A stretch of DNA of 64,000 bases from Sphingomonas sp. CROZ-RG-20F-R02-07 (lineage in GTDB: Bacteria > Pseudomonadota > Alphaproteobacteria > Sphingomonadales > Sphingomonadaceae): assembly GCF_022662335.1 (NCBI RefSeq), contig NZ_JAKNQJ010000001.1, positions 620,001-684,000 of the forward strand, read 5' to 3'. Positions 1 through 64,000 of the stretch are shown piece by piece (the first letter of the stretch is position 1; each line of letters begins with the position of its first letter). Both the position numbers and the translations under genes were made by a program. The notes beneath the pieces are model-generated. The model was not told the origin of the DNA, made no database searches, and saw only the letters and a list, made by a program, of their open reading frames with translations.

Positions 1-536
1 TCCTCGCCTATCTGCCCAAGCTCACCTATCCGATCCGGGTCGGCACCCATTTCAACACCGCCTTTGCGCTGGTACTCGCCCGCGACTGGGCGACGGGCCG
101 CGAGCCGCGTCTGGCCGATCTGATCGACGCGCGCGCCCGAGACTGGTTCGGCGCCGATCGCGCCTGTCAGGCGTGGGAGCCGTCGGGCGACGACTTCCTC
201 TCTCCCACCCTGACCGAGGCGGTGCTGATGCGCCGCGTCCTGCCGCCGGATGCGTTCGCGACGTGGTTCGCGGCATTCCTGCCCGACCTCGCGGCCGGCC
301 AGCCCGCGACGCTGTTCCACCCCGTGCACGTCTCCGACCGCACCGACGGCAAGATCGCCCATCTCGACGGCCTCAATCTCAGCCGCGCCTGGTGCTGGCG
401 ATCGCTCGCTGACGGCGACATCGCGCTCGAAACCACGGCACGACGCCATCTGGAAGCGAGCCTCCCCCATCTCGACGCGAACTACATGGGCGCTCACTGG
501 CTCCCGACCTTCGCGTTGCTTGCGATGACTCACTGA
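1..536 (+). CDS. DUF2891 family protein, C-terminal part
   Basis: The frame is open from base 3 and ends at TGA 534-536, giving 177 residues of a protein whose start lies outside the window. Motifs YPIRVGTHFNTAFAL, DGKIAHLDGLNLSRAW and YMGAHWLPTFALLA match what I recall of DUF2891, a soluble family of unknown biochemical function, usually near 330-360 residues, so about the C-terminal half is present. The tail keeps regular high-GC codon use to the stop. No neighbour downstream is coupled to it. The family call rests on motif recall only. Confidence 0.8.
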   Translation, partial: LAYLPKLTYPIRVGTHFNTAFALVLARDWATGREPRLADLIDARARDWFGADRACQAWEPSGDDFLSPTLTEAVLMRRVLPPDAFATWFAAFLPDLAAGQPATLFHPVHVSDRTDGKIAHLDGLNLSRAWCWRSLADGDIALETTARRHLEASLPHLDANYMGAHWLPTFALLAMTH

Positions 537-655
537 ACCATCTTGCAGATCTTCGCCGCGCTCCACGGAGCGCACGTCTGGCTTCGAGCATGATCGGCCG
601 CCGTGCGAGACCCTGCCGATCCATGTGACAAGATCATTCACGGGCTGAAAACACT

Positions 656-672
656 GACCAATTATGCTGGTC
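656..672. promoter_or_regulatory. short inverted repeat, possible operator
   Basis: GACCA-attatgc-TGGTC forms perfect 5-base arms around a 7-base AT-rich spacer, just at the start of the small frame at 664. It could be a repressor site. Arms this short can occur by chance, so confidence is low. Confidence 0.2.
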
Positions 673-957
673 GTCATGGAACCGACCATTACCGGGTCAC
701 CGGCTGCCGATTATCAAGGTAAGCAGGTGAAGGCAGGGACCGCCGCACTCCTATTTGCCGTCGTCACCGGGGTTCCCGTTGCGGGTCTCTGGCTGATCCC
801 TGCGCTCGCGCCGGGTGAGCTGATCGCCCCGGTCAGCCCCGACCTCTTCGCGGCTGCGGTGTGCGTCGGTGTCCTTGGGGGTCTCTTGCTGACCGCCCGC
901 CTCCCGCGTTGGTCTGCGATGGGTCCAGGGCATCGACGAACAGCCCGGCAAAGGTGA
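664..957 (+). CDS. hypothetical small membrane protein (doubtful)
   Basis: A 97-residue frame, or 93 from the second ATG at 676. Two hydrophobic stretches, roughly residues 26-50 (AALLFAVVTGVPVAGLWL) and 62-80 (LFAAAVCVGVLGGLLLTA), could be membrane helices. The tail after residue 80 is Arg-rich and looks like out-of-frame readthrough, which suggests a frameshift near base 910. There is no clear Shine-Dalgarno sequence and no recognised family. It may be a broken gene rather than a working one. Confidence 0.25.
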   Translation: MLVVMEPTITGSPAADYQGKQVKAGTAALLFAVVTGVPVAGLWLIPALAPGELIAPVSPDLFAAAVCVGVLGGLLLTARLPRWSAMGPGHRRTARQR

Positions 958-1107
958 GCCCGACTACTTCCCAATCGGCCGTGTCGAGCGGTCGCCTCGA
1001 ACCTCAACTGTGCCTGGTACGTGGCTTGAAATAGCGCAGGTCGATCAGGACTCAAAAGATCGTCGGCCGGAGGCGTCCGTCGTTCCCCTCCGCACGTATT
1101 CAAGAGC

Positions 1108-2268
1108 ATGAGGAGTGAGGCTGCCTTGACCGACGTCCTCTCTCGAGCCCGACGAAGATATGGCCTAGCCATCCTGGTCTTCGCCTTGCTGCCCGGTATT
1201 GCCCAAGCGCACGTGAAATGGTTCTGCGGCCCGATCGACGCGTCGATCCCGCCTGCAGCGCTGCAGCAGGTGCTCTCCCCTTTGTTCTTCGCGTGCCTGG
1301 CCGGATTCGCGACCTTGGTAGCGTCGGGTAGCAGCTTCGATGCACTCCTTGCCCGGTACGTGCCCGCATCGCGCGAAGGCGACCGACGAGGCGTTGTGGT
1401 GGATATCGTCATCCGGGTCGGCCTGGCGGTCTATGCGGTGTGCCTGTGGCGCGATCTGGCGGTGGTACTCTGGGCCGACGACGCGACCGGGTCGGTTCTG
1501 ACGCCGGAGATGGTAGACCGGGCCCACTGGATTGGCCTGCTCCAGCTCGCAATCGCGGGCATGGTTCTGGTGCCGCGGCTATCGCTGCTGGCCGCATTTG
1601 GGCTCCTCACGCTTTTTGCGATCGGCGTGGCGCGGTTCGGCGCGTTCTACATGATCGATTATACATTCTTCGTCGGGCTTGCAGCTTATGTGGCGCTGGG
1701 GCAGCCAGCGTTGCGGCGCCACCTTCGGCTCGCGTCGGGTCGGGTCTCGATCCTCACCGCCAGCCTCAGCCTCAGCTTGATGTGGACTGCGGTCGAGAAG
1801 TTCCTGTTTCCGCAGTGGACGATCGCCGTCCTGCTGCACCATCCAGCCATCACGGCGGGATTCCCGTTTACCTCGGTCACCACGATCGCCGGCTTCGTCG
1901 AGTTCAGCCTGTCGTTTTACCTTCTCGTAGGTCGCGCGGTTCTCGTCCGCGTCGCCGCGGTCCTACTTGCCGGCGTTTTCGTCATGGCGATGCCGGAGTT
2001 CGGCATGGTCGATATCGTGGGCCATATTCCGGTGCTCATCATCCTCGTCGCGACCCTGCTCCAGGGCGAAACCCGGCTGCAGCAAGCCTTTCGCGGTCCA
2101 GCTTCGGGCTCGTGGGCGACAGGCGGCGCGGTGCTAGTCCGCTATGTCGCGACCCTGACGGTCTTAATGTCCCTCTACTACGGCTTGCATGCCGCTTCGG
2201 TTTGGGCAGAAGGTAAACCGGTCACGCCGAACCAGCAGTCTCCGGCAATCATCCGACATCGAAGCTGA
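1108..2268 (+). CDS. polytopic membrane protein with N-terminal HVKWF motif
   Basis: A 386-residue, strongly hydrophobic protein with about eight to ten predicted membrane segments. Residues 20-34 (LAILVFALLPGIAQA) look like a signal or first helix and are followed directly by HVKWF, a motif I associate with an uncharacterised group of DoxX-like membrane proteins. The first ATG at 1108 has little upstream ribosome-binding sequence. An in-frame TTG at 1126 follows AGGAGTGAGG closely and may be the true start, giving 380 residues. No operon partner is visible: the downstream integrase remnant is unrelated. Function unknown; no catalytic motif seen. Confidence 0.7.
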   Translation: MRSEAALTDVLSRARRRYGLAILVFALLPGIAQAHVKWFCGPIDASIPPAALQQVLSPLFFACLAGFATLVASGSSFDALLARYVPASREGDRRGVVVDIVIRVGLAVYAVCLWRDLAVVLWADDATGSVLTPEMVDRAHWIGLLQLAIAGMVLVPRLSLLAAFGLLTLFAIGVARFGAFYMIDYTFFVGLAAYVALGQPALRRHLRLASGRVSILTASLSLSLMWTAVEKFLFPQWTIAVLLHHPAITAGFPFTSVTTIAGFVEFSLSFYLLVGRAVLVRVAAVLLAGVFVMAMPEFGMVDIVGHIPVLIILVATLLQGETRLQQAFRGPASGSWATGGAVLVRYVATLTVLMSLYYGLHAASVWAEGKPVTPNQQSPAIIRHRS

Positions 2269-2357
2269 ATTGCCACCATCGCGCATCGTCCCGGTCAGCC
2301 CATCATGCCTCCGGAATCAACAACGATTCCTTCCGGTTCCTTCAACCTGCCAAAGTA

Positions 2358-2469
2358 GTGTTAGAGCGGCGCGGCGGCACGCTGGGCGACTATGTCTTCC
2401 CCCAGTCGGAACGATTACATGAGCCACATGAGCACGCGCCAATATTCCCGCCTCGTTCACGAGTGGGTC
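2358..2469 (+). pseudogene. tyrosine recombinase (integrase) remnant, frameshifted
   Basis: Translation from 2361 gives LERRGGTLGDYVFP. After one frame change in a run of five C bases (2399-2403) it continues as SRNDYMSHMSTRQYSRL then VHEWV. Joined, this matches the central part of the site-specific integrase family common in sphingomonads and rhizobia (LERRGGTL-DY-FPSR, then STRQYARLVDEWV). Both the N-terminal arm-binding part and the catalytic RHRY C-terminal part are absent, so it is a dead internal scrap of about 37 codons. It marks past insertion or rearrangement just before the signalling block. Confidence 0.75.
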
Positions 2470-2497
2470 CTCCCCATAGTCCCGGAGGCGGCCTGGA

Positions 2498-2881
2498 TCA
2501 ACGACTAGCCTGGCCGCCCAACAAAGGGCCGAGTGCGGCAAGCATTTTGCGGGGCTTCACCGGCTTTTCCAGCCGCGGGACATCGGCGAACCGGTCGGGG
2601 ATGGCAGAATCGTCATAGCCAGTGGCGAACACGAAAGGCACTGCGCGGCCTGTCAGCGTGTCGGCCAGATCGAACACCATAGTATCACGGAGATTGATGT
2701 CGAGCAGCGCCCCGTCTAGCCGGGACTCGGCCGCCACCAGAGACATCGCGGCATCGAGCGTCGGCACCGGGCCCAGCACGTCTGCCCCCGCATCGAGCAG
2801 CGCGCCCCGCAGGTCGTCGGCGATCAGATACTCGTCCTCGACGACGAGGATGCGGCGACCGTCAAGCTGGTGTTCGGACAT
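2498..2881 (-). CDS. single-domain response regulator
   Basis: A 127-residue receiver domain with no output domain. The acidic pair is in VVEDEYLIADD, the phospho-accepting Asp in LLDINLRD, the conserved Thr/Ser region in FATGYDD and the Lys in LEKPVKP. The start at 2881 (MSEHQLDG) is chosen because an upstream in-frame ATG would add an Arg-rich leader unlike the family. It overlaps the 3-prime end of the HWE kinase gene by 20 bases, so the two are probably cotranscribed and form a pair. This receiver type is common beside HWE kinases, where it acts as a phosphate sink or passes phosphate to another protein. Its partner output is not visible here. Confidence 0.9.
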   Translation of the reverse strand: MSEHQLDGRRILVVEDEYLIADDLRGALLDAGADVLGPVPTLDAAMSLVAAESRLDGALLDINLRDTMVFDLADTLTGRAVPFVFATGYDDSAIPDRFADVPRLEKPVKPRKMLAALGPLLGGQASR

Positions 2882-4301
2882 GGTGGGCCTCCCGGCGCGT
2901 ACTATCCCGCGGCACATCGACTCTTATCGTGCAATGAACGCCATCGCCGGTAAAGGCGAAACTTGTCTTGGCGCCCATTTGATAGGGCAGCGCGCGTTCT
3001 ATCAGCTCCCGGCCATAGCCGCCGCCGCGCGGCTTGTCGCCGGGCGCGGGCAGGTCTGCCACCCCAGTTTCGCGCCAGTCGACGTGGAGCTGGGCCTCGC
3101 CCTTGTCGTTGGCGACGACTTCCCACCGCACGGTGAGGTGGCCGGCCGGCGTCGCCAGCGCGCCGTATTTGGCGGCATTGGTCGCCAGCTCGTGGAGCGC
3201 GAGCGCGAAGGTCTGCACCAGCGAACTTTCGAGCGGCACGCCACGCGGTCCGCTCAGAGTCATCTGCGGCGCATTGCCGTCGGCATCGAGATCAAGATGC
3301 GCGCCGAGCTCTTCGCGAAGCAACGCATCGAACGCCACCCGATGCGCGCCGCGCCGGGACAAAAGACCCTGAACCCGCGCGAGCGCGCTCATGCGATCAT
3401 CGATGCAGCGGCGGAACTCCTCCAGCGAGCTGCTGCCGCGCAAGGTGCGCAACATCACCGCCTGCACTACCGCCATCAGGTTGCGGGTGCGGTGCTGAAG
3501 CTCGTTCATCAGCACCGACTGCTGCTCCTGGAGCCGGATGATGTCGTCTACGTCGGTGGACGTGCCGAGCCATTCCAGCACGGCACCGTCCGGCGTGCGC
3601 ACCGGCGTGGCCCTGGTCTGGAAATGGCGATAGCCCTTGCCGGCCTGACACAATCGGGCTTCGAAGCTCAGCCCGTCATGCTTCTCGGCGCGGCTCCAAG
3701 CGTCGAGTGCCGCCTGCCGATCATCCGGGTGAAAGGCCTCCAGCCAGCCCATGCCGCGACTGTCCTCGTCCGACAGGCCGGTGTAGCCGGTCCATTGCGA
3801 GCTGGCCCAGGTCCATTCACCGCCATCGGCCGCACGCCAGACCAGCTGCGGCATTCCCTCGATCAGGGTGGTGAGGCGCAGTTCCGTCCGGCGTAGCGCC
3901 GCGTTGGTCGCGGTGATCTCGCGGGTGCGCGCCTGGATACGGCCCTCCAGATCCTCGTTGGCCCGTTCCAAATTGGTGTTGGCAACCTCCAGTTCTTCGG
4001 AGAGGACCTGCAACCCCTCGAACGCCACCTGAAGCTCTTCGTGCGCTTGGCTCTGCTTGAACTCGCTTTCGTCGGTGGAACGACCCGGTGCGGAAGTAGC
4101 CGCGGCAAGCACGCCTTGAGCCGTATTCGCGGCCTGCAACTCGCGCGCCAGCACGGTCACCCGCCGCAGCAGGCGGTCGCGATCCTCGACGGTCCGGCTA
4201 TTCTCCTCCAGCGCCGACTCGAGCGATGTCCGCAACTGCTCGTTCTCGTCCAGCAGCCTGGAGCGCTCGTCTTCGTGAATACCGGATGTCGACGCCGCCA
4301 T
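2862..4301 (-). CDS. PAS-domain HWE-type sensor histidine kinase
   Basis: A 479-residue cytoplasmic kinase without membrane segments. Residues 10-135 are mostly coiled coil (for example ERANEDLEGRIQAR). A PAS domain follows at about 145-260 (MPQLVWRAADGGEWTWASSQ and the PAC-like WLGTSTDVDD). The HWE dimerisation box has the phospho-accepting His near residue 270 in ELQHRTRNLMAVVQ. The ATPase part shows the HWE hallmarks: the N-box ALHELATNAAKYGAL with its extra His, and W-R-E in VDWRETG. The start at 4301 is the last Met before the coiled coil; longer starts would overlap the divergent CheB gene. It probably phosphorylates the downstream receiver. Confidence 0.9.
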   Translation of the reverse strand: MAASTSGIHEDERSRLLDENEQLRTSLESALEENSRTVEDRDRLLRRVTVLARELQAANTAQGVLAAATSAPGRSTDESEFKQSQAHEELQVAFEGLQVLSEELEVANTNLERANEDLEGRIQARTREITATNAALRRTELRLTTLIEGMPQLVWRAADGGEWTWASSQWTGYTGLSDEDSRGMGWLEAFHPDDRQAALDAWSRAEKHDGLSFEARLCQAGKGYRHFQTRATPVRTPDGAVLEWLGTSTDVDDIIRLQEQQSVLMNELQHRTRNLMAVVQAVMLRTLRGSSSLEEFRRCIDDRMSALARVQGLLSRRGAHRVAFDALLREELGAHLDLDADGNAPQMTLSGPRGVPLESSLVQTFALALHELATNAAKYGALATPAGHLTVRWEVVANDKGEAQLHVDWRETGVADLPAPGDKPRGGGYGRELIERALPYQMGAKTSFAFTGDGVHCTIRVDVPRDSTRREAHHVRTPA

Positions 4302-4418
4302 AGGGTGGTCCTCGATCGTGCAACGCACCGGCAGCGGAAAAGCACCGGCCTGATCATTTTCTTTTCCCGTGCATGCGCCCGCCAAAGCGCGCAAATCGTT
4401 GCCCGGTTGCGAAGGATT

Positions 4419-5429
4419 ATGATGGCGCTCAAGGATATCGTGGTGATCGGTGCATCGGCAGGCGGCGTTGACGCATTGCAACGGCTGTGTGCGCAATTGC
4501 CGGCGGACTTCCCGGCAGCGGTGTTGGTGGTCCAGCACCTGTCGCCGGTGACGCGCAGCCTGTTGCCGCAACTGCTCAACCGCGCGGGGCCGCTCCCCGC
4601 CCATTCGCCGCAGGACGGCGACGCGATCGCGCCCGGCCGCATCTATGTCGGTGCGCCGGATCTTCACATGCTGCTGCGCCCCGGCAAGGTGCTGATGCGG
4701 CGCGGTCCGCATGAGAACCGCACCCGCCCGGCGGTGAACGCGTTGTTCCGATCGGCCGCGCTTGCCTATGGGGGGCGCGTGATCGGGGTGGTGCTGACCG
4801 GGCTGCTCGACGACGGCACCGACGGGCTGATCGCGATCAAGGCCGCCGGCGGGTTGTCGGTGATCCAGGATCCCAAGGACGCCGAATGGCCGTCCATGCC
4901 GCAGAACGCGCTGAAGCGCGATCATGTCGACCACAAGCTGCCGCTGGAGGAGCTGGGCGCGCTGCTCGCCCGGCTAGTGCGCGAAGAGGCGGGCGTCGGC
5001 ATCCCGCTTCCCCACGAATATGCAGTCGAGGATGAGATGGCCGCGCAGGAGTTTTCCGTCATGGACAGCAACATGATCACGCCCGGCGAGCCGAGCCACA
5101 TCTCCTGCCCCGATTGCGGTGGTGTGCTCAACGAGATCACGGTGGAGAACGAGCTGCGCTTCCGCTGCCAGGTCGGCCACGCCTTCACCCCGCTCGGGCT
5201 GGCGGCGGCGCAGACGGACGAGCTGGAGCGCGCGCTGTCGGTCGCCGCGCGCACCCACCGCGACCGGGTGCGGCTGTTCGGGCAAATGCGCGACAGTGCC
5301 CATGCCCGCGGGCTGCCCCATGCCGAAGGGCGGTGGCTGGAGGCATCGCGCGAGTCGGAGGACATGATTGCCGTGCTGGAACGCGCGATGACCAGCCTGC
5401 GCCGGCAGCCGAGCGAGGGCGAGGCGTAG
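4419..5429 (+). CDS. stand-alone CheB-type methylesterase with C-terminal Cys motif
   Basis: A 336-residue protein that begins directly with the CheB catalytic domain and lacks the N-terminal receiver of chemotaxis CheB. The catalytic triad is visible as Ser13 in GASAGG, His40 in VQHLSP and Asp132 in LLDDGTDG. The C-terminal third carries CPDCGG, then FRCQVGH about 20 residues later, a putative zinc ribbon found in many non-chemotaxis CheB proteins, followed by a helical tail. GAAGGA at 4411-4416 supports the ATG at 4419 or the next one at 4422. It lies divergent from the PAS-HWE kinase and convergent with the CheR-PAS gene, with no receptor, CheA or CheW nearby, so a role outside flagellar chemotaxis is likely. 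Confidence 0.9.
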   Translation: MMALKDIVVIGASAGGVDALQRLCAQLPADFPAAVLVVQHLSPVTRSLLPQLLNRAGPLPAHSPQDGDAIAPGRIYVGAPDLHMLLRPGKVLMRRGPHENRTRPAVNALFRSAALAYGGRVIGVVLTGLLDDGTDGLIAIKAAGGLSVIQDPKDAEWPSMPQNALKRDHVDHKLPLEELGALLARLVREEAGVGIPLPHEYAVEDEMAAQEFSVMDSNMITPGEPSHISCPDCGGVLNEITVENELRFRCQVGHAFTPLGLAAAQTDELERALSVAARTHRDRVRLFGQMRDSAHARGLPHAEGRWLEASRESEDMIAVLERAMTSLRRQPSEGEA

Positions 5430-5451
5430 CTCGTCGCCGCTGATAACGGGA

Positions 5452-7689
5452 TCAGCCGGCCGGTAGTTGCTGGCGCTCGCTGGTTTCGTGCACCATCACG
5501 ACGAGGATCGGGGGATGCTCGTCGGCGAAAAGCTGCATGCAGAGCTCGGCCGGATATTCGTGACCGTCCGCCGCGCGGATCACGGCCTCGAACACGATCT
5601 CCGGCTTGGTCTTGTTGAACAGCGGCGCCAGCAATGCGCGAACGTCGTCGGTCGAAACACCCGCCAGCACGTCGGGAAACGCCACCAGCTCCAACTGCTG
5701 CGCCGAATAGCCGAGCTTCTTCTCCGCGCCGTCGTTGGCTAGCGTGAAGTGCAGCGTCACCGGATCGAGGAAATAGATCTCGTTCAGCGCCCGGCCCATG
5801 ATCCGGCCGAGATAGCGGCTGAATTCGTCGCGACGGTTTTCGCCGGTGACGTCCTGGAACAGCAGCACCAGCCCGCGATTGCGCCCGTTCTCGTCTATCA
5901 GCCCGGACAAGGTGACGTTGCACAGGATGCGCCGGCCACGACGGTCGATGCCTTCCAGCGCCTGCTCGACCTGCGCCTCGCCGCCCGATCGAACCGTGGC
6001 CATGGCGTCGCGGAGGAGATGCACCGGCACGCCGATGTCCAGCGCGTCGAAGCTGGTTCCGACCACCTCGTCCGCGCGCAAGCCCCAGGTGTTCTCGCTC
6101 CACCGGTTCCAGCTCTGGATGTCGAGCTTATCGTCGACGACGACGATGCCGCCGTTCATGCTGCGCAGCACCGCCTCCAGGTAGAGCCGAAAGCTGGTCG
6201 CCTGCTCGGCCTGGATGCGCAGCTCTTCGTTGACCGATTCCATCTCCTCGTTGCTGGAGCGCGCCTCCTCGTTGAGCGTCTCCAGTTCCTCGTTGGTGGA
6301 TTGCAGCTCCTCGTTGGTGGTCTCCAGCTCCTCGTTGGTGGACTGAAGCTCCTCGTTGGTGGTTTCCAGCTCCTCGTTGGCGGACTGGAGTTCCTCGATG
6401 GTGTTCTCCAGCGTCTCCTGCACCGCCTCGAGCTCGATCCGCATGGTGTGCAGCAGGGTGGTGTCGTTGAAGGCGAGCAGCACCGCATGAACGCTGCCGT
6501 CCGGCCGGGCGAGCGGGCGCGCGTCGACGGTCAGGCGGATCACCTCCGATTGGTTAAGTCTGTGTTCCTGATCCTCCAGCCGGACCGACCGGCGGGTGCG
6601 GAACACCTCCTCGATCGGGCCGCGCAGCTCGATCGGGCGATAGGAGATCGGCAGGTCCTGAAACGGGCGGCCGATATCGGCGTCGCCCACGCCTAGCAGG
6701 TGACGCGCCGGGTTTGTGGCGAGCGCCACCGTCCCCGTCTCGTCCACCACCAGCATCGCGGTGCCCGCCTCGTTGAGCGCCGATTCGAGCAGCAGCGCGT
6801 TGGGCAGCGGCATGTCGGCGCGGCGCAGGCGAGCTTCGCGGAACCCGGTGGCGATCGGCCGGCGCCACTCCTGCGCGACCTTGGCAAAAATGCGATGCTT
6901 GGTATCGACGGCGCGGAACAGCGGCGAGCGAGCAAGCTGCGTCTCCGCCTTGCCGAGGAATAGGAAGCCGTCGTTGTTGAGCGCATAATGCAGGCGCGGT
7001 AGGACGATTCCCTGCGTCTCCCCCTCCAGATAGATCAGCAGGTTGCGGCAGATCAGCAGGTCGATGCGCGATATCGGCGCGTCGTGGACGACGTTGTGGC
7101 GGCCGAAGATCACGCATTTGCGCACGTCGCGTTCGAACACGTAGTGGTTGGTGGTGCGCTCAAAATAGCGTTCCAGCAGCTTGGCCGGGACATTCTCGAC
7201 GTCGCGCGACGAATATGTCGCGAGGCGGGCGACCTTCAACGCATCCTCGTCGAGGTCGGTGGCGTAGATCTTCACCCGTTTGCAGAAATCGACCTTGCCG
7301 AGCGCTTCGGCGAGCATCATCGCGACCGAATAGGGCTCCTCGCCCGAGGCGCAGCCGACGCTCCACACGCGGATCGGCTGGTCGGGCTCGCTGCGCGCGA
7401 TCACCTTGGGGATCACCTCGTCCCTCATCACCTCCCAAGCCTCCTCGTCGCGGAAGAACGAGGTGACGTTGATGAGCACGGTGTTGAGCAGGTTCTCGAA
7501 CTCGCCGGGATCGGCCTCGAGGTGCGATTGGTAGCTCTCGAAGCTGTCCACGCCGACCGCTTCCATGCGCAACGTGATCCGGCGCTTCAGGCTGGTGCGC
7601 TTGTAGCCGCGGAAGTCGAGCCCGCGGCTTTCCTGGATGTGTTGCAACAGGGCCTCGAACGGCGGATCGAGCGGTGTCTTGTCGGTCAT
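5452..7689 (-). CDS. CheR methyltransferase fused to coiled coil and PAS domains
   Basis: A 745-residue protein. Residues about 5-60 form the CheR N-terminal helical domain (LDFRGYKRTSLKRRITLRM) and about 75-270 the SAM-dependent methyltransferase (WSVGCASGEEPYSVA, YATDLDED, FGRHNVVHDAPI, IDLLICRNLLIYL). A PAS-like segment follows (about 340-450), then a heptad coiled coil (about 465-545) and another PAS domain to the C-terminus. The start at 7689 gives the usual CheR beginning; upstream codons look non-coding. In many bacteria CheB, CheR, PAS and a kinase form one polypeptide; here the parts are separate neighbouring genes. Likely modifies a signalling protein rather than a chemoreceptor. 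Confidence 0.9.
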   Translation of the reverse strand: MTDKTPLDPPFEALLQHIQESRGLDFRGYKRTSLKRRITLRMEAVGVDSFESYQSHLEADPGEFENLLNTVLINVTSFFRDEEAWEVMRDEVIPKVIARSEPDQPIRVWSVGCASGEEPYSVAMMLAEALGKVDFCKRVKIYATDLDEDALKVARLATYSSRDVENVPAKLLERYFERTTNHYVFERDVRKCVIFGRHNVVHDAPISRIDLLICRNLLIYLEGETQGIVLPRLHYALNNDGFLFLGKAETQLARSPLFRAVDTKHRIFAKVAQEWRRPIATGFREARLRRADMPLPNALLLESALNEAGTAMLVVDETGTVALATNPARHLLGVGDADIGRPFQDLPISYRPIELRGPIEEVFRTRRSVRLEDQEHRLNQSEVIRLTVDARPLARPDGSVHAVLLAFNDTTLLHTMRIELEAVQETLENTIEELQSANEELETTNEELQSTNEELETTNEELQSTNEELETLNEEARSSNEEMESVNEELRIQAEQATSFRLYLEAVLRSMNGGIVVVDDKLDIQSWNRWSENTWGLRADEVVGTSFDALDIGVPVHLLRDAMATVRSGGEAQVEQALEGIDRRGRRILCNVTLSGLIDENGRNRGLVLLFQDVTGENRRDEFSRYLGRIMGRALNEIYFLDPVTLHFTLANDGAEKKLGYSAQQLELVAFPDVLAGVSTDDVRALLAPLFNKTKPEIVFEAVIRAADGHEYPAELCMQLFADEHPPILVVMVHETSERQQLPAG
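6244..6411 (-). repeat. 21-bp tandem repeat encoding heptad coiled coil, 8 units
   Basis: Eight consecutive 21-base units share the plus-strand core CTCCTCGTTGGTGG followed by a variable half. On the coding strand each unit encodes one heptad such as NEELQST or NEELETT. Two alternating versions are evident, so the region grew by duplication of a 42-base pair of heptads. It lies wholly inside the CheR-PAS gene and keeps the frame. Confidence 0.9.
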
Positions 7690-7856
7690 CGGAGCTTTCG
7701 GTGGTGCGCAGGGTGGCGCGGCGCCACCGTAATCGGGAGTGGAACGCACACCAAGCAGAGATCGCGCAGTAATTTGGGCAGATTGCGGGGCGCCACGGCA
7801 CGCGCGGACCCGTTGAACGTTACTGCTCCAATGGGCAGCCAAACGAGTGAAGCGTG
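7690..7856. other. divergent promoter region
   Basis: This 167-base stretch separates the divergent CheR-PAS and HWE kinase genes and must hold both promoters. I looked for an EcfG-type promoter because HWE kinases are often tied to the general stress response: GGAAC occurs at 7741-7745, but no CGTT follows at the right spacing. Nothing else is recognisable. Confidence 0.35.
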
Positions 7857-8567
7857 ATGACTACAGGTTCCCTGCCGGATTCGTCCCCCGAGTCTACCGA
7901 CATGGCGGGCCAGCTTGCGGCCGCACACCTCGCCCTTGATGCCGCCCGAGCGCGAGAGGCGGCGCTTCGCACCGAATTGGAGCACCGGGTCAGAAATACG
8001 CTGGCGATTACCCGCTCGGTGTTCCTGCGCACCATGGACAACGCCGAAACGGTCGAGCATGCACGCGATCACTTCGTCGGGCGGCTCGACACCCTGGCCC
8101 GCTACAACGCTCGGCTGGCCATCGGCAGCCAGCCCCGCCTCGACCTCGAGACGATGATCTGGGACGAGCTGCTCTCCATGGCGCTGGGATCGGATGAACG
8201 CATCGAGGTGACGGGCCCCGAGGTGCTGCTTCAACAACGGGTCGCTGGCCTGATCGGGTTGGCGCTGCATGAGCTCGCCACCAATTCGGTCAAGTTCGGC
8301 GTCGTCGGCCATCCGTCAGCGGGCGGGCGGCTACGCGTGCGTTGGGAGAATAAGGGCCAGTCGGTGCAGTTGGAATGGGCGGAAAGCGGCGTCCCGATCG
8401 TAGCGTCAGCGCCGATCGGCAGCGGCTTCGGACGCGACTTCATCGAGAACGCTCTGCCGTACCAGCTCAATGCCGATACACGTTTCGAGTTTGTTCCTGG
8501 CGGTTTGATCTGCCGCATAGCATTTGAGGTTAGCGACCGTACAACAGGCGAACCTTTCCTCAGTTAA
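7857..8567 (+). CDS. short HWE-type histidine kinase without sensory domain
   Basis: A 236-residue protein made only of a short helical N-terminus, the HWE dimerisation box (ELEHRVRNTLAITRSV, His43) and the ATPase domain. The latter carries the HWE N-box His in ALHELATNSVKFG, W-x-E in LEWAESGV and GSGFGRDFIENALPYQL. It closely resembles the kinase part of the larger PAS-HWE protein at 2862-4301, suggesting duplication within the cluster. With no input domain it must receive its signal from a partner, perhaps the PAS domains of the adjacent CheR protein. ATG 7857 is preferred to GTG 7854. A Crp/Fnr gene follows after 14 bases. Confidence 0.88.
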   Translation: MTTGSLPDSSPESTDMAGQLAAAHLALDAARAREAALRTELEHRVRNTLAITRSVFLRTMDNAETVEHARDHFVGRLDTLARYNARLAIGSQPRLDLETMIWDELLSMALGSDERIEVTGPEVLLQQRVAGLIGLALHELATNSVKFGVVGHPSAGGRLRVRWENKGQSVQLEWAESGVPIVASAPIGSGFGRDFIENALPYQLNADTRFEFVPGGLICRIAFEVSDRTTGEPFLS

Positions 8568-8581
8568 GCCGTTGAGCCGTT

Positions 8582-9316
8582 ATGGAAATTGCCGCGATCC
8601 TGCTGGAACAACTCCCTCCCGCTTTTCGGCAGCTCGCAAGCCTCGCGCCGTTGGACGCCACGGATCTGAAGGCACTGGAGGCTGCGGCGCACGCTCCCCG
8701 AGCGGCACCCGCGAAGCGCGATTTCACGGCAAGCCTCGCCGCCGCGACCGGCCCCGTCCTCATCCTCGATGGATGGGCTTTGCGTGCCTGCCTGCTGTCC
8801 GATGGCCGACGGCAGATCACCGAGCTGTTTCTGCCCGGCGACATCATATCGAGCCACCCCACCGATCAGTGCTCGTCGGATAGCATAGGCGCGATCACGG
8901 CGGTAACGTGGTGCTCGCTCCATGCCGCCAGCGTCGCGCCAGGAACGGGGTTGAACAAAGCGCTTTCGGCCGTTGAAGTGATCAAGGAGCAATCTCTGCG
9001 CAGGCACATTGTTCGCCTCGGCCGGCTAGACGCGCTGGGCCGATTAGCCGACTGGCTGCTGGAGCTTCACGCGCGGCTCGGCACAGCCGGACTGAGCGCG
9101 GGCAACACGATGCACCTGCCACTGACGCAGGAAATGATCGGGGACGCGCTGGGCCTGACTAGCGTTCACGTCAATCGGACACTCGGCGCCCTCCGGCGCG
9201 AGGGCCTGATCGAGGTGCAGGCCGGACGGGCGATCATCCTGAACGCGGACCGTTGCCGTGCGATGGTCGGCTTGACACCTTCGGGCCCGTGGACGCGGAG
9301 CCGTCGAGGTACGTAA
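8582..9316 (+). CDS. Crp/Fnr family transcriptional regulator
   Basis: A 244-residue regulator. Residues about 20-145 form the cyclic-nucleotide-binding-like barrel (VLILDGWALRACLLSDGRRQ, ITELFLPGDII). A long dimerisation helix follows, then a winged helix at about 165-235 with LTQEMIGDALGLTSVHVNRT as recognition region and LRREGLIEV. No N-terminal Cys cluster is seen, so it is unlikely to be an iron-sulphur Fnr. It lies 14 bases behind the short HWE kinase, in the same direction, and is probably cotranscribed. Such Crp-like genes commonly accompany HWE kinases in sphingomonads; ligand and targets are unknown. Confidence 0.88.
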   Translation: MEIAAILLEQLPPAFRQLASLAPLDATDLKALEAAAHAPRAAPAKRDFTASLAAATGPVLILDGWALRACLLSDGRRQITELFLPGDIISSHPTDQCSSDSIGAITAVTWCSLHAASVAPGTGLNKALSAVEVIKEQSLRRHIVRLGRLDALGRLADWLLELHARLGTAGLSAGNTMHLPLTQEMIGDALGLTSVHVNRTLGALRREGLIEVQAGRAIILNADRCRAMVGLTPSGPWTRSRRGT

Positions 9317-9318
9317 CC

Positions 9319-9597
9319 GGTGCCCGGCGAACCTACGTGGCGGTGGAGTTCCCGGATGCCCAGGTGGAGGAGATTGGTTCCAGCGTACGGCAGTGCCTGA
9401 CTGCACTGCGCGAGCTGGCGTGCGTCGCACCCACTGAATTCCACTTCGCGGACGTCTACAACCGGAGCGGCTCCTAGACGGGGGTTCAAGCCGGCCGCAA
9501 CCTCGCCGTCTTCGGGTTCTTCCCCGAAATCTATGGTCGCTATCGCTGGAAAGTTCACCTCCTGTCCCTTTCTGAACGCGGATTTAGACGACGATGA
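9319..9597 (+). pseudogene. DUF3800-like gene remnant with in-frame stop
   Basis: Reading from 9319 gives TYVAVEFPDAQVEEI, then APTEFHFADVYNRSGS, then a TAG stop at 9475-9477. The same frame continues as TGVQAGRNLAVFGFFPEIYG and RYRWKVHLLSLSERG. This matches the DUF3800 pattern (tEFHF-D-Y-R-G-W followed by an F-x-x-I-Y-x-x-Y-R-W-x-V segment). Trp is expected where TAG stands, so one TGG-to-TAG change explains the break. The N-terminal DESG motif and the C-terminal half are missing. DUF3800 genes often lie on mobile elements, so this supports an accessory origin for the region. Confidence 0.65.
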
Positions 9598-9644
9598 AGA
9601 GAGTATCGGTCTAGGCACGGCTCCTTCTCCATCGAGGCGACTAC

Positions 9645-10913
9645 ATGCGTGTCATTCTGCTTTGGACGGCCATCGGTGCGATGCTCGTTCCAATCGCCGC
9701 GCAGGCCCAGACCGGTCCCGCGATATCGCTCGACGCATTGGCGGCCGACGTGGTGGCCAACAATCCCGAACGGCGCTTCTACCAGAAGCAGATTGACACG
9801 GCCGGTGTCGCACGCGCGGCCGCCGGCCGCCTGGCCGATCCCGAGGTCGTCGTCGAATTCGGTGAACGGAAGATCACCGATCCGGTGTCGGGCGTGCGAA
9901 CGGGCGACGCGCCGGCCTACGCCGCGTCGGTGGTCCAACCGATCGAGTTCGGGGGACGGATCGCGCTTCGGCGCGCCATCGCCGAGCGACAGCTCGACCT
10001 CGCGCGCATCGGCCTCGCTCAGTTCGACGCCACGCTGGCGGCGCGTGCCCGGTCTCTCGGCTACCAGCTGTTCGCCGCCGACGAGAAGGCGCAAGCGGCA
10101 CGCGAGGTCGCCGCGAGAATGCGCGACCTCGCCAGGGTGATCGTCAGCCGCGATCTCGCCGGTCCAGCGCCGACGCTGGAGGCGGCCTCTCTGCAAGCGC
10201 AGGCGATCACCGCCGAGCGCGACGCGGCAAGCGCGGACGCACAAGCCAACTCGTCGCTGTATGAACTCAACCAACTTCGCGGTGCGCCCTTCGCGGCCCG
10301 CATCCGCGTCATCCGGCCCGACATGGCCTTGCCCGCACTCCCGCCGGCCACCGTGGTCGCGACGCGGGTCGAGGCCGGCAACTTCGAACTGCGCGCGCTT
10401 CGCGTCCAATTCGAGCAGCAAGGGCTGCGCGTCGATCTCGCGCGCAAGGCGCGCATTCCGATCGTGTCGGTCGGACCCTATTACGACCGCAGCCGGGCCG
10501 ATGGCCAGACCAACTATGGCTTGCGCCTCTCGACGACGCTGCCGGTCTGGAACCGGCAGGCGGTGCAGGTCGCGGAGGAGCAGGGCCGGCAGGCGCAAGC
10601 GGATGCGACGCTCATCGAGGCGCAGCGCCGGATCGAACGCGAGACATACGATCAAACCGCACAGTACGAAGCGAAGCGCATCGTGCTCGGCCAGTGGAGC
10701 GGAGACACGCCGCAGCGGTTCGCCGAAGCGGCCCGGGAAGCCGACCGCAACTTCCGCCTGGGAGCCATCCCGCTCGCGACCTACACCCAGATACAATCGT
10801 CCTATCTGAGTGCCCTCACCGCCGTGCTCGATACGAGACGCGAGGCGCTGGAAGCGCTGCTCGGTCTACGCGCGCTGGCTGGGGGCAGCCTCGACGGGCA
10901 CGGTTCGCGATGA
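9645..10913 (+). CDS. outer-membrane efflux protein (TolC/CzcC family)
   Basis: A 422-residue protein with a cleavable signal peptide (MRVILLWTAIGAMLVPIAAQAQ). The remainder is two related coiled-coil and strand halves typical of outer-membrane factors: QPIEFGGRIALRRAIAERQ is the conserved CzcC-type segment and TLPVWNRQAVQVAEEQGR its second-half counterpart. Length matches CzcC (about 420). It forms the outer-membrane channel of a tripartite metal or drug exporter. Its stop overlaps the start of the RND pump by four bases (ATGA), so the two are translationally coupled. The adaptor gene normally found between them is absent. Confidence 0.92.
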   Translation: MRVILLWTAIGAMLVPIAAQAQTGPAISLDALAADVVANNPERRFYQKQIDTAGVARAAAGRLADPEVVVEFGERKITDPVSGVRTGDAPAYAASVVQPIEFGGRIALRRAIAERQLDLARIGLAQFDATLAARARSLGYQLFAADEKAQAAREVAARMRDLARVIVSRDLAGPAPTLEAASLQAQAITAERDAASADAQANSSLYELNQLRGAPFAARIRVIRPDMALPALPPATVVATRVEAGNFELRALRVQFEQQGLRVDLARKARIPIVSVGPYYDRSRADGQTNYGLRLSTTLPVWNRQAVQVAEEQGRQAQADATLIEAQRRIERETYDQTAQYEAKRIVLGQWSGDTPQRFAEAAREADRNFRLGAIPLATYTQIQSSYLSALTAVLDTRREALEALLGLRALAGGSLDGHGSR

Positions 10914-13900
10914 TCGGTGGTCTCGTCGACTGGGCGACCCGCGCGCGCGGGGTCGTGCTGCTGATGCTTGCGCTGCTGCTCTGCGCCGGGGGGTACGCGC
11001 TCTACTCGCTGCCGATGGAGGCCGTGCCCGACATCACGGGCGTGCAGGTCGAGGTCAACACGCCGGTGCCGGCCATGCCGCCCGACGTCATCGAACAGCG
11101 GATCACGATCCCGCTCGAGCGGGGCATGATGGGCGTGCCGGGCATGACCAAGATGCGCTCGCTGACCAAGTTCGGCCTGTCGCAGCTGACGCTCGAGTTC
11201 AAGGACGGCACCGACGACCTGCGCGCACGCGCGCTCGTGTCCGAGCGGCTGCAGCAGCTGGCGGGATCGCTGTCGTTCGGCGCGCAGCCGACGATGACGC
11301 CGATCTCGCCGGGCCTGGGTGAGATCTTCTACTACACGCTCGACTGGGCGCCGGGAGCCAAATCCCGCCCCGCCGATCCGCAGGAGGCGCTGGAGGAGCT
11401 CTACGAGACCCAGGAATACGGCGTGAAGATCGCGCTCCGCAAGGTCCCGGGCGTCGCGGAGGTCAACAGCAACGGCGGTTTGGAGGCGCAGTATCTGATC
11501 CAGCCGCGTCCCGACCGTTTGGCGGCATCGGGTATGACCTTCGACGAGCTGGCCAAGCGGGTCGGCGAGAACGTGCAGGATACTGGCGGCGGCATGATCT
11601 CGCGCGGGGCCGACCGGTTGACGGTTCGCACCACCGGCCATGTCGCGACCGTGCCTCAGATCGCCGCGCTGCCGGTCAAGTTCGCCGACGGCGTACGCCC
11701 GATGACGGTCGCCGATCTGGCGACCGTCGACATGGGTTCGCGCATCCGCATGGGGGCCGCTTCGTCCAACGGCCATCAGGTCGTGCTCGGCACGGTGATG
11801 ATGCTGGTGGGGGCGAACAGTCGCGATGTCGCGAACCGCGTGTCGGCCGCGCTACCGGCGATCCGGCAGGCGCTGCCGCCGGGAATGCGCCTGAACGTCG
11901 CCTACAGCCGGGCGACGCTCGTCGACGCGACCGTCGGCACCGTTCGGGACAATCTTTCCATCGGCGCGCTGCTGGTGTGCCTCGTCCTGCTCTTCGTTCT
12001 GGGCAGCTGGCGCGCCGCGCTGCTCGTCGCCATCGTCATCCCGACCGCATTTCTCTTCGCCGTCGGCGGCATGCGCATCGCGGGGGTGTCGGGCAATCTG
12101 ATGAGCCTGGGCGCACTGGATTTCGGGATGATCGTCGACGGCGCGATCGTCATCGTCGAGAACTCGCTCCGGCTGATGGCTTTGCGCCGCGCGGACAGGG
12201 GCGAAGACCTCGACGCCGAGGAACGCCGCCGCGCCGTCGTCGACGCATCGAAGGAGGTCGTGGGGCCGATGGTGTTCGGCGTCGTCATCATCACGCTCGT
12301 CTACGTCCCCATCCTCTCGCTCACCGGGGTGGAGGGCAAGACGTTCCACCCGATGGCGATCACGGTGATGCTCGCGCTGGTCGGCGCGCTGCTCATGGCA
12401 CTGACGCTCGTGCCGATGCTGACGGCGTGGGTGCTGCGACCGACCGGACAGATCGACGAGCCCGACAGCAAGAGCTGGGTGATCCGCCGGGCGACGGCCA
12501 TCTACCGCCCGGCGCTCGACTTCGCTCTTGCGCACACCTTGCTGATCGCCGGTGTGGCCCTGGCGCTGGCGCTCGGAGCAGGCTTCCTGTTCTCCGGCCT
12601 GGGCGCGGAGTTCGTGCCGAAGCTCGACGAGGGCTCGATCGCGACGATGGTGTACAAGCCGGTCAATATGAGCCTGGCAGACTCGCTTGCCACCGAACTC
12701 AAGAGCGAACGCGTCATCATGCGGCGCTTTCCGGCGGTCACCACGACCTTCTCGCGCATCGGCACGAGCGAGGTCGCGACCGACCCGATGCCGCCGAACC
12801 AGAACGACCTGTACATCTTCTACAAGCCCAAGGATCAATGGCCCAAGGGCGACGGCCAGCCGAAGGACAAGCAGGCCTTGATAAAAGGCATTCAGGATGT
12901 CCTGGACAAGCAGGTGCCGGGGCAGACGTTCGAATTCTCGCAGCCGATCGAGACGCGCTTCAACGAGATGCTGCAGGGGACTCGGTCCGACGTAGCGGTC
13001 AAGATCTTCGGCCAGGATTATGACAGGCTGGACAAGTTGACCGACCAGATCTCGGCCGTCCTCAGCAAACAGCCTGGCGTCGACAGCGTCGAGCCCGAGA
13101 CGCACGGCCGCGTCGACACCCTGTCCATCGTTCTCGATCGGGCCGCGCTCGTGCGATACAACCTGTCGGTGCAGGCGGTGAACGACGCGGTGAACGCCGC
13201 GCTGGCGGGCCAGACGGTCGGATCGCTGTTCAGCGAAGGGCATAGTCATGACGTCGTGGTTCGGATGACCGAGCCCGAGCGCGCCAGCGACACCGCCATT
13301 CTGCAGCTGCCGATCCGGGTGGGCACGGATGGGCTGATCCCGCTCGGCCGAGTGGCGTCGCTGAAGGTCGAGAAGACGGTCGATCCCATCATGCGCGACG
13401 ATTCGGACCGGCGAACCTCGCTGATGGTCAGCCTCGGCCAGAACGACGTCGAGGGGTTCGTGAACAAGGCCAAGGCGCAGCTGGCCAGGCAGGTGAAGAT
13501 GCCCGAGGGTTACCGCGTCGAGTTCCAGGGACAGTTCCAGAATCTGGAGACCGCCCGCGCGCGCCTGGCGCTCGTCGTACCCGCCGCGCTCGCGTTCATC
13601 TTCGTCCTGGTGGTCTTCGCCCTGGGCAGCTGGCGGCAGGCGGCCATCGTCTTCACCGGTATCCCGTTCGCCGTCACCGGCGGCGTCTACGCGCTGGTTC
13701 TTCGCGGCATGCCGTTCAGCATCACGGCGGCGATCGGCTTCATCGCGCTGCTCGGCGTCGCGATGCTGAACGGCCTCGTTCTGCTGTCGCACTTCAACAT
13801 GCTGCGCGAGGATGGCCAGGATCTCGATGACGCGGTTCATCACGGCGCGCTCGATCGGCTTCGTCCGGTGCTGGCCACCGCGCTCGTGGCGAGCATCGGC

Positions 13901-14068
13901 TTCATTCCCATGGCGATAGCGAGCGGCCCCGGCGCGGAGGTGCAACGGCCGCTCGCAACCGTCGTGATCGGTGGCATCGTCACGTCGACCCTGCTGACGT
14001 TGATGCTGCTGCCGTCCCTCTATGCATGGGTCGAACGTCGGAAAGAGCGCAGGGAATCGTCGCGGTGA
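10910..14068 (+). CDS. heavy-metal RND efflux pump (CzcA/CusA family)
   Basis: A 1052-residue inner-membrane proton antiporter of the HME subfamily. The N-terminal helix is followed by PMEAVPDITGVQVEVNT, a hallmark of CzcA/CusA proteins. Transmembrane helix 4 carries the proton-relay signature LDFGMIVDGAIVIVEN, with Asp, Asp and Glu in the CzcA positions, as distinct from multidrug AcrB types. Twelve helices and two large periplasmic loops are present and the length is normal (about 1040-1060). The start at 10910 overlaps the upstream stop. Metal is not assignable: the usual Cus Met triad was not located with certainty. The downstream two-component genes fit metal-responsive control. Confidence 0.92.
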   Translation: MIGGLVDWATRARGVVLLMLALLLCAGGYALYSLPMEAVPDITGVQVEVNTPVPAMPPDVIEQRITIPLERGMMGVPGMTKMRSLTKFGLSQLTLEFKDGTDDLRARALVSERLQQLAGSLSFGAQPTMTPISPGLGEIFYYTLDWAPGAKSRPADPQEALEELYETQEYGVKIALRKVPGVAEVNSNGGLEAQYLIQPRPDRLAASGMTFDELAKRVGENVQDTGGGMISRGADRLTVRTTGHVATVPQIAALPVKFADGVRPMTVADLATVDMGSRIRMGAASSNGHQVVLGTVMMLVGANSRDVANRVSAALPAIRQALPPGMRLNVAYSRATLVDATVGTVRDNLSIGALLVCLVLLFVLGSWRAALLVAIVIPTAFLFAVGGMRIAGVSGNLMSLGALDFGMIVDGAIVIVENSLRLMALRRADRGEDLDAEERRRAVVDASKEVVGPMVFGVVIITLVYVPILSLTGVEGKTFHPMAITVMLALVGALLMALTLVPMLTAWVLRPTGQIDEPDSKSWVIRRATAIYRPALDFALAHTLLIAGVALALALGAGFLFSGLGAEFVPKLDEGSIATMVYKPVNMSLADSLATELKSERVIMRRFPAVTTTFSRIGTSEVATDPMPPNQNDLYIFYKPKDQWPKGDGQPKDKQALIKGIQDVLDKQVPGQTFEFSQPIETRFNEMLQGTRSDVAVKIFGQDYDRLDKLTDQISAVLSKQPGVDSVEPETHGRVDTLSIVLDRAALVRYNLSVQAVNDAVNAALAGQTVGSLFSEGHSHDVVVRMTEPERASDTAILQLPIRVGTDGLIPLGRVASLKVEKTVDPIMRDDSDRRTSLMVSLGQNDVEGFVNKAKAQLARQVKMPEGYRVEFQGQFQNLETARARLALVVPAALAFIFVLVVFALGSWRQAAIVFTGIPFAVTGGVYALVLRGMPFSITAAIGFIALLGVAMLNGLVLLSHFNMLREDGQDLDDAVHHGALDRLRPVLATALVASIGFIPMAIASGPGAEVQRPLATVVIGGIVTSTLLTLMLLPSLYAWVERRKERRESSR

Positions 14069-14132
14069 TGGTCCGGCCCGAAGAGGAACCACCCCTCGCC
14101 TGCCGTTCTCGCCGGTTGCGGGCAAACCACTG

Positions 14133-14810
14133 ATGGCGCACATCCTGTTGATCGAGGACGACCCCGGAACCGCTGAGGAGATCATGCTCGAGCTTGCGCG
14201 AGAAGGCCATCGCACATCTCACCATATGTCTCTCGGCGGAGGCGCCGCGGTCATGCAGGACCAGACGGTCGACCTGATGATCGTCGACCGCCAGTTGCCC
14301 GATGGCGAGGGGCTCGACCTGATTTCCAGGCTGCGTGGCGAGGGTCGGCGGACGCCGGCGCTGGTGCTGAGCGCGCTCGGCACGCTCGACGATCGCGTCC
14401 GCGGCCTGCGTGCGGGTGGAGACGACTATCTTCCGAAGCCATTCGCGCTCGTCGAACTCGTGGCGCGCGTGCAGGCGCTGCTTCGCCGCCCGGACGATGC
14501 CCGTGTCACCCGACTGATCGTCGGACCGCTCATCCTCGACTTGCTTGAGGGCACCGCCACCCGCACCGAGCGACCGCTCGATCTGCTTCCACGCGAGCTG
14601 AAACTGCTCGATTACATGGCGCGCCGGCCGGGGCAGGTCGTCACGCGCTCGATGCTGCTGCGCGACGTCTGGGGTTACACCTTCGAGCCCAACAGCAATG
14701 TCGTCGACGTCCATATGGGTCGGCTGCGACGCAAGGTCGACGCGGAGGGTGAAGCGCCGCTCCTGCGAAACGTGCGCGGCCAGGGCTATGTCTTCGATGT
14801 TCCGGTCTGA
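14133..14810 (+). CDS. OmpR-family response regulator, metal-efflux linked
   Basis: A 225-residue regulator. The receiver (1-115) has the acidic pair in LLIEDDPG, phospho-acceptor Asp52 in MIVDRQLPDGEG and Lys in DYLPKPFA. The winged-helix DNA-binding domain (about 130-225) has LLPRELKLLDYMARRPGQVV, NVVDVHMGRLRRKVD and RGQGYVF. The start at 14133 (MAHILLIED) is chosen because the longer in-frame extension reads as non-coding Pro/Arg-rich text. It begins 64 bases after the pump gene and overlaps the kinase gene by 14 bases. It probably activates the upstream efflux operon, as CzcR, CopR and CusR do. Confidence 0.92.
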   Translation: MAHILLIEDDPGTAEEIMLELAREGHRTSHHMSLGGGAAVMQDQTVDLMIVDRQLPDGEGLDLISRLRGEGRRTPALVLSALGTLDDRVRGLRAGGDDYLPKPFALVELVARVQALLRRPDDARVTRLIVGPLILDLLEGTATRTERPLDLLPRELKLLDYMARRPGQVVTRSMLLRDVWGYTFEPNSNVVDVHMGRLRRKVDAEGEAPLLRNVRGQGYVFDVPV

Positions 14811-16164
14811 TCCGATCGCGCGCTCGACATGGCGTTGGGGCGGTGCAATCGCTGCGCTTCTCATCGTCCAGTCGGTTCTTCTCGCCGGACTTTTCTGGTG
14901 GCTGGCACTCGACTCCCATGTCCGCGACGCCGAGGCAGATTTTCGCGCCGACTGCCGCTCGCTGGCCGGCATGCCAGCCGCGCACCGCATCGAAGAAGTG
15001 GAGGAGGCGCTGGGTCGCGACATCCACCGTCAGCGCTTTCTCGCGCTGTTCGATCGCGAAGGCCACCTCGTGGACGGAAACGTCGCGAAGCTGCCGGACG
15101 GGGCGCCGATCCACGGCTCGGCGGTGATGACGGTGGTCCCGACCCGGCTGCCGGGCAAACGGATCGACGTCGCACGGCTCGTCCTATGCCCCATGGGCGA
15201 TGGCGAACGTCTTTTGACCGGCGTCGATCTCGACGACGCCGAGCACGCCAACCAGATCGTCGAGCGCGCCCTCGCCATCGCGCTCATACCCGGGCTGCTC
15301 CTCGCGATGGCGTTCGGCCTGCTCGCCGGCACGCGCGCGGCGCGGCAGGTCGATGCGGTGCGGCAGCTCGCAAGCAAGATCATCGTCGGGGATCTCGACC
15401 AGCGCCTGCCGGTCGGCCGGCGCCCCGATAGCTTCGGCCTCCTGTGCGAGCAGATCAATCTCATGCTCGACCGACTGCAGCTGCTGATCGCGGAGGTCCG
15501 CGGCATCGGCGACGACATCGCCCACCAGCTGCGGACGCCGCTGACCAGACTGCGCGCGCGGCTCGAACGTGGCCTGCGAGACGCCGATGAGCTCGCCTCG
15601 TTTCGGGAGGTGGCCGACAATGCGCTGGCCGAGGTCGACGCGCTGCTCTCCGTGGTGGCGGCGCTGCTGCGCATCCGGGAGCTGGGCGACGACGCCCGCC
15701 GCAGTCGCTTCGGCGCCGTCGACCTCGCGCGTCTAGTCGAGGACGCCTGCGACCTGCACCGGCCGAGCGCCGAGGACCGCGGCATCGACCTGAGATGTGA
15801 AATCGAGGGCGCCCCCATGGTCGAAGGAGACGCGGATCTGCTGATCGAGGCGGTCTCCAACCTGCTCGACAACGCGTTGAAATTCGGTCCGCCCGCGGGA
15901 GAGGTCAAGCTGCTGCTGCGATGCATCGGACCCGCGCCCATCATCACGGTTGCCGATCAGGGCGAAGGCGTACCTCTGGCCGAACGTCCGCTCGTAACCC
16001 AGCGCTACTACCGCGCACGCCACGATCGCGCAGGCGCGGGCCTCGGCCTCAGCCTCGTCAAGGCGATCGCCGATCTGCACGGGTTCGGGCTCGCTTTCGC
16101 CGATCACGGCAGCGCCGTCTCGATCATTTGTTCGTCCGAGCCGTTCCAAACGAAATCTGAATGA
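14797..16164 (+). CDS. membrane sensor histidine kinase, metal-efflux linked
   Basis: A 455-residue kinase. One membrane helix lies near residues 14-36 (AIAALLIVQSVLLAGLFWWL), a periplasmic sensor segment of about 115 residues follows, and a second helix near 155-178 (ALIPGLLLAMAFGLLAG) leads into HAMP. The HisKA box is IAHQLRTPLTRLRARLERG (His243). The ATPase domain has NLLDNALKFGP, DQGEGVP and GAGLGLSLVKAI. The ATG at 14797 gives a normal short cytoplasmic lead. It pairs with the overlapping OmpR-type regulator. The ligand is probably a metal ion by operon context, but no His/Cys cluster stands out in the periplasmic part. Confidence 0.9.
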   Translation: MFRSDPIARSTWRWGGAIAALLIVQSVLLAGLFWWLALDSHVRDAEADFRADCRSLAGMPAAHRIEEVEEALGRDIHRQRFLALFDREGHLVDGNVAKLPDGAPIHGSAVMTVVPTRLPGKRIDVARLVLCPMGDGERLLTGVDLDDAEHANQIVERALAIALIPGLLLAMAFGLLAGTRAARQVDAVRQLASKIIVGDLDQRLPVGRRPDSFGLLCEQINLMLDRLQLLIAEVRGIGDDIAHQLRTPLTRLRARLERGLRDADELASFREVADNALAEVDALLSVVAALLRIRELGDDARRSRFGAVDLARLVEDACDLHRPSAEDRGIDLRCEIEGAPMVEGDADLLIEAVSNLLDNALKFGPPAGEVKLLLRCIGPAPIITVADQGEGVPLAERPLVTQRYYRARHDRAGAGLGLSLVKAIADLHGFGLAFADHGSAVSIICSSEPFQTKSE

Positions 16165-16539
16165 CCGCGCCTGGAAAAACCTGGGCCCCGAACAGCCGAG
16201 CCGCCGAGGGCGGTGCTTTGATGGGCGCTCCCGCGATCTGGCGTCCTTCGTCTCGGCCGCCAGGCAGGCCGATGGCCATGCCGAGACCTTCAGCGCGTGA
16301 CAACGGCGCTGACGTTCCGCCCATTCCTCTCTGTCGAAACTCTCGCTTAACATCGTCTGGCCGGCCCTTGGGAAGGTCGCTGATGCAAGCGCAGGAAAGC
16401 GGCTCGTTTGGGAAGAACAGAACGGGACCTGTTAATCGGCGGTTCCTTGATTCGAGCCCAAGTGCGGCCACCATTTCTTTCACTAAAGCCTGCCGCGCAC
16501 GTGTTGGGGATGTACTCCAGGCCCGTGCTGCGCGCTTGC
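16165..16539. other. intergenic region without a supported gene
   Basis: These 375 bases separate convergent genes. Frames on both strands are open for a while but show no family resemblance and poor codon periodicity. The only structure I find is the tRNA-like 3-prime half at 16431-16473. Base composition is less GC-rich than in the flanks. It may be the edge of an inserted segment. Confidence 0.5.
16431..16473 (+). other. tRNA-like 3-prime half, possible attachment-site remnant
   Basis: From GTT at 16431 the spacing matches tRNA positions 34-76. A T-stem CTTGA/CCAAG (four of five pairs) encloses the loop TTCGAGC at 16451-16457, then come a 7-base acceptor strand TGCGGCC, A73 and an encoded CCA at 16471-16473. 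The 5-prime part does not follow: the anticodon stem does not pair, and no D-arm or matching acceptor strand is in place. Integrases often recombine in the anticodon or T-arm of tRNA genes and leave such halves behind. A73 is unusual for a GTT anticodon, so tRNA identity is uncertain. Confidence 0.35.
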
Positions 16540-17475
16540 CTAACGCGGCTTCACCCCGATCTCCCGCTCGTCCGTGTCGTAGAGGACAGACCATCGAAAA
16601 TAGGGCGCGAAGCCGAGCGACAGGCGCGTGTCCCCGTCTCGCCGAGCATAGAAAAGGCCGCTTGCCTGGTCGCGGCGGCCGATCGTCACCGCAATGCTCC
16701 GTGTCGCGGCACCCGATCCCACGCTGATCGTGGCCGGCGTGCCGTTCGCCCATGGGCGGAACGGCGCGTCGCGCAGCACGCGCAGGCCGGCCGCTCCGCT
16801 GTCGAAAAAGGCGCGTCCGCAAATCCTTTGCGGGCCCACCAGGCAGCCGGGCGTCGTGCCGTCACGGTCGACCGCGATCCGCGCATAGCCTGCGATCTCG
16901 GCGTCGGTCGGGTTCAGCACGATGCGCCCCTGCTCGGTCGCCGAACGCGGCAGCTCGACGATCCAGCGCCGGATGCCGAGTTGCGCGAAGGGATTGTCGA
17001 TCTCGTCGTGTTTCAGCCGGATGCCCAAGATCGCGGCGAAGCCCTGGCCGGCAATACCGTCGCTCTGGATGCCATAGGTGGACAGGACCGCGCGAGCTGC
17101 CGGACAGTCGGGGTGAGCGGGCGTGCAACCGATGGCGGCGATCCGCATCAGCTTAACGGGGCCAGCGATCGGCCCGGCGGCGACGGGCACGACGACCGCC
17201 TCCCCCTCGATCGCGGTTCCCACATCATAGCGATAGGTGACCTTCGGGCCTGCCGGCGTATCGGTCCTGCCACCCAGCCCCCGCGGGAGCACGCGCAGAC
17301 CCGTCGACCCGGTGTCGATGCCGACCTCCACCGATCGACCGTCGATCGTCAGCGTGGTCGCGAACCGCCGATCGCCGTTCGGAAGCGCGACCAGCCGAAC
17401 CGGCAGCTCGGCGCGCTGGGCCGATGCCGGCGGAGACGCCACCATGATCGCCGCGAACACGATCCGCTTGATCAC
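16540..17475 (-). CDS. secreted pepsin-like aspartic protease homologue
   Basis: A 311-residue protein with a GTG start at 17475 placed behind a strong GAGGAGG. The first 20 residues form a signal peptide (VIKRIVFAAIMVASPPASAQ). It has two pseudo-repeated lobes, each with an aspartic-protease signature: VGIDTGSTGLRVL in the N-terminal lobe and FFDSGAAGLRVL in the C-terminal lobe, so both catalytic Asp residues and their Thr/Ser-Gly neighbours are present. This resembles the bacterial DUF3443-type and pepsin-like proteins rather than retropepsins. It may cleave or bind periplasmic or surface proteins. It is the last gene before the tRNA-like scar. Confidence 0.75.
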   Translation of the reverse strand: MIKRIVFAAIMVASPPASAQRAELPVRLVALPNGDRRFATTLTIDGRSVEVGIDTGSTGLRVLPRGLGGRTDTPAGPKVTYRYDVGTAIEGEAVVVPVAAGPIAGPVKLMRIAAIGCTPAHPDCPAARAVLSTYGIQSDGIAGQGFAAILGIRLKHDEIDNPFAQLGIRRWIVELPRSATEQGRIVLNPTDAEIAGYARIAVDRDGTTPGCLVGPQRICGRAFFDSGAAGLRVLRDAPFRPWANGTPATISVGSGAATRSIAVTIGRRDQASGLFYARRDGDTRLSLGFAPYFRWSVLYDTDEREIGVKPR

Positions 17476-17497
17476 AGGCCCCTCCTCTACCCGCCGC

Positions 17498-18505
17498 TCA
17501 CCATTCAATGCCGATCTTGCCGAAATGCGCCGCGCTCATCTCGTAGCGGAACGCATCGGCGAGGCGTTCCAGCGGGAAGCGGCGGTCGACCACGGGCCGG
17601 ATCGTAGCACCGTCGAGCGCGCGCACGAAATCCTGCTGCTCGCGCCGGCTGCCGACGATGAGGCCCTGCAGACGGGCCTGTTTCCCCATCAGGGCGGCGG
17701 TCGGCACCTCGCCGCTCGCGCCCGTCAGCACACCTATCAGCGAGATGTGACCACCCACGCGCACCGCCGCAATCGACTGCGCGAGCGTGCCCGGGCCGCC
17801 GACCTCGACGACATGGCCGACGCCGCGGCCGCCCGTCCAGTCGTACACCGCGGCGCCCCAGTCCGGTTGCGTGCGGTAGTTGAGCACATGATCGGCGCCC
17901 AGAACGCGGGCGCGTTCCAGCTTTTCGTCCGATGAGGAGGTGATCGCCACGGTCGCGCCCATCAGCTTGGCGATCTGCAGCGCCCATATCGACACACCGC
18001 CGGTTCCCAGCAGCAGCACCGTGTCGCCCGCCTTCAGCCGGCCATCGACGATCAGCGCGCGCCACGCCGTCAGGCCCGCCGTCGTGATCGTCGCCGCCTC
18101 CACGGCATCATAGCCCTTGGGTGCATGCGTGAACGCGGTCGCCGGCCGCACGACGAATTCCTGCGCGAAGCCGTCGATGCCGTCGCCGGGCGTGCGGGCG
18201 AAATCCCCGATGGTCGGCTTGCCGTCCTGCCAATCGGGGAAGAAGCACGACACCACCAGGTCGCCGCACGCGAACTCCGTCACCCCCGCGCCGACCGCCT
18301 CGACGATCCCCGCGCCGTCGGCGAGCGGGATGCGCCCGTCAGCGGCGCCCATCTTCCCGGTCGCCACGCCGAGATCGTGGAAGTTGAGCGAACTGCCATG
18401 CAACGCCACCCTGATCTCGCCCGCGCCGGGGCTTCCCGGATCGGCGCGGTCCTCCGCCAGCAGCCGATCCAGGCCGATCGGTGTGCGCAACGCCATTGTC
18501 TTCAT
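17498..18505 (-). CDS. medium-chain zinc-type alcohol dehydrogenase / quinone oxidoreductase
   Basis: A 335-residue MDR-superfamily oxidoreductase. The N-terminal half has the GroES-like fold (SSLNFHDLGVATGKM, LADGAGIVEAVGAGVTEF). The NAD(P)-binding Rossmann segment is TVLLLGTGGVSIWALQIAKL, followed by GATVAITSSSDEKLERA. The usual catalytic-zinc Cys/His set is replaced by NFHD, as in quinone-oxidoreductase-like members, so a zinc-independent enoyl or quinone reductase is as likely as an alcohol dehydrogenase. GGGAG precedes the ATG at 18505. It lies 22 bases upstream of the protease gene on the same strand and may share its transcript. Confidence 0.88.
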   Translation of the reverse strand: MKTMALRTPIGLDRLLAEDRADPGSPGAGEIRVALHGSSLNFHDLGVATGKMGAADGRIPLADGAGIVEAVGAGVTEFACGDLVVSCFFPDWQDGKPTIGDFARTPGDGIDGFAQEFVVRPATAFTHAPKGYDAVEAATITTAGLTAWRALIVDGRLKAGDTVLLLGTGGVSIWALQIAKLMGATVAITSSSDEKLERARVLGADHVLNYRTQPDWGAAVYDWTGGRGVGHVVEVGGPGTLAQSIAAVRVGGHISLIGVLTGASGEVPTAALMGKQARLQGLIVGSRREQQDFVRALDGATIRPVVDRRFPLERLADAFRYEMSAAHFGKIGIEW

Positions 18506-18677
18506 GCCAGGCTCCCTCGATACGGTGGCCAAACGCGCGAAAGGACCTGATCGTCGCAGCCGCGCGCGGATAGCCGAACGACGGTCGCGGGAAGAAACGG
18601 GCTTCGACGATGGGGCGGACATATCGCCTCGACGGGCGTCGCGCCCTATACCGTCGCGCACCCGAGGAGAAACCATC

Positions 18678-19247
18678 GTGAACCTGTCCGACGTTCTGGT
18701 CCCCACCTATGCGCAGATGTTGGGGGCGCTGTCCGCCTGGCTCGGCAAGGCCGAAGCGCAACGGCCCGGCGGCGAAGCCGAAGCGCTGCTCGTCGCGCGT
18801 CTGGCGCCCGACATGTTTCCGCTCTCCACCCAGATCCGCTTCGCGTGCGTGCAGGCGCTCGAGGGCGTGTTCCGGCTGCGCGGCGAACCTCTGCCCGACA
18901 CGGCGGCGGTGCTGCGCGACGAGGGGCGGAATGCGGCCGAGCGGCCGGGAACGATCGCCGAGGCGCAATCACGGATCGCGGAGACGCTCGCCGAGGTGAA
19001 GGTGGCGTCGATCGATCACGGCCGATGGAACGATCCCGCGGCGGCGGTCGAGCTCGCCTTGCCGCAAGGCCTGATCTTCGACCTGACGGCCGAGCAATAC
19101 TCACGCGATTGGGCGCTGCCGCAATTCTATTTCCACGTCATGGCCGCCTATGCGATCCTGCGTGCGCAAGGCGTGGAACTGGGCAAGGCGGACTATGCCG
19201 CGCATATGTTCGCCCATCTGCGGCCGGGATCGGCCCCAGCGCAATAA
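18678..19247 (+). CDS. DUF1993 domain protein
   Basis: A 189-residue soluble protein. The GTG at 18678 follows GAGGAGA with good spacing and gives the usual family beginning (LSDVLVPTYAQMLGALSAWL). Other family landmarks are FPLSTQIRFACVQALEG and LPQFYFHVMAAYAILRAQGV near the C-terminus. DUF1993 proteins are all-helical, DinB-like in outline and of unknown function. It is divergent from the MDR gene, with a promoter region of about 170 bases between them, and convergent with the FadL gene, separated by a strong hairpin. Confidence 0.85.
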   Translation: MNLSDVLVPTYAQMLGALSAWLGKAEAQRPGGEAEALLVARLAPDMFPLSTQIRFACVQALEGVFRLRGEPLPDTAAVLRDEGRNAAERPGTIAEAQSRIAETLAEVKVASIDHGRWNDPAAAVELALPQGLIFDLTAEQYSRDWALPQFYFHVMAAYAILRAQGVELGKADYAAHMFAHLRPGSAPAQ

Positions 19248-19253
19248 ACCTGT

Positions 19254-19287
19254 CGCGGCCACGCTCGCCGGGCGAGACGTGGCCGCG
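19254..19287. terminator. long hairpin between convergent genes
   Basis: The arms CGCGGCCACG and CGTGGCCGCG are perfect, and the interior CTCGCC/GGCGAG extends the stem to about 16 pairs. It lies between the stops of the DUF1993 and FadL genes, so it can end transcription from both sides. There is no U tract, as is usual in this genome. Confidence 0.7.
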
Positions 19288-19293
19288 CGGGCA

Positions 19294-20592
19294 TCAGAAC
19301 GTCATGCGGCCGCCGAGCGACAGGACGACGGCATGCGCGTTCTGCAGTTCGCCGTTGGTGAGGATCGGCGTCTGGGCGGCGGTTCCGGGATAGGCCGCCG
19401 TCACGCGGTCGATCGACGCATTCGAGAAATCGACATAATTGGCGGCCGCATCGACGGTGAAGCGGCGCGTCAACTGATAGGAAGCACCGGTGCCGTAGTT
19501 CCAGCGGTTGGCGTCGGGCACGCGGGCGTCGCGCAGGCCGTCCTGCGTCGGCGTGATCGCGCGCTGCACGCCCGCACGCCAGGTCAGGCGCGGCGTCACG
19601 GCATAATCGAACCCGCCGGCCATGCTCCAGCTGTTGCGATAATTTTCCGGGATCGCCTGGTTGATCGGCGCACCGAGCGCGATCGTGTCGAACTTGTCCC
19701 AGGTGTAATGGATATATTGGGCGTTGAGCGTCAGCCGGTTGGTGGCGCGCAGCCGGCCGCCGAGGATCACCTGCGCGGGCGTGCTGAAGCGCGCTTCAAT
19801 ACCGGACAGGCTGGCGTTCGACGCGGCGAGCGGGCCGACCAGACCGGAAATGGTCAGATCGCCCTTCAGCGTGTGGCGGATGGAGGATTTGTAGCTGAAG
19901 CCGATCGTAACGACGTCGTTGTGCATCTGCGCGCCGGCCGTCCAGCCCACGTCCCAGCCCGCGCCTTCCAATTGCTGCTCGCCATCGGGTAGCGAGGCGA
20001 GCACGTTGGGCAGCGCATTGCTGAGGCTGGCATAGCTATGCTCGACATTCACGCCGCCGCCGATCCGCAGCCAGTCGGTGGGCGCGATGCCGATCGAAGG
20101 CTGGATGTCGAAGGTGAGCAGCTTGGTGCGATCGGCGGTGTAGCGCGCCCAGCTTGACGCCTTGTAGTCCGTGGTGAAGCTGAACGGCGACGTGATCGCG
20201 AGCCCTATCGCGACCCGGTCGCCGAGCGGGAAAGCGATCGCGCCCGAAGGCAGCACGCCGTTGCTGATCGGGTTGCGCGAAATCGTGTCGCCGCCGATGG
20301 GCGCGAAGCTCTGGCCCGGACGGCGGATCAGCGTGCCGCGGTCGACCACGTCGCCGTGCGGCAGGATCGCCGCGGCGCTGAGCGCCACTTCGGCATCGGT
20401 CTGCCCGGCGATAGCGGCGGGGTTCCACCACAGCGACGAGGCGCCGGTGTCGGCCACTTCGCCCGAAAAGGCGCGGCCGGCGGCGCGGGCGGACTGTTCC
20501 TGGAGGTAGAAGGCCTGCGCATGTGCCGCGCCCGACATGGCGAAGGCGGAGGCGGCAGTGGCGCCGAGCAGAACGAGCTTGGTGGGGGACAT
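19294..20592 (-). CDS. fadL: FadL-family outer-membrane fatty-acid transporter
   Basis: A 432-residue beta-barrel protein with signal peptide MSPTKLVLLGATAASAFAMS and cleavage after AHA. The mature N-terminus AFYLQEQSARAAGRAFSGE with DTGASSLWWNPAAIAG is the FadL hatch signature, and the C-terminus ends in Phe, as expected for barrel insertion. Length matches the family (420-450). It admits long-chain fatty acids or other hydrophobic compounds through the outer membrane. It stands downstream of a DUF2147 gene and close to fadN-, fadA- and fadD-like genes, which fits a fatty-acid role. The promoter is probably shared with DUF2147. Confidence 0.9.
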   Translation of the reverse strand: MSPTKLVLLGATAASAFAMSGAAHAQAFYLQEQSARAAGRAFSGEVADTGASSLWWNPAAIAGQTDAEVALSAAAILPHGDVVDRGTLIRRPGQSFAPIGGDTISRNPISNGVLPSGAIAFPLGDRVAIGLAITSPFSFTTDYKASSWARYTADRTKLLTFDIQPSIGIAPTDWLRIGGGVNVEHSYASLSNALPNVLASLPDGEQQLEGAGWDVGWTAGAQMHNDVVTIGFSYKSSIRHTLKGDLTISGLVGPLAASNASLSGIEARFSTPAQVILGGRLRATNRLTLNAQYIHYTWDKFDTIALGAPINQAIPENYRNSWSMAGGFDYAVTPRLTWRAGVQRAITPTQDGLRDARVPDANRWNYGTGASYQLTRRFTVDAAANYVDFSNASIDRVTAAYPGTAAQTPILTNGELQNAHAVVLSLGGRMTF

Positions 20593-20639
20593 GGGGCGAT
20601 CCTGTTTGCGGGATAGGTGAAAGGGGAAACGGCGACGAA

Positions 20640-21053
20640 TCAGCGCACGCGCGTCCAGGTCTGGGTCTTGCAGAAGGGCACGAAGACGCAGCCGCGCACC
20701 TTCAACTGGTCGGCGCCGAGCGGCGTCACCTTGGCGCCGTAGGTCTTGCCGTCATCGGCGTTGTAGATCGATCCGCCGCTCCAGGCGTCGCCGTCGCGCG
20801 TGAAGCCGCTGAGGAATTGCAGGCCCTTGATCGGGCGGTTGCGCAGCGCGGCGTTCGCATTCTTGGCATCGCGCAGGTCAGGCTGGGTCCGCAGCAGATC
20901 GGACGTGACGATGCGGCCACAGATCGACGGGCCGCAATGCGTGATCTCGACGATCGCGTTGTGAGTCTCGGTCTTCCAATGGCCGATCGCGGTATCGGCA
21001 CCGGCGGGTGGCGCGGCGGCCAGCATCAGGCCCATCATGACGGATCCGATCAT
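20640..21053 (-). CDS. secreted DUF2147 domain protein
   Basis: A 137-residue exported protein; signal peptide MIGSVMMGLMLAAAPPAGA. The mature part carries the DUF2147 pattern: GHWKTETHNAIVEI, CGPSICGRIV, the central QFLSGFTRDGDAWSGGSIYN, DDGKTYGAKV, and LKVRGCVFVPFCKTQTWTRV at the end. Family members are small periplasmic beta-rich proteins, often next to lipid or fatty-acid genes, with unknown function. AAGGAG stands before two adjacent ATG codons (21056 and 21053); the second has the better spacing. It is followed by fadL after 47 bases, so the two probably form an operon. Confidence 0.88.
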   Translation of the reverse strand: MIGSVMMGLMLAAAPPAGADTAIGHWKTETHNAIVEITHCGPSICGRIVTSDLLRTQPDLRDAKNANAALRNRPIKGLQFLSGFTRDGDAWSGGSIYNADDGKTYGAKVTPLGADQLKVRGCVFVPFCKTQTWTRVR

Positions 21054-21217
21054 CATCCTCTCCTTCTTCCCCCACCCAAACCGGGCGGGATGGTGAAGCG
21101 CCGTATCTGTACGGTCGCGATCTGCGTCAGCCATTAGACCAAAGCGTGCACTGGCTGACCTATGCGGCAAGCAATTAATCCGCGAACCGCTCGCGTCAAG
21201 CGCCTTGTGTCTCGGGG

Positions 21218-21249
21218 ATCACCGGGCATCTGCGCGGATGCCCGGTGAT
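21218..21249 (-). terminator. hairpin after the HAD/ECH gene
   Basis: ATCACCGGGCATC and GATGCCCGGTGAT form a perfect 13-pair stem with the loop TGCGCG. It begins 18 bases beyond the stop of the HAD/ECH gene and probably ends the thiolase-HAD/ECH transcript. No U tract follows. Confidence 0.7.
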
Positions 21250-21266
21250 GTCGGCGTCGATGGGTG

Positions 21267-23594
21267 TCAGTTGCGCAGCGGCTTGCCCGTCGTGAGCATC
21301 TGCTTGATCCGCGCCTGGGTGCGCTCGTCATGGATGCTCGCCATGAACTGCGCGCGTTCCAGATCGAGCAACGCCTCCTCGCTCACCGTATCGACCAGAT
21401 CGGCGTCGCCGCCGGTCAGCACCTGTGCGAGTCGTTCGCCGACCACGCCGTCATAGGCGGTCGCGATGCCCCGCGCCTGGAAGCCGCGGACCACGTCGGC
21501 GATCCCGGCGCGACCGCTTTCGCCGGGCAGACGATAGCCGGGCCTGGCGGGTGGCGCATAGCCTTCCACCAGCGACAGCGCCTTGGCCTTGGCGTCCGCC
21601 AGCAGCCGGTCGCGGTTCATGGTGATGCCGTCGCCGCCGCGCAGGATCATCATCTCGCGCGCTTCGGCGGCGGATTTGGCGACCTTGGCGGTCGACACCA
21701 TCTCGAACACCTTGGCGACCGCGGGCATCGGCCCCTTGGGCATCATCGGCGAACGCGCGAACCGGTCGAGCATCTCGCCATTGCCGCCCCATCCGGGGAT
21801 CAGCCCCACGCCGCACTCGACAAGGCCCGCATAGGTTTCGGCATGCGCCTGGATCGCGTCGGCATGGAGCAGCACCTCACATCCGCCGCCCAGCGCCAGT
21901 CCAGCGGGCGCCGCCACCACCGGAAAGGGCGCGTATTTCAGCGCCTTCATCGCCTGCTGGCCACCGGCGACCGATTGCTCGATCATGTCCCACAGGCCGC
22001 CCGCCACCGCGAACATCGCGACGCCGAGATTGGCGCCGGCCGAGAAGTTCGTCCCCTCGTTGTAGATCACCAGGGCGCGGAATCGCGCGGCGACGAGCGG
22101 GATCGCTTCGCCGATCAGCGCCATGATCTCGCCGTCGAGCGCGTTCATCTTGGTGGTGAATTCGAGTGCCGCGACGCCGTCCCCCACGTCCCACAGCGCC
22201 GCCGAGCCGTTCTTCAGCAGCGGCTGTTCGCGCAGCTTCACGTCCTCCAGCAGCACAACGCCGTCAGCGCGGCGCAGATCGGCATAGTCGCCGCCGGTCG
22301 TCAGATATTGGCGGCGACCATCCTCCACGCGGTAGAACGGGCGCGTGCCCGCGGTATCGAGAATCGACGGCACCGCCCTGCCCTCGGCGCGCAACCGCGT
22401 GGCGAGCATGCCGCCGCCCAGCCGGTCGATTAGCTCGAACGGCCCATATTTCCAGTTGTAGCCGAGCTTCATCGCGTCATCGATCGCAACGATATCGTCC
22501 GCCGCCTCACCGACGAGCATCGCGGCATAGGCGAGCGTCTTGCCGAGCACCTCCCAGGCGAACTGCCCGACCTTGCCGGGTGCGTCGATCAGGGCCGCCA
22601 GGTTCTTTTCCGCCGCGGGCGGCAAGGCCGCCGGCTCCGCCTGCGCGCGGTAATCGCCCGATGCGAGGTCGAGCGCCTGCTTCACGCGGCGGCCGTCCGC
22701 CTGTTTGTCGAGCCGGTAGAAACCGCCCTTGCCCTTGCGACCCGTGAAGCCGTCCGCGATCATCCGGTCGACGAGCGGCATCGGCCGCACCGTCTCGAAA
22801 TAGGGATCGCCCGCGGGCAGCGTGGACGACAGGCTCTTCGACAGCAGCGGCATCAGATCGACGCCGACGAGATCGACCAGCCCGAAGATTCCGGTCTTGG
22901 GCACGCCCATCGGCCGGCCGCCGATCTGGTCCGCCTCCTCGACGCTCAGCCCTTGGTCCATCGCCGCATTGATCGCGACCGCCAGCCAATAAGTGCCGAT
23001 GCGGTTGGCGATGAAACCCGGCGTATCCTTGGCAGGAACGATGCGCTTGCCCATCGCGCGATCGACGAACGCCTCCACCCTGCCCGCCACCACCGGATCG
23101 GTGTCCGCGCCGCGGACGATCTCGATCAGGCGCATATAGCGCGGCGGATTGAAGAAATGGGTGATGAGGAAGTCGCGCCGGAACTGATCCGAGCGCCCCT
23201 CGACCAGATGGCCGAGCGGGATGGTCGAGGTGTTGGACGAGACCGCCGTGCCCGGACGCTTCAGCGTCTCCAGCCGCGCATAGAGCGCCTGTTTGATGTC
23301 GAGCCGCTCGACGATCGCCTCCACGATCCAGTCGCATTCGGCGACGCGGTCCAGATGATCGTCGATATTGCCCGTCTCCACGAGCTTCGCCGCGGCCTTG
23401 GACATGAACGGTGCGGGCTCGGTCTTGAGCATTCGGGCGACCGAGCCCTTGGCGACCGCGTCGCGATCCGGACCGTCCTTCGCCGGGATATCGAGCAGCA
23501 GCACGGGCACGCCGGCATTGGCCACCTGGGCCGCGATCCCCGCGCCCATGACGCCGGCGCCGATCACGCAGACCTTCTTGATGACATCGGCCAT
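21267..23594 (-). CDS. 3-hydroxyacyl-CoA dehydrogenase / enoyl-CoA hydratase fusion (FadN-like)
   Basis: A 775-residue bifunctional beta-oxidation enzyme. The dehydrogenase comes first: NAD-binding VIGAGVMGAGIAAQVANAG at residues 8-26, catalytic region LITHFFNPPRYM, and PGFIANRIG at the start of its C-terminal domain. The hydratase/isomerase is C-terminal (GTNFSAGANLGV, GLALGGGCEVLLHADA, VECGVGLIPGWGG). This order, HAD then ECH, is that of FadN and the reverse of FadB/FadJ. The start at 23594 overlaps the thiolase stop by one base, so the pair is coupled like fadBA-type operons. It converts enoyl-CoA to 3-ketoacyl-CoA in the cytoplasm. Confidence 0.92.
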   Translation of the reverse strand: MADVIKKVCVIGAGVMGAGIAAQVANAGVPVLLLDIPAKDGPDRDAVAKGSVARMLKTEPAPFMSKAAAKLVETGNIDDHLDRVAECDWIVEAIVERLDIKQALYARLETLKRPGTAVSSNTSTIPLGHLVEGRSDQFRRDFLITHFFNPPRYMRLIEIVRGADTDPVVAGRVEAFVDRAMGKRIVPAKDTPGFIANRIGTYWLAVAINAAMDQGLSVEEADQIGGRPMGVPKTGIFGLVDLVGVDLMPLLSKSLSSTLPAGDPYFETVRPMPLVDRMIADGFTGRKGKGGFYRLDKQADGRRVKQALDLASGDYRAQAEPAALPPAAEKNLAALIDAPGKVGQFAWEVLGKTLAYAAMLVGEAADDIVAIDDAMKLGYNWKYGPFELIDRLGGGMLATRLRAEGRAVPSILDTAGTRPFYRVEDGRRQYLTTGGDYADLRRADGVVLLEDVKLREQPLLKNGSAALWDVGDGVAALEFTTKMNALDGEIMALIGEAIPLVAARFRALVIYNEGTNFSAGANLGVAMFAVAGGLWDMIEQSVAGGQQAMKALKYAPFPVVAAPAGLALGGGCEVLLHADAIQAHAETYAGLVECGVGLIPGWGGNGEMLDRFARSPMMPKGPMPAVAKVFEMVSTAKVAKSAAEAREMMILRGGDGITMNRDRLLADAKAKALSLVEGYAPPARPGYRLPGESGRAGIADVVRGFQARGIATAYDGVVGERLAQVLTGGDADLVDTVSEEALLDLERAQFMASIHDERTQARIKQMLTTGKPLRN

Positions 23595-24730
23595 CACACG
23601 CGCTCCAGCACGGTGGCGATGCCCTGCCCGCCGCCAATGCACTGGGTGGCGAGCGCATAGCGGCCGCCCTCACGCTCCAGCAGGGCGGCGGCCTTTCCGA
23701 CGATCCGCGCACCGGTGGCGCCGAGCGGATGGCCGATCGCGATCGCACCGCCATCCAGGTTGATCGTGCCGTCCTTAAGGCCGAGATCGCGGATGCAGGC
23801 GATCGCCTGGCTGGCAAAGGCCTCGTTGATCTCGACGATGTCCAGATCGCCGGTCGCGATGCCGGCGCGCGCCAGCGCCTTTTGCGAGGCGCTGATCGGC
23901 CCCAGCCCCATCGTCTCGGGCGCGATGCCCGACACGCCGACCGCGACGATCCGCGCGAGGATCTTCAGGCCGTGGCGCTTCGCGAAATCCTCCGAGGTGA
24001 CGAGCACCGCCGATGCGCCGTCGGTCAGCGGCGACGACGTGCCGGCGGTCACCGTGCCCTCCTGGTCGAAGGCGGGCTTGAGCCCCGCCAGCCCCTCCGC
24101 GCTGGTGTCGGGGCGGATCGTGCCGTCCTCGCTCACCACGCCGGCCTTGGTCGTGATCGGCACGATCTCGTCCGCCAGGCGTCCGTCGCTGCGCGCCGCC
24201 GCGGCCTTGTGCTGGCTCGTCACCGCGAACGCCTCCTGCTCGGCGCGCGTGATCTGATAGTTGCGCGCGACGTTCTCGGCCGTCTCGCCCATGCCCATAT
24301 AGGCCCCGGCGTTCTTCTTCGCGAGCGCCGGGTTGGGCAACGGATTATAGCCGCCCATCGGCACGCGGCTCATCGATTCGAGGCCGGCGCAGATGAACGC
24401 CTCGCCCGCACCGATCCGGATCTGGCCCATCGCGATGTGGATCGCGCTCATCGACGATCCGCAGAAGCGGTTCACCGTCATGCCGCCGACCGACAGCGGC
24501 AGATCGGCGAGCAGGCCGATCATCCGCGCCACGTTCAGCCCCTGCTCGCCTTCCGGGAAGGCGCAGCCGAGCACGATATCCTCGATCTCGGCGGGATCGA
24601 CGCCGGTGCGCTCGATCAGGCCGCGGATCACCTGCGCGGCGAGGTCGTCGGGCCGCACGCGGGCGAGATCGCCCTTGCCGGCGAGGTGGAAGGGCGAGCG
24701 GGCATAGCCTGCGATCACGACGTCGGTCAT
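23594..24730 (-). CDS. fadA: acetyl-CoA acyltransferase (3-ketoacyl-CoA thiolase)
   Basis: A 378-residue thiolase. The nucleophilic Cys90 is in VNRFCGSSMSAIH, the catalytic His in AIGHPLGATGARI, and the second Cys in ATQCIGGGQGIA. It performs the last step of each beta-oxidation round, releasing acetyl-CoA. It is the first gene of a two-gene operon with the HAD/ECH fusion and is divergent from the acyl-CoA ligase gene. The ATG at 24730 is preceded by GAGAGG. Biosynthetic acetoacetyl-CoA thiolase is an alternative, but the operon partner argues for degradation. Confidence 0.9.
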   Translation of the reverse strand: MTDVVIAGYARSPFHLAGKGDLARVRPDDLAAQVIRGLIERTGVDPAEIEDIVLGCAFPEGEQGLNVARMIGLLADLPLSVGGMTVNRFCGSSMSAIHIAMGQIRIGAGEAFICAGLESMSRVPMGGYNPLPNPALAKKNAGAYMGMGETAENVARNYQITRAEQEAFAVTSQHKAAAARSDGRLADEIVPITTKAGVVSEDGTIRPDTSAEGLAGLKPAFDQEGTVTAGTSSPLTDGASAVLVTSEDFAKRHGLKILARIVAVGVSGIAPETMGLGPISASQKALARAGIATGDLDIVEINEAFASQAIACIRDLGLKDGTINLDGGAIAIGHPLGATGARIVGKAAALLEREGGRYALATQCIGGGQGIATVLERV

Positions 24731-24792
24731 AAGATCCTCTCGATTGGCACGCCGGCCTCTGGGCCTTGCGATGTGCCGTAAAGGTGCACTAG

Positions 24793-24807
24793 TTCCCGTA
24801 TAGGGAA
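24793..24807. promoter_or_regulatory. inverted repeat, candidate operator of the fad divergon
   Basis: TTCCC-GTATA-GGGAA is a perfect 5-base inverted repeat in the 129-base space between the divergent thiolase and acyl-CoA ligase genes. A MerR regulator gene follows the ligase. MerR proteins bind such short-arm palindromes within promoters, so this is a reasonable operator candidate. No binding consensus is known to me for this protein. Confidence 0.45.
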
Positions 24808-24859
24808 AGCGCCGGGCCTCATCAAGATGGCCGGACGCGACATGACCGGGAGAGCGAGC

Positions 24860-26551
24860 ATGAATGACGGGATCGGCGAGCCGGCAACGGGCCATGGGCA
24901 GGACGGATCGGCGACGGGCATTCCACTCGCCTTCGTGCCGCGGCTGCTGACCGACCTGCTCGACCATACGGTCGCGCGCTTTCCCGAACGCGCCGCGATC
25001 GACTTTCTCGGCCGGATCACCCGCTATCGCGAGCTGGGTGAAGCGGTGGATCGCGCCACCGCAGGGCTTCAGGCGCTGGGCGTGACGAGGGGCACGCGCG
25101 TGGCGCTGTGCCTGCCCAACCTGCCTTATTATCCGATCCTGTTCTTCGCGACGTTGCGCGCAGGCGGCACGGTGGTGAACGTCAATCCGCTCTATGTCGA
25201 ACGCGAGCTGCGCCATTTGCTGGTCGATTCGGGTGCGTCGGTGATCGCCACCTGCGACATTCCCGAACTTCATGCGCGCGTCACCAAGGTGGCGGCGGAG
25301 GTAGGCGTCGCCCATGTCGTGACCTGCCCGATCGCGGACGCGCTGCCGCCGCTCAAATCGATCGCCTATCGCCTGTTCAAACGGCGCGAGATCGCGCGGG
25401 TTCGCCGCGACGCACGGCACGCGCTGTTCGCCGATCTGCTGGCAGGGGACGCCAAGGCGGCGCCGGTCGTGGTGTCGCCCGAGGCGGTGGCCGTCCTCCA
25501 ATATACCGGCGGCACCACGGGGCTGCCCAAGGCGGCGATGCTGAGCCACGCCAATCTCGTCGCCAATGCCGACGCCATGGTCGCCTTTGTCGGCGGCGAG
25601 CGGACGGAGCCGGACCGGGTGCTGGGAGTGTTGCCGCTGTTCCACGTCTTCGCGCTCACCACGGTGCTCACCTTCGCGATCCGTGCCGGCGCCGAGATGC
25701 TGCTGTTGCCGCGCTACGATCTGAAAGCCACGCTCGCGCTGATCGCCCGGCGCCAGCCGACCTATTTTCCCGCCGTACCAACGATCTATGCCGCGATCGC
25801 CGAGGCCGCCGAGACGCAGCCGATCGACTTGTCGGCGATCCGCGCCTGCATCTCGGGCGGCGCGGCGCTGCCCGCCGAGGTACGAAGCGCGTTCGAGGCG
25901 CGCACCGGCGCGCGGCTGGTGGAGGGCTATGGCCTGTCGGAAGCCTCGCCGATCATCACCTGCAATCCGATCGACGGCGCGAACCGGCCGGGATCGGCGG
26001 GCCTCCCCTTCCCCGGCACCACGATCGAGATCCGCGACCGCACCTATCCCCAGATGCTGCTGCCGCGCGGGGAAAATGGCGAGATCTGCGCGCGCGGGCC
26101 GCAAGTCATGAGCGGCTATTGGCACCAGCCCGCCGAAACCGAAGGCGCCTTCGTCGACGGCGCGCTGCGCACCGGCGACGTGGGCCATCTCGATGCCGAC
26201 GGCTATCTGTTCATCGTGGACCGGATCAAGGATCTGATCCTGTGCGGCGGCTACAACGTCTATCCGCGCGTGATCGAGGAGGCGCTCTACGAGCACCCTG
26301 CGGTCGCCGAAGCCGTCGTGATCGGCGTTCCCGACCCCTATCGCGGCCAATCGCCCAAGGCGTTCGTGACGCTCCATGCCGCTGGCACGGTGACGGGTGA
26401 AGCGCTGCGCGATTTTTTGCGTGACAAGGTCAGCAAGATCGAGCTTCCCCGCAGCGTCGAAATCCGCGACAGTCTCCCCAAGACGTTGATCGGCAAGCTT
26501 TCCAAGAAGGAGCTGGTCGAGGAAGAGACCGCAAGAGCGGCAGGCGGCTGA
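24860..26551 (+). CDS. fadD: long-chain fatty-acid--CoA ligase
   Basis: A 563-residue AMP-forming acyl-CoA ligase. The nucleotide-binding signature is LQYTGGTTGLPKAAMLSH; further motifs are VEGYGLSEASP, LRTGDVGHLDADGYLFIVDR and the C-terminal SLPKTLIGKLSKKEL with the catalytic Lys. Residues 1-30 are a short polar lead. The ATG at 24860 follows GGGAGA well; two earlier in-frame ATG codons (24827, 24842) lack such a site. It activates fatty acids entering through FadL. It is divergent from the thiolase operon and followed after 17 bases by the MerR-type regulator, most likely on the same transcript. Confidence 0.92.
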   Translation: MNDGIGEPATGHGQDGSATGIPLAFVPRLLTDLLDHTVARFPERAAIDFLGRITRYRELGEAVDRATAGLQALGVTRGTRVALCLPNLPYYPILFFATLRAGGTVVNVNPLYVERELRHLLVDSGASVIATCDIPELHARVTKVAAEVGVAHVVTCPIADALPPLKSIAYRLFKRREIARVRRDARHALFADLLAGDAKAAPVVVSPEAVAVLQYTGGTTGLPKAAMLSHANLVANADAMVAFVGGERTEPDRVLGVLPLFHVFALTTVLTFAIRAGAEMLLLPRYDLKATLALIARRQPTYFPAVPTIYAAIAEAAETQPIDLSAIRACISGGAALPAEVRSAFEARTGARLVEGYGLSEASPIITCNPIDGANRPGSAGLPFPGTTIEIRDRTYPQMLLPRGENGEICARGPQVMSGYWHQPAETEGAFVDGALRTGDVGHLDADGYLFIVDRIKDLILCGGYNVYPRVIEEALYEHPAVAEAVVIGVPDPYRGQSPKAFVTLHAAGTVTGEALRDFLRDKVSKIELPRSVEIRDSLPKTLIGKLSKKELVEEETARAAGG

Positions 26552-26568
26552 CACGAGGGGAGAATGGG

Positions 26569-26982
26569 TTGGACCAGGCCGAGACCGAATTGCGCGGCAT
26601 CCAGGAAACGGCGGATGCGCTGGGCATCACGACGCGGACGCTGCGCTTCTACGAGGATCGCGGGCTGATCGCGCCGCACCGGATCGGCACCGCGCGTGTC
26701 TATACCCGGCGCGAGATGGCGCGGATGCAATTGATCCTGCGCGGCAAGCGGCTGGGGTTTTCACTGCGCGACATCCGCGAGTTCCTCGATCTGTACGAGG
26801 CCGATCCGCAGCATGTCGAACAGATGCGCGCGCTGGCGGAGCGCTGCCGCCTGCGCATCGGCGAGCTGGAGAAGCAACAGAGCGCACTGCTCCAGACGCT
26901 GGGCGAATTGGGCGAAATCGAGCAGCAGGCGCTGGAGCGGATCGTCGCCCACGTCCAGCCGGCGAAGCGCGCCGCCGGCTGA
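26569..26982 (+). CDS. MerR-family transcriptional regulator
   Basis: A 137-residue regulator that starts at TTG 26569 behind GAGGGGAGAA. The N-terminal winged helix is canonical: GIQETADALGITTRTLRFYE, then EDRGLIAPHR, VYTRREMARMQLILRGKRLG and FSLRDIREFLDLYE. The dimerisation helix follows. There is no Cys cluster for metal binding, so it resembles LiuR/AtuR-type regulators of acyl-CoA catabolism more than metal sensors. Being last in the fadD transcript, it probably regulates the divergent fad genes through the palindrome at 24793-24807, perhaps with an acyl-CoA ligand. Confidence 0.88.
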   Translation: MDQAETELRGIQETADALGITTRTLRFYEDRGLIAPHRIGTARVYTRREMARMQLILRGKRLGFSLRDIREFLDLYEADPQHVEQMRALAERCRLRIGELEKQQSALLQTLGELGEIEQQALERIVAHVQPAKRAAG

Positions 26983-27013
26983 GCGTGGGCGCGCCTAGCG
27001 CGGGAGACGTTAC

Positions 27014-27149
27014 CTGGACCCGTTCGCCCCAAGCTTGTCGAAGCCTGTCCTGAGCTCCCCCGAAGGGGACCTGTTCAGACTGCGAGGGCGCGTGCGGAGA
27101 GCGCGGTTCGCTAAGCTCAGCACGAACGGAAGAGAAACTGGATCAATTT
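27014..27149. repeat. dispersed palindromic intergenic repeat, copy 1
   Basis: The left end carries CCCGTTCGCCCCAAGCTTG then TCGAAG; the right end carries CTAAGCTCAGCACGAACGG. These are imperfect inverted repeats of each other. A second, similar copy lies at 61641-61753. The shared ends and the internal GCGGAGA are preserved while the middle differs. Both copies sit between convergent genes. I recall such CTTCGACAAGCTCAGCACGAACGG-like elements as abundant in sphingomonads, but cannot search here. Confidence 0.75.
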
Positions 27150-27163
27150 AACGTCATGCCGTT

Positions 27164-28468
27164 CTAGATTTGCCGCTCGGGCAATGCGGCGGTGGGCTTG
27201 GCGCCCCAGACCGCGTAGAACAGCACGTACAGCTCGCACGCCGCGGTCAGCAGGAACGACGCCTGGAGACCGTAATGGTCCGCGAGCCAACCCTGTACGA
27301 TCACCAGCGAACCTCCGGCGATCGCCATGATGAGCAGCCCGGCGCCCTCTTCCGTCAGCGGCCCCAGACCCCGGATGCCCAGCGTGAAGATCGTCGGGAA
27401 CATGATCGAGTGGAAAAGCCCGACCGAGATCAGCGCCCACATCGCGACATGGCCGGTGGCGAAGCTGGCGACCAGCATCACCGCGCACGCGCCCACGCTG
27501 GCCAGCGCCAGCACGCGCTCGGCGGGCACGGTGCGCATCACATAGCTGCCGAGCAGACGCCCCACCATCATCCCGCCCCACAGGATGAAGAGATAATGCG
27601 ACGCCTGTTCGTGGGTGAGGTTGCCGATCTGCGGCTGGCTGACGAAATTGATGAACAGGTTCGCCACGCCGATCTCGGCGATCAGGTATATGAAGATCGC
27701 CGGGATGCCGAACACCAGATTGCGGTGCGCCCAGAGCGACTGGCCGCGCCGCTCCGCCTTGGCCGCACGCTCGGTCGCCGCGCCCATCGCCGGCAGCGGA
27801 AAGCGGGCGATCACGACCGCGAGCACGACGAGAATGCCGGCCACGATGAGATAGGGCAGCACGACCGATTGCGCGTCGGCCAGCCGCTCGGCCGGCGTCA
27901 GCGCGGCAGCGCCCGCCACCGCCGTGCCCGACGTCGATCGGCCGAGGATCAGATAGCCGCCGAACAGCGGCGCCAGCGTCGCACCCGCCGAGTTGAACGC
28001 CTGGACGAGGTTCAACCGCGACGACGCGGTCTCGGGCGGCCCCACCACCGCGACATAGGGGTTAGCCGCGACCTGAAGCAGCGTGATGCCGCTGGCGATC
28101 ACGAACAACGCGACGAGCGTCACGCCATAGGAGGGGATGCGCGCGGCGGGCACCATCAGCAGCGCGCCCCCAGCCATCAGCGCGAGGCCGAACACCATCG
28201 ATCGTTGATAGCCGATCCGCTCGATCAGCTTGGCCGAGGGGATGGAGGCGAAGAAATAGGCGATAAACCACACGCTCTCGATCAGCGTGGTCTGCGTGTA
28301 GCTCAGGTCGAACACGCTGCGCAGATGCGGCAGCAGCGTGTTGTTGATGACCGTGATGAAGCCCCACATGAAGAACAGGCTGGCCAGCAGCGTCAGCGCC
28401 GAGCGATAGCTTGGGCCGCCCGCCGCTTCGCTCGTCGCCGCGCCGGTAAGCCCGATCGGTGTTGCCAT
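27164..28468 (-). CDS. MFS sugar transporter (FucP/GluP-like)
   Basis: A 434-residue permease with twelve predicted helices. The first helix region LASLFFMWGFITVINNTLLP with HLRSVFDLSY is the signature of the FucP / glucose-galactose porter family; NPYVAVVGPPETASSRLNL and QAFNSAGATLAPLFGG are further family motifs. The start at 28468 follows GAGGATC; an earlier Met adds 17 polar residues. It is divergent from the secreted mutarotase and dehydratase genes and probably brings in the sugar whose acid the dehydratase uses. Substrate unknown: a pentose is suggested by the neighbour, fucose or glucose by the family. Confidence 0.9.
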   Translation of the reverse strand: MATPIGLTGAATSEAAGGPSYRSALTLLASLFFMWGFITVINNTLLPHLRSVFDLSYTQTTLIESVWFIAYFFASIPSAKLIERIGYQRSMVFGLALMAGGALLMVPAARIPSYGVTLVALFVIASGITLLQVAANPYVAVVGPPETASSRLNLVQAFNSAGATLAPLFGGYLILGRSTSGTAVAGAAALTPAERLADAQSVVLPYLIVAGILVVLAVVIARFPLPAMGAATERAAKAERRGQSLWAHRNLVFGIPAIFIYLIAEIGVANLFINFVSQPQIGNLTHEQASHYLFILWGGMMVGRLLGSYVMRTVPAERVLALASVGACAVMLVASFATGHVAMWALISVGLFHSIMFPTIFTLGIRGLGPLTEEGAGLLIMAIAGGSLVIVQGWLADHYGLQASFLLTAACELYVLFYAVWGAKPTAALPERQI

Positions 28469-28487
28469 GCCCTGATCCTCTTTTTCT

Positions 28488-28496
28488 ATACCGTAT
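28488..28496. promoter_or_regulatory. short palindrome in the sugar divergon
   Basis: ATAC-C-GTAT is a perfect 4-base palindrome about 20 bases upstream of the transporter start. Nearer the mutarotase lies an AT-rich segment with TATATAGGAT that could serve as a -10 region. Either may belong to a regulator not encoded in this window. Length is marginal. Confidence 0.25.
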
Positions 28497-28601
28497 CGGC
28501 ACCCAAAGGTCTGCCGCACAGCTTGCCCTCGTTGTTCTTGTCGGACTATATAGGATCGAACGGCCCGTCAACGGGGCCGACAGTCAGCAAGGGTGGGGTG
28601 C

Positions 28602-29750
28602 ATGCGAAGAATGAGCAAGCTGGGATCGGCGATGATCGCCTTGGTCTCGTCGATTGCGGCGCACGGGATCGCCGATGCCGCCGAGGCCCGGCGCGAACCG
28701 GCGGGAACGCTGAAGGACGGTGCGGCGGTCGAGGCCGTCACGCTCACCAACGCCCACGGCGTCAGCGCGCGGATCCTGACCTACGGCGCCACGCTGCAGG
28801 CGCTGATGGCGCCCGATCGCCAGGGCCGGGTCGCCGACGTCATGCTGGGCTATGACGATGCGTCCTCTTATGCCGAGCATCCCAATTTCTTCGGCGTGAC
28901 CGTCGGCCGCTACGCGAATCGCATCGCCGGCGGCCGCTTCACGCTCGATGGCAAGACGTATCAGTTGCCGCTGAACGACAAGACGAACTCGCTGCACGGC
29001 GGCGGCAAGGGTTTCGACAAAACGCTGTGGCGGATCGCGTCGGTGAAGAGCGGGGCGAACGCCAGCGTCGTGCTCACGCATCGCAGCCCCGATGGCGAGT
29101 CCGGCTATCCGGGCAATCTGGACGTCAGCGTCACCTATTCGCTCGACGAAGCCGGCGCGCTGACCATCGCGTTCGAGGCCAAGACCGACAAGCCGACGAT
29201 CGTCAACATGACCAACCACGGCATCTTCGACCTGGCGGGCGAAGGCTCGCCGGATGGCGCCACAGGGCATCGGCTTACGATCCCGGCGCGAGCGATCACG
29301 CCGGTGGACGCCCGCCTGATCCCGACGGGAGAGCTGCGTCCGGTCGCTGGTACGGTGTTCGATTTCCGCACGCCCCGCCGAGTCGCCGACGGCATCCGCG
29401 ACGGCCGCGATCAGCAGATCCGCTACGGCCAGGGCTACGATCACAATTTCGCGCTCGACAAGGGCCTGACCGCGACACCCGAACTGGCGGCGCGACTGGA
29501 GGACCCGCAATCGGGCCGCGTGCTCGAAGTGCTGAGCACCGAGCCCGGCGTGCAATTCTATACCGGCAATTTTCTCGATGGCACCTATCTTGGCAAACAT
29601 GGCCATCTCTATCGGATGGGCGACGGCATCGCGCTCGAGCCCCAGAAATTTCCCGACGCGCCCAATCAGCCGAACTTCGTTTCGGCACGCGTCGATCCCG
29701 GCAAGCCTTACCGGCATGTCATGATCTACCGCCTCTCCACGACCCGCTGA
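28602..29750 (+). CDS. secreted aldose 1-epimerase (mutarotase)
   Basis: A 382-residue protein with signal peptide [20 protein letters not shown] and likely cleavage near ADA. Mutarotase motifs are [27 protein letters not shown] (catalytic His), [14 protein letters not shown] (second His; NHTYFNL is commoner), YDHNFALD, and [15 protein letters not shown] near the end with the catalytic Glu. It interconverts alpha and beta anomers of a free sugar, here probably in the periplasm before uptake. ATG 28602 is preferred to GTG 28593. The dehydratase gene follows after 11 bases, so the two are one transcript. Confidence 0.9.
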
Positions 29751-29761
29751 AAGACACTTCG

Positions 29762-31552
29762 ATGAACGATGCTCCCCGTCTGCGCAGCCGTGCGTGGTTC
29801 GACAATCCCGACAATATCGACATGACGGCGCTGTATCTGGAGCGTTATCTGAATTTCGGGCTCAGTCTGGAGGAGCTTCGGTCGGGCCGGCCGATCATCG
29901 GCATCGCCCAGACGGGCAGCGACCTTTCGCCGTGCAACCGCCACCATCTCGTGCTGGCCGAACGCGTGCGCGAGGGCATCCGCGAGATGGGCGGCATCGC
30001 GCTCGAATTCCCCGTCCACCCGATCCAGGAAACGGGCAAGCGTCCGACCGCGGGGCTGGATCGCAACCTCGCCTATATGGGGCTGGTCGAAACGCTCTAC
30101 GGCTATCCGCTCGATGCGGTGGTGCTGACGATCGGTTGCGACAAGACGACGCCCGCCTGCCTGATGGCCGCGGCCACCGTGAACATTCCGGCGATCGCGC
30201 TGTCCGTCGGGCCGATGCTCAACGGTTGGCACAAGGGCGAGCGCACCGGCTCGGGCACGATCGTGTGGAAGGCGCGCGAGCTGCTCGCGACGGGCGAGAT
30301 CGACGAGGCGGGTTTCATCAAGCTCGTCGCCTCGTCCGCGCCGTCCACCGGCTATTGCAACACGATGGGCACGGCCACCACGATGAACAGCTTGGCGGAA
30401 GCGCTGGGCATGCAGTTGCCGGGCTCGGCCGCGATCCCCGCGCCGTATCGCGATCGGCAGGAGGTGGCCTATCACACCGGCCGGCGGATCGTGGAAATGG
30501 TACACGAGGATCTGAAGCCCAGCGACATCCTGACGAAAGAGGCGTTCCGCAACGCCATCGTCGTCAATTCGGCGATCGGCGGATCGACCAACGCGCCGAT
30601 CCATCTGGCCGCGATCGCGCGTCACATCGGCGTCGACCTGCCGATCGATGACTGGCAGACGCATGGCCACAAGGTGCCGCTGATGGTGAACCTGCAGCCC
30701 GCAGGCGAATATCTGGGCGAGGATTTCTATCGCGCCGGCGGCGTTCCCGCGGTGGTGAGCGAACTCATGCGCCAGGGTCTGATCCACGAGGATGCGATCA
30801 CCGCCAACGGCAAGAGCATCGGCGACAATTGCCGCGAAGCGACGATCGAAGACGAAAAGGTGATCCACCGCTTCGCCGAGCCGTTGAAGGAGGAAGCGGG
30901 CTTTATCGTGCTGCGCGGCAATCTGTTCGACAGCGCGATCATGAAGACGAGCGTCATCAGCCCCGAATTCCGCGCCCGCTATCTTTCCAATCCGGACGAT
31001 CCCGATGCATTCGAAGGGCCCGCGGTCGTGTTCGACGGGCCGGAGGATTATCATCACCGGATTGACGATCCGTCGCTCGGCATCACCACCGATACGTTGC
31101 TCTTCATGCGCGGCGCGGGGCCGATCGGCTATCCGGGCGCGGCCGAAGTCGTGAACATGCGGCCGCCCGCCTATCTGATCCGCGAGGGGGTGCATGCGCT
31201 GCCCTGCATCGGCGATGGCCGGCAATCGGGCACGTCGGGCAGCCCGTCGATTCTGAACGCCAGTCCCGAAGCGGCGGCGATGGGCGGCTTGGCGCTAATC
31301 CGCACCGGCGACCGGGTCCGCATCGATCTGGGTCGCGGCAGCGCCGACGTGCTGATTCCCGATGACGAACTGGCCGAGCGGCGGCGGGCGCTGACCGCGA
31401 CGGGCGGCTATGCCTATCCCGCCTCGCAGACGCCGTGGCAGGAGATCCAGCGCAGTGTGGTCGGCCAGATGCAGGACGGCGCGATCCTCGAAGGCGCCGA
31501 GAAATACCAGCGCATCGCCCAGACGATGGGCCTGCCGCGCGACAACCACTGA
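29762..31552 (+). CDS. xylD: sugar-acid dehydratase, D-xylonate dehydratase type
   Basis: A 596-residue IlvD/Edd-family enzyme. The three iron-sulphur ligands are Cys58 ([11 protein letters not shown]), Cys126 ([13 protein letters not shown]) and Cys199 ([14 protein letters not shown]). The N-terminus [20 protein letters not shown] and [13 protein letters not shown] closely resemble Caulobacter XylD as I recall it and differ from L-arabinonate dehydratase of rhizobia. It would convert D-xylonate to 2-keto-3-deoxy-xylonate in the oxidative Weimberg or Dahms route. The preceding dehydrogenase and lactonase and the later keto-acid steps are not in the window. Substrate could also be another pentonate. 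Confidence 0.85.
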
Positions 31553-31559
31553 CACGCAT

Positions 31560-31592
31560 CCGCCGGGTGACGATGCATGTGCCACCCGGCGG
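31560..31592 (+). terminator. hairpin after the dehydratase gene
   Basis: CCGCCGGGTG and CACCCGGCGG are perfect 10-base arms around a 13-base loop, beginning 8 bases past the dehydratase stop. It probably ends the sugar operon and separates it from the Hsp70-like gene. No U tract. Confidence 0.65.
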
Positions 31593-31628
31593 CTTGCGGA
31601 CCCCGACGGGGCGTGTAGGGCGCGCGGC

Positions 31629-32927
31629 ATGACGAACCCTCCCCCCTTCGCGCTCGGACTGGATTTCGGCACCACCAACACCGTCGCCGCGGTAGCGCGC
31701 GGCGGGGTCGCCGAACTCGTGGCGCTGACCGGGCCGGATGGCGAGCCAGAACCGGTCTTCCGCTCGGCGCTCTGCTTCTGGCAGGATGACGACACCCGCG
31801 GCGGGATCGCGGCGGAGGGCGGCCCCTGGGCGATCGCGGAATATCTCGCCGATCCGGGCAGCAGCCGATTCCTGCAATCGTTCAAGTCGGTCGCCGCCAA
31901 CGCCTCGTTCGAACATGCGAGCGTGTTCGAACGCCGCTACCGGTTCGAGGAGCTCGGGCGGCTGTTCCTCGACAAGATGGCGGCGCGCGCCGGCGGTCTG
32001 CTCGACGGCGGCGCGGCGCGCGTCATCGTCGGGCGGCCGGTGACCTATGCCGGCCATCGCCCCGACGAAGCGCTGGCGCGCGAACGCTATGGGGCGATGA
32101 TGGCGGGACTCGGCGCCGAGATCCATTATGTCTACGAACCGATCGGCGCGGCGTTCAGCTATGCCGCGCGCATCACCGAACCCGCCACGATCCTGGTCGC
32201 CGATTTCGGCGGCGGCACCAGTGACTTCTCGGTCGTGCACATCGCCAAGCCTGGCGCGGCGCGGCGCTGCATCCCGCTGGGCTCGGCCGGCGTCGGCATC
32301 GCAGGCGACCGGTTCGACTATCGGCTGATGGACCAGCTCGTCCTGCCGCTGCTCGGCAAGGGCGGCGGCTATCGCTCGTTCGACAAGGTGCTGGAGATCC
32401 CCGGCGGCTGGTATGCCGATTTCGGCGACTGGTCGCGGCTCGCGCTGATGCGCAACCGGCGGACGCTGGCCGAACTGGAGACGCTGCGCCGCGCCGCGAT
32501 CGATCCTGCCGCGATCGGGCGAATGATCGCGGTGATCGAGGGCGAACAGGGCTATGCGCTCTACGATGCGGTGAGTGCGGCCAAACGCGCGCTTTCGACG
32601 GGCGAGGACGCACGCTTCGCGTTCGAAGGCGGCGGTCTTTCGATCGAGGCCGGGGTGACTCGCGCACAGTTCGAGGCGTGGATCGCGCCCGACGTGGCAC
32701 GGATCGAGGCGGCGGTGGACCGCGCGCTCGAATCGGCGGGCATCGGGGCCGCGGCGATCGACCGGGTGTTCCTAACCGGCGGCACCTCGCTCACGCCGCG
32801 GTTGCGCCGCCTGTTCGCCGAGCGGTTCGGCGAGGAACGCCTCGCGAGCGGTGGCGAACTCACGTCGGTGGCGCATGGCCTCGCGCTGATCGGCGAGCAG
32901 AACGACGTCGCCGCCTGGGCCGCATGA
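31629..32927 (+). CDS. Hsp70-family protein (YegD-like), nucleotide-binding domain only
   Basis: A 432-residue actin-fold ATPase. Phosphate loops are LGLDFGTTNTVAAVA at the N-terminus and ILVADFGGGTSDFSVVHI in the middle; the adenosine region is VFLTGGTSLTPRLRRLF. It lacks the substrate-binding domain and lid of DnaK and is close to the length of YegD (about 450). The client is unknown. It lies 64 bases upstream of the Pls-type synthetase gene, in the same direction, so it may be cotranscribed, though the ribosome sites are independent. As a lone yegD-like gene is common in proteobacteria, the association may be incidental. Confidence 0.88.
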   Translation: MTNPPPFALGLDFGTTNTVAAVARGGVAELVALTGPDGEPEPVFRSALCFWQDDDTRGGIAAEGGPWAIAEYLADPGSSRFLQSFKSVAANASFEHASVFERRYRFEELGRLFLDKMAARAGGLLDGGAARVIVGRPVTYAGHRPDEALARERYGAMMAGLGAEIHYVYEPIGAAFSYAARITEPATILVADFGGGTSDFSVVHIAKPGAARRCIPLGSAGVGIAGDRFDYRLMDQLVLPLLGKGGGYRSFDKVLEIPGGWYADFGDWSRLALMRNRRTLAELETLRRAAIDPAAIGRMIAVIEGEQGYALYDAVSAAKRALSTGEDARFAFEGGGLSIEAGVTRAQFEAWIAPDVARIEAAVDRALESAGIGAAAIDRVFLTGGTSLTPRLRRLFAERFGEERLASGGELTSVAHGLALIGEQNDVAAWAA

Positions 32928-32991
32928 CCACAAGAGTTCGCAACGCCGGCACCCCATGGCGCGTGGCGCGTTGAACGGGCACAGGAGCCTC

Positions 32992-35900
32992 ATGACCGCC
33001 ACCGATTTCGCCGACGTGCAGCAGCACGCAGCCCCCGATACCAAGCGCGAGGCCTCGATCGCCGCCGCACCTGCGCTCCGCCCGCAGGAGCCTTATGCGC
33101 GCGACGAACTGCTCCACGAGATCTTCGATGGCGTGGCGCGCGCGAACCACGCGTCGGTCGCACTCCAGTTGCTCGGCGCGGACGACGAATATGGCCGCCG
33201 GGATCACTGGACCTATGGCGACCTACGCCAGCGCAGCCTGGGGCTCGCGCATCACCTGCGCGGGCTCGGCATCGGGCGCGGCGACCGCGTCGTCATCTGC
33301 CTGCCGCGCGGGCTCGATCAATATATGGCGATCCTCGGCGTGTTGTGGACGGGGGCGGCCTATGTGCCGGTCGACTGGGGCTACCCCGCCGACCGGATCG
33401 ATTATATCGTGGGCGACAGCGGCGCGGCGTTGACGCTCACGCTGTCCGATCGCGTGGCCACGATCCCCGGTGCGACGCTCGCGATCGACGCCGCACTCGG
33501 CGATATCGCAGCGGAACTGCCCGAGGGGCTGACGCGGGCCGACACCGGGTCGGAACCGGACGATCTGGCGTACATCATCTACACCTCGGGCACGACCGGC
33601 CGCCCCAAGGGGGTGATGATCCGGCACCGCAACGCATGCCATCTCGTCCGCTGCGAAAGCGCGATCCTGGCGCTGGAGCCGAGCGACATCTGCTTCGGCG
33701 GGTTCAGCCTTGCCTTCGACATGTCGGTCGAGACGATGTGGACCGCGTTCTTCGTCGGCGCGCGCGTGATCGTGCCGACCGAGGCGCTGGCCAGCAGCGG
33801 GCCCGACATCGCCGTCGCGCTGGACGCCGCGGGCGTTACCATCTGGCACGTCGTGCCCTCGCTGCTCGCGCTGGTCGAGCATCCCTTGCCCAGCCTCCGC
33901 TTGCTGAACATGGGCGGCGAGGCCTGCCCGCCCGAACTGCCGCGGCGCCTCGCCCGGCCCGGGCTGCGGCTGCTCAACACCTATGGCCCGACTGAGACGA
34001 CGGTCACCGCGACTTGGACCGAGCTTCAGCCCGGCCAGCGGATCACGATCGGCAAGCCGCTTCCCGGCTATACCGCGTGGATCATCGACGAGGCGCTGCA
34101 GCCGGTACCGGCGGGCCAGGAGGGCGAGTTGATCCTCGGCGGCCCCGGCGTCGGCGCCGGCTATGTCAACCGGCCCGACCTCACCGCCGAAAAGTTCGTC
34201 ATGACGCCGTTCGATGGGCTGTCGGGCGTGCCCGAGCCGGTCTATCGATCGGGCGATCTCGTCCGGCTCGATGCCGCGGGCGACATCGATTTCGTCGGCC
34301 GGATCGACACGCAGGTGAAGATCCGCGGCTTCCGCGTCGAACTCGCCGAGATCGAGTCGGTCATCGGCGAATGGCCGGGCGTCGCGCAGACGGTCGTCCA
34401 GCTGTTCCGCGACGATGACGGCGCCGAATTCCTGGCCGCCTTCCTGCTGCCGCGCGGCGACGAGGCGATCGATCTCGCCGGACTGCGCGACCGCGTGAAG
34501 GAACGCCTACCGGGCTATATGCGCCCCGCCGCCTATCAGCTCCTCCAGGCGTTCCCCACCCTGCCTGCCTCGGGCAAAGTCGATCGCAAGGCGCTCGTCC
34601 GCCCGCAGGTGGAGGCGAGCGCCGATCATGTCGTGGTCGCGCCCTCCACGCCAATGGAGGCGAAGCTCCACGCGATCTGGGCCGCCGCCTTTTCGCCGCA
34701 ACCCGTCTCGGTGACGGACGATCTGTTCGACGATCTGGGCGGCCATTCGCTGAAGGCCGCGCGGCTCGTATCGTCGGCGCGCAAGGTGTCGGGCCTGGAA
34801 GGCCTGTCGCTGGAGGATCTCTACGCCGCCCCCACGATCCGCGCGCTGGCGCTGCGGATCGGTGGTGCGGCGCCCGTCGCGGTGCTGGACGAGACGAGCT
34901 TCCCGCGCGTCGGCGCCTGGACGCGGCGGCTGTGCGTCGCCGCGCAGACCGTCGCGCTGCTGCCGATCTTCGCGCTGGCGGGGCTGCAATGGTTCTTCCC
35001 CTATGTCGCCTATACCTGGCTGGCGGCGACCATGCCGCGGCTGGAGGCGCTGGCGATCAGCGGGCTGTCGTTCGTGCTGATCCCGATCGCGGCGATGCTG
35101 CTGTCGATCGCGGTCAAGTGGATCGTGATCGGCCGCTACAAGGCGGGCGATTATCCGCTTTGGGGCGGCTATTACTTCCGCTGGTGGCTGGTGCGCCGCG
35201 TGATCGGCGCCACCGCCACGCCTTATCTGGCGGGCACGCCGATGATCCGCGGCTATTACCGGATGCTGGGTGCGAAGATCGGGCGCGGAGTCCATATCGG
35301 CACGGGCATCATCGATGCGGCGGACCTCATCTCAGCGGGTGACGAGTCGATCATCAGCGATCAGGCGGTGCTGGCGACGAGCGCGGTGGAGCGCGGGCTG
35401 CTGCGGCTCGGCACCGCGACGATCGGCGCGGGCGCGTTCGTCGGATCGATGGCGGTAATCGGACGCGATGCGGCGCTGGGCGACGGCGCGGCGCTCGACG
35501 AGTTGTCGTCGCTCGCCGCCGGCGCCACGATCCCGGCGGGCGAACGCTGGGCCGGATCGCCCGCGCATCGGAGCGATCATGCGCCGAACCATGCCGACAC
35601 GCCGCCCGCCGGCGCGCGCGGGATCGGTCCGGCGATCGGGCTGTTCGTCGGCGCGCTGTTGCTGCCCCTCGTCGCCATCCTGCCGATCGCGCCCGGGCTG
35701 ATCGCGCTGATCGAGATCGACTGGGCGACGGCGGGCTATACCTATGAGCTGCTCGCGCCACTGCTGGCGGCCACCTATGTCATCATGATGTGCGTGCTGA
35801 CGGTGGCGGCGAAACGGCTGATCCTCGGCAAGGTGCGGCCCGGCGCCTATCCGCTGCGAAGCTGGTTCTATGTCCGCTACTGGTTCGTGCAGCAGGTCAA

Positions 35901-37023
35901 CGATCTGGCGCTCCGCCTGCTTCACCCGATCTTCGCCACGCTCTACGTGATCCCCTGGTATCGCGCGCTGGGCGTGAAGATCGGGCGGCGTGCGGAGATC
36001 TCGACGGCAAGCGCGATCGTGCCCGATCTGGTCGAGATCGGGGCGGAGAGCTTCATCGCCGATTCGGTGATCTTCGGCGCGGCGCGGATCGGCCGCGGCA
36101 CGATCAATCTCGCGCATACCCGGATCGGCCGGCGCAGCTTCATCGGCAATTCCGCCCTGCTGCCCACCGGCACCGCGATCGGCGACGAGGTGCTGATCGG
36201 CGTGCTCTCCAAGCCGCCCGCCGACCCGGCCCAGGCGCTCGAGCCCGGCAGCACCTGGTTCGGATCACCGCCGCTCCAACTGCCCGTGCGCCAGGTGAGC
36301 ACGATGTTCGACGAGGGCGCGCGGTTCAATCCGTCACGCCGGCTGATCGCCACGCGGCTGGCGATCGAGGCGGTGCGGATGACGCTGTCGCTCACCGTCT
36401 TCCTCGCGCTGTTCAGTCTGTTGCTCTCGGTGGTGGGCGATATCAGCGACATGGATCATGGCGGGTTGTTGATCGTGGCGAGCTTCCCGTTCCTCTATGT
36501 CGGGTTCGCGCTGGCGTGCGGTGCGTTCGTGCTGGCGCTGAAATGGATCGTCATGGGCCGCTACCGCGTCACCACGGCGCCGCTGTGGAGCACCTTCGTG
36601 TGGCGTACCGAGCTGGTAACCGCGACCTATGAGAATCTGGCGGTGCCGAACCTGCTGGAGCCGCTGCGCGGCACGCCCTGGCTGCCGCTGTATCTGCGGC
36701 TGATGGGCGCGAAGATCGGCAAGCGCTGCTATATCGATACCACCGATCTGACCGAACATGATCTCGTCCATGTCGGCGACGATGTGGCGCTGAACGACTT
36801 CGCCGGGCTGCAGACGCATCTGTTCGAAGACCGCGTGATGAAGGTCGGTGCGATCCGGGTCGGCGACCGAGCGACGATCGGATCGCTCGCGATCGTCCTC
36901 TACGACGCGGAGCTGGGCGCGGACGCGCAGCTCGGCGATCTGTCGGTGGTTATGAAGGGCGAGACGCTGCCGGCGGGCACGAGCTGGGAGGGCAGCCCCG
37001 CGCAGATCGCCGCTGCGGGGTGA
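32992..37023 (+). CDS. Pls-type nonribosomal peptide synthetase (A-T-membrane, three LbH domains)
   Basis: A 1343-residue membrane enzyme. Residues about 40-545 form an adenylation domain: YIIYTSGTTGRPKGVM near 194, LNTYGPTETTVTATW, YRSGDLVRLD, GRIDTQVKIRGFRVELAEIE and PASGKVDRKAL with the catalytic Lys. A carrier domain follows with Ser586 in DDLGGHSLKAAR. Then three repeats each consist of two helices (about 646/687, 877/919, 1129/1158), an aromatic linker (YYFRWWLVRR, FYVRYWFVQQ, FVWRTELVTA) and a left-handed-helix acyltransferase-like domain beginning Y-R-LGAKIG. This is the architecture of epsilon-poly-L-lysine synthetase (Pls) and PosA-type enzymes, which join amino acids without a condensation domain. 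ATG 32992 follows AGGAG. The product is unknown. Confidence 0.92.
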   Translation: MTATDFADVQQHAAPDTKREASIAAAPALRPQEPYARDELLHEIFDGVARANHASVALQLLGADDEYGRRDHWTYGDLRQRSLGLAHHLRGLGIGRGDRVVICLPRGLDQYMAILGVLWTGAAYVPVDWGYPADRIDYIVGDSGAALTLTLSDRVATIPGATLAIDAALGDIAAELPEGLTRADTGSEPDDLAYIIYTSGTTGRPKGVMIRHRNACHLVRCESAILALEPSDICFGGFSLAFDMSVETMWTAFFVGARVIVPTEALASSGPDIAVALDAAGVTIWHVVPSLLALVEHPLPSLRLLNMGGEACPPELPRRLARPGLRLLNTYGPTETTVTATWTELQPGQRITIGKPLPGYTAWIIDEALQPVPAGQEGELILGGPGVGAGYVNRPDLTAEKFVMTPFDGLSGVPEPVYRSGDLVRLDAAGDIDFVGRIDTQVKIRGFRVELAEIESVIGEWPGVAQTVVQLFRDDDGAEFLAAFLLPRGDEAIDLAGLRDRVKERLPGYMRPAAYQLLQAFPTLPASGKVDRKALVRPQVEASADHVVVAPSTPMEAKLHAIWAAAFSPQPVSVTDDLFDDLGGHSLKAARLVSSARKVSGLEGLSLEDLYAAPTIRALALRIGGAAPVAVLDETSFPRVGAWTRRLCVAAQTVALLPIFALAGLQWFFPYVAYTWLAATMPRLEALAISGLSFVLIPIAAMLLSIAVKWIVIGRYKAGDYPLWGGYYFRWWLVRRVIGATATPYLAGTPMIRGYYRMLGAKIGRGVHIGTGIIDAADLISAGDESIISDQAVLATSAVERGLLRLGTATIGAGAFVGSMAVIGRDAALGDGAALDELSSLAAGATIPAGERWAGSPAHRSDHAPNHADTPPAGARGIGPAIGLFVGALLLPLVAILPIAPGLIALIEIDWATAGYTYELLAPLLAATYVIMMCVLTVAAKRLILGKVRPGAYPLRSWFYVRYWFVQQVNDLALRLLHPIFATLYVIPWYRALGVKIGRRAEISTASAIVPDLVEIGAESFIADSVIFGAARIGRGTINLAHTRIGRRSFIGNSALLPTGTAIGDEVLIGVLSKPPADPAQALEPGSTWFGSPPLQLPVRQVSTMFDEGARFNPSRRLIATRLAIEAVRMTLSLTVFLALFSLLLSVVGDISDMDHGGLLIVASFPFLYVGFALACGAFVLALKWIVMGRYRVTTAPLWSTFVWRTELVTATYENLAVPNLLEPLRGTPWLPLYLRLMGAKIGKRCYIDTTDLTEHDLVHVGDDVALNDFAGLQTHLFEDRVMKVGAIRVGDRATIGSLAIVLYDAELGADAQLGDLSVVMKGETLPAGTSWEGSPAQIAAAG

Positions 37024-37691
37024 TCCCCGTCTGGCATGACGGGCCGCTCGCCACGCTCGTTCCCGGTCGCGGCCTCGTGGTCTGGAGCGTGGCAACGCGT
37101 ACCGATCCGGGCATCGTGCCCAGCGCCGAGGATCTGTCCGACGCGGCGCGGGTGACGGACGGCGCCGGGCGGCTCGCCAGGCGACTGCTGGCACGCGCAC
37201 TGGTGAGGCACGTCGCCGGGTGTGCGTCGGATGCCGTGACGATCCGCCGCGACGCGCATGGCGCACCCATCGTCGTCGCGCCCGCCGGCTGGTTCGTGAG
37301 CCTGTCCGGGCGCAGTGATCGGGCCCTGATCGGCGTCGCCCGCGTGCCGGTCGGCGTTGATCGCGAACCGCTGGCCTGTGGTGACGTCCCATGGGACATG
37401 TTGACGCCCGACGAGGCGGCGTCGCTTCAGGCGCTTCCGCCAGGTTCACAGTCCGCGGCCTGGCTGACCCGCTGGACGATCAAGGAAGCGCACGCCAAGC
37501 TCGTCGGCGAACCACGGCGAATCGCTCCCGAGGCGGTCGCGACGCATGTCGACCAAGCCGGCCATGGCGGCGCGACGTTCGAGGGGCGGTCCGGGAGCTG
37601 GACGCGGATCGCGTATCGCGGGGTGGAAACCGTCGCGATCTGGCAGGATGGGGTGCGTGGCGGCCTCGCATCGCCTAATGGCGCGACATGA
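37020..37691 (+). CDS. 4'-phosphopantetheinyl transferase (Sfp/EntD type)
   Basis: A 223-residue enzyme starting at GTG 37020, which overlaps the synthetase stop (GTGA). Sfp-type motifs appear in order: RRDAHGAPIV (the substrate-side G-x-P segment), FVSLSGRSDRALIGVA, VGVDREP with a magnesium-binding Asp and Glu, and LTRWTIKEAHAKLVGE (W-x-x-KEA-x-x-K). The His usual in the S-x-S-H motif is replaced by Gly-Arg, a mild divergence. It should attach phosphopantetheine to Ser586 of the adjacent synthetase. Strict coupling argues for a dedicated partner rather than a housekeeping enzyme. Confidence 0.85.
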   Translation: MIPVWHDGPLATLVPGRGLVVWSVATRTDPGIVPSAEDLSDAARVTDGAGRLARRLLARALVRHVAGCASDAVTIRRDAHGAPIVVAPAGWFVSLSGRSDRALIGVARVPVGVDREPLACGDVPWDMLTPDEAASLQALPPGSQSAAWLTRWTIKEAHAKLVGEPRRIAPEAVATHVDQAGHGGATFEGRSGSWTRIAYRGVETVAIWQDGVRGGLASPNGAT

Positions 37692-38218
37692 CCCGCATCG
37701 ATATTTGCCCCTATGTCGAGTCCGATCGCGCGGCGGCGCTCGCGATCTTCGATTCCAATCTTCCCGAATATTTCGGACCCGGCGAACGCGAATGGTTCGG
37801 CGATTCGCTCGACGAGCTCGACGGCCCCGCCTTCGTCGTCACCGTGGACGGCACGCCTGCCGCGTTCGGCGGGTATGAAATCTGGGACTATTATGACAAG
37901 GCGCTGCTCTGCTGGGGCATGGCGGCGCGAGCGCATCACAAGAGCGGGCTTGGCCGCCTATTGCTCTTCGAACGTCTGCTGCGGATCGCGCGCGAGGATT
38001 CACCGCGCACCCGCTACGTCACGGTCGATACGTCGCCACTCGTGTCGCCCTTTTTCCAGCATTGTGGGTTCGAACTGAGCAGCGTCTGGCCCGGCGGTTA
38101 TCGCTCGGGGCTCGACATGCACGAGCTCCGCTACGACCTGTCGGCCACGACGGAGGCAGCGCTGGTCGCCGCGCGCGATGCGGCATGGGCGCGGGCCGAA
38201 AGCCGGCTCGCGCCCTGA
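37688..38218 (+). CDS. GNAT-family N-acetyltransferase
   Basis: A 176-residue acetyltransferase. The acetyl-CoA pyrophosphate loop is KSGLGRLLLFERLLRIA (R/Q-x-x-G-x-G/A pattern), preceded by CWGMAARAHH and followed by YVTVDTSPLVSPFFQHCGF, which closes the GNAT fold. The ATG at 37688 overlaps the transferase stop by four bases. It is thus the third gene of a coupled NRPS operon and may acetylate the free amine of the peptide product, either to finish it or to protect the producer, as in several antibiotic operons. That role is inferred from position only. Confidence 0.85.
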   Translation: MTRIDICPYVESDRAAALAIFDSNLPEYFGPGEREWFGDSLDELDGPAFVVTVDGTPAAFGGYEIWDYYDKALLCWGMAARAHHKSGLGRLLLFERLLRIAREDSPRTRYVTVDTSPLVSPFFQHCGFELSSVWPGGYRSGLDMHELRYDLSATTEAALVAARDAAWARAESRLAP

Positions 38219-38222
38219 TCGC

Positions 38223-38630
38223 TTACCAGAAGTCCGCAGGGTTCGGGCTCGGCGCGTTGCACGCTGCCGGGTGGCCCTTGTGGCAAGCCTCGACCTGCGC
38301 GCGCCAAGCCATCATGGCATCGGCATAGGCGCGCTGCTGGTGCGCATAGACGCGTGCGTCGTTGGCGGCGATGCGATGGTTCGCCATCACTGCCTGGCGG
38401 TATGCCGCCATGTCCTGATCCGCGCTGCCCTGGACCGCGGCGTTGACCGCGTCCGTCGCGGCGGCCTGTTGCTGGCTCTGCGCCGCGGAGACGGCATTGG
38501 CCGCTGCCACGCCGGGCGCGCCGGCGGGCTGGGCATGACCCGTATTGTCGGTGTCGCTGACCTGCTGCGCGATCGCGCCGGTGGAGAGTAGGGCGGCCGA
38601 TGCGAGGCCGAGAAGAAAGATGCTTTTCAT
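38223..38630 (-). CDS. small secreted Ala/Gln-rich protein, stress-promoter controlled
   Basis: A 135-residue protein with signal peptide MKSIFLLGLASAALLSTGAIA. The mature part is rich in Ala and Gln (AAQSQQQAAATDAVNAAV), lacks membrane segments and has one Cys pair near the C-terminus (EACHKGHPAACNAP). No family recognised; similar small secreted proteins occur in sphingomonads. AGGA precedes the ATG at 38630; another ATG at 38639 is possible. An EcfG-type promoter lies just upstream, so expression in the general stress response is likely. It is convergent with the acetyltransferase gene, with four bases between stops. Confidence 0.8.
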   Translation of the reverse strand: MKSIFLLGLASAALLSTGAIAQQVSDTDNTGHAQPAGAPGVAAANAVSAAQSQQQAAATDAVNAAVQGSADQDMAAYRQAVMANHRIAANDARVYAHQQRAYADAMMAWRAQVEACHKGHPAACNAPSPNPADFW

Positions 38631-38663
38631 GATCGCCATCCTGTGTTGATCCATGTCGCGCCA

Positions 38664-38689
38664 AACGGCCGAACCGGCCTTAGCGTTCC
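38664..38689 (-). promoter_or_regulatory. EcfG-type general stress promoter
   Basis: On the minus strand GGAAC (38689-38685) and CGTT (38667-38664) are separated by exactly 17 bases, the consensus of the alphaproteobacterial general-stress sigma factor EcfG. The -10 element ends 34 bases before the start codon of the small secreted protein, so the position is right. Confidence 0.8.
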
Positions 38690-38692
38690 GGA

Positions 38693-39988
38693 TCACGCCA
38701 TGGCGTCGAGTAGCGTGTCGAGCTTCACACTGGCGAAGGTCGCGAAATTGTCGGCGACGCCATAAGGGAGCAGCAGCGTGCGATCGTGAACCAGCGCGCC
38801 GCAGCTATAGACGACGTTCGGCACATAGCCATCGCGTTCCTTGGGGCTGGGATGGACCAGGGGCAGCGTCATCCGCTTCAGCACCTTGGACGGATCGTCC
38901 TTGTCGAGCAGTGCCGCCCCCATGCAATAGGTGCGCACCGTGCCGACGCCGTGGGTGAGCACCAGCCAGCCCTCTTCGATCTCGATCGGCGAGCCGCAAT
39001 TGCCCATCTGGACGAACTCCCACGGCCATTTGGGCGTGATGAGCTTCTCGCCCGTTTCCCAGGTGTAGAGATCGTCGGACATGAGCAGCCAGACATTCTC
39101 GTTGTCCTGCCGCCCCAGCATCGCATAGCGACCACCGATCTTGCGCGGAAACAGCGCCATGCCCTTGGACTGCGCGGCGGCACCCTTCAGCGCCCGCATC
39201 TCGAAATTGCGGAAATCCTGCGCGTGCAGCATTTCGGACCGCGCGGCGCTGCCGCTGAACGCGGTGTAGGTGCCGAGATAATGGACCTCGCCGTCATCCT
39301 CCACGAAGCGGACCATGCGCAGATCCTCGATCCCCTGCCGCTGGCTCGGCGTCACCGGGAACAACACCGTCTCCGACGGATCCTCGCTGCCCTCGCAGCG
39401 GATGCAGACGACGGTATCCTCGCCATCGCCGTTCGCCGCCAGGATCTGCGGCGCGACGACCGTGTCGCTGACACGGTCGATCGTCACCGTTCCGTCGGCC
39501 GACCAGACACCCGTGCGGAAGGTGACCGATGAGACATGGCCCTCGCCGATCCCGCGCAGCGACATCGCAAAGCGAAGAGCGCCCTCGGGAACGCCGGACT
39601 GGTCGGTGGCGGGAACGATGCTCGGGTTGAACAGCGCCGCCGCTTCGAACGAATATTCCTCGGTGAAATAGGCACCGATCAGCAGCTTGTGATCGCGGTC
39701 CAGCGTGTCGGGATCGATCGTCAGCCCCTGCACCTCGTCGAAGCGGCGAAGCAACACCGCCTCGACATGGCGGTGGCGGCTGTTGAGCGCCCCCACGACT
39801 CGCTCGAGCTCGAACGCCAGATCCGCCGCGTCCAGCGTCATGACGCGATCGACGATCCGCTGGGCACGGCTATGCCCCTCCACGCGGAAGCCGTCCGGAT
39901 CGGACAGATCGAACGGCCGAAGCACCGTGCGCGACGGATCAGGGCGAAGGATCACTTCGAGATGGGTCATGATGTCGGTGCCGGGCAT
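38693..39988 (-). CDS. glycoside hydrolase family 130 (glycoside phosphorylase-like) protein
   Basis: A 431-residue protein with a five-bladed-propeller-like sequence. Landmarks of GH130 are FEAAALFNPSIVP near residue 113, QGIEDLRMVRFVEDDGEVHY (the Asp in the ED-R motif) and SPKERDGYVPNVVYSCGAL near the end. Family members phosphorolyse beta-mannosides such as mannosyl-glucose or mannan oligosaccharides, and a few hydrolyse them. AGGAG stands before ATG 39988. No signal peptide, so it acts on imported oligosaccharides. It lies downstream of an aldo/keto reductase gene and an MFS gene on the same strand. Confidence 0.85.
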   Translation of the reverse strand: MPGTDIMTHLEVILRPDPSRTVLRPFDLSDPDGFRVEGHSRAQRIVDRVMTLDAADLAFELERVVGALNSRHRHVEAVLLRRFDEVQGLTIDPDTLDRDHKLLIGAYFTEEYSFEAAALFNPSIVPATDQSGVPEGALRFAMSLRGIGEGHVSSVTFRTGVWSADGTVTIDRVSDTVVAPQILAANGDGEDTVVCIRCEGSEDPSETVLFPVTPSQRQGIEDLRMVRFVEDDGEVHYLGTYTAFSGSAARSEMLHAQDFRNFEMRALKGAAAQSKGMALFPRKIGGRYAMLGRQDNENVWLLMSDDLYTWETGEKLITPKWPWEFVQMGNCGSPIEIEEGWLVLTHGVGTVRTYCMGAALLDKDDPSKVLKRMTLPLVHPSPKERDGYVPNVVYSCGALVHDRTLLLPYGVADNFATFASVKLDTLLDAMA

Positions 39989-40028
39989 GCGCGCTCCTGC
40001 AGGAATGAGGCGGATCGAAACGGATGGT

Positions 40029-41072
40029 TCAGTCGCGGCGTCCGGTCGCGAGCTGATCGCGGCGGCCCTGACCCTGCCGCTCGAACATCCAGCCGGGATA
40101 TTCGGGTGGCAAGGCGCTCACCGCGTCGAGCGTGGCCAGATCGTCCGCAGAGAGGACCAGATCAACCGCGCCCAGATTGTCGACGAGCTGCTCGGGCTTG
40201 TTCGCGCCCACGATTACGCTCGTCACCGCCTTCTGATGGAGCAGCCAGGCCAGCGCCACCTGCGCCACCGAAGCGCCGTGCGCCTCTGCGATGGGACGGA
40301 TCGCGTCGATCACGTCGAAGCCGCGATCCTTGTTCACCGGCGGGAAGTCGAACGCCGCGCGACGCCCTTCCCCGCCCTGCTGATCGCGCGCATATTTGCC
40401 CGAGAGGAAGCCGCCCGCGAGCGGGCTCCAGACCATCAGGCCGACGCCTTCGGACGCCATCATCGGCACGAGTTCGCGCTCCAGATCGCGCCCGGCGATG
40501 GTGTAATAGGCCTGGAGCGAAGCGAAGCGGTGAAGACCCAGCCGTTCGGAGATGCCCAGCGCCTTGGTAATCTGCCACGCCGCCCAGTTGGAGACGCCAA
40601 TATAGCGGACATGGCCATGTTCGACGAGCGTATCGAGCGCCCGCAGCGTCTCCTCGATTGGAGTCGCATCGTCGAAGCCGTGGAGCTGGTAGAGATCGAT
40701 ATGATCGAGCTGGAGCCGCTTGAGGCTTGCCTTGCAGGCGTCGATCAAGTGATAGCGGCTGGACCCGCGGCCGTTCTGGCCCGGCGCCATCTGGCCGAAC
40801 GCCTTGGTAGCCACCACGATCTCGTTCCGGGAGATGCCGAGATTCTTCAGCGCCTGCCCGGTGATATCCTCCGACGCCCCTTCCGAATAGACGTTCGCGG
40901 TGTCGAGGAAGTTGATGCCGCCGTCGATAGCGGACTTCACCAGCGCGTCGGCCTGATCCTGGCCGAGCGTGCCGATCTTGCTCCACATCTCGCCCTTGCC
41001 GCCGAACGTCATCGTGCCAAGGCAGAGTTCGGACACGAACAGGCCGGTGCGGCCAAGGGTCTTGTAGCGCAT
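40029..41072 (-). CDS. aldo/keto reductase
   Basis: A 347-residue NADPH-dependent oxidoreductase of the AKR superfamily. The catalytic tetrad is visible: Asp in INFLDTANVYSEG, Tyr in the same segment, Lys in VVATKAFGQ and His in LYQLHGFDD. The NADP-binding end is AVTSVIVGANKPEQLVDNL. It resembles the AKR11/12-like bacterial group acting on sugars and aldehydes. It lies 40 bases upstream of the GH130 gene, and the MFS gene ends 103 bases upstream, so the three may form a transcript. Physiological substrate unknown. Confidence 0.9.
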   Translation of the reverse strand: MRYKTLGRTGLFVSELCLGTMTFGGKGEMWSKIGTLGQDQADALVKSAIDGGINFLDTANVYSEGASEDITGQALKNLGISRNEIVVATKAFGQMAPGQNGRGSSRYHLIDACKASLKRLQLDHIDLYQLHGFDDATPIEETLRALDTLVEHGHVRYIGVSNWAAWQITKALGISERLGLHRFASLQAYYTIAGRDLERELVPMMASEGVGLMVWSPLAGGFLSGKYARDQQGGEGRRAAFDFPPVNKDRGFDVIDAIRPIAEAHGASVAQVALAWLLHQKAVTSVIVGANKPEQLVDNLGAVDLVLSADDLATLDAVSALPPEYPGWMFERQGQGRRDQLATGRRD

Positions 41073-41175
41073 GATGGTTCCTCGCGACGTGCAGGTTGCG
41101 AGCGCTCAACGCGCGGACGGGAAGAAGGTCCTCGGGGGGCGCAGCCCGCGCACCCTTTTTGGCTACGGCCGCCGA

Positions 41176-42498
41176 TCAGCGGCGCGCGAGCTCCTTGTTG
41201 ATGTACAGCGCGATCAGCGTCCCCGCCGAGCCCGACAGCAGATAGCCGCCCGCCGCGAGCAGCCCGTAATGGCTAGCGAGTTCGAGTGCGATCAACGGCG
41301 CGAAGGCGGCGCCGACCAGCCAGGCGAGGTCCGAGGTGAGCGCGGCGCCGGTGTAGCGGCGGCTGGTGGCGAAGTTCGCCGTCACCGCGCCCGACGACTG
41401 GCCGAATGCCAGCCCGAGCAGCACGAAGCCCGCGATCATGAACACCAGCTCGCCCGCCGTGCCGCCGTTGAGCAGCTGCGGCGCGAAGCCGCTGAACGCC
41501 GCGATCGCGGCGGCCGACGCGCCGAGCAGCGTGCGCCGCCCGACCCGGTCGGCGATGAGCCCCGATGCCACCACCGCGAAGAAGCCGAAGATGCCCGCGA
41601 TCACCTCGATGCCGAGGAACCGCGCCGCACTCTCATGCGCGAACAAATAGACCCAGGAGAGCGGGAAGACCGTGACCATGTGGAACAGCGCGAAGCTCGC
41701 GAGCGGCGCGAAGGCGCCGATGACGATCGTGCGCCAGTCGCTGCGCACCGTATCGACGACTCGCGAGGGCTGCAGCTCGCGGCTTTCGAACAACGTGGTG
41801 TAATCCGGCGTCGACACGATCCGCAGGCGCGCGAACAGCGCCACCACGTTGATCGCGAACGCGACGAAGAAGGGATAGCGCCAGCCCCAATCGAGGAAGT
41901 CCGCGCTCGAAAGCGTGGTGACGAAGAAGGCAAACAGGCCGCTCGCCACCATCAACCCCAGCGGCGCGCCGAGCTGCGGGATCATCGCGTACCAGCCGCG
42001 CTTGTGCTCGGGCGCGTTCAGCGCGAGCAGCGAGGCGAGGCCATCCCACGCGCCGCCGAGCGCGGCCCCCTGCCCGATCCGGAACAGCGCGAGCAGGATC
42101 GCCGACCACACGCCGATCGTCTCGTAACCCGGCAGGAACGCCACCGCCGCGGTCGATCCGCCGAGCAGGAACAGCGCGATGGTCAGCTTCGTGCCGCGGC
42201 CCAGCGCGCGATCGATGCCGAGGAAGATCAGCGACCCGAACGGCCGCGCGATGAACGCCAGCGAGAAGATCGCGAAGGCGTAGAGCGTGCCCGTCAGCCG
42301 ATCGACATAGGGGAAGACGAGGCTCGGGAAGACCAGCACCGACGCGATCGCATAGACGAAGAAGTCGAAGAATTCCGACGTGCGCCCGATGATGACGCCG
42401 ATCGCGATCTCGCCCGGCGCGATCTCGCTGTGGCGCGTGTTGATCGCGCGGGCATCGCGCTCGGCCGTGCCGGACGTCGGGGCGATCTGGACGGTCAT
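41176..42498 (-). CDS. MFS transporter, metabolite:proton symporter type
   Basis: A 440-residue permease with twelve predicted helices. GVIIGRTSEFFDFFVYAIAS near the N-terminus and SLIFLGIDRALGRGTKLTIA match the metabolite:H+ symporter (MHS) branch related to ShiA and KgtP, though the family G-D-x-x-GR-R loop is modified. Substrates in this branch are mostly organic acids, betaines or shikimate. It is divergent from cyoA, with a palindrome between them, and in line with the aldo/keto reductase gene. Substrate not predictable. Confidence 0.85.
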   Translation of the reverse strand: MTVQIAPTSGTAERDARAINTRHSEIAPGEIAIGVIIGRTSEFFDFFVYAIASVLVFPSLVFPYVDRLTGTLYAFAIFSLAFIARPFGSLIFLGIDRALGRGTKLTIALFLLGGSTAAVAFLPGYETIGVWSAILLALFRIGQGAALGGAWDGLASLLALNAPEHKRGWYAMIPQLGAPLGLMVASGLFAFFVTTLSSADFLDWGWRYPFFVAFAINVVALFARLRIVSTPDYTTLFESRELQPSRVVDTVRSDWRTIVIGAFAPLASFALFHMVTVFPLSWVYLFAHESAARFLGIEVIAGIFGFFAVVASGLIADRVGRRTLLGASAAAIAAFSGFAPQLLNGGTAGELVFMIAGFVLLGLAFGQSSGAVTANFATSRRYTGAALTSDLAWLVGAAFAPLIALELASHYGLLAAGGYLLSGSAGTLIALYINKELARR

Positions 42499-42578
42499 GA
42501 CTTCTTCCTGGCAACGGCGACGACGGATCCCGGGCGGGACCCGCGACGGTCATGCCGCATCGCGCCGCGATTGTGGAT

Positions 42579-42593
42579 TGGACAAAATGTCCA
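42579..42593. promoter_or_regulatory. inverted repeat upstream of cyoA, candidate operator
   Basis: TGGACA-AAA-TGTCCA is a perfect 6-base inverted repeat 38 bases before the cyoA start and 81 bases before the divergent MFS start. It is well placed to block or recruit polymerase at the cyo promoter. It does not match the Fnr (TTGAT-N4-ATCAA) or ArcA patterns I know. Confidence 0.5.
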
Positions 42594-42630
42594 CTGTTGC
42601 AGCGCAGCGCAAAAGGGTAGCGCCCCGACC

Positions 42631-43731
42631 ATGTTCCAGCCTGCCCGCCTGCTCCGCACCCTGGCCGCAACCGGCGCGCTCGCCCTGCTCGGCGGGTGCG
42701 ATCTCGTCGTGATGAACCCGATGGGCGACGTGGCGGTCCAGCAGAAGAATCTCGTCATCATCGCGACGGTGCTGATGCTGTTGATCGTGGTGCCCGTCAT
42801 CGCGCTCGTCGGCGTGTTCGCGTGGCGCTACCGCGCCGCCAACACCGAGGCGCGCTACGATCCCGAATGGGACCATTCGACCCAGCTCGAGCTGGTGATC
42901 TGGGCGGCGCCGCTGCTCATCATTATCTGTCTCGGCGCGGTGACATGGACGGGCAGTCACCTGCTCGATCCCTATCGCCCGATCGATCGCGTGGCACCCG
43001 GCCGCGGCATCGCTGCCAACACCAAGCCGCTCGAGGTGCAGGTGGTGGCGCTCGACTGGAAGTGGCTGTTCATCTATCCCGAATATGGCTTCGCGACGGT
43101 GAACGAAGTGGCCGCGCCGGTCGATCGCCCGATCGCGTTCCGGCTCACCTCGTCATCGGTGATGAACGCCTTCTACATCCCGACGCTCGCCGGTATGGTC
43201 TACACGATGCCGTCGATGGAGACGAAGCTCCACGCCGTCATCAACAAGGCGGGCGATTACGAAGGCTTCTCGTCCAACTATAGCGGCGCGGGCTTCTCGC
43301 ACATGCGCTTCCGCTTCTACGGGATGACTGACGCCGGCTTCGCGGCCTGGGTCGCGCGCAACAAGGCCGCGGCGGGCACGCTCGACCGCAGCCGCTACGA
43401 AGTGCTGTCGCAGCCCACCGAGAAGGTGCCCGTGCTCCGCTTCGGCCGGATCGATCCGGGCCTGTTCAACGCGATCGTCGGCCAGTGCGTGAAGCCGGAT
43501 ACCACGTGCATGACCGAGATGATGAAGATGGCGCCGGGCGATACCGCAGGCGTGGCGCATGAAGGCAAGGGCCGGCCCGAGGGCAAGGACGCCAAGTCGC
43601 CGCTGACCACGACCGATGCAGGCGGGCCGCCGCCCGCCGATCCGACCGACATCCGCCAGCGCGGGCCCTCCTCGCCGGCTCGCTCGGGTACGCCCCAATC
43701 CACGGCGCCTCGCGCCGGCACTCCGAACTGA
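42631..43731 (+). CDS. cyoA: cytochrome bo3 ubiquinol oxidase subunit II
   Basis: A 366-residue lipoprotein. The signal ends in a lipobox, LALLGGC, with Cys23. Two helices follow ([20 protein letters not shown] and [19 protein letters not shown]), then the periplasmic cupredoxin domain ([32 protein letters not shown]). The CuA-binding Cys pair of cytochrome c oxidases is missing, as expected of a quinol oxidase. The C-terminal 50 residues are a Pro/Gly-rich extension. First gene of the cyoABCD operon. Confidence 0.95.
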
Positions 43732-43742
43732 TCGTCCTCCAG

Positions 43743-45764
43743 ATGGCCACCCCGATGCAACCCTCCCCGTTTTCCGTCAGCCCGATCTTCGGCCGCTTCA
43801 CGCTGGAATCGCTGCCGCTTCACGAACCGATCGTGGTCGGCACGTTCGTCGCGGTGGCGCTCGGCGGCGCCGCGCTGCTGGCGGCGCTCACCTATTTCAA
43901 GCTCTGGGGCTATCTCTGGAAGGAATGGTTCACGACCGTGGACCATAAGCGCATCGGGATCATGTACATGATCCTCGGCGTCGTGATGCTGCTGCGCGGC
44001 TTTTCCGACGCGATCATGATGCGCGCGCAGCAGGCGATGGCGTTCGGCGGATCCGAGGGCTATCTCAACGCTCACCATTACGATCAGGTGTTCACCGCGC
44101 ACGGCGTCATCATGATCTTCTTCGTGGCGATGCCGTTCGTCACCGGGTTGATGAACTATGTCGTGCCGCTCCAGATCGGCGCGCGCGACGTCTCGTTCCC
44201 GTTCCTCAACAATTTCAGCTTCTGGATGACGGCGGGCGGTGCGGTGATCGTGATGATGAGTCTGTTCGTCGGCGAATTCGCGCAGACCGGCTGGCTCGCG
44301 ATGCCGCCCTTGTCGGGGATCAGCTACAGCCCCGGCGTCGGTGTCGATTATTATATCTGGGCGCTCCAGATCGCGGGCGTCGGCACCTTGCTGTCGGGGG
44401 TCAACCTGATCGCGACGATCGTGAAGATGCGTGCACCCGGCATGACCATGATGAAGATGCCGATCTTCTGCTGGACGTCCTTGTGCACCAACGTGCTGAT
44501 CGTGGCCGCGTTTCCGGTGCTCACCGCGGTGCTCGCGCTGCTGACGCTCGACCGCTATGCCGGCACCAACTTCTTCACGAACACGCTGGGCGGCAACCCG
44601 ATGATGTACGTGAACCTGATCTGGATCTGGGGTCACCCGGAGGTGTACATCCTGATCCTGCCCGCGTTCGGCATCTTCAGCGAGGTCACCTCGACCTTCT
44701 GCAGCAAGCGCCTCTTCGGCTATACATCGATGGTCTACGCCACCTTCGTTATCACGCTTCTCGCCTATGTCGTATGGCTGCACCATTTCTTCACCATGGG
44801 ATCGGGTGCCAGCGTCAACTCGTTCTTCGGCATCACCACGATGGTGATCTCGATCCCCACGGGGGCGAAGATCTTCAACTGGCTGTTCACCATGTACCGT
44901 GGGCGGATCCGGTTCGAACTGCCGATGATGTGGACGATAGCCTTCATGGTCACGTTCGTGATCGGCGGCATGACAGGCGTGCTGCTCGCCGTGCCGCCTG
45001 CCGACTTCGTGCTCCACAATTCGCTGTTCCTGGTGGCGCATTTCCACAACGTCATCATCGGCGGCGTGCTGTTTGGTATCTTCGCCGGGATCAACTATTG
45101 GTGGCCCAAGGCGTTCGGCTTCAAGCTCAACGAATTCTGGGGCAAGGTGTCGTTCTGGAGCTGGGTGTCGGGCTTCTACTTCGCGTTCATGCCGCTCTAC
45201 GTGCTGGGGCTGATGGGCGTCACCCGCCGGCTGCGCACCTTCGACGATCCCTCGCTCCAGATCTGGTTCGTGATCGCCGCGTTCGGGGCGTTTCTGGTGG
45301 CGGTGGGAATCGGGGCGATGCTCATGCAATTCTATGTCAGCATCCGCGACCGCGAGAGCCTGCGCGACGTGACGGGCGATCCTTGGAATGGCCGCACGCT
45401 CGAATGGGCGACCTCGTCGCCGCCGCCCGACTACAACTTCGCCTTCTCGCCCGTCGTGCATGACGGCGATGCCTGGGCGGACATGAAGGCGCGTGGCTAT
45501 GTTCGGCCGACCACGGGCTTCAAGCCGATCCACATGCCGCGCAACACCGGCGCGGGCATGATCCTGGCGGGCTTCAGCGTGGCGTTCGGCGTCGGCATGA
45601 TCTGGTATGTGTGGTGGCTCGTCGCGATCAGCTTCGTCGGGCTGCTCGCCACCGCGATCGGCCACACGTTCAACTATAAGCGTGATTACCACATCCCGGT
45701 CGACGAGGTGATCGCCACGGAGGGTGCGCGCACCCGCCTGCTGACGGCGGGAGCGATCGCATGA
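43743..45764 (+). CDS. cyoB: cytochrome bo3 ubiquinol oxidase subunit I
   Basis: A 673-residue haem-copper oxidase core of about fifteen helices. Haem and copper ligands are in [24 protein letters not shown] (with the cross-linked His-Tyr), [10 protein letters not shown] and [10 protein letters not shown]. Quinol-site residues of E. coli CyoB are also present: Arg and Asp in LLRGFSDA, His and Gln in HHYDQVF. This places it with quinol rather than cytochrome c oxidases. It transfers electrons from ubiquinol to oxygen and pumps protons. It starts 11 bases after cyoA and overlaps cyoC by four. Confidence 0.96.
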
Positions 45765-46405
45765 GCGCGACCGTAGCCGACACGACGGGCTCGACGGCGG
45801 AGGAACGCCGCGACGTGTTCCATCTGGTGGAGGAGCACGACCATCCCGAGGGCGCGAGCACGATGCTCGGCTTCTGGATCTATCTGATGAGCGATTGCCT
45901 CATCTTCGCGATGCTGTTCGCCACCTATGGCGTACTCGGCACCAGCTATGCGGGTGGCCCCGGCCCCCGCGAGCTGTTCGAGCTGCCGCTGGTGGCGGTC
46001 AACACCACGATGCTGCTGCTGTCGTCGATCACCTATGGGTTCGCCATGCTGGCGATGACCGACGGCAAGCGCGGCGCCACGCAGGGCTGGCTCGCGGTGA
46101 CGGCGCTGTTCGGCCTCGCCTTCCTCTCGATCGAGATGTACGAATTCCACGGCCTGATCCACGAAGGCGCCGGGCCGCAGCGCAGCGCGTTCCTGTCGTC
46201 CTTCTTCACCCTGGTCGGCACGCACGGGCTGCACGTCACCTTCGGCATCATCTGGCTGGTGACGCTGATGGTGCAGGTGCAGATGAAGGGCCTGATCCCC
46301 GCCAACCGGCGGCGACTGATGTGCCTCAGCCTGTTCTGGCATTTTCTCGACGTGATCTGGATCGGCGTCTTCACCTTCGTCTACCTGATGGGAATGCTGC
46401 GATGA
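45761..46405 (+). CDS. cyoC: cytochrome bo3 ubiquinol oxidase subunit III
   Basis: A 214-residue membrane subunit with five predicted helices. [20 protein letters not shown] is the typical CyoC first helix, and [19 protein letters not shown] and [20 protein letters not shown] the later ones. It stabilises subunit I. ATGA overlaps at both ends join it to cyoB and cyoD. Confidence 0.95.
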
Positions 46406-46791
46406 GCGCGCATCACGACACCAACCCGGGCCATGTCGATACGCATGGCCATCATGACGACGAAGAGGCGCACGGCTCGCGCAAGGGTTACTGGATCGGC
46501 TTCGTCCTCGCCGCGATCCTGACCGCGATCCCGTTCTGGCTGGTGATGACCCATCCGCTGTCGAACGCGGCCACCGCTCTCGTCATCATGGGCTTCGCGA
46601 TCGTCCAGGTGATCGTCCACATGATCTTCTTCCTGCACATGAACCGCCGGGCGGAGGGGGGCTGGTCGATGATGGCGCTGCTCTTCACGCTCGTCGTGGT
46701 CGGCATCTCGCTCTCGGGTTCGCTGTGGGTGATGTACCACATGAACGCCAACATGATGCCGACGGCGCAGGTGATGGACCATATCGAGTGA
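46402..46791 (+). CDS. cyoD: cytochrome bo3 ubiquinol oxidase subunit IV
   Basis: A 129-residue subunit with a His/Asp-rich N-terminus (HVDTHGHHDDEEAHG) and three helices including GYWIGFVLAAILTAIPFWLV and IVQVIVHMIFFLHMN. CyoD assists copper-site assembly in subunit I; the His-rich tail could help but that is inference. It overlaps cyoC (ATGA) and the SURF1 gene (GTGA). No cyoE (haem O synthase) follows here. Confidence 0.93.
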   Translation: MSAHHDTNPGHVDTHGHHDDEEAHGSRKGYWIGFVLAAILTAIPFWLVMTHPLSNAATALVIMGFAIVQVIVHMIFFLHMNRRAEGGWSMMALLFTLVVVGISLSGSLWVMYHMNANMMPTAQVMDHIE

Positions 46792-47474
46792 GCCCGGTGC
46801 GGCGCATCGTCGCCGCATCGCTTGCGCTTCTGGCGCTGGCGGGGTTCGTCGCGCTCGGCACCTGGCAGGTGCACCGGCGGACGTGGAAGCTGGCGCTGAT
46901 CGCGGCAGTCGAGACGCGGGTGCACGCGCCGCCCGCCGCGGCGCCCGGCCCTGCCGCGTGGCCCGCGATCGACGCGGCGCATGACGCCTATCGTCACGTT
47001 CGCGTCGACGGCATCTATGACGGCACGCGCCAGACGCTCGTCCAGGCGAGCACCGATCGCGGCCCCGGCTGGTGGGTGATGACCCCGCTCCGCACCCCCT
47101 CCGGGTTCGTGGTCCTCGTCAACCGCGGGTTCGTCGCGGGGCGCGGGGCGCCACCCTCTCCGGCCGGCTCGACCAGCGTCACCGGCCTGCTCCGCATCAC
47201 CGAGCCCGGCGGCGGTTTCCTGCGCAGCAACGATCCCGCGCATGATCGCTGGTTCTCGCGCGACGTCGCCGCGGTCGCGCACATGCGCGGCATCGCGCCC
47301 GCGGCCCCCTATTTCGTCGACGCCGATGCCGGCCCCGAACGGCCGGGCCAGCCGGTCGGCGGCCTCACCGTGATCCGCTTCACCAACAACCATCTCGTTT
47401 ACGCGCTGACATGGTATGGTCTTGCCATCATGTCCGCACTCGCCGCCCTGTTCGCGCTTCGCCGACCGCGATGA
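46788..47474 (+). CDS. SURF1-family oxidase assembly protein
   Basis: A 228-residue protein from GTG 46788. It has the SURF1 layout: one N-terminal helix (AASLALLALAGFVALGTWQV) ending in GTWQVHRRTWK, a periplasmic domain (VDGIYDGTRQTLV, GWWVMTPLRTPSG, VLVNRGFV) and a C-terminal helix after NNHLVYALTWYGLA. SURF1 proteins help insert haem into oxidase subunit I. Four-base overlaps with cyoD and with the regB-like gene bind it into the operon. Confidence 0.93.
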   Translation: MSPVRRIVAASLALLALAGFVALGTWQVHRRTWKLALIAAVETRVHAPPAAAPGPAAWPAIDAAHDAYRHVRVDGIYDGTRQTLVQASTDRGPGWWVMTPLRTPSGFVVLVNRGFVAGRGAPPSPAGSTSVTGLLRITEPGGGFLRSNDPAHDRWFSRDVAAVAHMRGIAPAAPYFVDADAGPERPGQPVGGLTVIRFTNNHLVYALTWYGLAIMSALAALFALRRPR

Positions 47475-48766
47475 CCGCGCCGCTTCCTCCCGGCGAGGCG
47501 GGGTCGCGCAACATGCTGCAGCTCATGCAGTTGCGCTGGATGGCTATCGCGGGGCAGCTCGGCACGATCCTGCTCACCCGCTTCGCGTTCGACGTCGCGT
47601 TGCCGATGACCGCGATGCTCAGCGTTCTGACCGGGCTAGCCGCGCTCAACGCGATCAGCATCCTGTGGCTGCACTGGCGGCACGGCATCGCCAACACCGA
47701 ACTGCTTGTCGCGCTGCTGCTCGATATCGGCGCGCTCTCGGCGCAGCTCTATCTCAGCGGCGGGGCGACGAACCCCTTCGTCTCGCTCTTCCTGCTCCAG
47801 GTCGTGCTCGGTGCGGTGCTGCTCCGGCGCTGGTCGGCCTGGGTGGTGGTGGGGGTGACGACCGCTTCGTTCGCGCTGCTCACGGTCGCCTATCGTCCGC
47901 TGGCGCTGCCGGTCGGCTATACCGACACGCTGTTCCACCTGCACGTACAGGGCATGTGGGTGTGCTTCGCACTCGTGGCGGTGCTGCTGCTGCTGTTCGT
48001 CCGCCGGATCGACGGCAATCTGCGCGCGCGCGACATGCATTTGGCCGAATTGCGGCGGCAGGCGGATGAGGAGGACCATATCGTCCGCATCGGCCTGCTC
48101 GCGTCAGGCGCCGCGCACGAACTGGGCACGCCGCTCTCCTCGCTGGCGGTAATCCTCGGCGACTGGCGCCGTTCGCCGCGGATCGCGCGCGATCCAGAAT
48201 TGGCGGCAGAGGTGGAGGAGATGCGCACCGAGGTGCAACGCTGCAAGGCGATCGTCACCGGAATCCTGCTGGCGGCGGGCGAGGCACGCGGCGAGGCCTC
48301 GGCGGCGACGAGCGTGCGCTCCTTCTTCGGCGGCGTGTTCGCCGATTGGCGCACCGCGCGGGGCTTCGCGCATGCCGATTATCGCGACGATTTCGGCGAG
48401 GACGTACCGATCGTTTCGGATACCGTGCTGCAACAGGCGGTCTTCAACGTGCTCGACAATGCCGCCGAAGTGTCGCCCGACGCGATCGCGGCCGTGCTCG
48501 CCCGCGACGGCGACGTGCTGACGATCACCGTCACCGATCGAGGGCCGGGCTTCAAGCCCATGATCCTGGCCGGGATCGGCTCGCCCTATCATTCCACGAA
48601 GGCGCGCGCGGGCGCAGGCCTCGGCCTGTTCCTCGTCACCAGCGTGATGCGCAAGCTCGGTGGATCGGTGACGGCGCGCAATCGGGCGGAGGGCGGCGCC
48701 GAAGTCGTGCTGCGCCTGCCGCTCGCCGCCATCGCCCTGCCCGAGGACCGCCGCCATGGCCGCTGA
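47471..48766 (+). CDS. regB: redox sensor histidine kinase RegB/PrrB type
   Basis: A 431-residue kinase with six N-terminal helices. The quinone-sensing heptapeptide is intact as GGATNPF at residues 97-103. The H-box is SGAAHELGTPLSSLAVILG (His216), and the redox-active Cys of RegB is conserved as Cys258 in VQRCKAIV. The ATPase domain has VFNVLDNAAEVSP and GAGLGLFLVTSVMRKLGG. It senses the oxidation state of the ubiquinone pool and controls RegA. Placement directly behind cyoABCD-SURF1 links sensor and oxidase in one transcript. Confidence 0.94.
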   Translation: MTAPLPPGEAGSRNMLQLMQLRWMAIAGQLGTILLTRFAFDVALPMTAMLSVLTGLAALNAISILWLHWRHGIANTELLVALLLDIGALSAQLYLSGGATNPFVSLFLLQVVLGAVLLRRWSAWVVVGVTTASFALLTVAYRPLALPVGYTDTLFHLHVQGMWVCFALVAVLLLLFVRRIDGNLRARDMHLAELRRQADEEDHIVRIGLLASGAAHELGTPLSSLAVILGDWRRSPRIARDPELAAEVEEMRTEVQRCKAIVTGILLAAGEARGEASAATSVRSFFGGVFADWRTARGFAHADYRDDFGEDVPIVSDTVLQQAVFNVLDNAAEVSPDAIAAVLARDGDVLTITVTDRGPGFKPMILAGIGSPYHSTKARAGAGLGLFLVTSVMRKLGGSVTARNRAEGGAEVVLRLPLAAIALPEDRRHGR

Positions 48767-49289
48767 GCCGCTGCTCTACATCGTCGAGGACGACGCTGCC
48801 TTCGCACGCACGCTGCAACGCTCGTTCGAAAAGCGCGGCTATCGCGTGGGCGTGGCGAGCGACCCGGCGGCGCTGGAAACGTTGCTGGCAGCCGAGATCC
48901 CGGCCTATGCGGTGGTCGATCTGAAGCTCGGCCAGGCCTCGGGCCTTACCTGCGTCCGGACATTGGCCGAGCGCGACGCCGAGACCACGATCGTCGTCCT
49001 CACCGGCTATGCGAGCATCGCCACCGCGGTCGAGGCGGTGAAGCTCGGCGCGACCTCCTATCTCGCCAAGCCCGCCAACACCGACGATATCGAGGCCGCG
49101 TTCGGCCGCGGGGCGGGTGATGTGGAAACCCCGATCGGCGACCGTCAGACCTCGATCAAGACGCTCGAATGGGAGCGTATCCAGAAGACGCTGGCCGAAA
49201 GCGACTTCAACGTTTCCGAAACCGCCCGTCGCTTGGGGATGCACCGCCGGACCTTGGCGAGAAAGCTCGAAAAACGCCCGCTGCGATGA
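48756..49289 (+). CDS. regA: redox response regulator RegA/PrrA/ActR
   Basis: A 177-residue regulator overlapping regB by 11 bases. The receiver has acidic residues in YIVEDDAAFA, phospho-acceptor Asp55 in AVVDLKLGQASGL and Lys in SYLAKPAN. The C-terminal Fis-like helix-turn-helix ETARRLGMHRRTLARKLEKR is almost identical to the invariant RegA recognition motif. It is last in the cyo operon and probably regulates it and other redox genes. Confidence 0.95.
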   Translation: MAAEPLLYIVEDDAAFARTLQRSFEKRGYRVGVASDPAALETLLAAEIPAYAVVDLKLGQASGLTCVRTLAERDAETTIVVLTGYASIATAVEAVKLGATSYLAKPANTDDIEAAFGRGAGDVETPIGDRQTSIKTLEWERIQKTLAESDFNVSETARRLGMHRRTLARKLEKRPLR

Positions 49290-49340
49290 GCCACGGGCGC
49301 TTCCTTTGCGCCGCACATGCCGCTATGCCCCGCTTCGCGT

Positions 49341-49738
<398 letters not shown>

Positions 49739-49798
49739 GGCATCCTTCGGAATTCGTCCGACACGGGTAACCGGATCGGCGATCCGCGCCAAGCGGGC

Positions 49799-50800
49799 TC
49801 AGGGCGGTGGCGCTGCGGCCACGATCTCCGCGAGCGATGCGTCGCGGACGCCGAGCCGATCGAGCTGCGCGAACATCGCATCCCACCATCGGTGGAATGC
49901 CGCGAGGTCGGCCGCGTCGCGGACATAGGGGGTATGGCCCGGCGCGAGCGAGGGCGAGTGGAACGACAGCGTGAGCAGGCGCACCCCCTCGCCCACTGCG
50001 ACCGCCACCGCCTCCAGCGCGGCGGCGATCGGCATATCCTCCGGAGTGAGCGCCACGCGCGACAACAGGCCGGTCCGTGCCGCCACGCCCCGTCCGTGCG
50101 GAATTGCGCCGAGCGCCGGATGGAGCCAAGGTCCGGCGCGGTGAGCGGCGCCGGTGAAGACCGTGGTTAACGGCAGTTCGATCAGGCCGCCGCGGTGGTA
50201 TGCCGCGCTGCCGACTGCGGTGAAATCCGGGCCGCCGTCGCGGCTGTAATCGTAACGCGCGCGCACCGAGCTATCGATCCGGTAACCCCGCTCGGCGAGC
50301 AGCGCGCGGGTATGCGGGCCGATGCCGTAGCGGCCGGCGCGATAGGCGACCGGGCGGGCGCCGAACGCCGCCCCGATCGCGTCGCCCAGAACGTCAAGCT
50401 TGGCGGCCTCGCGCGCCGGCGGCAGGTTGCCGGGATAGCTGTCGACCGGACCGACCCTGTCCGCAAAGGGCGGGTTCACCCAGGCGTGAAGCTGCGCGCC
50501 GATGGTGGAGCGGCCATCCTCGATCACGCGCGCCAGGATATCGACGGCGGCGGGATCGGTCGCGATCGGGTGATCGATCATGCACGCCAGGCCGACGCCG
50601 CGATCCGCAAAGCGCCGATGCGCCGCCGGAAACGCCTGCATCGCCGTGGTCGATCGCGCCGCGGCATCGAGCGGCGCGCGCCAGTCGAACTCCTCCTCGA
50701 CATCGGCGAAGACGGTGAAGCGGGTGCCGAAACGCTCCGGCCATACGATCCGTTCGTGCGGCGCGGGTGCCGGTTCGCGATAGGGCAAGCCCGCGCTCAC
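49799..50800 (-). CDS. polysaccharide deacetylase-like protein
   Basis: A 333-residue protein with an NodB-like barrel pattern: FTVFADVEEEFDW near the N-terminus (catalytic Asp region), IGAQLHAWVNPPF with a His, YRAGRYGIGPHTRALLAERG, and LTLSFHSPSLAPGHTPYVR near the C-terminus. It resembles WalW-type deacetylases near cell-wall or capsule genes. No signal peptide is seen. The start is uncertain: GTG 50800 lies four bases after the upstream kinase stop, while ATG 50836 would overlap that gene. It is probably cotranscribed with the kinase. Confidence 0.75.
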   Translation of the reverse strand: MSAGLPYREPAPAPHERIVWPERFGTRFTVFADVEEEFDWRAPLDAAARSTTAMQAFPAAHRRFADRGVGLACMIDHPIATDPAAVDILARVIEDGRSTIGAQLHAWVNPPFADRVGPVDSYPGNLPPAREAAKLDVLGDAIGAAFGARPVAYRAGRYGIGPHTRALLAERGYRIDSSVRARYDYSRDGGPDFTAVGSAAYHRGGLIELPLTTVFTGAAHRAGPWLHPALGAIPHGRGVAARTGLLSRVALTPEDMPIAAALEAVAVAVGEGVRLLTLSFHSPSLAPGHTPYVRDAADLAAFHRWWDAMFAQLDRLGVRDASLAEIVAAAPPP

Positions 50801-50804
50801 GAGG

Positions 50805-52547
50805 TCAAGGATTGGACGCCTGCTCCATCGGCGCATTCAGCGCGGCGGGCAGCCGCAATGTCAAGCGATCCGCGCCGATCGTCAGCGCCCCGCTCAGTTC
50901 GATCGCGAGATTGCGCGCGAGGCGGAGCGCGAAGCCGGTGCCGAGCAACGGCGCGCCCTCGCGCTCGTCCTCCTCGGCATCGAGGCTGAGCAGCGTCTCC
51001 CCCACCGCGGTGCCGAGCGCGCGCGGCCGGTCGATCGCGATCGCGACGTTCCCGCCCTCGTCGGCGAAGCGCACTGCAACCCGCTCGCCCGCGCTCGACG
51101 CGGACGTGAGCGCCGCCAGCAGCCGCCCGACGAGCCGCTCGATCGCCCGGTCGTCCCCGGCGATCGGATAGGCCGATGCGCCGTCGGCCACGAGCGTGGC
51201 ACCGCGCAGCGACGCGAGCGGCTGAAGATCCGCCACGATCCGTTCGAGCATCGCCGCGACCGGCACGACGCCGCTGCGCAGTTCCAGCGCCCGCCCCTCG
51301 ATCCGCGCCGCCACGTCGAGATCGTCGATCGCGGCGATCAGCGCGGAAGCCTGCGCCCGGATCGTTCCGGCCTGTTCGCGATACGGGTCGGGCACGTCGC
51401 CGAGCAACTGCGTCTCGATCAGCTCGGCAAAGCCTGCGATGGCATTCGTGGGCGTGCGCAGCTCATGGACGAGCTGGCGCAGCGAATCGGCCGCCGCCGT
51501 CGATCGCACCGGCGCGCGCGGCATGGCGGTTTCGTCAGCACGCGGCCGGCGCGCGGTGCCGCGCAGCCCGGTGAAGCGGCCGCTCGCGGGATCGAACACC
51601 GGCACGCCCGACATCCGCCATGATCCTGCCGCGTCCGACGATCCGCCGACCTCGAGCCGCGCATCGCCGAACCGCGAACGCCGCCGCAGCGCGCCGGCCG
51701 CAATGCCGTCGACGCGTACCACGCCTTGCGCCGCCCCATAGGCGAGCGGCACACCCACCAGCGTCGCCCGCGCCACACCCTCGACCCAGCGGATCACGCC
51801 TTGCGCATCGGTCTCGTAGCGGAACGACGACGCTTCCGTGGGCGCGGAGGGAACCGCCGCGGGCTCTTCGCGCGCGCGGTTGAACGCGTCGATCCGGGCG
51901 ACCAGATCCGAGATCACGAAGCCGCCCGGCGCACTGCGGACCGGCGGCGCGGCATCGGCTTGGCGCAACGCCTCCGCGACCAGCGGCAGGCTGCGCGTCA
52001 CGTCGCCCAGCGCCACGAACGGCGTCTCGCTCAGCGGCGCATCGGGCGCGGGCGCGGCATCGTTTGCGGGGGACGGGATCGCCGGCGCGGGTGCCTCGGG
52101 CCCGCTGGTCGCCGCTGGATCCTGCGCGATGACGAAATCAGTGGCGCCGAACGCCGCGAGCGCCGTCGTCACCACGCCCGGCAGGTCGCGCCGGTGGCGC
52201 AGGATCGAGCGTTGCGTCGGCCCGAGGCGCGGCAGCAGGCCGATCCAGTCGTCGCCCGGCAGCGTCGCGGTGCGTAGCACCGGCGCGGCGATCGCCAGCT
52301 CATCCTCCGCGAACAGACCGACCAGCGCGGCCGGCGGCTGCGCGAACGCCAACGCCCGCGCGCTCGCGGCCCGCACCGTCGCAGGCACCGCCTGACGGAG
52401 CAGACGGAGCCGGGCGATCACCGGCTCGTCGGCGGCGATCCGGCCCCGGGACATCAGGTCGACGAGCTGACGCCATGCGGCCTGCGCGCCATGACCGCTG
52501 ACGATATCGCCCGAAAGAACGGTCTTGAGGCTATCGTCGAAGCGCAA
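50805..52547 (-). CDS. cytoplasmic histidine kinase, orphan
   Basis: A 580-residue protein. The N-terminal half is Ala/Pro-rich and helical without membrane segments; a PAS-like segment lies at about 255-345 (FRYETDAQGVIRWVEGVA). The HisKA box is LRQLVHELRTPTNAIAGFAE near residue 385. The ATPase part is divergent: the N-box is weak and the G-box is reduced (LLGTGFALRLARNLAIEL). TTG 52547 is chosen because AGGGGA precedes it by six bases. No response regulator is adjacent. It is followed by a deacetylase gene, so it may act in envelope control. Confidence 0.8.
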   Translation of the reverse strand: MRFDDSLKTVLSGDIVSGHGAQAAWRQLVDLMSRGRIAADEPVIARLRLLRQAVPATVRAASARALAFAQPPAALVGLFAEDELAIAAPVLRTATLPGDDWIGLLPRLGPTQRSILRHRRDLPGVVTTALAAFGATDFVIAQDPAATSGPEAPAPAIPSPANDAAPAPDAPLSETPFVALGDVTRSLPLVAEALRQADAAPPVRSAPGGFVISDLVARIDAFNRAREEPAAVPSAPTEASSFRYETDAQGVIRWVEGVARATLVGVPLAYGAAQGVVRVDGIAAGALRRRSRFGDARLEVGGSSDAAGSWRMSGVPVFDPASGRFTGLRGTARRPRADETAMPRAPVRSTAAADSLRQLVHELRTPTNAIAGFAELIETQLLGDVPDPYREQAGTIRAQASALIAAIDDLDVAARIEGRALELRSGVVPVAAMLERIVADLQPLASLRGATLVADGASAYPIAGDDRAIERLVGRLLAALTSASSAGERVAVRFADEGGNVAIAIDRPRALGTAVGETLLSLDAEEDEREGAPLLGTGFALRLARNLAIELSGALTIGADRLTLRLPAALNAPMEQASNP

Positions 52548-52733
52548 GTCGGATCCCCTGGCACGAAAGCGGATGGCTCCGTTCGCAACCAATTCTTAAC
52601 GCACCCCGACGCCGCGCGGAACCGCCCAATTCCACCGCGTAGCAATGTGGGACAATTGCGTTTCGCCGCAACTATCTTATCAGGACGCCAGCACGAACCG
52701 CAGCCGAGCACTGCGGAACAGGAGTTTTGCGTA

Positions 52734-53201
52734 ATGGCGCTCGATCGGATCGATCGACAGATTTTGGGCCTGTTGCAGGCCGATGGCCGGATGACGAACG
52801 TCGATCTGGCCGAACGCGTGGGCCTGACGGCGCCGCCCTGCCTGCGCCGGGTGCGCGCGCTGGAGGAAGCCGGTGCGATCCGGGGGTATCACGCGGATCT
52901 CGATGCGGCGACCTTGGGCTTTCCGATCACGGTGTTTGCCATGGTCAGCCTGCGCAGCCAGGCCGAGCACGACCTCCACGCGTTCGAGGAGCATGTCGCC
53001 TCGATCCCCGAGGTACGCGAATGTCATATGCTGAACGGCGAGATCGACTTCATCCTGAAGATCGTGGCGAGCGACCTGAAAGGCTTTCAGGAGATCCTCA
53101 CCACCCATCTGACGACAGCACCCAACGTGGCGAGCGTCAAGACATCGCTGACGATCCGCACCGCCAAGGCGTTGTCGGGGATCCCCGTTCCCGCCGACTG
53201 A
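52734..53201 (+). CDS. Lrp/AsnC-family transcriptional regulator
   Basis: A 155-residue regulator. The N-terminal helix-turn-helix is LDRIDRQILGLLQADGRM followed by NVDLAERVGLTAPPCLRRV. The RAM effector domain follows (GYHADLDAATLGFPITVFAM, VRECHMLNGEIDFILKIVA). AGGAG stands ten bases before ATG 52734. The sequence is close to the Lrp-proper group. It is divergent from the orphan kinase and ends at a strong terminator. Its targets are probably amino-acid genes outside the window. Confidence 0.92.
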   Translation: MALDRIDRQILGLLQADGRMTNVDLAERVGLTAPPCLRRVRALEEAGAIRGYHADLDAATLGFPITVFAMVSLRSQAEHDLHAFEEHVASIPEVRECHMLNGEIDFILKIVASDLKGFQEILTTHLTTAPNVASVKTSLTIRTAKALSGIPVPAD

Positions 53202-53222
53202 CCGGTTCGACCGCCGGCACGA

Positions 53223-53252
53223 AAAAGGGGCAGCATCGCTGCTGCCCCTTTT
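53223..53252. terminator. bidirectional intrinsic terminator
   Basis: AAAAGGGGCAGCA and TGCTGCCCCTTTT form a perfect 13-pair stem with loop TCGC. The A and T tracts give a U run in either direction. It lies between the convergent Lrp and TPR-protein genes. This is the clearest intrinsic terminator in the window. Confidence 0.92.
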
Positions 53253-53273
53253 CCCAATCAAAACGATCCGGGT

Positions 53274-54563
53274 TCAGGCCGGCTGCGAATCCAGCCAGCT
53301 CACCCACAGGTTCGCGATCCCCGAACGCGGTGCGCCGGTGACGAGCGCGAAGGCGGCCTTGGCGCCTGCCTTATCGCCCGAACGCGCCAGCGCGATACCG
53401 AGGCGGGTGTTGACCTCGTCGGTGTTCACGCCGCCCTTCTGCAAGGCGAGACGATAGAGCTCGATCGCCTTGGCGTTGTTGTCCGCACCCAGATATGCCT
53501 CGGCGGTCTGCGACGCGAGCTTGCCGTCGGCGCTGGCGGCAGCCTTCTTTTCGAGCGGCGCGAGCGAACCCTCGCTGCGCAGCGACTGGGCCGCGCTGCT
53601 GGCCAGCGTCGCGGCATAGCTGTTGCTGGCGGGCAGCTTGCCCGACGCGGCGCCTTCCTTCAGCACGGTCTGCGTCTCCGCGGGCAGACCCTTGTCGAAC
53701 GCCTTCTGGGCATATTCGGCATAGTCGGCCTGATCGGCGAGCGCCTTGGCGGCGCGCAGCAGGCGGTACAGGTCGAGCTTCTGCGCATTGTCGAGCTGCG
53801 CGATGCTATTGCGATCCTGTAGTCCGTAGGTGACGATCACGTCACGCCAGTTCTTGGGGCTGGGATAGGCGGCGACATATTTCTTCAGCCATTCGAGCGT
53901 CAGCGCCTGGTTCTTCGAGGCGTTGGCGCGCGCGATGCCGTAGCGGTAATAATCCTCGGGCGCCTTCTGGCCGGCCGCGGTCTGCTTGGTGATCGCGGCG
54001 TCCAGCGCGGCGAGGCCGCCCGCCGTGTCGCCGCTCTCGACGCGCGCACGCACGATCAGCATGCCGATGTCGTTGTCGGTATAGCCGGCGGCCTGCGCCT
54101 GCTCGAAATACTTGATCGCGACGGGATATTGCTTGGCGTTGTACGACAGCGCGCCACGACGGAACGCATATTTGCCGATCATGTCGCGGGGCGTGACCGG
54201 GTTGGTCAGCAGCGTGTCGAGCGGGCCGGCCAGCGCGGTATCGTCCACCTTCGCGTTCGGATTGGCGGCGAGCTGGGCCGCCACCTTCTGCTGCTCGAGA
54301 TCGAAACGCAGCGCCGCGGCGATATACCGGTCGTCATCCGTCTTCGCGGCGGCATCCATCTGCGCGATCGCGGGCTCGGCCACGGCGAAATTCTTGGCGG
54401 CGATCGCGGGCTGCGCGATCTGGGCGGCCTTCACCACGTCGGGGCTGTATTTGGGGCCGGCGGCCTCCTTCTTGTCCTTGGCCAGCGCCGGCGGCACGAG
54501 AGCCATACCGCTACCGACGGTGACGAGCGCCGCGGCAAGCGCAACCTTGGAAAATGTCTTCAT
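53274..54563 (-). CDS. secreted TPR-like repeat protein
   Basis: A 429-residue protein with signal peptide MKTFSKVALAAALVTVGSGM and cleavage after ALA. The mature part is helical and Ala/Lys-rich, with degenerate tetratricopeptide units such as YAFRRGALSYNAKQYPVAI, KYFEQAQAAGY and AIELYRLALQKGGVNTDEV. It probably scaffolds periplasmic or envelope complexes. A slightly imperfect EcfG-type promoter (GGAAC-N17-CGTA, 54654-54629 minus) lies 66 bases before the start. No family name is known to me; similar proteins are widespread in sphingomonads. Confidence 0.8.
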   Translation of the reverse strand: MKTFSKVALAAALVTVGSGMALVPPALAKDKKEAAGPKYSPDVVKAAQIAQPAIAAKNFAVAEPAIAQMDAAAKTDDDRYIAAALRFDLEQQKVAAQLAANPNAKVDDTALAGPLDTLLTNPVTPRDMIGKYAFRRGALSYNAKQYPVAIKYFEQAQAAGYTDNDIGMLIVRARVESGDTAGGLAALDAAITKQTAAGQKAPEDYYRYGIARANASKNQALTLEWLKKYVAAYPSPKNWRDVIVTYGLQDRNSIAQLDNAQKLDLYRLLRAAKALADQADYAEYAQKAFDKGLPAETQTVLKEGAASGKLPASNSYAATLASSAAQSLRSEGSLAPLEKKAAASADGKLASQTAEAYLGADNNAKAIELYRLALQKGGVNTDEVNTRLGIALARSGDKAGAKAAFALVTGAPRSGIANLWVSWLDSQPA

Positions 54564-54628
54564 GCGGGAATGCTCCTCGTGCGGCCGGATGCCGTGATGA
54601 TCTCGTATGCGCTCTATCGCGCGGGCGA

Positions 54629-54654
54629 TACGCGTTCAAGCGGACGCCGGTTCC
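54629..54654 (-). promoter_or_regulatory. EcfG-like promoter, one mismatch
   Basis: GGAAC (54654-54650) and CGTA (54632-54629) are 17 bases apart on the minus strand; the consensus -10 is CGTT. The position before the TPR-like gene is sensible. Weaker than the site at 38664-38689. Confidence 0.35.
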
Positions 54655-54723
54655 GTGCATTCCCTGTCGCGAACGGGGTGAACCCTGATTGAACGCGCGC
54701 GACCGTGCCGCTACCCGGCGGCG

Positions 54724-55476
54724 ATGATCGCTCTCCTTTCACCCGCCAAGACGCTCGACTACGAGACGCCCCTGCCCGCCGTCGCGCCGAGCCGCCCGAG
54801 ACTGGAAAAGGAAGCGGCGACGCTCGCCCGCGCGGCATCGCATCTCACCCAGACGCGGCTGCGCGAGCTGATGCATATCTCCCCGGCGCTTGCCAAGCTC
54901 AACGCGGATCGCTTCCGCGACTTCGCCGATGCCCCCGAACGGCCCGCGCTCTACGCCTTCGCCGGCGACGTCTATACCGGACTGGAGGCGGCAACGCTCG
55001 ACGAGGCGGCGGTGACGTTCGCGCAGGATCACCTGCGGATGCTATCGGGGCTCTACGGGCTGCTCCGCCCGCTCGACGCGATGCGACCCTACCGCCTCGA
55101 GATGGGCACGCGCTGGGCGCCGCGCCGCAAGAGCCTGGTGGAATGGTGGGGCGACCGGATCGCCGAACTCGTCACCGCGGACGTGGGGGCCGAAGGATCG
55201 GGCGCGGTGCTGAACCTGGCCAGCCAGGAATATTGGGCGGCGGTCGACGGGCGCCTGCCGCCCGCGACCCGGATCGTCGCCGCCGATTTCCGCGAACACG
55301 GGCCGGACGGCCCGCGCTTCGTCAGCTTCCACGCGAAGAAGGCGCGCGGGCTGATGGCACGCTGGATGGTCGAGCATCATGTAACCGACATCGAGGCGAT
55401 GAAGGGCTTCGACTCCGACGGCTATGCCTATCGGGCCGAGGGCAGCACCGACGATCGCTGGCTGTTCCTGCGGTGA
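54724..55476 (+). CDS. yaaA: YaaA (DUF328) peroxide-stress protein
   Basis: A 250-residue protein. The beginning IALLSPAKTLDYETPLP is the family signature. YAFAGDVYTGLEAATLDEAA, GLYGLLRPLDAMRPYRLEMG, NLASQEYWAAVD and FHAKKARGLMARWMV are the other conserved blocks. In E. coli YaaA limits free iron and so lessens DNA damage by hydrogen peroxide. It overlaps a short-chain dehydrogenase gene by four bases (GTGA), so the two are coupled. Confidence 0.95.
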   Translation: MIALLSPAKTLDYETPLPAVAPSRPRLEKEAATLARAASHLTQTRLRELMHISPALAKLNADRFRDFADAPERPALYAFAGDVYTGLEAATLDEAAVTFAQDHLRMLSGLYGLLRPLDAMRPYRLEMGTRWAPRRKSLVEWWGDRIAELVTADVGAEGSGAVLNLASQEYWAAVDGRLPPATRIVAADFREHGPDGPRFVSFHAKKARGLMARWMVEHHVTDIEAMKGFDSDGYAYRAEGSTDDRWLFLR

Positions 55477-56156
55477 GCGCGGTCGTCATCGGCGCGTCGG
55501 GCGGGATCGGCGCCGCACTGGCCGAGGCGATCGCGGAGGAGGGCGAGACCGTCCACGCCTTCGCCCGCTCCTGGACCGGCGCTCGGCACATCGACGTGAC
55601 CGACGAGGCGAGCGTGATCGCCGCGGTCGAATCGCTCGGGTCGGCCACGCCCACGCTGGCGATCGTCGCGACCGGGCTGCTCCATGAGGGCGATCGCGGA
55701 CCGGAAAAGGCGACGCGCGAGATCGATCCGGCATGGATGGCGCGCAACTTCGCCGTCAACGCGATCGGCCCCGCGCTCGTCGCCAAGCATCTGTTGCCGC
55801 GCATGCCGCGGACGGGGCGGTTCGTGTTCGCGGTACTCTCCGCCCGGATCGGCAGCATCGCCGACAATGCGATGGGCGGATGGCACGGCTATCGCGCATC
55901 CAAGGCCGCGCTGAACCAGCTGATCCGCACCATCGCCATCGAGGACAAACGCCGCAACGGCTCGGGGATCGTCGTCGGGCTTCACCCGGGCACTGTCGAC
56001 ACCACGCTGTCGCGCCCGTTCCAGGACAACGTCCAGCCCGGCCGGCTGTTCGCGGCGGACCGTGCCGCGGTGCAGTTGCTCGACGTGATGGATGGCCTGC
56101 GCGCGCCCGACAGCGGCAAGCTCTTCGCCTGGGACGGTGCCGAAATCGCGCCTTGA
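55473..56156 (+). CDS. short-chain dehydrogenase/reductase (CsgA-like)
   Basis: A 227-residue SDR from GTG 55473. The cofactor loop is VVIGASGGIGAALAEAIAEEG. The catalytic Ser lies in FAVLSARIGSI and Tyr/Lys in GYRASKAALNQL, spaced as in active SDRs, and LHPGTVDTTLSRPF follows. It is closest to the C-factor (CsgA-like) group. The substrate is unknown. It is translationally coupled to yaaA. Confidence 0.92.
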   Translation: MSAVVIGASGGIGAALAEAIAEEGETVHAFARSWTGARHIDVTDEASVIAAVESLGSATPTLAIVATGLLHEGDRGPEKATREIDPAWMARNFAVNAIGPALVAKHLLPRMPRTGRFVFAVLSARIGSIADNAMGGWHGYRASKAALNQLIRTIAIEDKRRNGSGIVVGLHPGTVDTTLSRPFQDNVQPGRLFAADRAAVQLLDVMDGLRAPDSGKLFAWDGAEIAP

Positions 56157-56252
56157 TCCGGGGGATTTCCCAGGGCGGCAAGGCGTGCGATACCCGGCCA
56201 CGCGCTAAGCGCTCCGCCGCCTGATGGGGCGTCGGTCAGGAGGAGGATGACG

Positions 56253-56588
56253 ATGAAACTGTCCCTGTCGCTCGCACTGATTGCCACTGCGGCCCTGGTT
56301 TCGACCGGTGCCACCGCGCAGACCGCCAAGCCGGCGACCACCACTGCGACGAAAACGACCAAAATGGCGCCGATGTCGAAAATGACGCCGATGCCAACGA
56401 TGGCCCCGATGGCGCATTCGACCGCCACGTCGCACGCGATGGTCGCCAAGACGACGACCACGCACACCACGACCGGCGGAATGACCGCCGCCAAGGGCCG
56501 GATGGTCACCACCAAGCTCGCGAACGGCAAGACCGTCACCTACAATTGCTCGCTCGCCGGCAACGCGTCCAAGAAGGCCTGCAAGTAA
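56253..56588 (+). CDS. small secreted Thr/Met/Lys-rich protein
   Basis: A 111-residue protein with signal peptide MKLSLSLALIATAALVSTGA and cleavage after ATA. The mature part has low complexity: TATKTTKMAPMSKMTPMPTM, followed by Thr runs. Only the C-terminal 30 residues (MVTTKLANGKTVTYNCSLAG) look folded, with a Cys pair. AGGAGGAGG lies so close to the first ATG (56247) that the second at 56253 is more likely. Spaced Met residues could bind copper or silver, which is a guess. No family known. Confidence 0.7.
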   Translation: MKLSLSLALIATAALVSTGATAQTAKPATTTATKTTKMAPMSKMTPMPTMAPMAHSTATSHAMVAKTTTTHTTTGGMTAAKGRMVTTKLANGKTVTYNCSLAGNASKKACK

Positions 56589-56603
56589 CCACATGCCCGC
56601 CCG

Positions 56604-56629
56604 CCCCCGCGTGCGCAGGCGCGCGGGGG
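56604..56629 (+). terminator. GC hairpin before gyrA
   Basis: CCCCCGCG and CGCGGGGG are perfect 8-base arms around a 10-base loop, 15 bases past the stop of the small secreted protein. There is no U tract. Confidence 0.45.
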
Positions 56630-56695
56630 TGGTAAGGTCGGCGCAACTCGGCTAGGATTCGTCACCGAAACGACGCAATTCGAAAGCATCCCGAT

Positions 56696-59460
<2,765 letters not shown>

Positions 59461-59464
<4 letters not shown>

Positions 59465-59817
59465 GCGCCGCATCCGAGACCACCGCGTATAAGGTGCTGA
59501 CGGCCGAACAGATGGCGACGCTGGAGAGGGACGGCAATTTCGCGGGTGCGCCGGTGGATCTGGCGGATGGCTATATCCACCTTTCCACCGCCGCGCAGTT
59601 GACCGAAACGGTCGACAAGCATTTCGCCGGCCAGACCGACCTCCATGTCGCCGCGGTCGATCTGGGCGCGTTCGGCGAGACGCTGAAATGGGAGGAAAGC
59701 CGCGGCGGGCAGCTCTTCCCGCATCTCTACGGCCCGCTGCCGCTGGAGACGGTGATCGCCTACGGTCCGCTGAAGCGCGACGACGATGGACGCGTGAAGC
59801 TGCCGATCGCGGGGTGA
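59461..59817 (+). CDS. DUF952 domain protein
   Basis: A 118-residue soluble protein. Family motifs are AYKVLTAEQMATLERDGNF, DLADGYIHLSTAAQLTETVD and FPHLYGPLPLETVIAYGPL. The fold is related to ADP-ribosyltransferase-like proteins and its function is unknown. Its ATG overlaps the gyrA stop (ATGA), so it is translationally coupled to gyrase. Confidence 0.92.
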
Positions 59818-59827
59818 GATCCGGGCA

Positions 59828-60259
59828 TCAGGCGTAGAGGTCCACCACCTCTGCGCCCTCGCCCACCGCCGCCAGCAGCAGCGTGCGGTGGCAGTGGCAC
59901 GGGTCGCGCTCGTAGCAGAGCAGCGCGCTCGGCATCTCCGCGGCGAGGCCCAGCATGATCGCGGCCTGCGCCTGCGCTTCGGGCAGTTCGAGCTGTTCGG
60001 CATAGACCGCTTCGAGCGTCGTGACGTCGCCCTTCTTGGCGGCATCGCGTCCGCGCTTGGGCGTGCCGAGCGCCTTCAGATGGTGATAGCCGATCCCCGC
60101 TTCCTTGAGCGAGGCCGCGAGCGACGATTTGGAGAAGCCCGGCCGGCGCGAAAGCGGGAGGGCGCGGACGTCGATCACGCGCTTCACCCCGGCCTTCTCC
60201 AGCGCGGTGAGGAAGTCGGCCATCGTCGTGGCCTCATAACCGATGGTATAGATGATCAT
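59828..60259 (-). CDS. DUF488 domain protein
   Basis: A 143-residue protein. Landmarks are [53 protein letters not shown], and the Cys-containing [13 protein letters not shown] near the C-terminus. These are the DUF488 pattern; function is unknown, although the Cys and His residues suggest metal or redox activity. Convergent with the DUF952 gene, 10 bases between stops. Confidence 0.92.
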
Positions 60260-60318
60260 GGCATGGAAGTGGGATTGCCCGCCTGACAGCGCAACGCGCG
60301 CGCGCTATCGCGGCGCGC

Positions 60319-61632
60319 ATGACTCATGATATCCACATCATCGGCGGCGGCCTCGCCGGATCCGAAGCCGCCTGGCAATTGGCGGAAGCCGGCTTCAAGG
60401 TCCGGCTGTCCGAGATGCGCGGCAGCGGGGAGGCCACGCCGGCCCATCAGAGCGACGATCTGGCCGAACTCGTCTGCTCGAACAGCTTCCGATCGGACGA
60501 TGCGGAGGCGAACGCGGTGGGGCTGCTCCACCAGGAGATGCGCGCGCTCGGCTCGCTGATCCTGCGCGAGGCGGACAAGCACCGCGTACCGGCGGGCTCC
60601 GCGCTCGCGGTCGATCGCGAGGGCTATGCGGCGGGCGTGACCGCGGCGCTCGACTCGCACCCGAACGTCAATTTGGTGCGCGAGCGGGTCGATGCGCTGC
60701 CCGACGGCCCCGCGATCGTCGCGACCGGGCCGCTGACCGCCACCGCGCTCGCGCAGGGCATCGGGGCGGCGACCGGCGCCGAGGCGCTCGCCTTTTTCGA
60801 CGCGCTGGCGCCGATCGTCCACCGCGACAGCATCGACATGGACATCGCCTGGTTCGCCAGCCGCTGGGACAAGGGCGAGACCAAGGATTACATCAACTGC
60901 CCGATGACGAAGGACGAATATCTCGCCTTTCATACCGGGCTGGTGACGGGCGAGACGACACCGTTCAAGGATTGGGAAAAGGACACGCCCTATTTCGAGG
61001 GCTGCATGCCGATCGAGGTGATGGCCGAGCGCGGGGTGGACACGCTGCGCTACGGCCCGATGAAGCCGGTGGGGCTGGACGATCCCAGGACCGGTCGCTG
61101 GCCGCACGCGGTGGTGCAGTTGCGGCAGGACAATGCGAGCGGCACCTTGTGGAACATCGTCGGCTTTCAGACGAAGCTGAAACATGCCGAGCAGGTGCGG
61201 CTGTTCCGGACCATTCCGGGCTTGCAGAATGCCGAGTTCGCTCGGCTGGGCGGGCTTCATCGCAACACCTTCATCCGCTCGCCCGAACTGCTCGATCCGA
61301 CCCTGCGGCTGAAGTCGCGACCGAACCTCCGCTTCGCCGGACAGATCACCGGATGCGAGGGCTATATCGAAAGCGCGGGCATCGGGCTGATGGCGGGGCG
61401 CTTCGCCGCCGCGGAACTCGCGGGGCGCACGCTCTCCCCACCGCCTGTGGAGACGGCGCTCGGCGCGCTGCTGGGCCATATCACCGGCGGCGCGGAGGTG
61501 GAGACCTATCAGCCGATGAACGTCAATTTCGGCCTGTTCCCGCCGATCCCCGGCCGCACCAAGAAGGCGGATCGCAAGCGGATGTACACCGATCGCGGGC
61601 GTGCGGCGCTGGCGGCGTGGATGGCGGCCTAG
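60319..61632 (+). CDS. trmFO: methylenetetrahydrofolate-tRNA-(uracil-5)-methyltransferase
   Basis: A 437-residue flavoprotein that makes ribothymidine at tRNA position 54 with methylene-tetrahydrofolate. The FAD loop is [20 protein letters not shown] at the N-terminus. Diagnostic segments are [60 protein letters not shown] and [13 protein letters not shown]. Length matches the family. It is divergent from the DUF488 gene and followed by repeat copy 2. Confidence 0.97.
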
Positions 61633-61640
61633 AACATTAT

Positions 61641-61753
61641 CTTGATCCGTTTGCCCCGGGCTTGTCGAAGGGCGTGCTCCACGTGCGAAGGGGCGACTGC
61701 GGAGAACGTGCTTCGACCAAGCTCAGCACGAACGGTGGAGAGATGGGATCAGC
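61641..61753. repeat. dispersed palindromic intergenic repeat, copy 2
   Basis: The left end has TTGATCCGTTTGCCCC then GGGCTTGTCGAAG; the right end has CTTCGACCAAGCTCAGCACG then AACGG. These form imperfect inverted repeats that match copy 1 at 27014-27149. The middle is shorter than in copy 1. Like copy 1 it lies between convergent genes, where it may also end transcription. Confidence 0.75.
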
Positions 61754-61767
61754 CCGATGCAAGGCGG

Positions 61768-62247
61768 CTAGCTGTCGTCAGCGGCGGCGGCCGGGGCCGC
61801 AGCGGGCGCGCATTTCACCCGCGCGCGGTTGCTGCGCTTGGCGGCGGTCGCGGCGAATTCGGCGGGGGTCATGGCACCCGAATGGTCCGCATCGGCGCCG
61901 GCGAACTTCGCCTCCGCCTTCACCGCCCATTCGTCGAACGAGAGCTGGCCGTCATGATTGGCATCGAGCTTGGCGAAGGCTTTGCGCCGGGCCGCCAGAT
62001 ATTCCTCGCGAGTCACCTTGCCGTCGCGATCCTTGTCATACCGGTCGAACCGCTTCTGCTCGCGGGTGCGCTCGGTCGCCTCGGGCGCGCGATCGGGCAG
62101 CGGATCGTTCGCGCCGGCACCGGCTTGCGGCGACGACGCCGCGAGCGCCGGCAACACCGCGCCCGGCCGCGCATCGCCGCGAAAGAACAGCAGCCCGGCG
62201 CCCGCCAGCGCCAACGCCGCCACCGCGCCGATCAGGTAACGCCACAT
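61768..62247 (-). CDS. EF-hand domain protein, membrane-anchored or secreted
   Basis: A 159-residue protein with an N-terminal helix (YLIGAVAALALAGAGLLFF) that acts as signal or anchor. Three canonical 12-residue EF-hand loops follow: DKDRDGKVTREE (71-82), DANHDGQLSFDE (95-106) and DADHSGAMTPAE (119-130), so calcium binding is likely. The C-terminus is Ala/Pro-rich. It may act as a periplasmic calcium buffer or sensor. Function in the cell unknown. Confidence 0.88.
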   Translation of the reverse strand: MWRYLIGAVAALALAGAGLLFFRGDARPGAVLPALAASSPQAGAGANDPLPDRAPEATERTREQKRFDRYDKDRDGKVTREEYLAARRKAFAKLDANHDGQLSFDEWAVKAEAKFAGADADHSGAMTPAEFAATAAKRSNRARVKCAPAAAPAAAADDS

Positions 62248-62322
62248 CGCCCCACTCCCCGCCTGCCCTCGCGCGACAGGCTAACGCGCCACATGGAGGC
62301 GGCAACCGCGAAAGGGTCGATT

Positions 62323-62997
62323 TCAAGTCCCATTCCAGCGATGCCGCAACAGGCGCAGCACGCGGCGTGGACCAGCCTTGGGCGGGGGCTCAGCCATCAG
62401 GTCGAAACGGGCGAGCAGCGCCAATCCGCCGAGCGCTCGCGTCGACTGCGCCCAGCGCTGCCGGAACGCGACGTCGATCCGCTCGCCGGCCATCGCCTTC
62501 GCGCGCGCGCCCTCTTCCGGGTCGCGCAGATGGATGGCGAGGTCAGCCAGCGCCCAACCCTCGCCCGCCGATCGCGGCTGCGCCGCGTCCGCACCGCAGA
62601 TACGGGCTGCCGCCGCGAAGAGCGTGCCGCCCCGCGCGGCGCCATAGGCCGACAGCGCTTCGGCATCGAGCGGTTCGCCGTCGATCAGCAGCTCCCAGCC
62701 GTCGATCATCTCCGCGAGCATCCGCCCCGAGACACCGCCTGGCAGGAGGGCGGCATGCAGCGCGCTGAGGACGGGTTCGGCCGGCGGCGTGGTCGAATCC
62801 AGCGCTATCAGCGCCTCGTACCACCAGGTGAGCCGCATCTGCCCGACCATCGGATCTCGCGCGGCCCGCACGATCGCGGCCAGCCGGTCGTCCAGCGCGA
62901 ACAGCGCCTCCAGCGCGCCCCGCACCCCGGCCGCCGCATAGGAGAGAGCGAGGGCGCGCTCGGCCTGAGCCGCCCCCTCCCCCATGGCGGCGTTCAC
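62323..62997 (-). CDS. squalene/phytoene synthase-family protein
   Basis: A 224-residue helical protein from GTG 62997, overlapping the pdhB stop by four bases (GTGA). The segment [20 protein letters not shown] with [17 protein letters not shown] matches the squalene/phytoene synthase fold, but the two Asp-rich substrate motifs (D-x-x-x-D) are incomplete and the protein is shorter than true synthases (about 280). It therefore resembles the NDUFAF6-like non-catalytic branch linked to complex I assembly. Coupling to pyruvate dehydrogenase is consistent with a role near respiration, but is only suggestive. Confidence 0.75.
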
Positions 62998-64000
62998 TTG
63001 CGGTAGCACACCGCCTTCACCGCCTCGGTCACCTTTGCCGCGGTGACGAGCGCCAGCTTTTCGAGATTGGCCGCATAGGGCAGCGGCACGTCCTCGTCGG
63101 TCACGCGCATCACCGGGGCGTCGAGGTCGTCGAACCCCTCCTCCATGGCGATGCTGATGATCTCGGACGAAATCGAGCAGGTCGGCCAGCCCTCTTCGAC
63201 GACAACCATCCGATTGGTCTTCTTCAGGCTCTCGAGCACCGCCGCCTTGTCGAGCGGACGCAGCGTGCGCAGGTCGATCACCTCGGCATCGATCCCCTCG
63301 CCCGCCAGCGTCTCGGCGGCTTCGAGCGCGAGCCCGACACCGATCGAATAGCTGACGATCGTCACGTCCTTGCCCGCGCGCATGATCCGCGCCTTGCCGA
63401 TCGGCAGGACATGGTCGTCGAGCTTGGGCACCTCGAAGGTGCGGCCATAGAGCAGCTCGTTTTCAAGGAACACGACCGGATCCTCGGTGCGGATCGCCGC
63501 CTTCAACAGGCCCTTCGCATCGGCGGCATCATAGGGCGCGATCACGATCAGGCCGGGCACGCTCGCATACCAGGGCGCATAATTCTGCGAATGCTGCGCG
63601 CCGACGCGGCTGGCGGCACCGTTGGGCCCGCGGAACACAATCGGGCAGCGCATCTGCCCGCCCGACATATAGTTCGTCTTGGCGGCCGAATTGACGATGT
63701 GGTCGATCGCCTGCATCGCGAAGTTGAACGTCATGAACTCGACGATCGGGCGAAGCCCCCCCATCGCCGCGCCCGTGCCGACGCCCGCAAAGCCATATTC
63801 GGTGATCGGCGTATCGATCACGCGGCGCTCGCCGAATTCGTCCAGCAGGCCCTGCGTCACCTTGTACGCGCCCTGATATTGCGCGACTTCCTCGCCGATC
63901 ACGAACACGCGATCGTCGCGGCGCATCTCCTCGGCCATCGCATCGCGCAGCGCCTCGCGCAGCGTGATCTTCACCATCTCGGTGCCCGCCGGGATCGCCG
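62994..64000 (-). CDS. pdhB: pyruvate dehydrogenase E1 component subunit beta, C-terminal part
   Basis: The visible 335 residues include the complete transketolase-like part: [60 protein letters not shown], and [15 protein letters not shown] near the C-terminus. The frame continues upstream of Met 63977 through IPAGTE to the window edge. In alphaproteobacteria this is the linker after an N-terminal lipoyl domain, so the true start lies outside the window. It decarboxylates pyruvate together with the alpha subunit, which is expected just beyond the edge. Confidence 0.93.

What the first reader, a model, noticed from the sequence alone, without database searches (positions are those of the whole stretch)
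31629..38218. Pls-type synthetase operon with its own carrier-activating enzyme and an acetyltransferase
The 1343-residue protein has the architecture of epsilon-poly-L-lysine synthetase: adenylation and carrier domains, then three helix-pair plus acyltransferase-like repeats in the membrane. Its gene is coupled by GTGA to an Sfp-type transferase and that by ATGA to a GNAT enzyme. Such a compact set suggests a self-contained pathway for a membrane-made homopolymer or isopeptide that is then N-acetylated. I know of no described product of this kind in sphingomonads.
Basis: partly seen in the sequence, partly recalled or inferred. Interest (0 to 1): 0.85.

Follow-up and report, generated by a model that had tools for sequence, protein, structure and literature searches.

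The report
Polyornithine-type synthetase operon with acetyltransferase
A three-gene operon in a Sphingomonas probably makes a short, positively charged chain of ornithine units, a kind of compound that can inhibit fungi; it carries its own activating enzyme and an acetylating enzyme that may protect the producer or modify the product. The chain-making enzyme belongs to a known family; I found no description of the package in the papers I could search.

Summary
In detail: a 1,343-residue synthetase (32992-37023), an Sfp-type phosphopantetheinyl transferase (37020-37691) and a GNAT (37688-38218), overlapping by 4 bases each. The synthetase is a full member of the known Pls/PosA family (TIGR02353, 805.7 bits, cut-off 423.1). 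Its pocket, DMEHNGTVTK, matches Acinetobacter delta-poly-L-ornithine synthetase PosA at 9 of 10 positions, so ornithine is the best prediction. The genes form one unit: in 151 Sphingomonas genomes a transferase homolog lies beside the synthetase in 21 of 21 carriers (one weak hit in 130 others), and close GNAT orthologs occur in 18 of 21 carriers and 0 of 130 others. The upstream Hsp70-like gene is not part of it. A GNAT of another subfamily (spermine/spermidine type) follows the synthetase in 6 of 6 sampled loci of a distant clade with a different pocket, and a synthetase-GNAT-transferase trio occurs in Aureimonas. Two separate recruitments of acetyltransferases suggest that the polycation is acetylated, as self-protection or tailoring; that step is inferred and no product is known. 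Family and substrate are known, the gene set is the new part.

The parts
32992..37023 (+). Pls/PosA-family synthetase: adenylation, carrier and membrane-embedded terminal domain
33211..34398 (+). adenylation domain (residues 74-469); pocket residues 243, 244, 247, 286, 306, 308, 330, 338, 339, 529 = DMEHNGTVTK (529 lies just beyond this stretch)
   Evidence: TIGR01733; alignment to PosA 8g95/8g97 and Pls 7wew
34663..34854 (+). carrier domain (residues 558-621) with Ser586
   Evidence: PF00550 33.3 bits
34912..35127 (+). helix hairpin 1 (residues 641-712)
   Evidence: predicted structure
35269..35580 (+). beta-helix 1 (about residues 760-863)
   Evidence: predicted structure
35623..35826 (+). 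helix hairpin 2 (residues 878-945)
   Evidence: predicted structure
35971..36264 (+). beta-helix 2 (about residues 994-1091), PF00132 best stretch
36337..36555 (+). helix hairpin 3 (residues 1116-1188)
   Evidence: predicted structure
36706..37020 (+). beta-helix 3 (about residues 1239-1343), with Q1274, H1276, E1279, K1284, K1322, E1324 invariant in 34 of 34 aligned terminal domains
37020..37691 (+). Sfp-type 4'-phosphopantetheinyl transferase, GTG start, 4-base overlap with the synthetase
   Evidence: PF01648 29.4 bits, cut-off 25; D114, E116, E156 in 60 of 60 and K160 in 59 of 60 aligned homologs
37688..38218 (+). GNAT acetyltransferase, 4-base overlap with the transferase
   Evidence: PF00583 23.9 bits, cut-off 20.7; predicted GNAT fold, pLDDT 92.5; linkage

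Best explanation
A self-contained operon for a cationic isopeptide homopolymer, most likely delta-poly-L-ornithine. The adenylation domain activates L-ornithine (inferred from the pocket). The neighbouring transferase puts phosphopantetheine on Ser586 of the carrier domain (inferred from family and linkage). The membrane-embedded terminal domain, three helix hairpins with three beta-helix stretches, joins the side-chain amine of one unit to the carboxylate of the next (reported for PosA, inferred here). The GNAT then acetylates amines of the chain, to disarm product inside the cell or to cap or tune it (inferred from linkage and from a parallel case in another clade). Shown here: gene identities, overlaps, pocket residues, predicted architecture and the conserved gene set.
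For: TIGR02353 805.7 bits, cut-off 423.1. Pocket 9 of 10 identical to PosA, including the residues that in PosA contact the alpha-amine (Asp217) and side-chain amine (Glu221, Thr304) and set chain length (Met218); Ser313 is Thr. Transferase homolog beside the synthetase in 21 of 21 carriers of 151 genomes; close GNAT orthologs at the operon in 18 of 21 carriers and in 0 of 130 others. In 37 distinct loci whose synthetase is at least 75% identical, transferase adjacent in 37 and a GNAT homolog in 35. A second, unrelated-by-BLAST GNAT type, matching solved spermine/spermidine acetyltransferases at E 6e-18, follows the synthetase in 6 of 6 loci of another clade. Precedents for acetylation as self-resistance to cationic non-ribosomal products: PamZ and OatA (abstracts).
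Against: No product or enzyme assay. Three carriers with this pocket (G049, G063, G116) and at least 22 of 24 loci of the 62-75% identity class have the transferase or are complete there but no adjacent GNAT, so the GNAT is dispensable for the basic pathway. Two close loci (L106, L109) also lack it. The GNAT's fold model matches many GNATs at tied scores, so it does not point to a substrate. A GNAT acting on another amine would show the same linkage. PosA itself stands alone, without either partner.
Confidence: 0.6

Rival explanations
1. The synthetase and transferase make delta-poly-ornithine, but the GNAT acts on something else (a small amine or a protein) and merely shares the transcript.
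For: The GNAT is missing from 3 of 21 carriers and from 2 of 37 close loci (L106, L109), and no substrate can be read from sequence or fold.
Against: 0 of 130 genomes without the over-cut-off synthetase hold a close ortholog, 4-base coupling is also seen in S. parapaucimobilis, and a different GNAT sits beside a distant synthetase in 6 of 6 loci.
Confidence: 0.25
2. The product is built from another diamino acid (for example lysine or 2,4-diaminobutyrate) or is a short oligomer or conjugate, not delta-poly-ornithine.
For: One pocket residue differs from PosA (Ser313 to Thr); pocket codes are degenerate (PMC10522769); PosA also activates lysine, with over 160-fold lower efficiency.
Against: Met at the chain-length position, as in PosA; lysine enzymes have Ala and DAP/DAB enzymes Phe. 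The code is the same in 102 of 147 rows examined, duplicates included.
Confidence: 0.2
3. The GNAT acetylates only one amine, at the chain end or on a starter unit, so that it sets chain length or protects the end, and is part of synthesis rather than of immunity.
For: The predicted fold matches N-terminal alpha-amine acetyltransferases (RimI, Ard1; Z 17.2-18.4) among many tied GNATs. In a delta-linked chain every unit keeps a free alpha-amine beside a carbonyl (established chemistry).
Against: The pocket keeps Asp243, the counterpart of PosA Asp217 that binds a free alpha-amine, so an alpha-acetylated monomer should not be loaded; nothing tested here separates end-capping from acetylation along the chain.
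Confidence: 0.15

Closest known systems
PosA, delta-poly-L-ornithine synthetase of Acinetobacter baumannii (PMC10522769; parts 1-5 of 8 read)
   Same: Same three-part architecture; pocket 9 of 10 identical
   Different: posA is described as a single-gene operon without co-transcribed neighbours; here a transferase and a GNAT overlap the synthetase
Pls, epsilon-poly-L-lysine synthetase of Streptomyces, and its Corynebacterium homolog (PMC8117764, passages)
   Same: Same family and domain order
   Different: Ala instead of Met at the chain-length position; the partner gene there is a peptidase postulated to protect the producer, here a GNAT
Synthetase-GNAT loci of Hyphomicrobiales (Phyllobacterium sp. 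T1293, Aureimonas sp. AU20)
   Same: Pls/PosA-family synthetase directly followed by a GNAT; Aureimonas also has the transferase
   Different: Different GNAT subfamily (no significant BLASTP match between the Aureimonas GNAT and the window's), gene order GNAT-transferase in Aureimonas, distant synthetase clade
Self-resistance acetyltransferases PamZ (paenilamicin) and OatA (odilorhabdin) (PMC9054821, PMC8749412; abstracts and outlines)
   Same: N-acetyltransferase gene linked to genes for a cationic non-ribosomal product
   Different: No evidence of homology was sought; PamZ is a tandem-domain protein (abstract); self-resistance is shown there and only proposed here

Membership tests
Pls/PosA family (cationic homo-poly-amino acid synthetases) | Terminal domain TIGR02353 over its curated cut-off | tested here: met
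   805.7 bits, cut-off 423.1, profile positions 2-695 of 695
Pls/PosA family (cationic homo-poly-amino acid synthetases) | Adenylation and carrier domains, no condensation or thioesterase domain | tested here: met
   Pfam lists PF00501, PF13193, PF00550 and hexapeptide families only, at E up to 0.001; Ser586
Pls/PosA family (cationic homo-poly-amino acid synthetases) | Six helices in three pairs separating three beta-helix parts | tested here: met
   predicted structure, pLDDT 90.7; membrane insertion itself not tested
Pls/PosA family (cationic homo-poly-amino acid synthetases) | Pocket Asp and Glu that bind the two amines of a diamino acid | tested here: met
   D243 and E247 align with PosA Asp217 and Glu221
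Pls/PosA family (cationic homo-poly-amino acid synthetases) | Makes an isopeptide-linked homopolymer | not testable with these tools
   needs enzyme assay and mass spectrometry
PosA type (ornithine) | Pocket code DMEHNGTVSK | tested here: inconclusive
   9 of 10 identical, last variable place Thr for Ser; activity untested
Sfp-type phosphopantetheinyl transferase | PF01648 over its cut-off with conserved Asp, Glu and Lys | tested here: met
   29.4 bits, cut-off 25; D114, E116, E156 60 of 60, K155 57 of 60, K160 59 of 60. Below the NCBIfam cut-offs
GNAT superfamily acetyltransferase | PF00583 over its cut-off and GNAT fold | tested here: met
   23.9 bits, cut-off 20.7; fold model pLDDT 92.5 with GNAT matches
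Spermine/spermidine acetyltransferase type GNAT | Sequence match of the window's GNAT to solved members 2fl4 or 9dsb | tested here: inconclusive
   phmmer of P0003 listed only 9cr5, at E 0.029; the GNAT of L077 does match them, E 6e-18

The most novel reading that the evidence does not exclude
Bacteria that make cationic isopeptide homopolymers have at least twice independently recruited an acetyltransferase into the synthetase operon to acetylate the polymer. In sphingomonads this gives a partly N-acetylated delta-poly-ornithine, or an acetylation-based immunity to it, a route different from the peptidase that accompanies pls in Streptomyces and Corynebacterium.
Probability: 0.4. Interest if true: 0.7.

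Novelty: new variant of a known kind. Interest (0 to 1): 0.5.

Why it matters
The PosA paper states that before it such polymers had been identified from Actinomycetes and from no other bacteria (abstract), and it leaves the role of the polymer in the cell open. A compact operon shared by many Sphingomonas, four of them with Leaf-series strain names (Leaf21, Leaf208, Leaf230, Leaf242), all four with the GNAT, would allow product, linkage and the purpose of the acetyltransferase to be tested by single-gene deletions outside a pathogen. If acetylation is the immunity or tuning step, it would be a second protective route for these polymers beside the peptidase of pls operons.

Tried and rejected
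Hsp70-like gene 31629-32927 as a fourth operon member: rejected (107 of 151 genomes; of 87 fetched loci plus the window, found only in the window and L067). Empty-site comparison: in 7 genomes without the synthetase the Hsp70-like gene was found but none of the other 13 window genes searched, so no insertion site could be drawn. Promoter and terminator scan of 31400-38800: 1 promoter-like and 2 terminator-like sites against 0.6 and 1.8 in shuffles. PADLOC: nothing for synthetase or GNAT, one weak hit (E 0.007) for the Hsp70-like protein. GNAT fold search: many GNATs at tied Z, no substrate assignment. Acidic residues of operon GNATs: mean net charge -7.6 in 30 rows (one of them, L118, not adjacent to its synthetase) against -2.9 in 7 paralogs, and 7 acidic columns peculiar to the operon rows against 0 for the paralogs, but also 9 aromatic and 7 aliphatic ones: it fits a polycation substrate but is weak, the 30 being close kin. 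Neighbour calling by GC3 chose shadow ORFs in places and missed 5 synthetases; it was replaced by tblastn and profile searches. A profile hit to a transferase in L121 (E 3.5e-5) lies in a frame that runs over the synthetase and was not counted. The PosA paper's supplement could not be read, so whether it lists sphingomonads is unknown.

Searches of papers behind 'no description found': (open-licence PubMed Central papers only). One search listed 10 papers with both NAPAA (the antiSMASH class for such clusters) and Sphingomonas; in PMC9716278 I saw one passage, a figure legend that names the class in a study of Sphingomonas genomes. The other nine were seen in the listing only.

Full report
Observation. 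The window holds three head-to-tail genes: 32992-37023 (1,343 aa), 37020-37691 (223 aa, GTG start) and 37688-38218 (176 aa), with 4-base overlaps GTGA and ATGA. The first-stage coordinates begin at 31629 and so also take in an Hsp70-like gene.

What the synthetase is. It scores 805.7 bits against TIGR02353, 'Pls/PosA family non-ribosomal peptide synthetase' (cut-off 423.1), and 409.4 against the amino acid adenylation model. Pfam finds adenylation, carrier and hexapeptide families and no condensation or thioesterase domain at E up to 0.001. A predicted structure of residues 640-1343 (34-row alignment, pLDDT 90.7, pTM 0.91) has three helix hairpins, each followed by a stretch of short strands, in line with the description of the PosA model in the PosA paper. 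Foldseek matches beta-helix acetyltransferases over part of it, with TM-scores of at most 0.16 by model length in the 50 rows shown; a sequence search of solved structures with this domain gave only weak hexapeptide-repeat and other hits, best E 3e-5. Q1274, H1276, E1279, K1284, K1322 and E1324 of the third repeat are invariant in the 34 aligned terminal domains; a catalytic role is my inference.

Substrate. For the pocket region (residues 200-361) the best solved relatives are the PosA adenylation domain (E 2.5e-44) and Pls 7wew (1.4e-30). The ten pocket positions read DMEHNGTVTK against DMEHNGTVSK printed for PosA. Identical are the residues that in PosA contact the alpha-amine (Asp217) and the side-chain amine (Glu221, Thr304) and the one proposed to set chain length (Met218); Ser313 is Thr. 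Pls has Ala at the chain-length place. Of 147 rows (duplicates and fragments included), 102 have exactly this code. I read parts 1 to 5 of 8 of the PosA paper; its main text does not contain the word Sphingomonas, its supplement could not be read.

One unit. The genus is Sphingomonas by named contigs of the same length (for example G127:C13 and Sphingomonas sp. OK281, both 253,005 bases). Of 151 genomes 21 carry the synthetase over the cut-off, and two more (G082, G132) carry a divergent full-length one below it. A transferase homolog at E 1e-10 or better occurs in 22 of 151: the 21 carriers, in each case at the synthetase, and G028, a weak hit. A GNAT homolog at 1e-15 or better occurs in 24 of 151: 18 carriers, at the operon, with 58% identity or more, and 6 non-carriers with 37-42%; the carrier G068 also has such a paralog. 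Three carriers (G049, G063, G116) have no match. Fisher's test for the GNAT gives 1.5e-20, inflated by kinship. Among 105 rows of loci (counted), 38 have a synthetase at least 75% identical to the window's; L039 and L109 are one contig, so 37 distinct. A transferase homolog is adjacent in 37 and a GNAT homolog in 35 (not in L106 and L109). Two of the 35 are not clean: the GNAT match of L112 has a stop at codon 80, and in L151 synthetase, transferase and GNAT are all matched in pieces. In the 62-75% class (24 rows: Sphingomonas, Novosphingobium, Caulobacter and others) BLAST found an adjacent transferase in 21 and a profile one more (L044); L141 ends at the contig edge; L121 has none that I trust; none of the 24 has an adjacent GNAT. 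Under 62% there are 43 rows, 32 of them with only about 1.5 kb of flank: BLAST found one adjacent transferase (L043), a profile also found divergent ones in L042, L072, L075, L081 and L082, four of these five at or over the Pfam cut-off and L042 just below it.

Neighbours. Rough gene calling on 66 loci found no other neighbour family in more than 11 of them; some flanks are shared within close subgroups. In 21 loci printed in detail, mostly without the GNAT, the genes beyond the synthetase and transferase differ. The Hsp70-like gene is in 107 of 151 genomes. RefSeq annotates the same trio, with 4-base overlaps, on a 385-kb plasmid of Sphingomonas parapaucimobilis.

A parallel case. A weak profile hit led to a second type of GNAT directly after the synthetase in 6 of 6 loci with pocket DFEALGTVTK, from one unnamed alphaproteobacterial genus; its synthetases are up to 84% identical to that of a Phyllobacterium, so Hyphomicrobiales is my inference. 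The GNAT of L077 matches solved spermine/spermidine acetyltransferases (E 6e-18); the window's GNAT matched only 9cr5, at E 0.029. I opened 7 annotated plasmid loci of the 44 and 21 records with hits: S. parapaucimobilis (above); Phyllobacterium sp. T1293, synthetase-GNAT; Aureimonas sp. AU20, synthetase-GNAT-transferase with a 4-base overlap at the first junction; Shinella sp. H4-D48 and Rhizobium sp. CCGE532, synthetase-transferase and no GNAT beside; Skermanella rosea, ectB beside it and neither partner; Azospirillum thermophilum, neither. The Aureimonas GNAT is 64% identical to the L077 GNAT and has no significant match to the window's. On a quick tree of 87 synthetases (close clade reduced to window, L106, L109 and 12 random rows, plus L199; rows under 600 residues and L141 left out) the two GNAT-bearing groups are separated by supported but very long branches, and the program warns of long-branch joins. 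Two recruitments are the simplest reading.

How it likely works. Ornithine activation, carrier loading and isopeptide polymerisation follow from the family. The GNAT step is inferred. Precedents, known to me from abstracts and outlines: OatA acetylates odilorhabdins and PamZ paenilamicin, both for self-resistance. [quoted passage not shown] a GNAT could fill that place here. Its predicted fold (pLDDT 92.5) matches many GNATs at tied scores, N-terminal alpha-amine acetyltransferases among them. Every unit of a delta-linked chain exposes an alpha-amine beside a carbonyl, which would suit such an enzyme; this is chemistry, not evidence.

Verdict. The family and the likely ornithine substrate are known; the coupled transferase and above all the acetyltransferase are the new part. 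Nine searches of open-licence papers showed me no description of this operon; the cluster class is named in a genome study of Sphingomonas.

Noticed in passing
L066 (G132) and L067 (G082), two Sphingomonas genomes: A second, divergent synthetase (35% identity; 368 and 363 bits, below the TIGR02353 cut-off) with pocket DSECYGGVTK, the code that the PosA paper gives for a Bdellovibrionales enzyme activating arginine weakly; no transferase or GNAT of the window's type beside it.
   Followed up: partly
window 31629-32927; L067; G132:C1:567037-568323: The Hsp70-like gene lies next to the operon in the window and within about 15 kb of the divergent synthetase in both G082 and G132, although it is unlinked in the other operon loci fetched; perhaps a shared insertion region.
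   Followed up: partly
L077-L080, L083, L085; L200; L201: Synthetases with pocket DFEALGTVTK or their close relatives are followed by a GNAT of spermine/spermidine acetyltransferase type; in Aureimonas sp. AU20 a transferase follows too.
   Followed up: yes
L203 (Skermanella rosea plasmid pSR-1) 3591-9121: ectB (diaminobutyrate--2-oxoglutarate transaminase) lies directly before a Pls/PosA-family gene, which suggests a diaminobutyrate polymer there.
   Followed up: no
G000:C10:815-2440 and 20993-21205: The window's genome has another NRPS-like adenylation gene and, 18 kb away on the same contig, a second long PF01648 gene.
   Followed up: no
L068 and L043: Synthetases with unusual pockets, DVEANGTGSK and DFECLSAVTK (the latter with an adjacent transferase); substrates unknown.
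   Followed up: no
L118 (Sphingomonas beigongshangi) 3663-4178: A 62% identical GNAT homolog lies about 8.3 kb upstream of the synthetase's end in a locus that has the transferase but no adjacent GNAT.
   Followed up: no
L112 (Sphingomonas abaci) 12538-13029; L151 (Sphingomonas sp. H160509): The GNAT match of L112 has an in-frame stop at codon 80, and in L151 all three genes match in pieces: decayed copies or sequencing errors.
   Followed up: no
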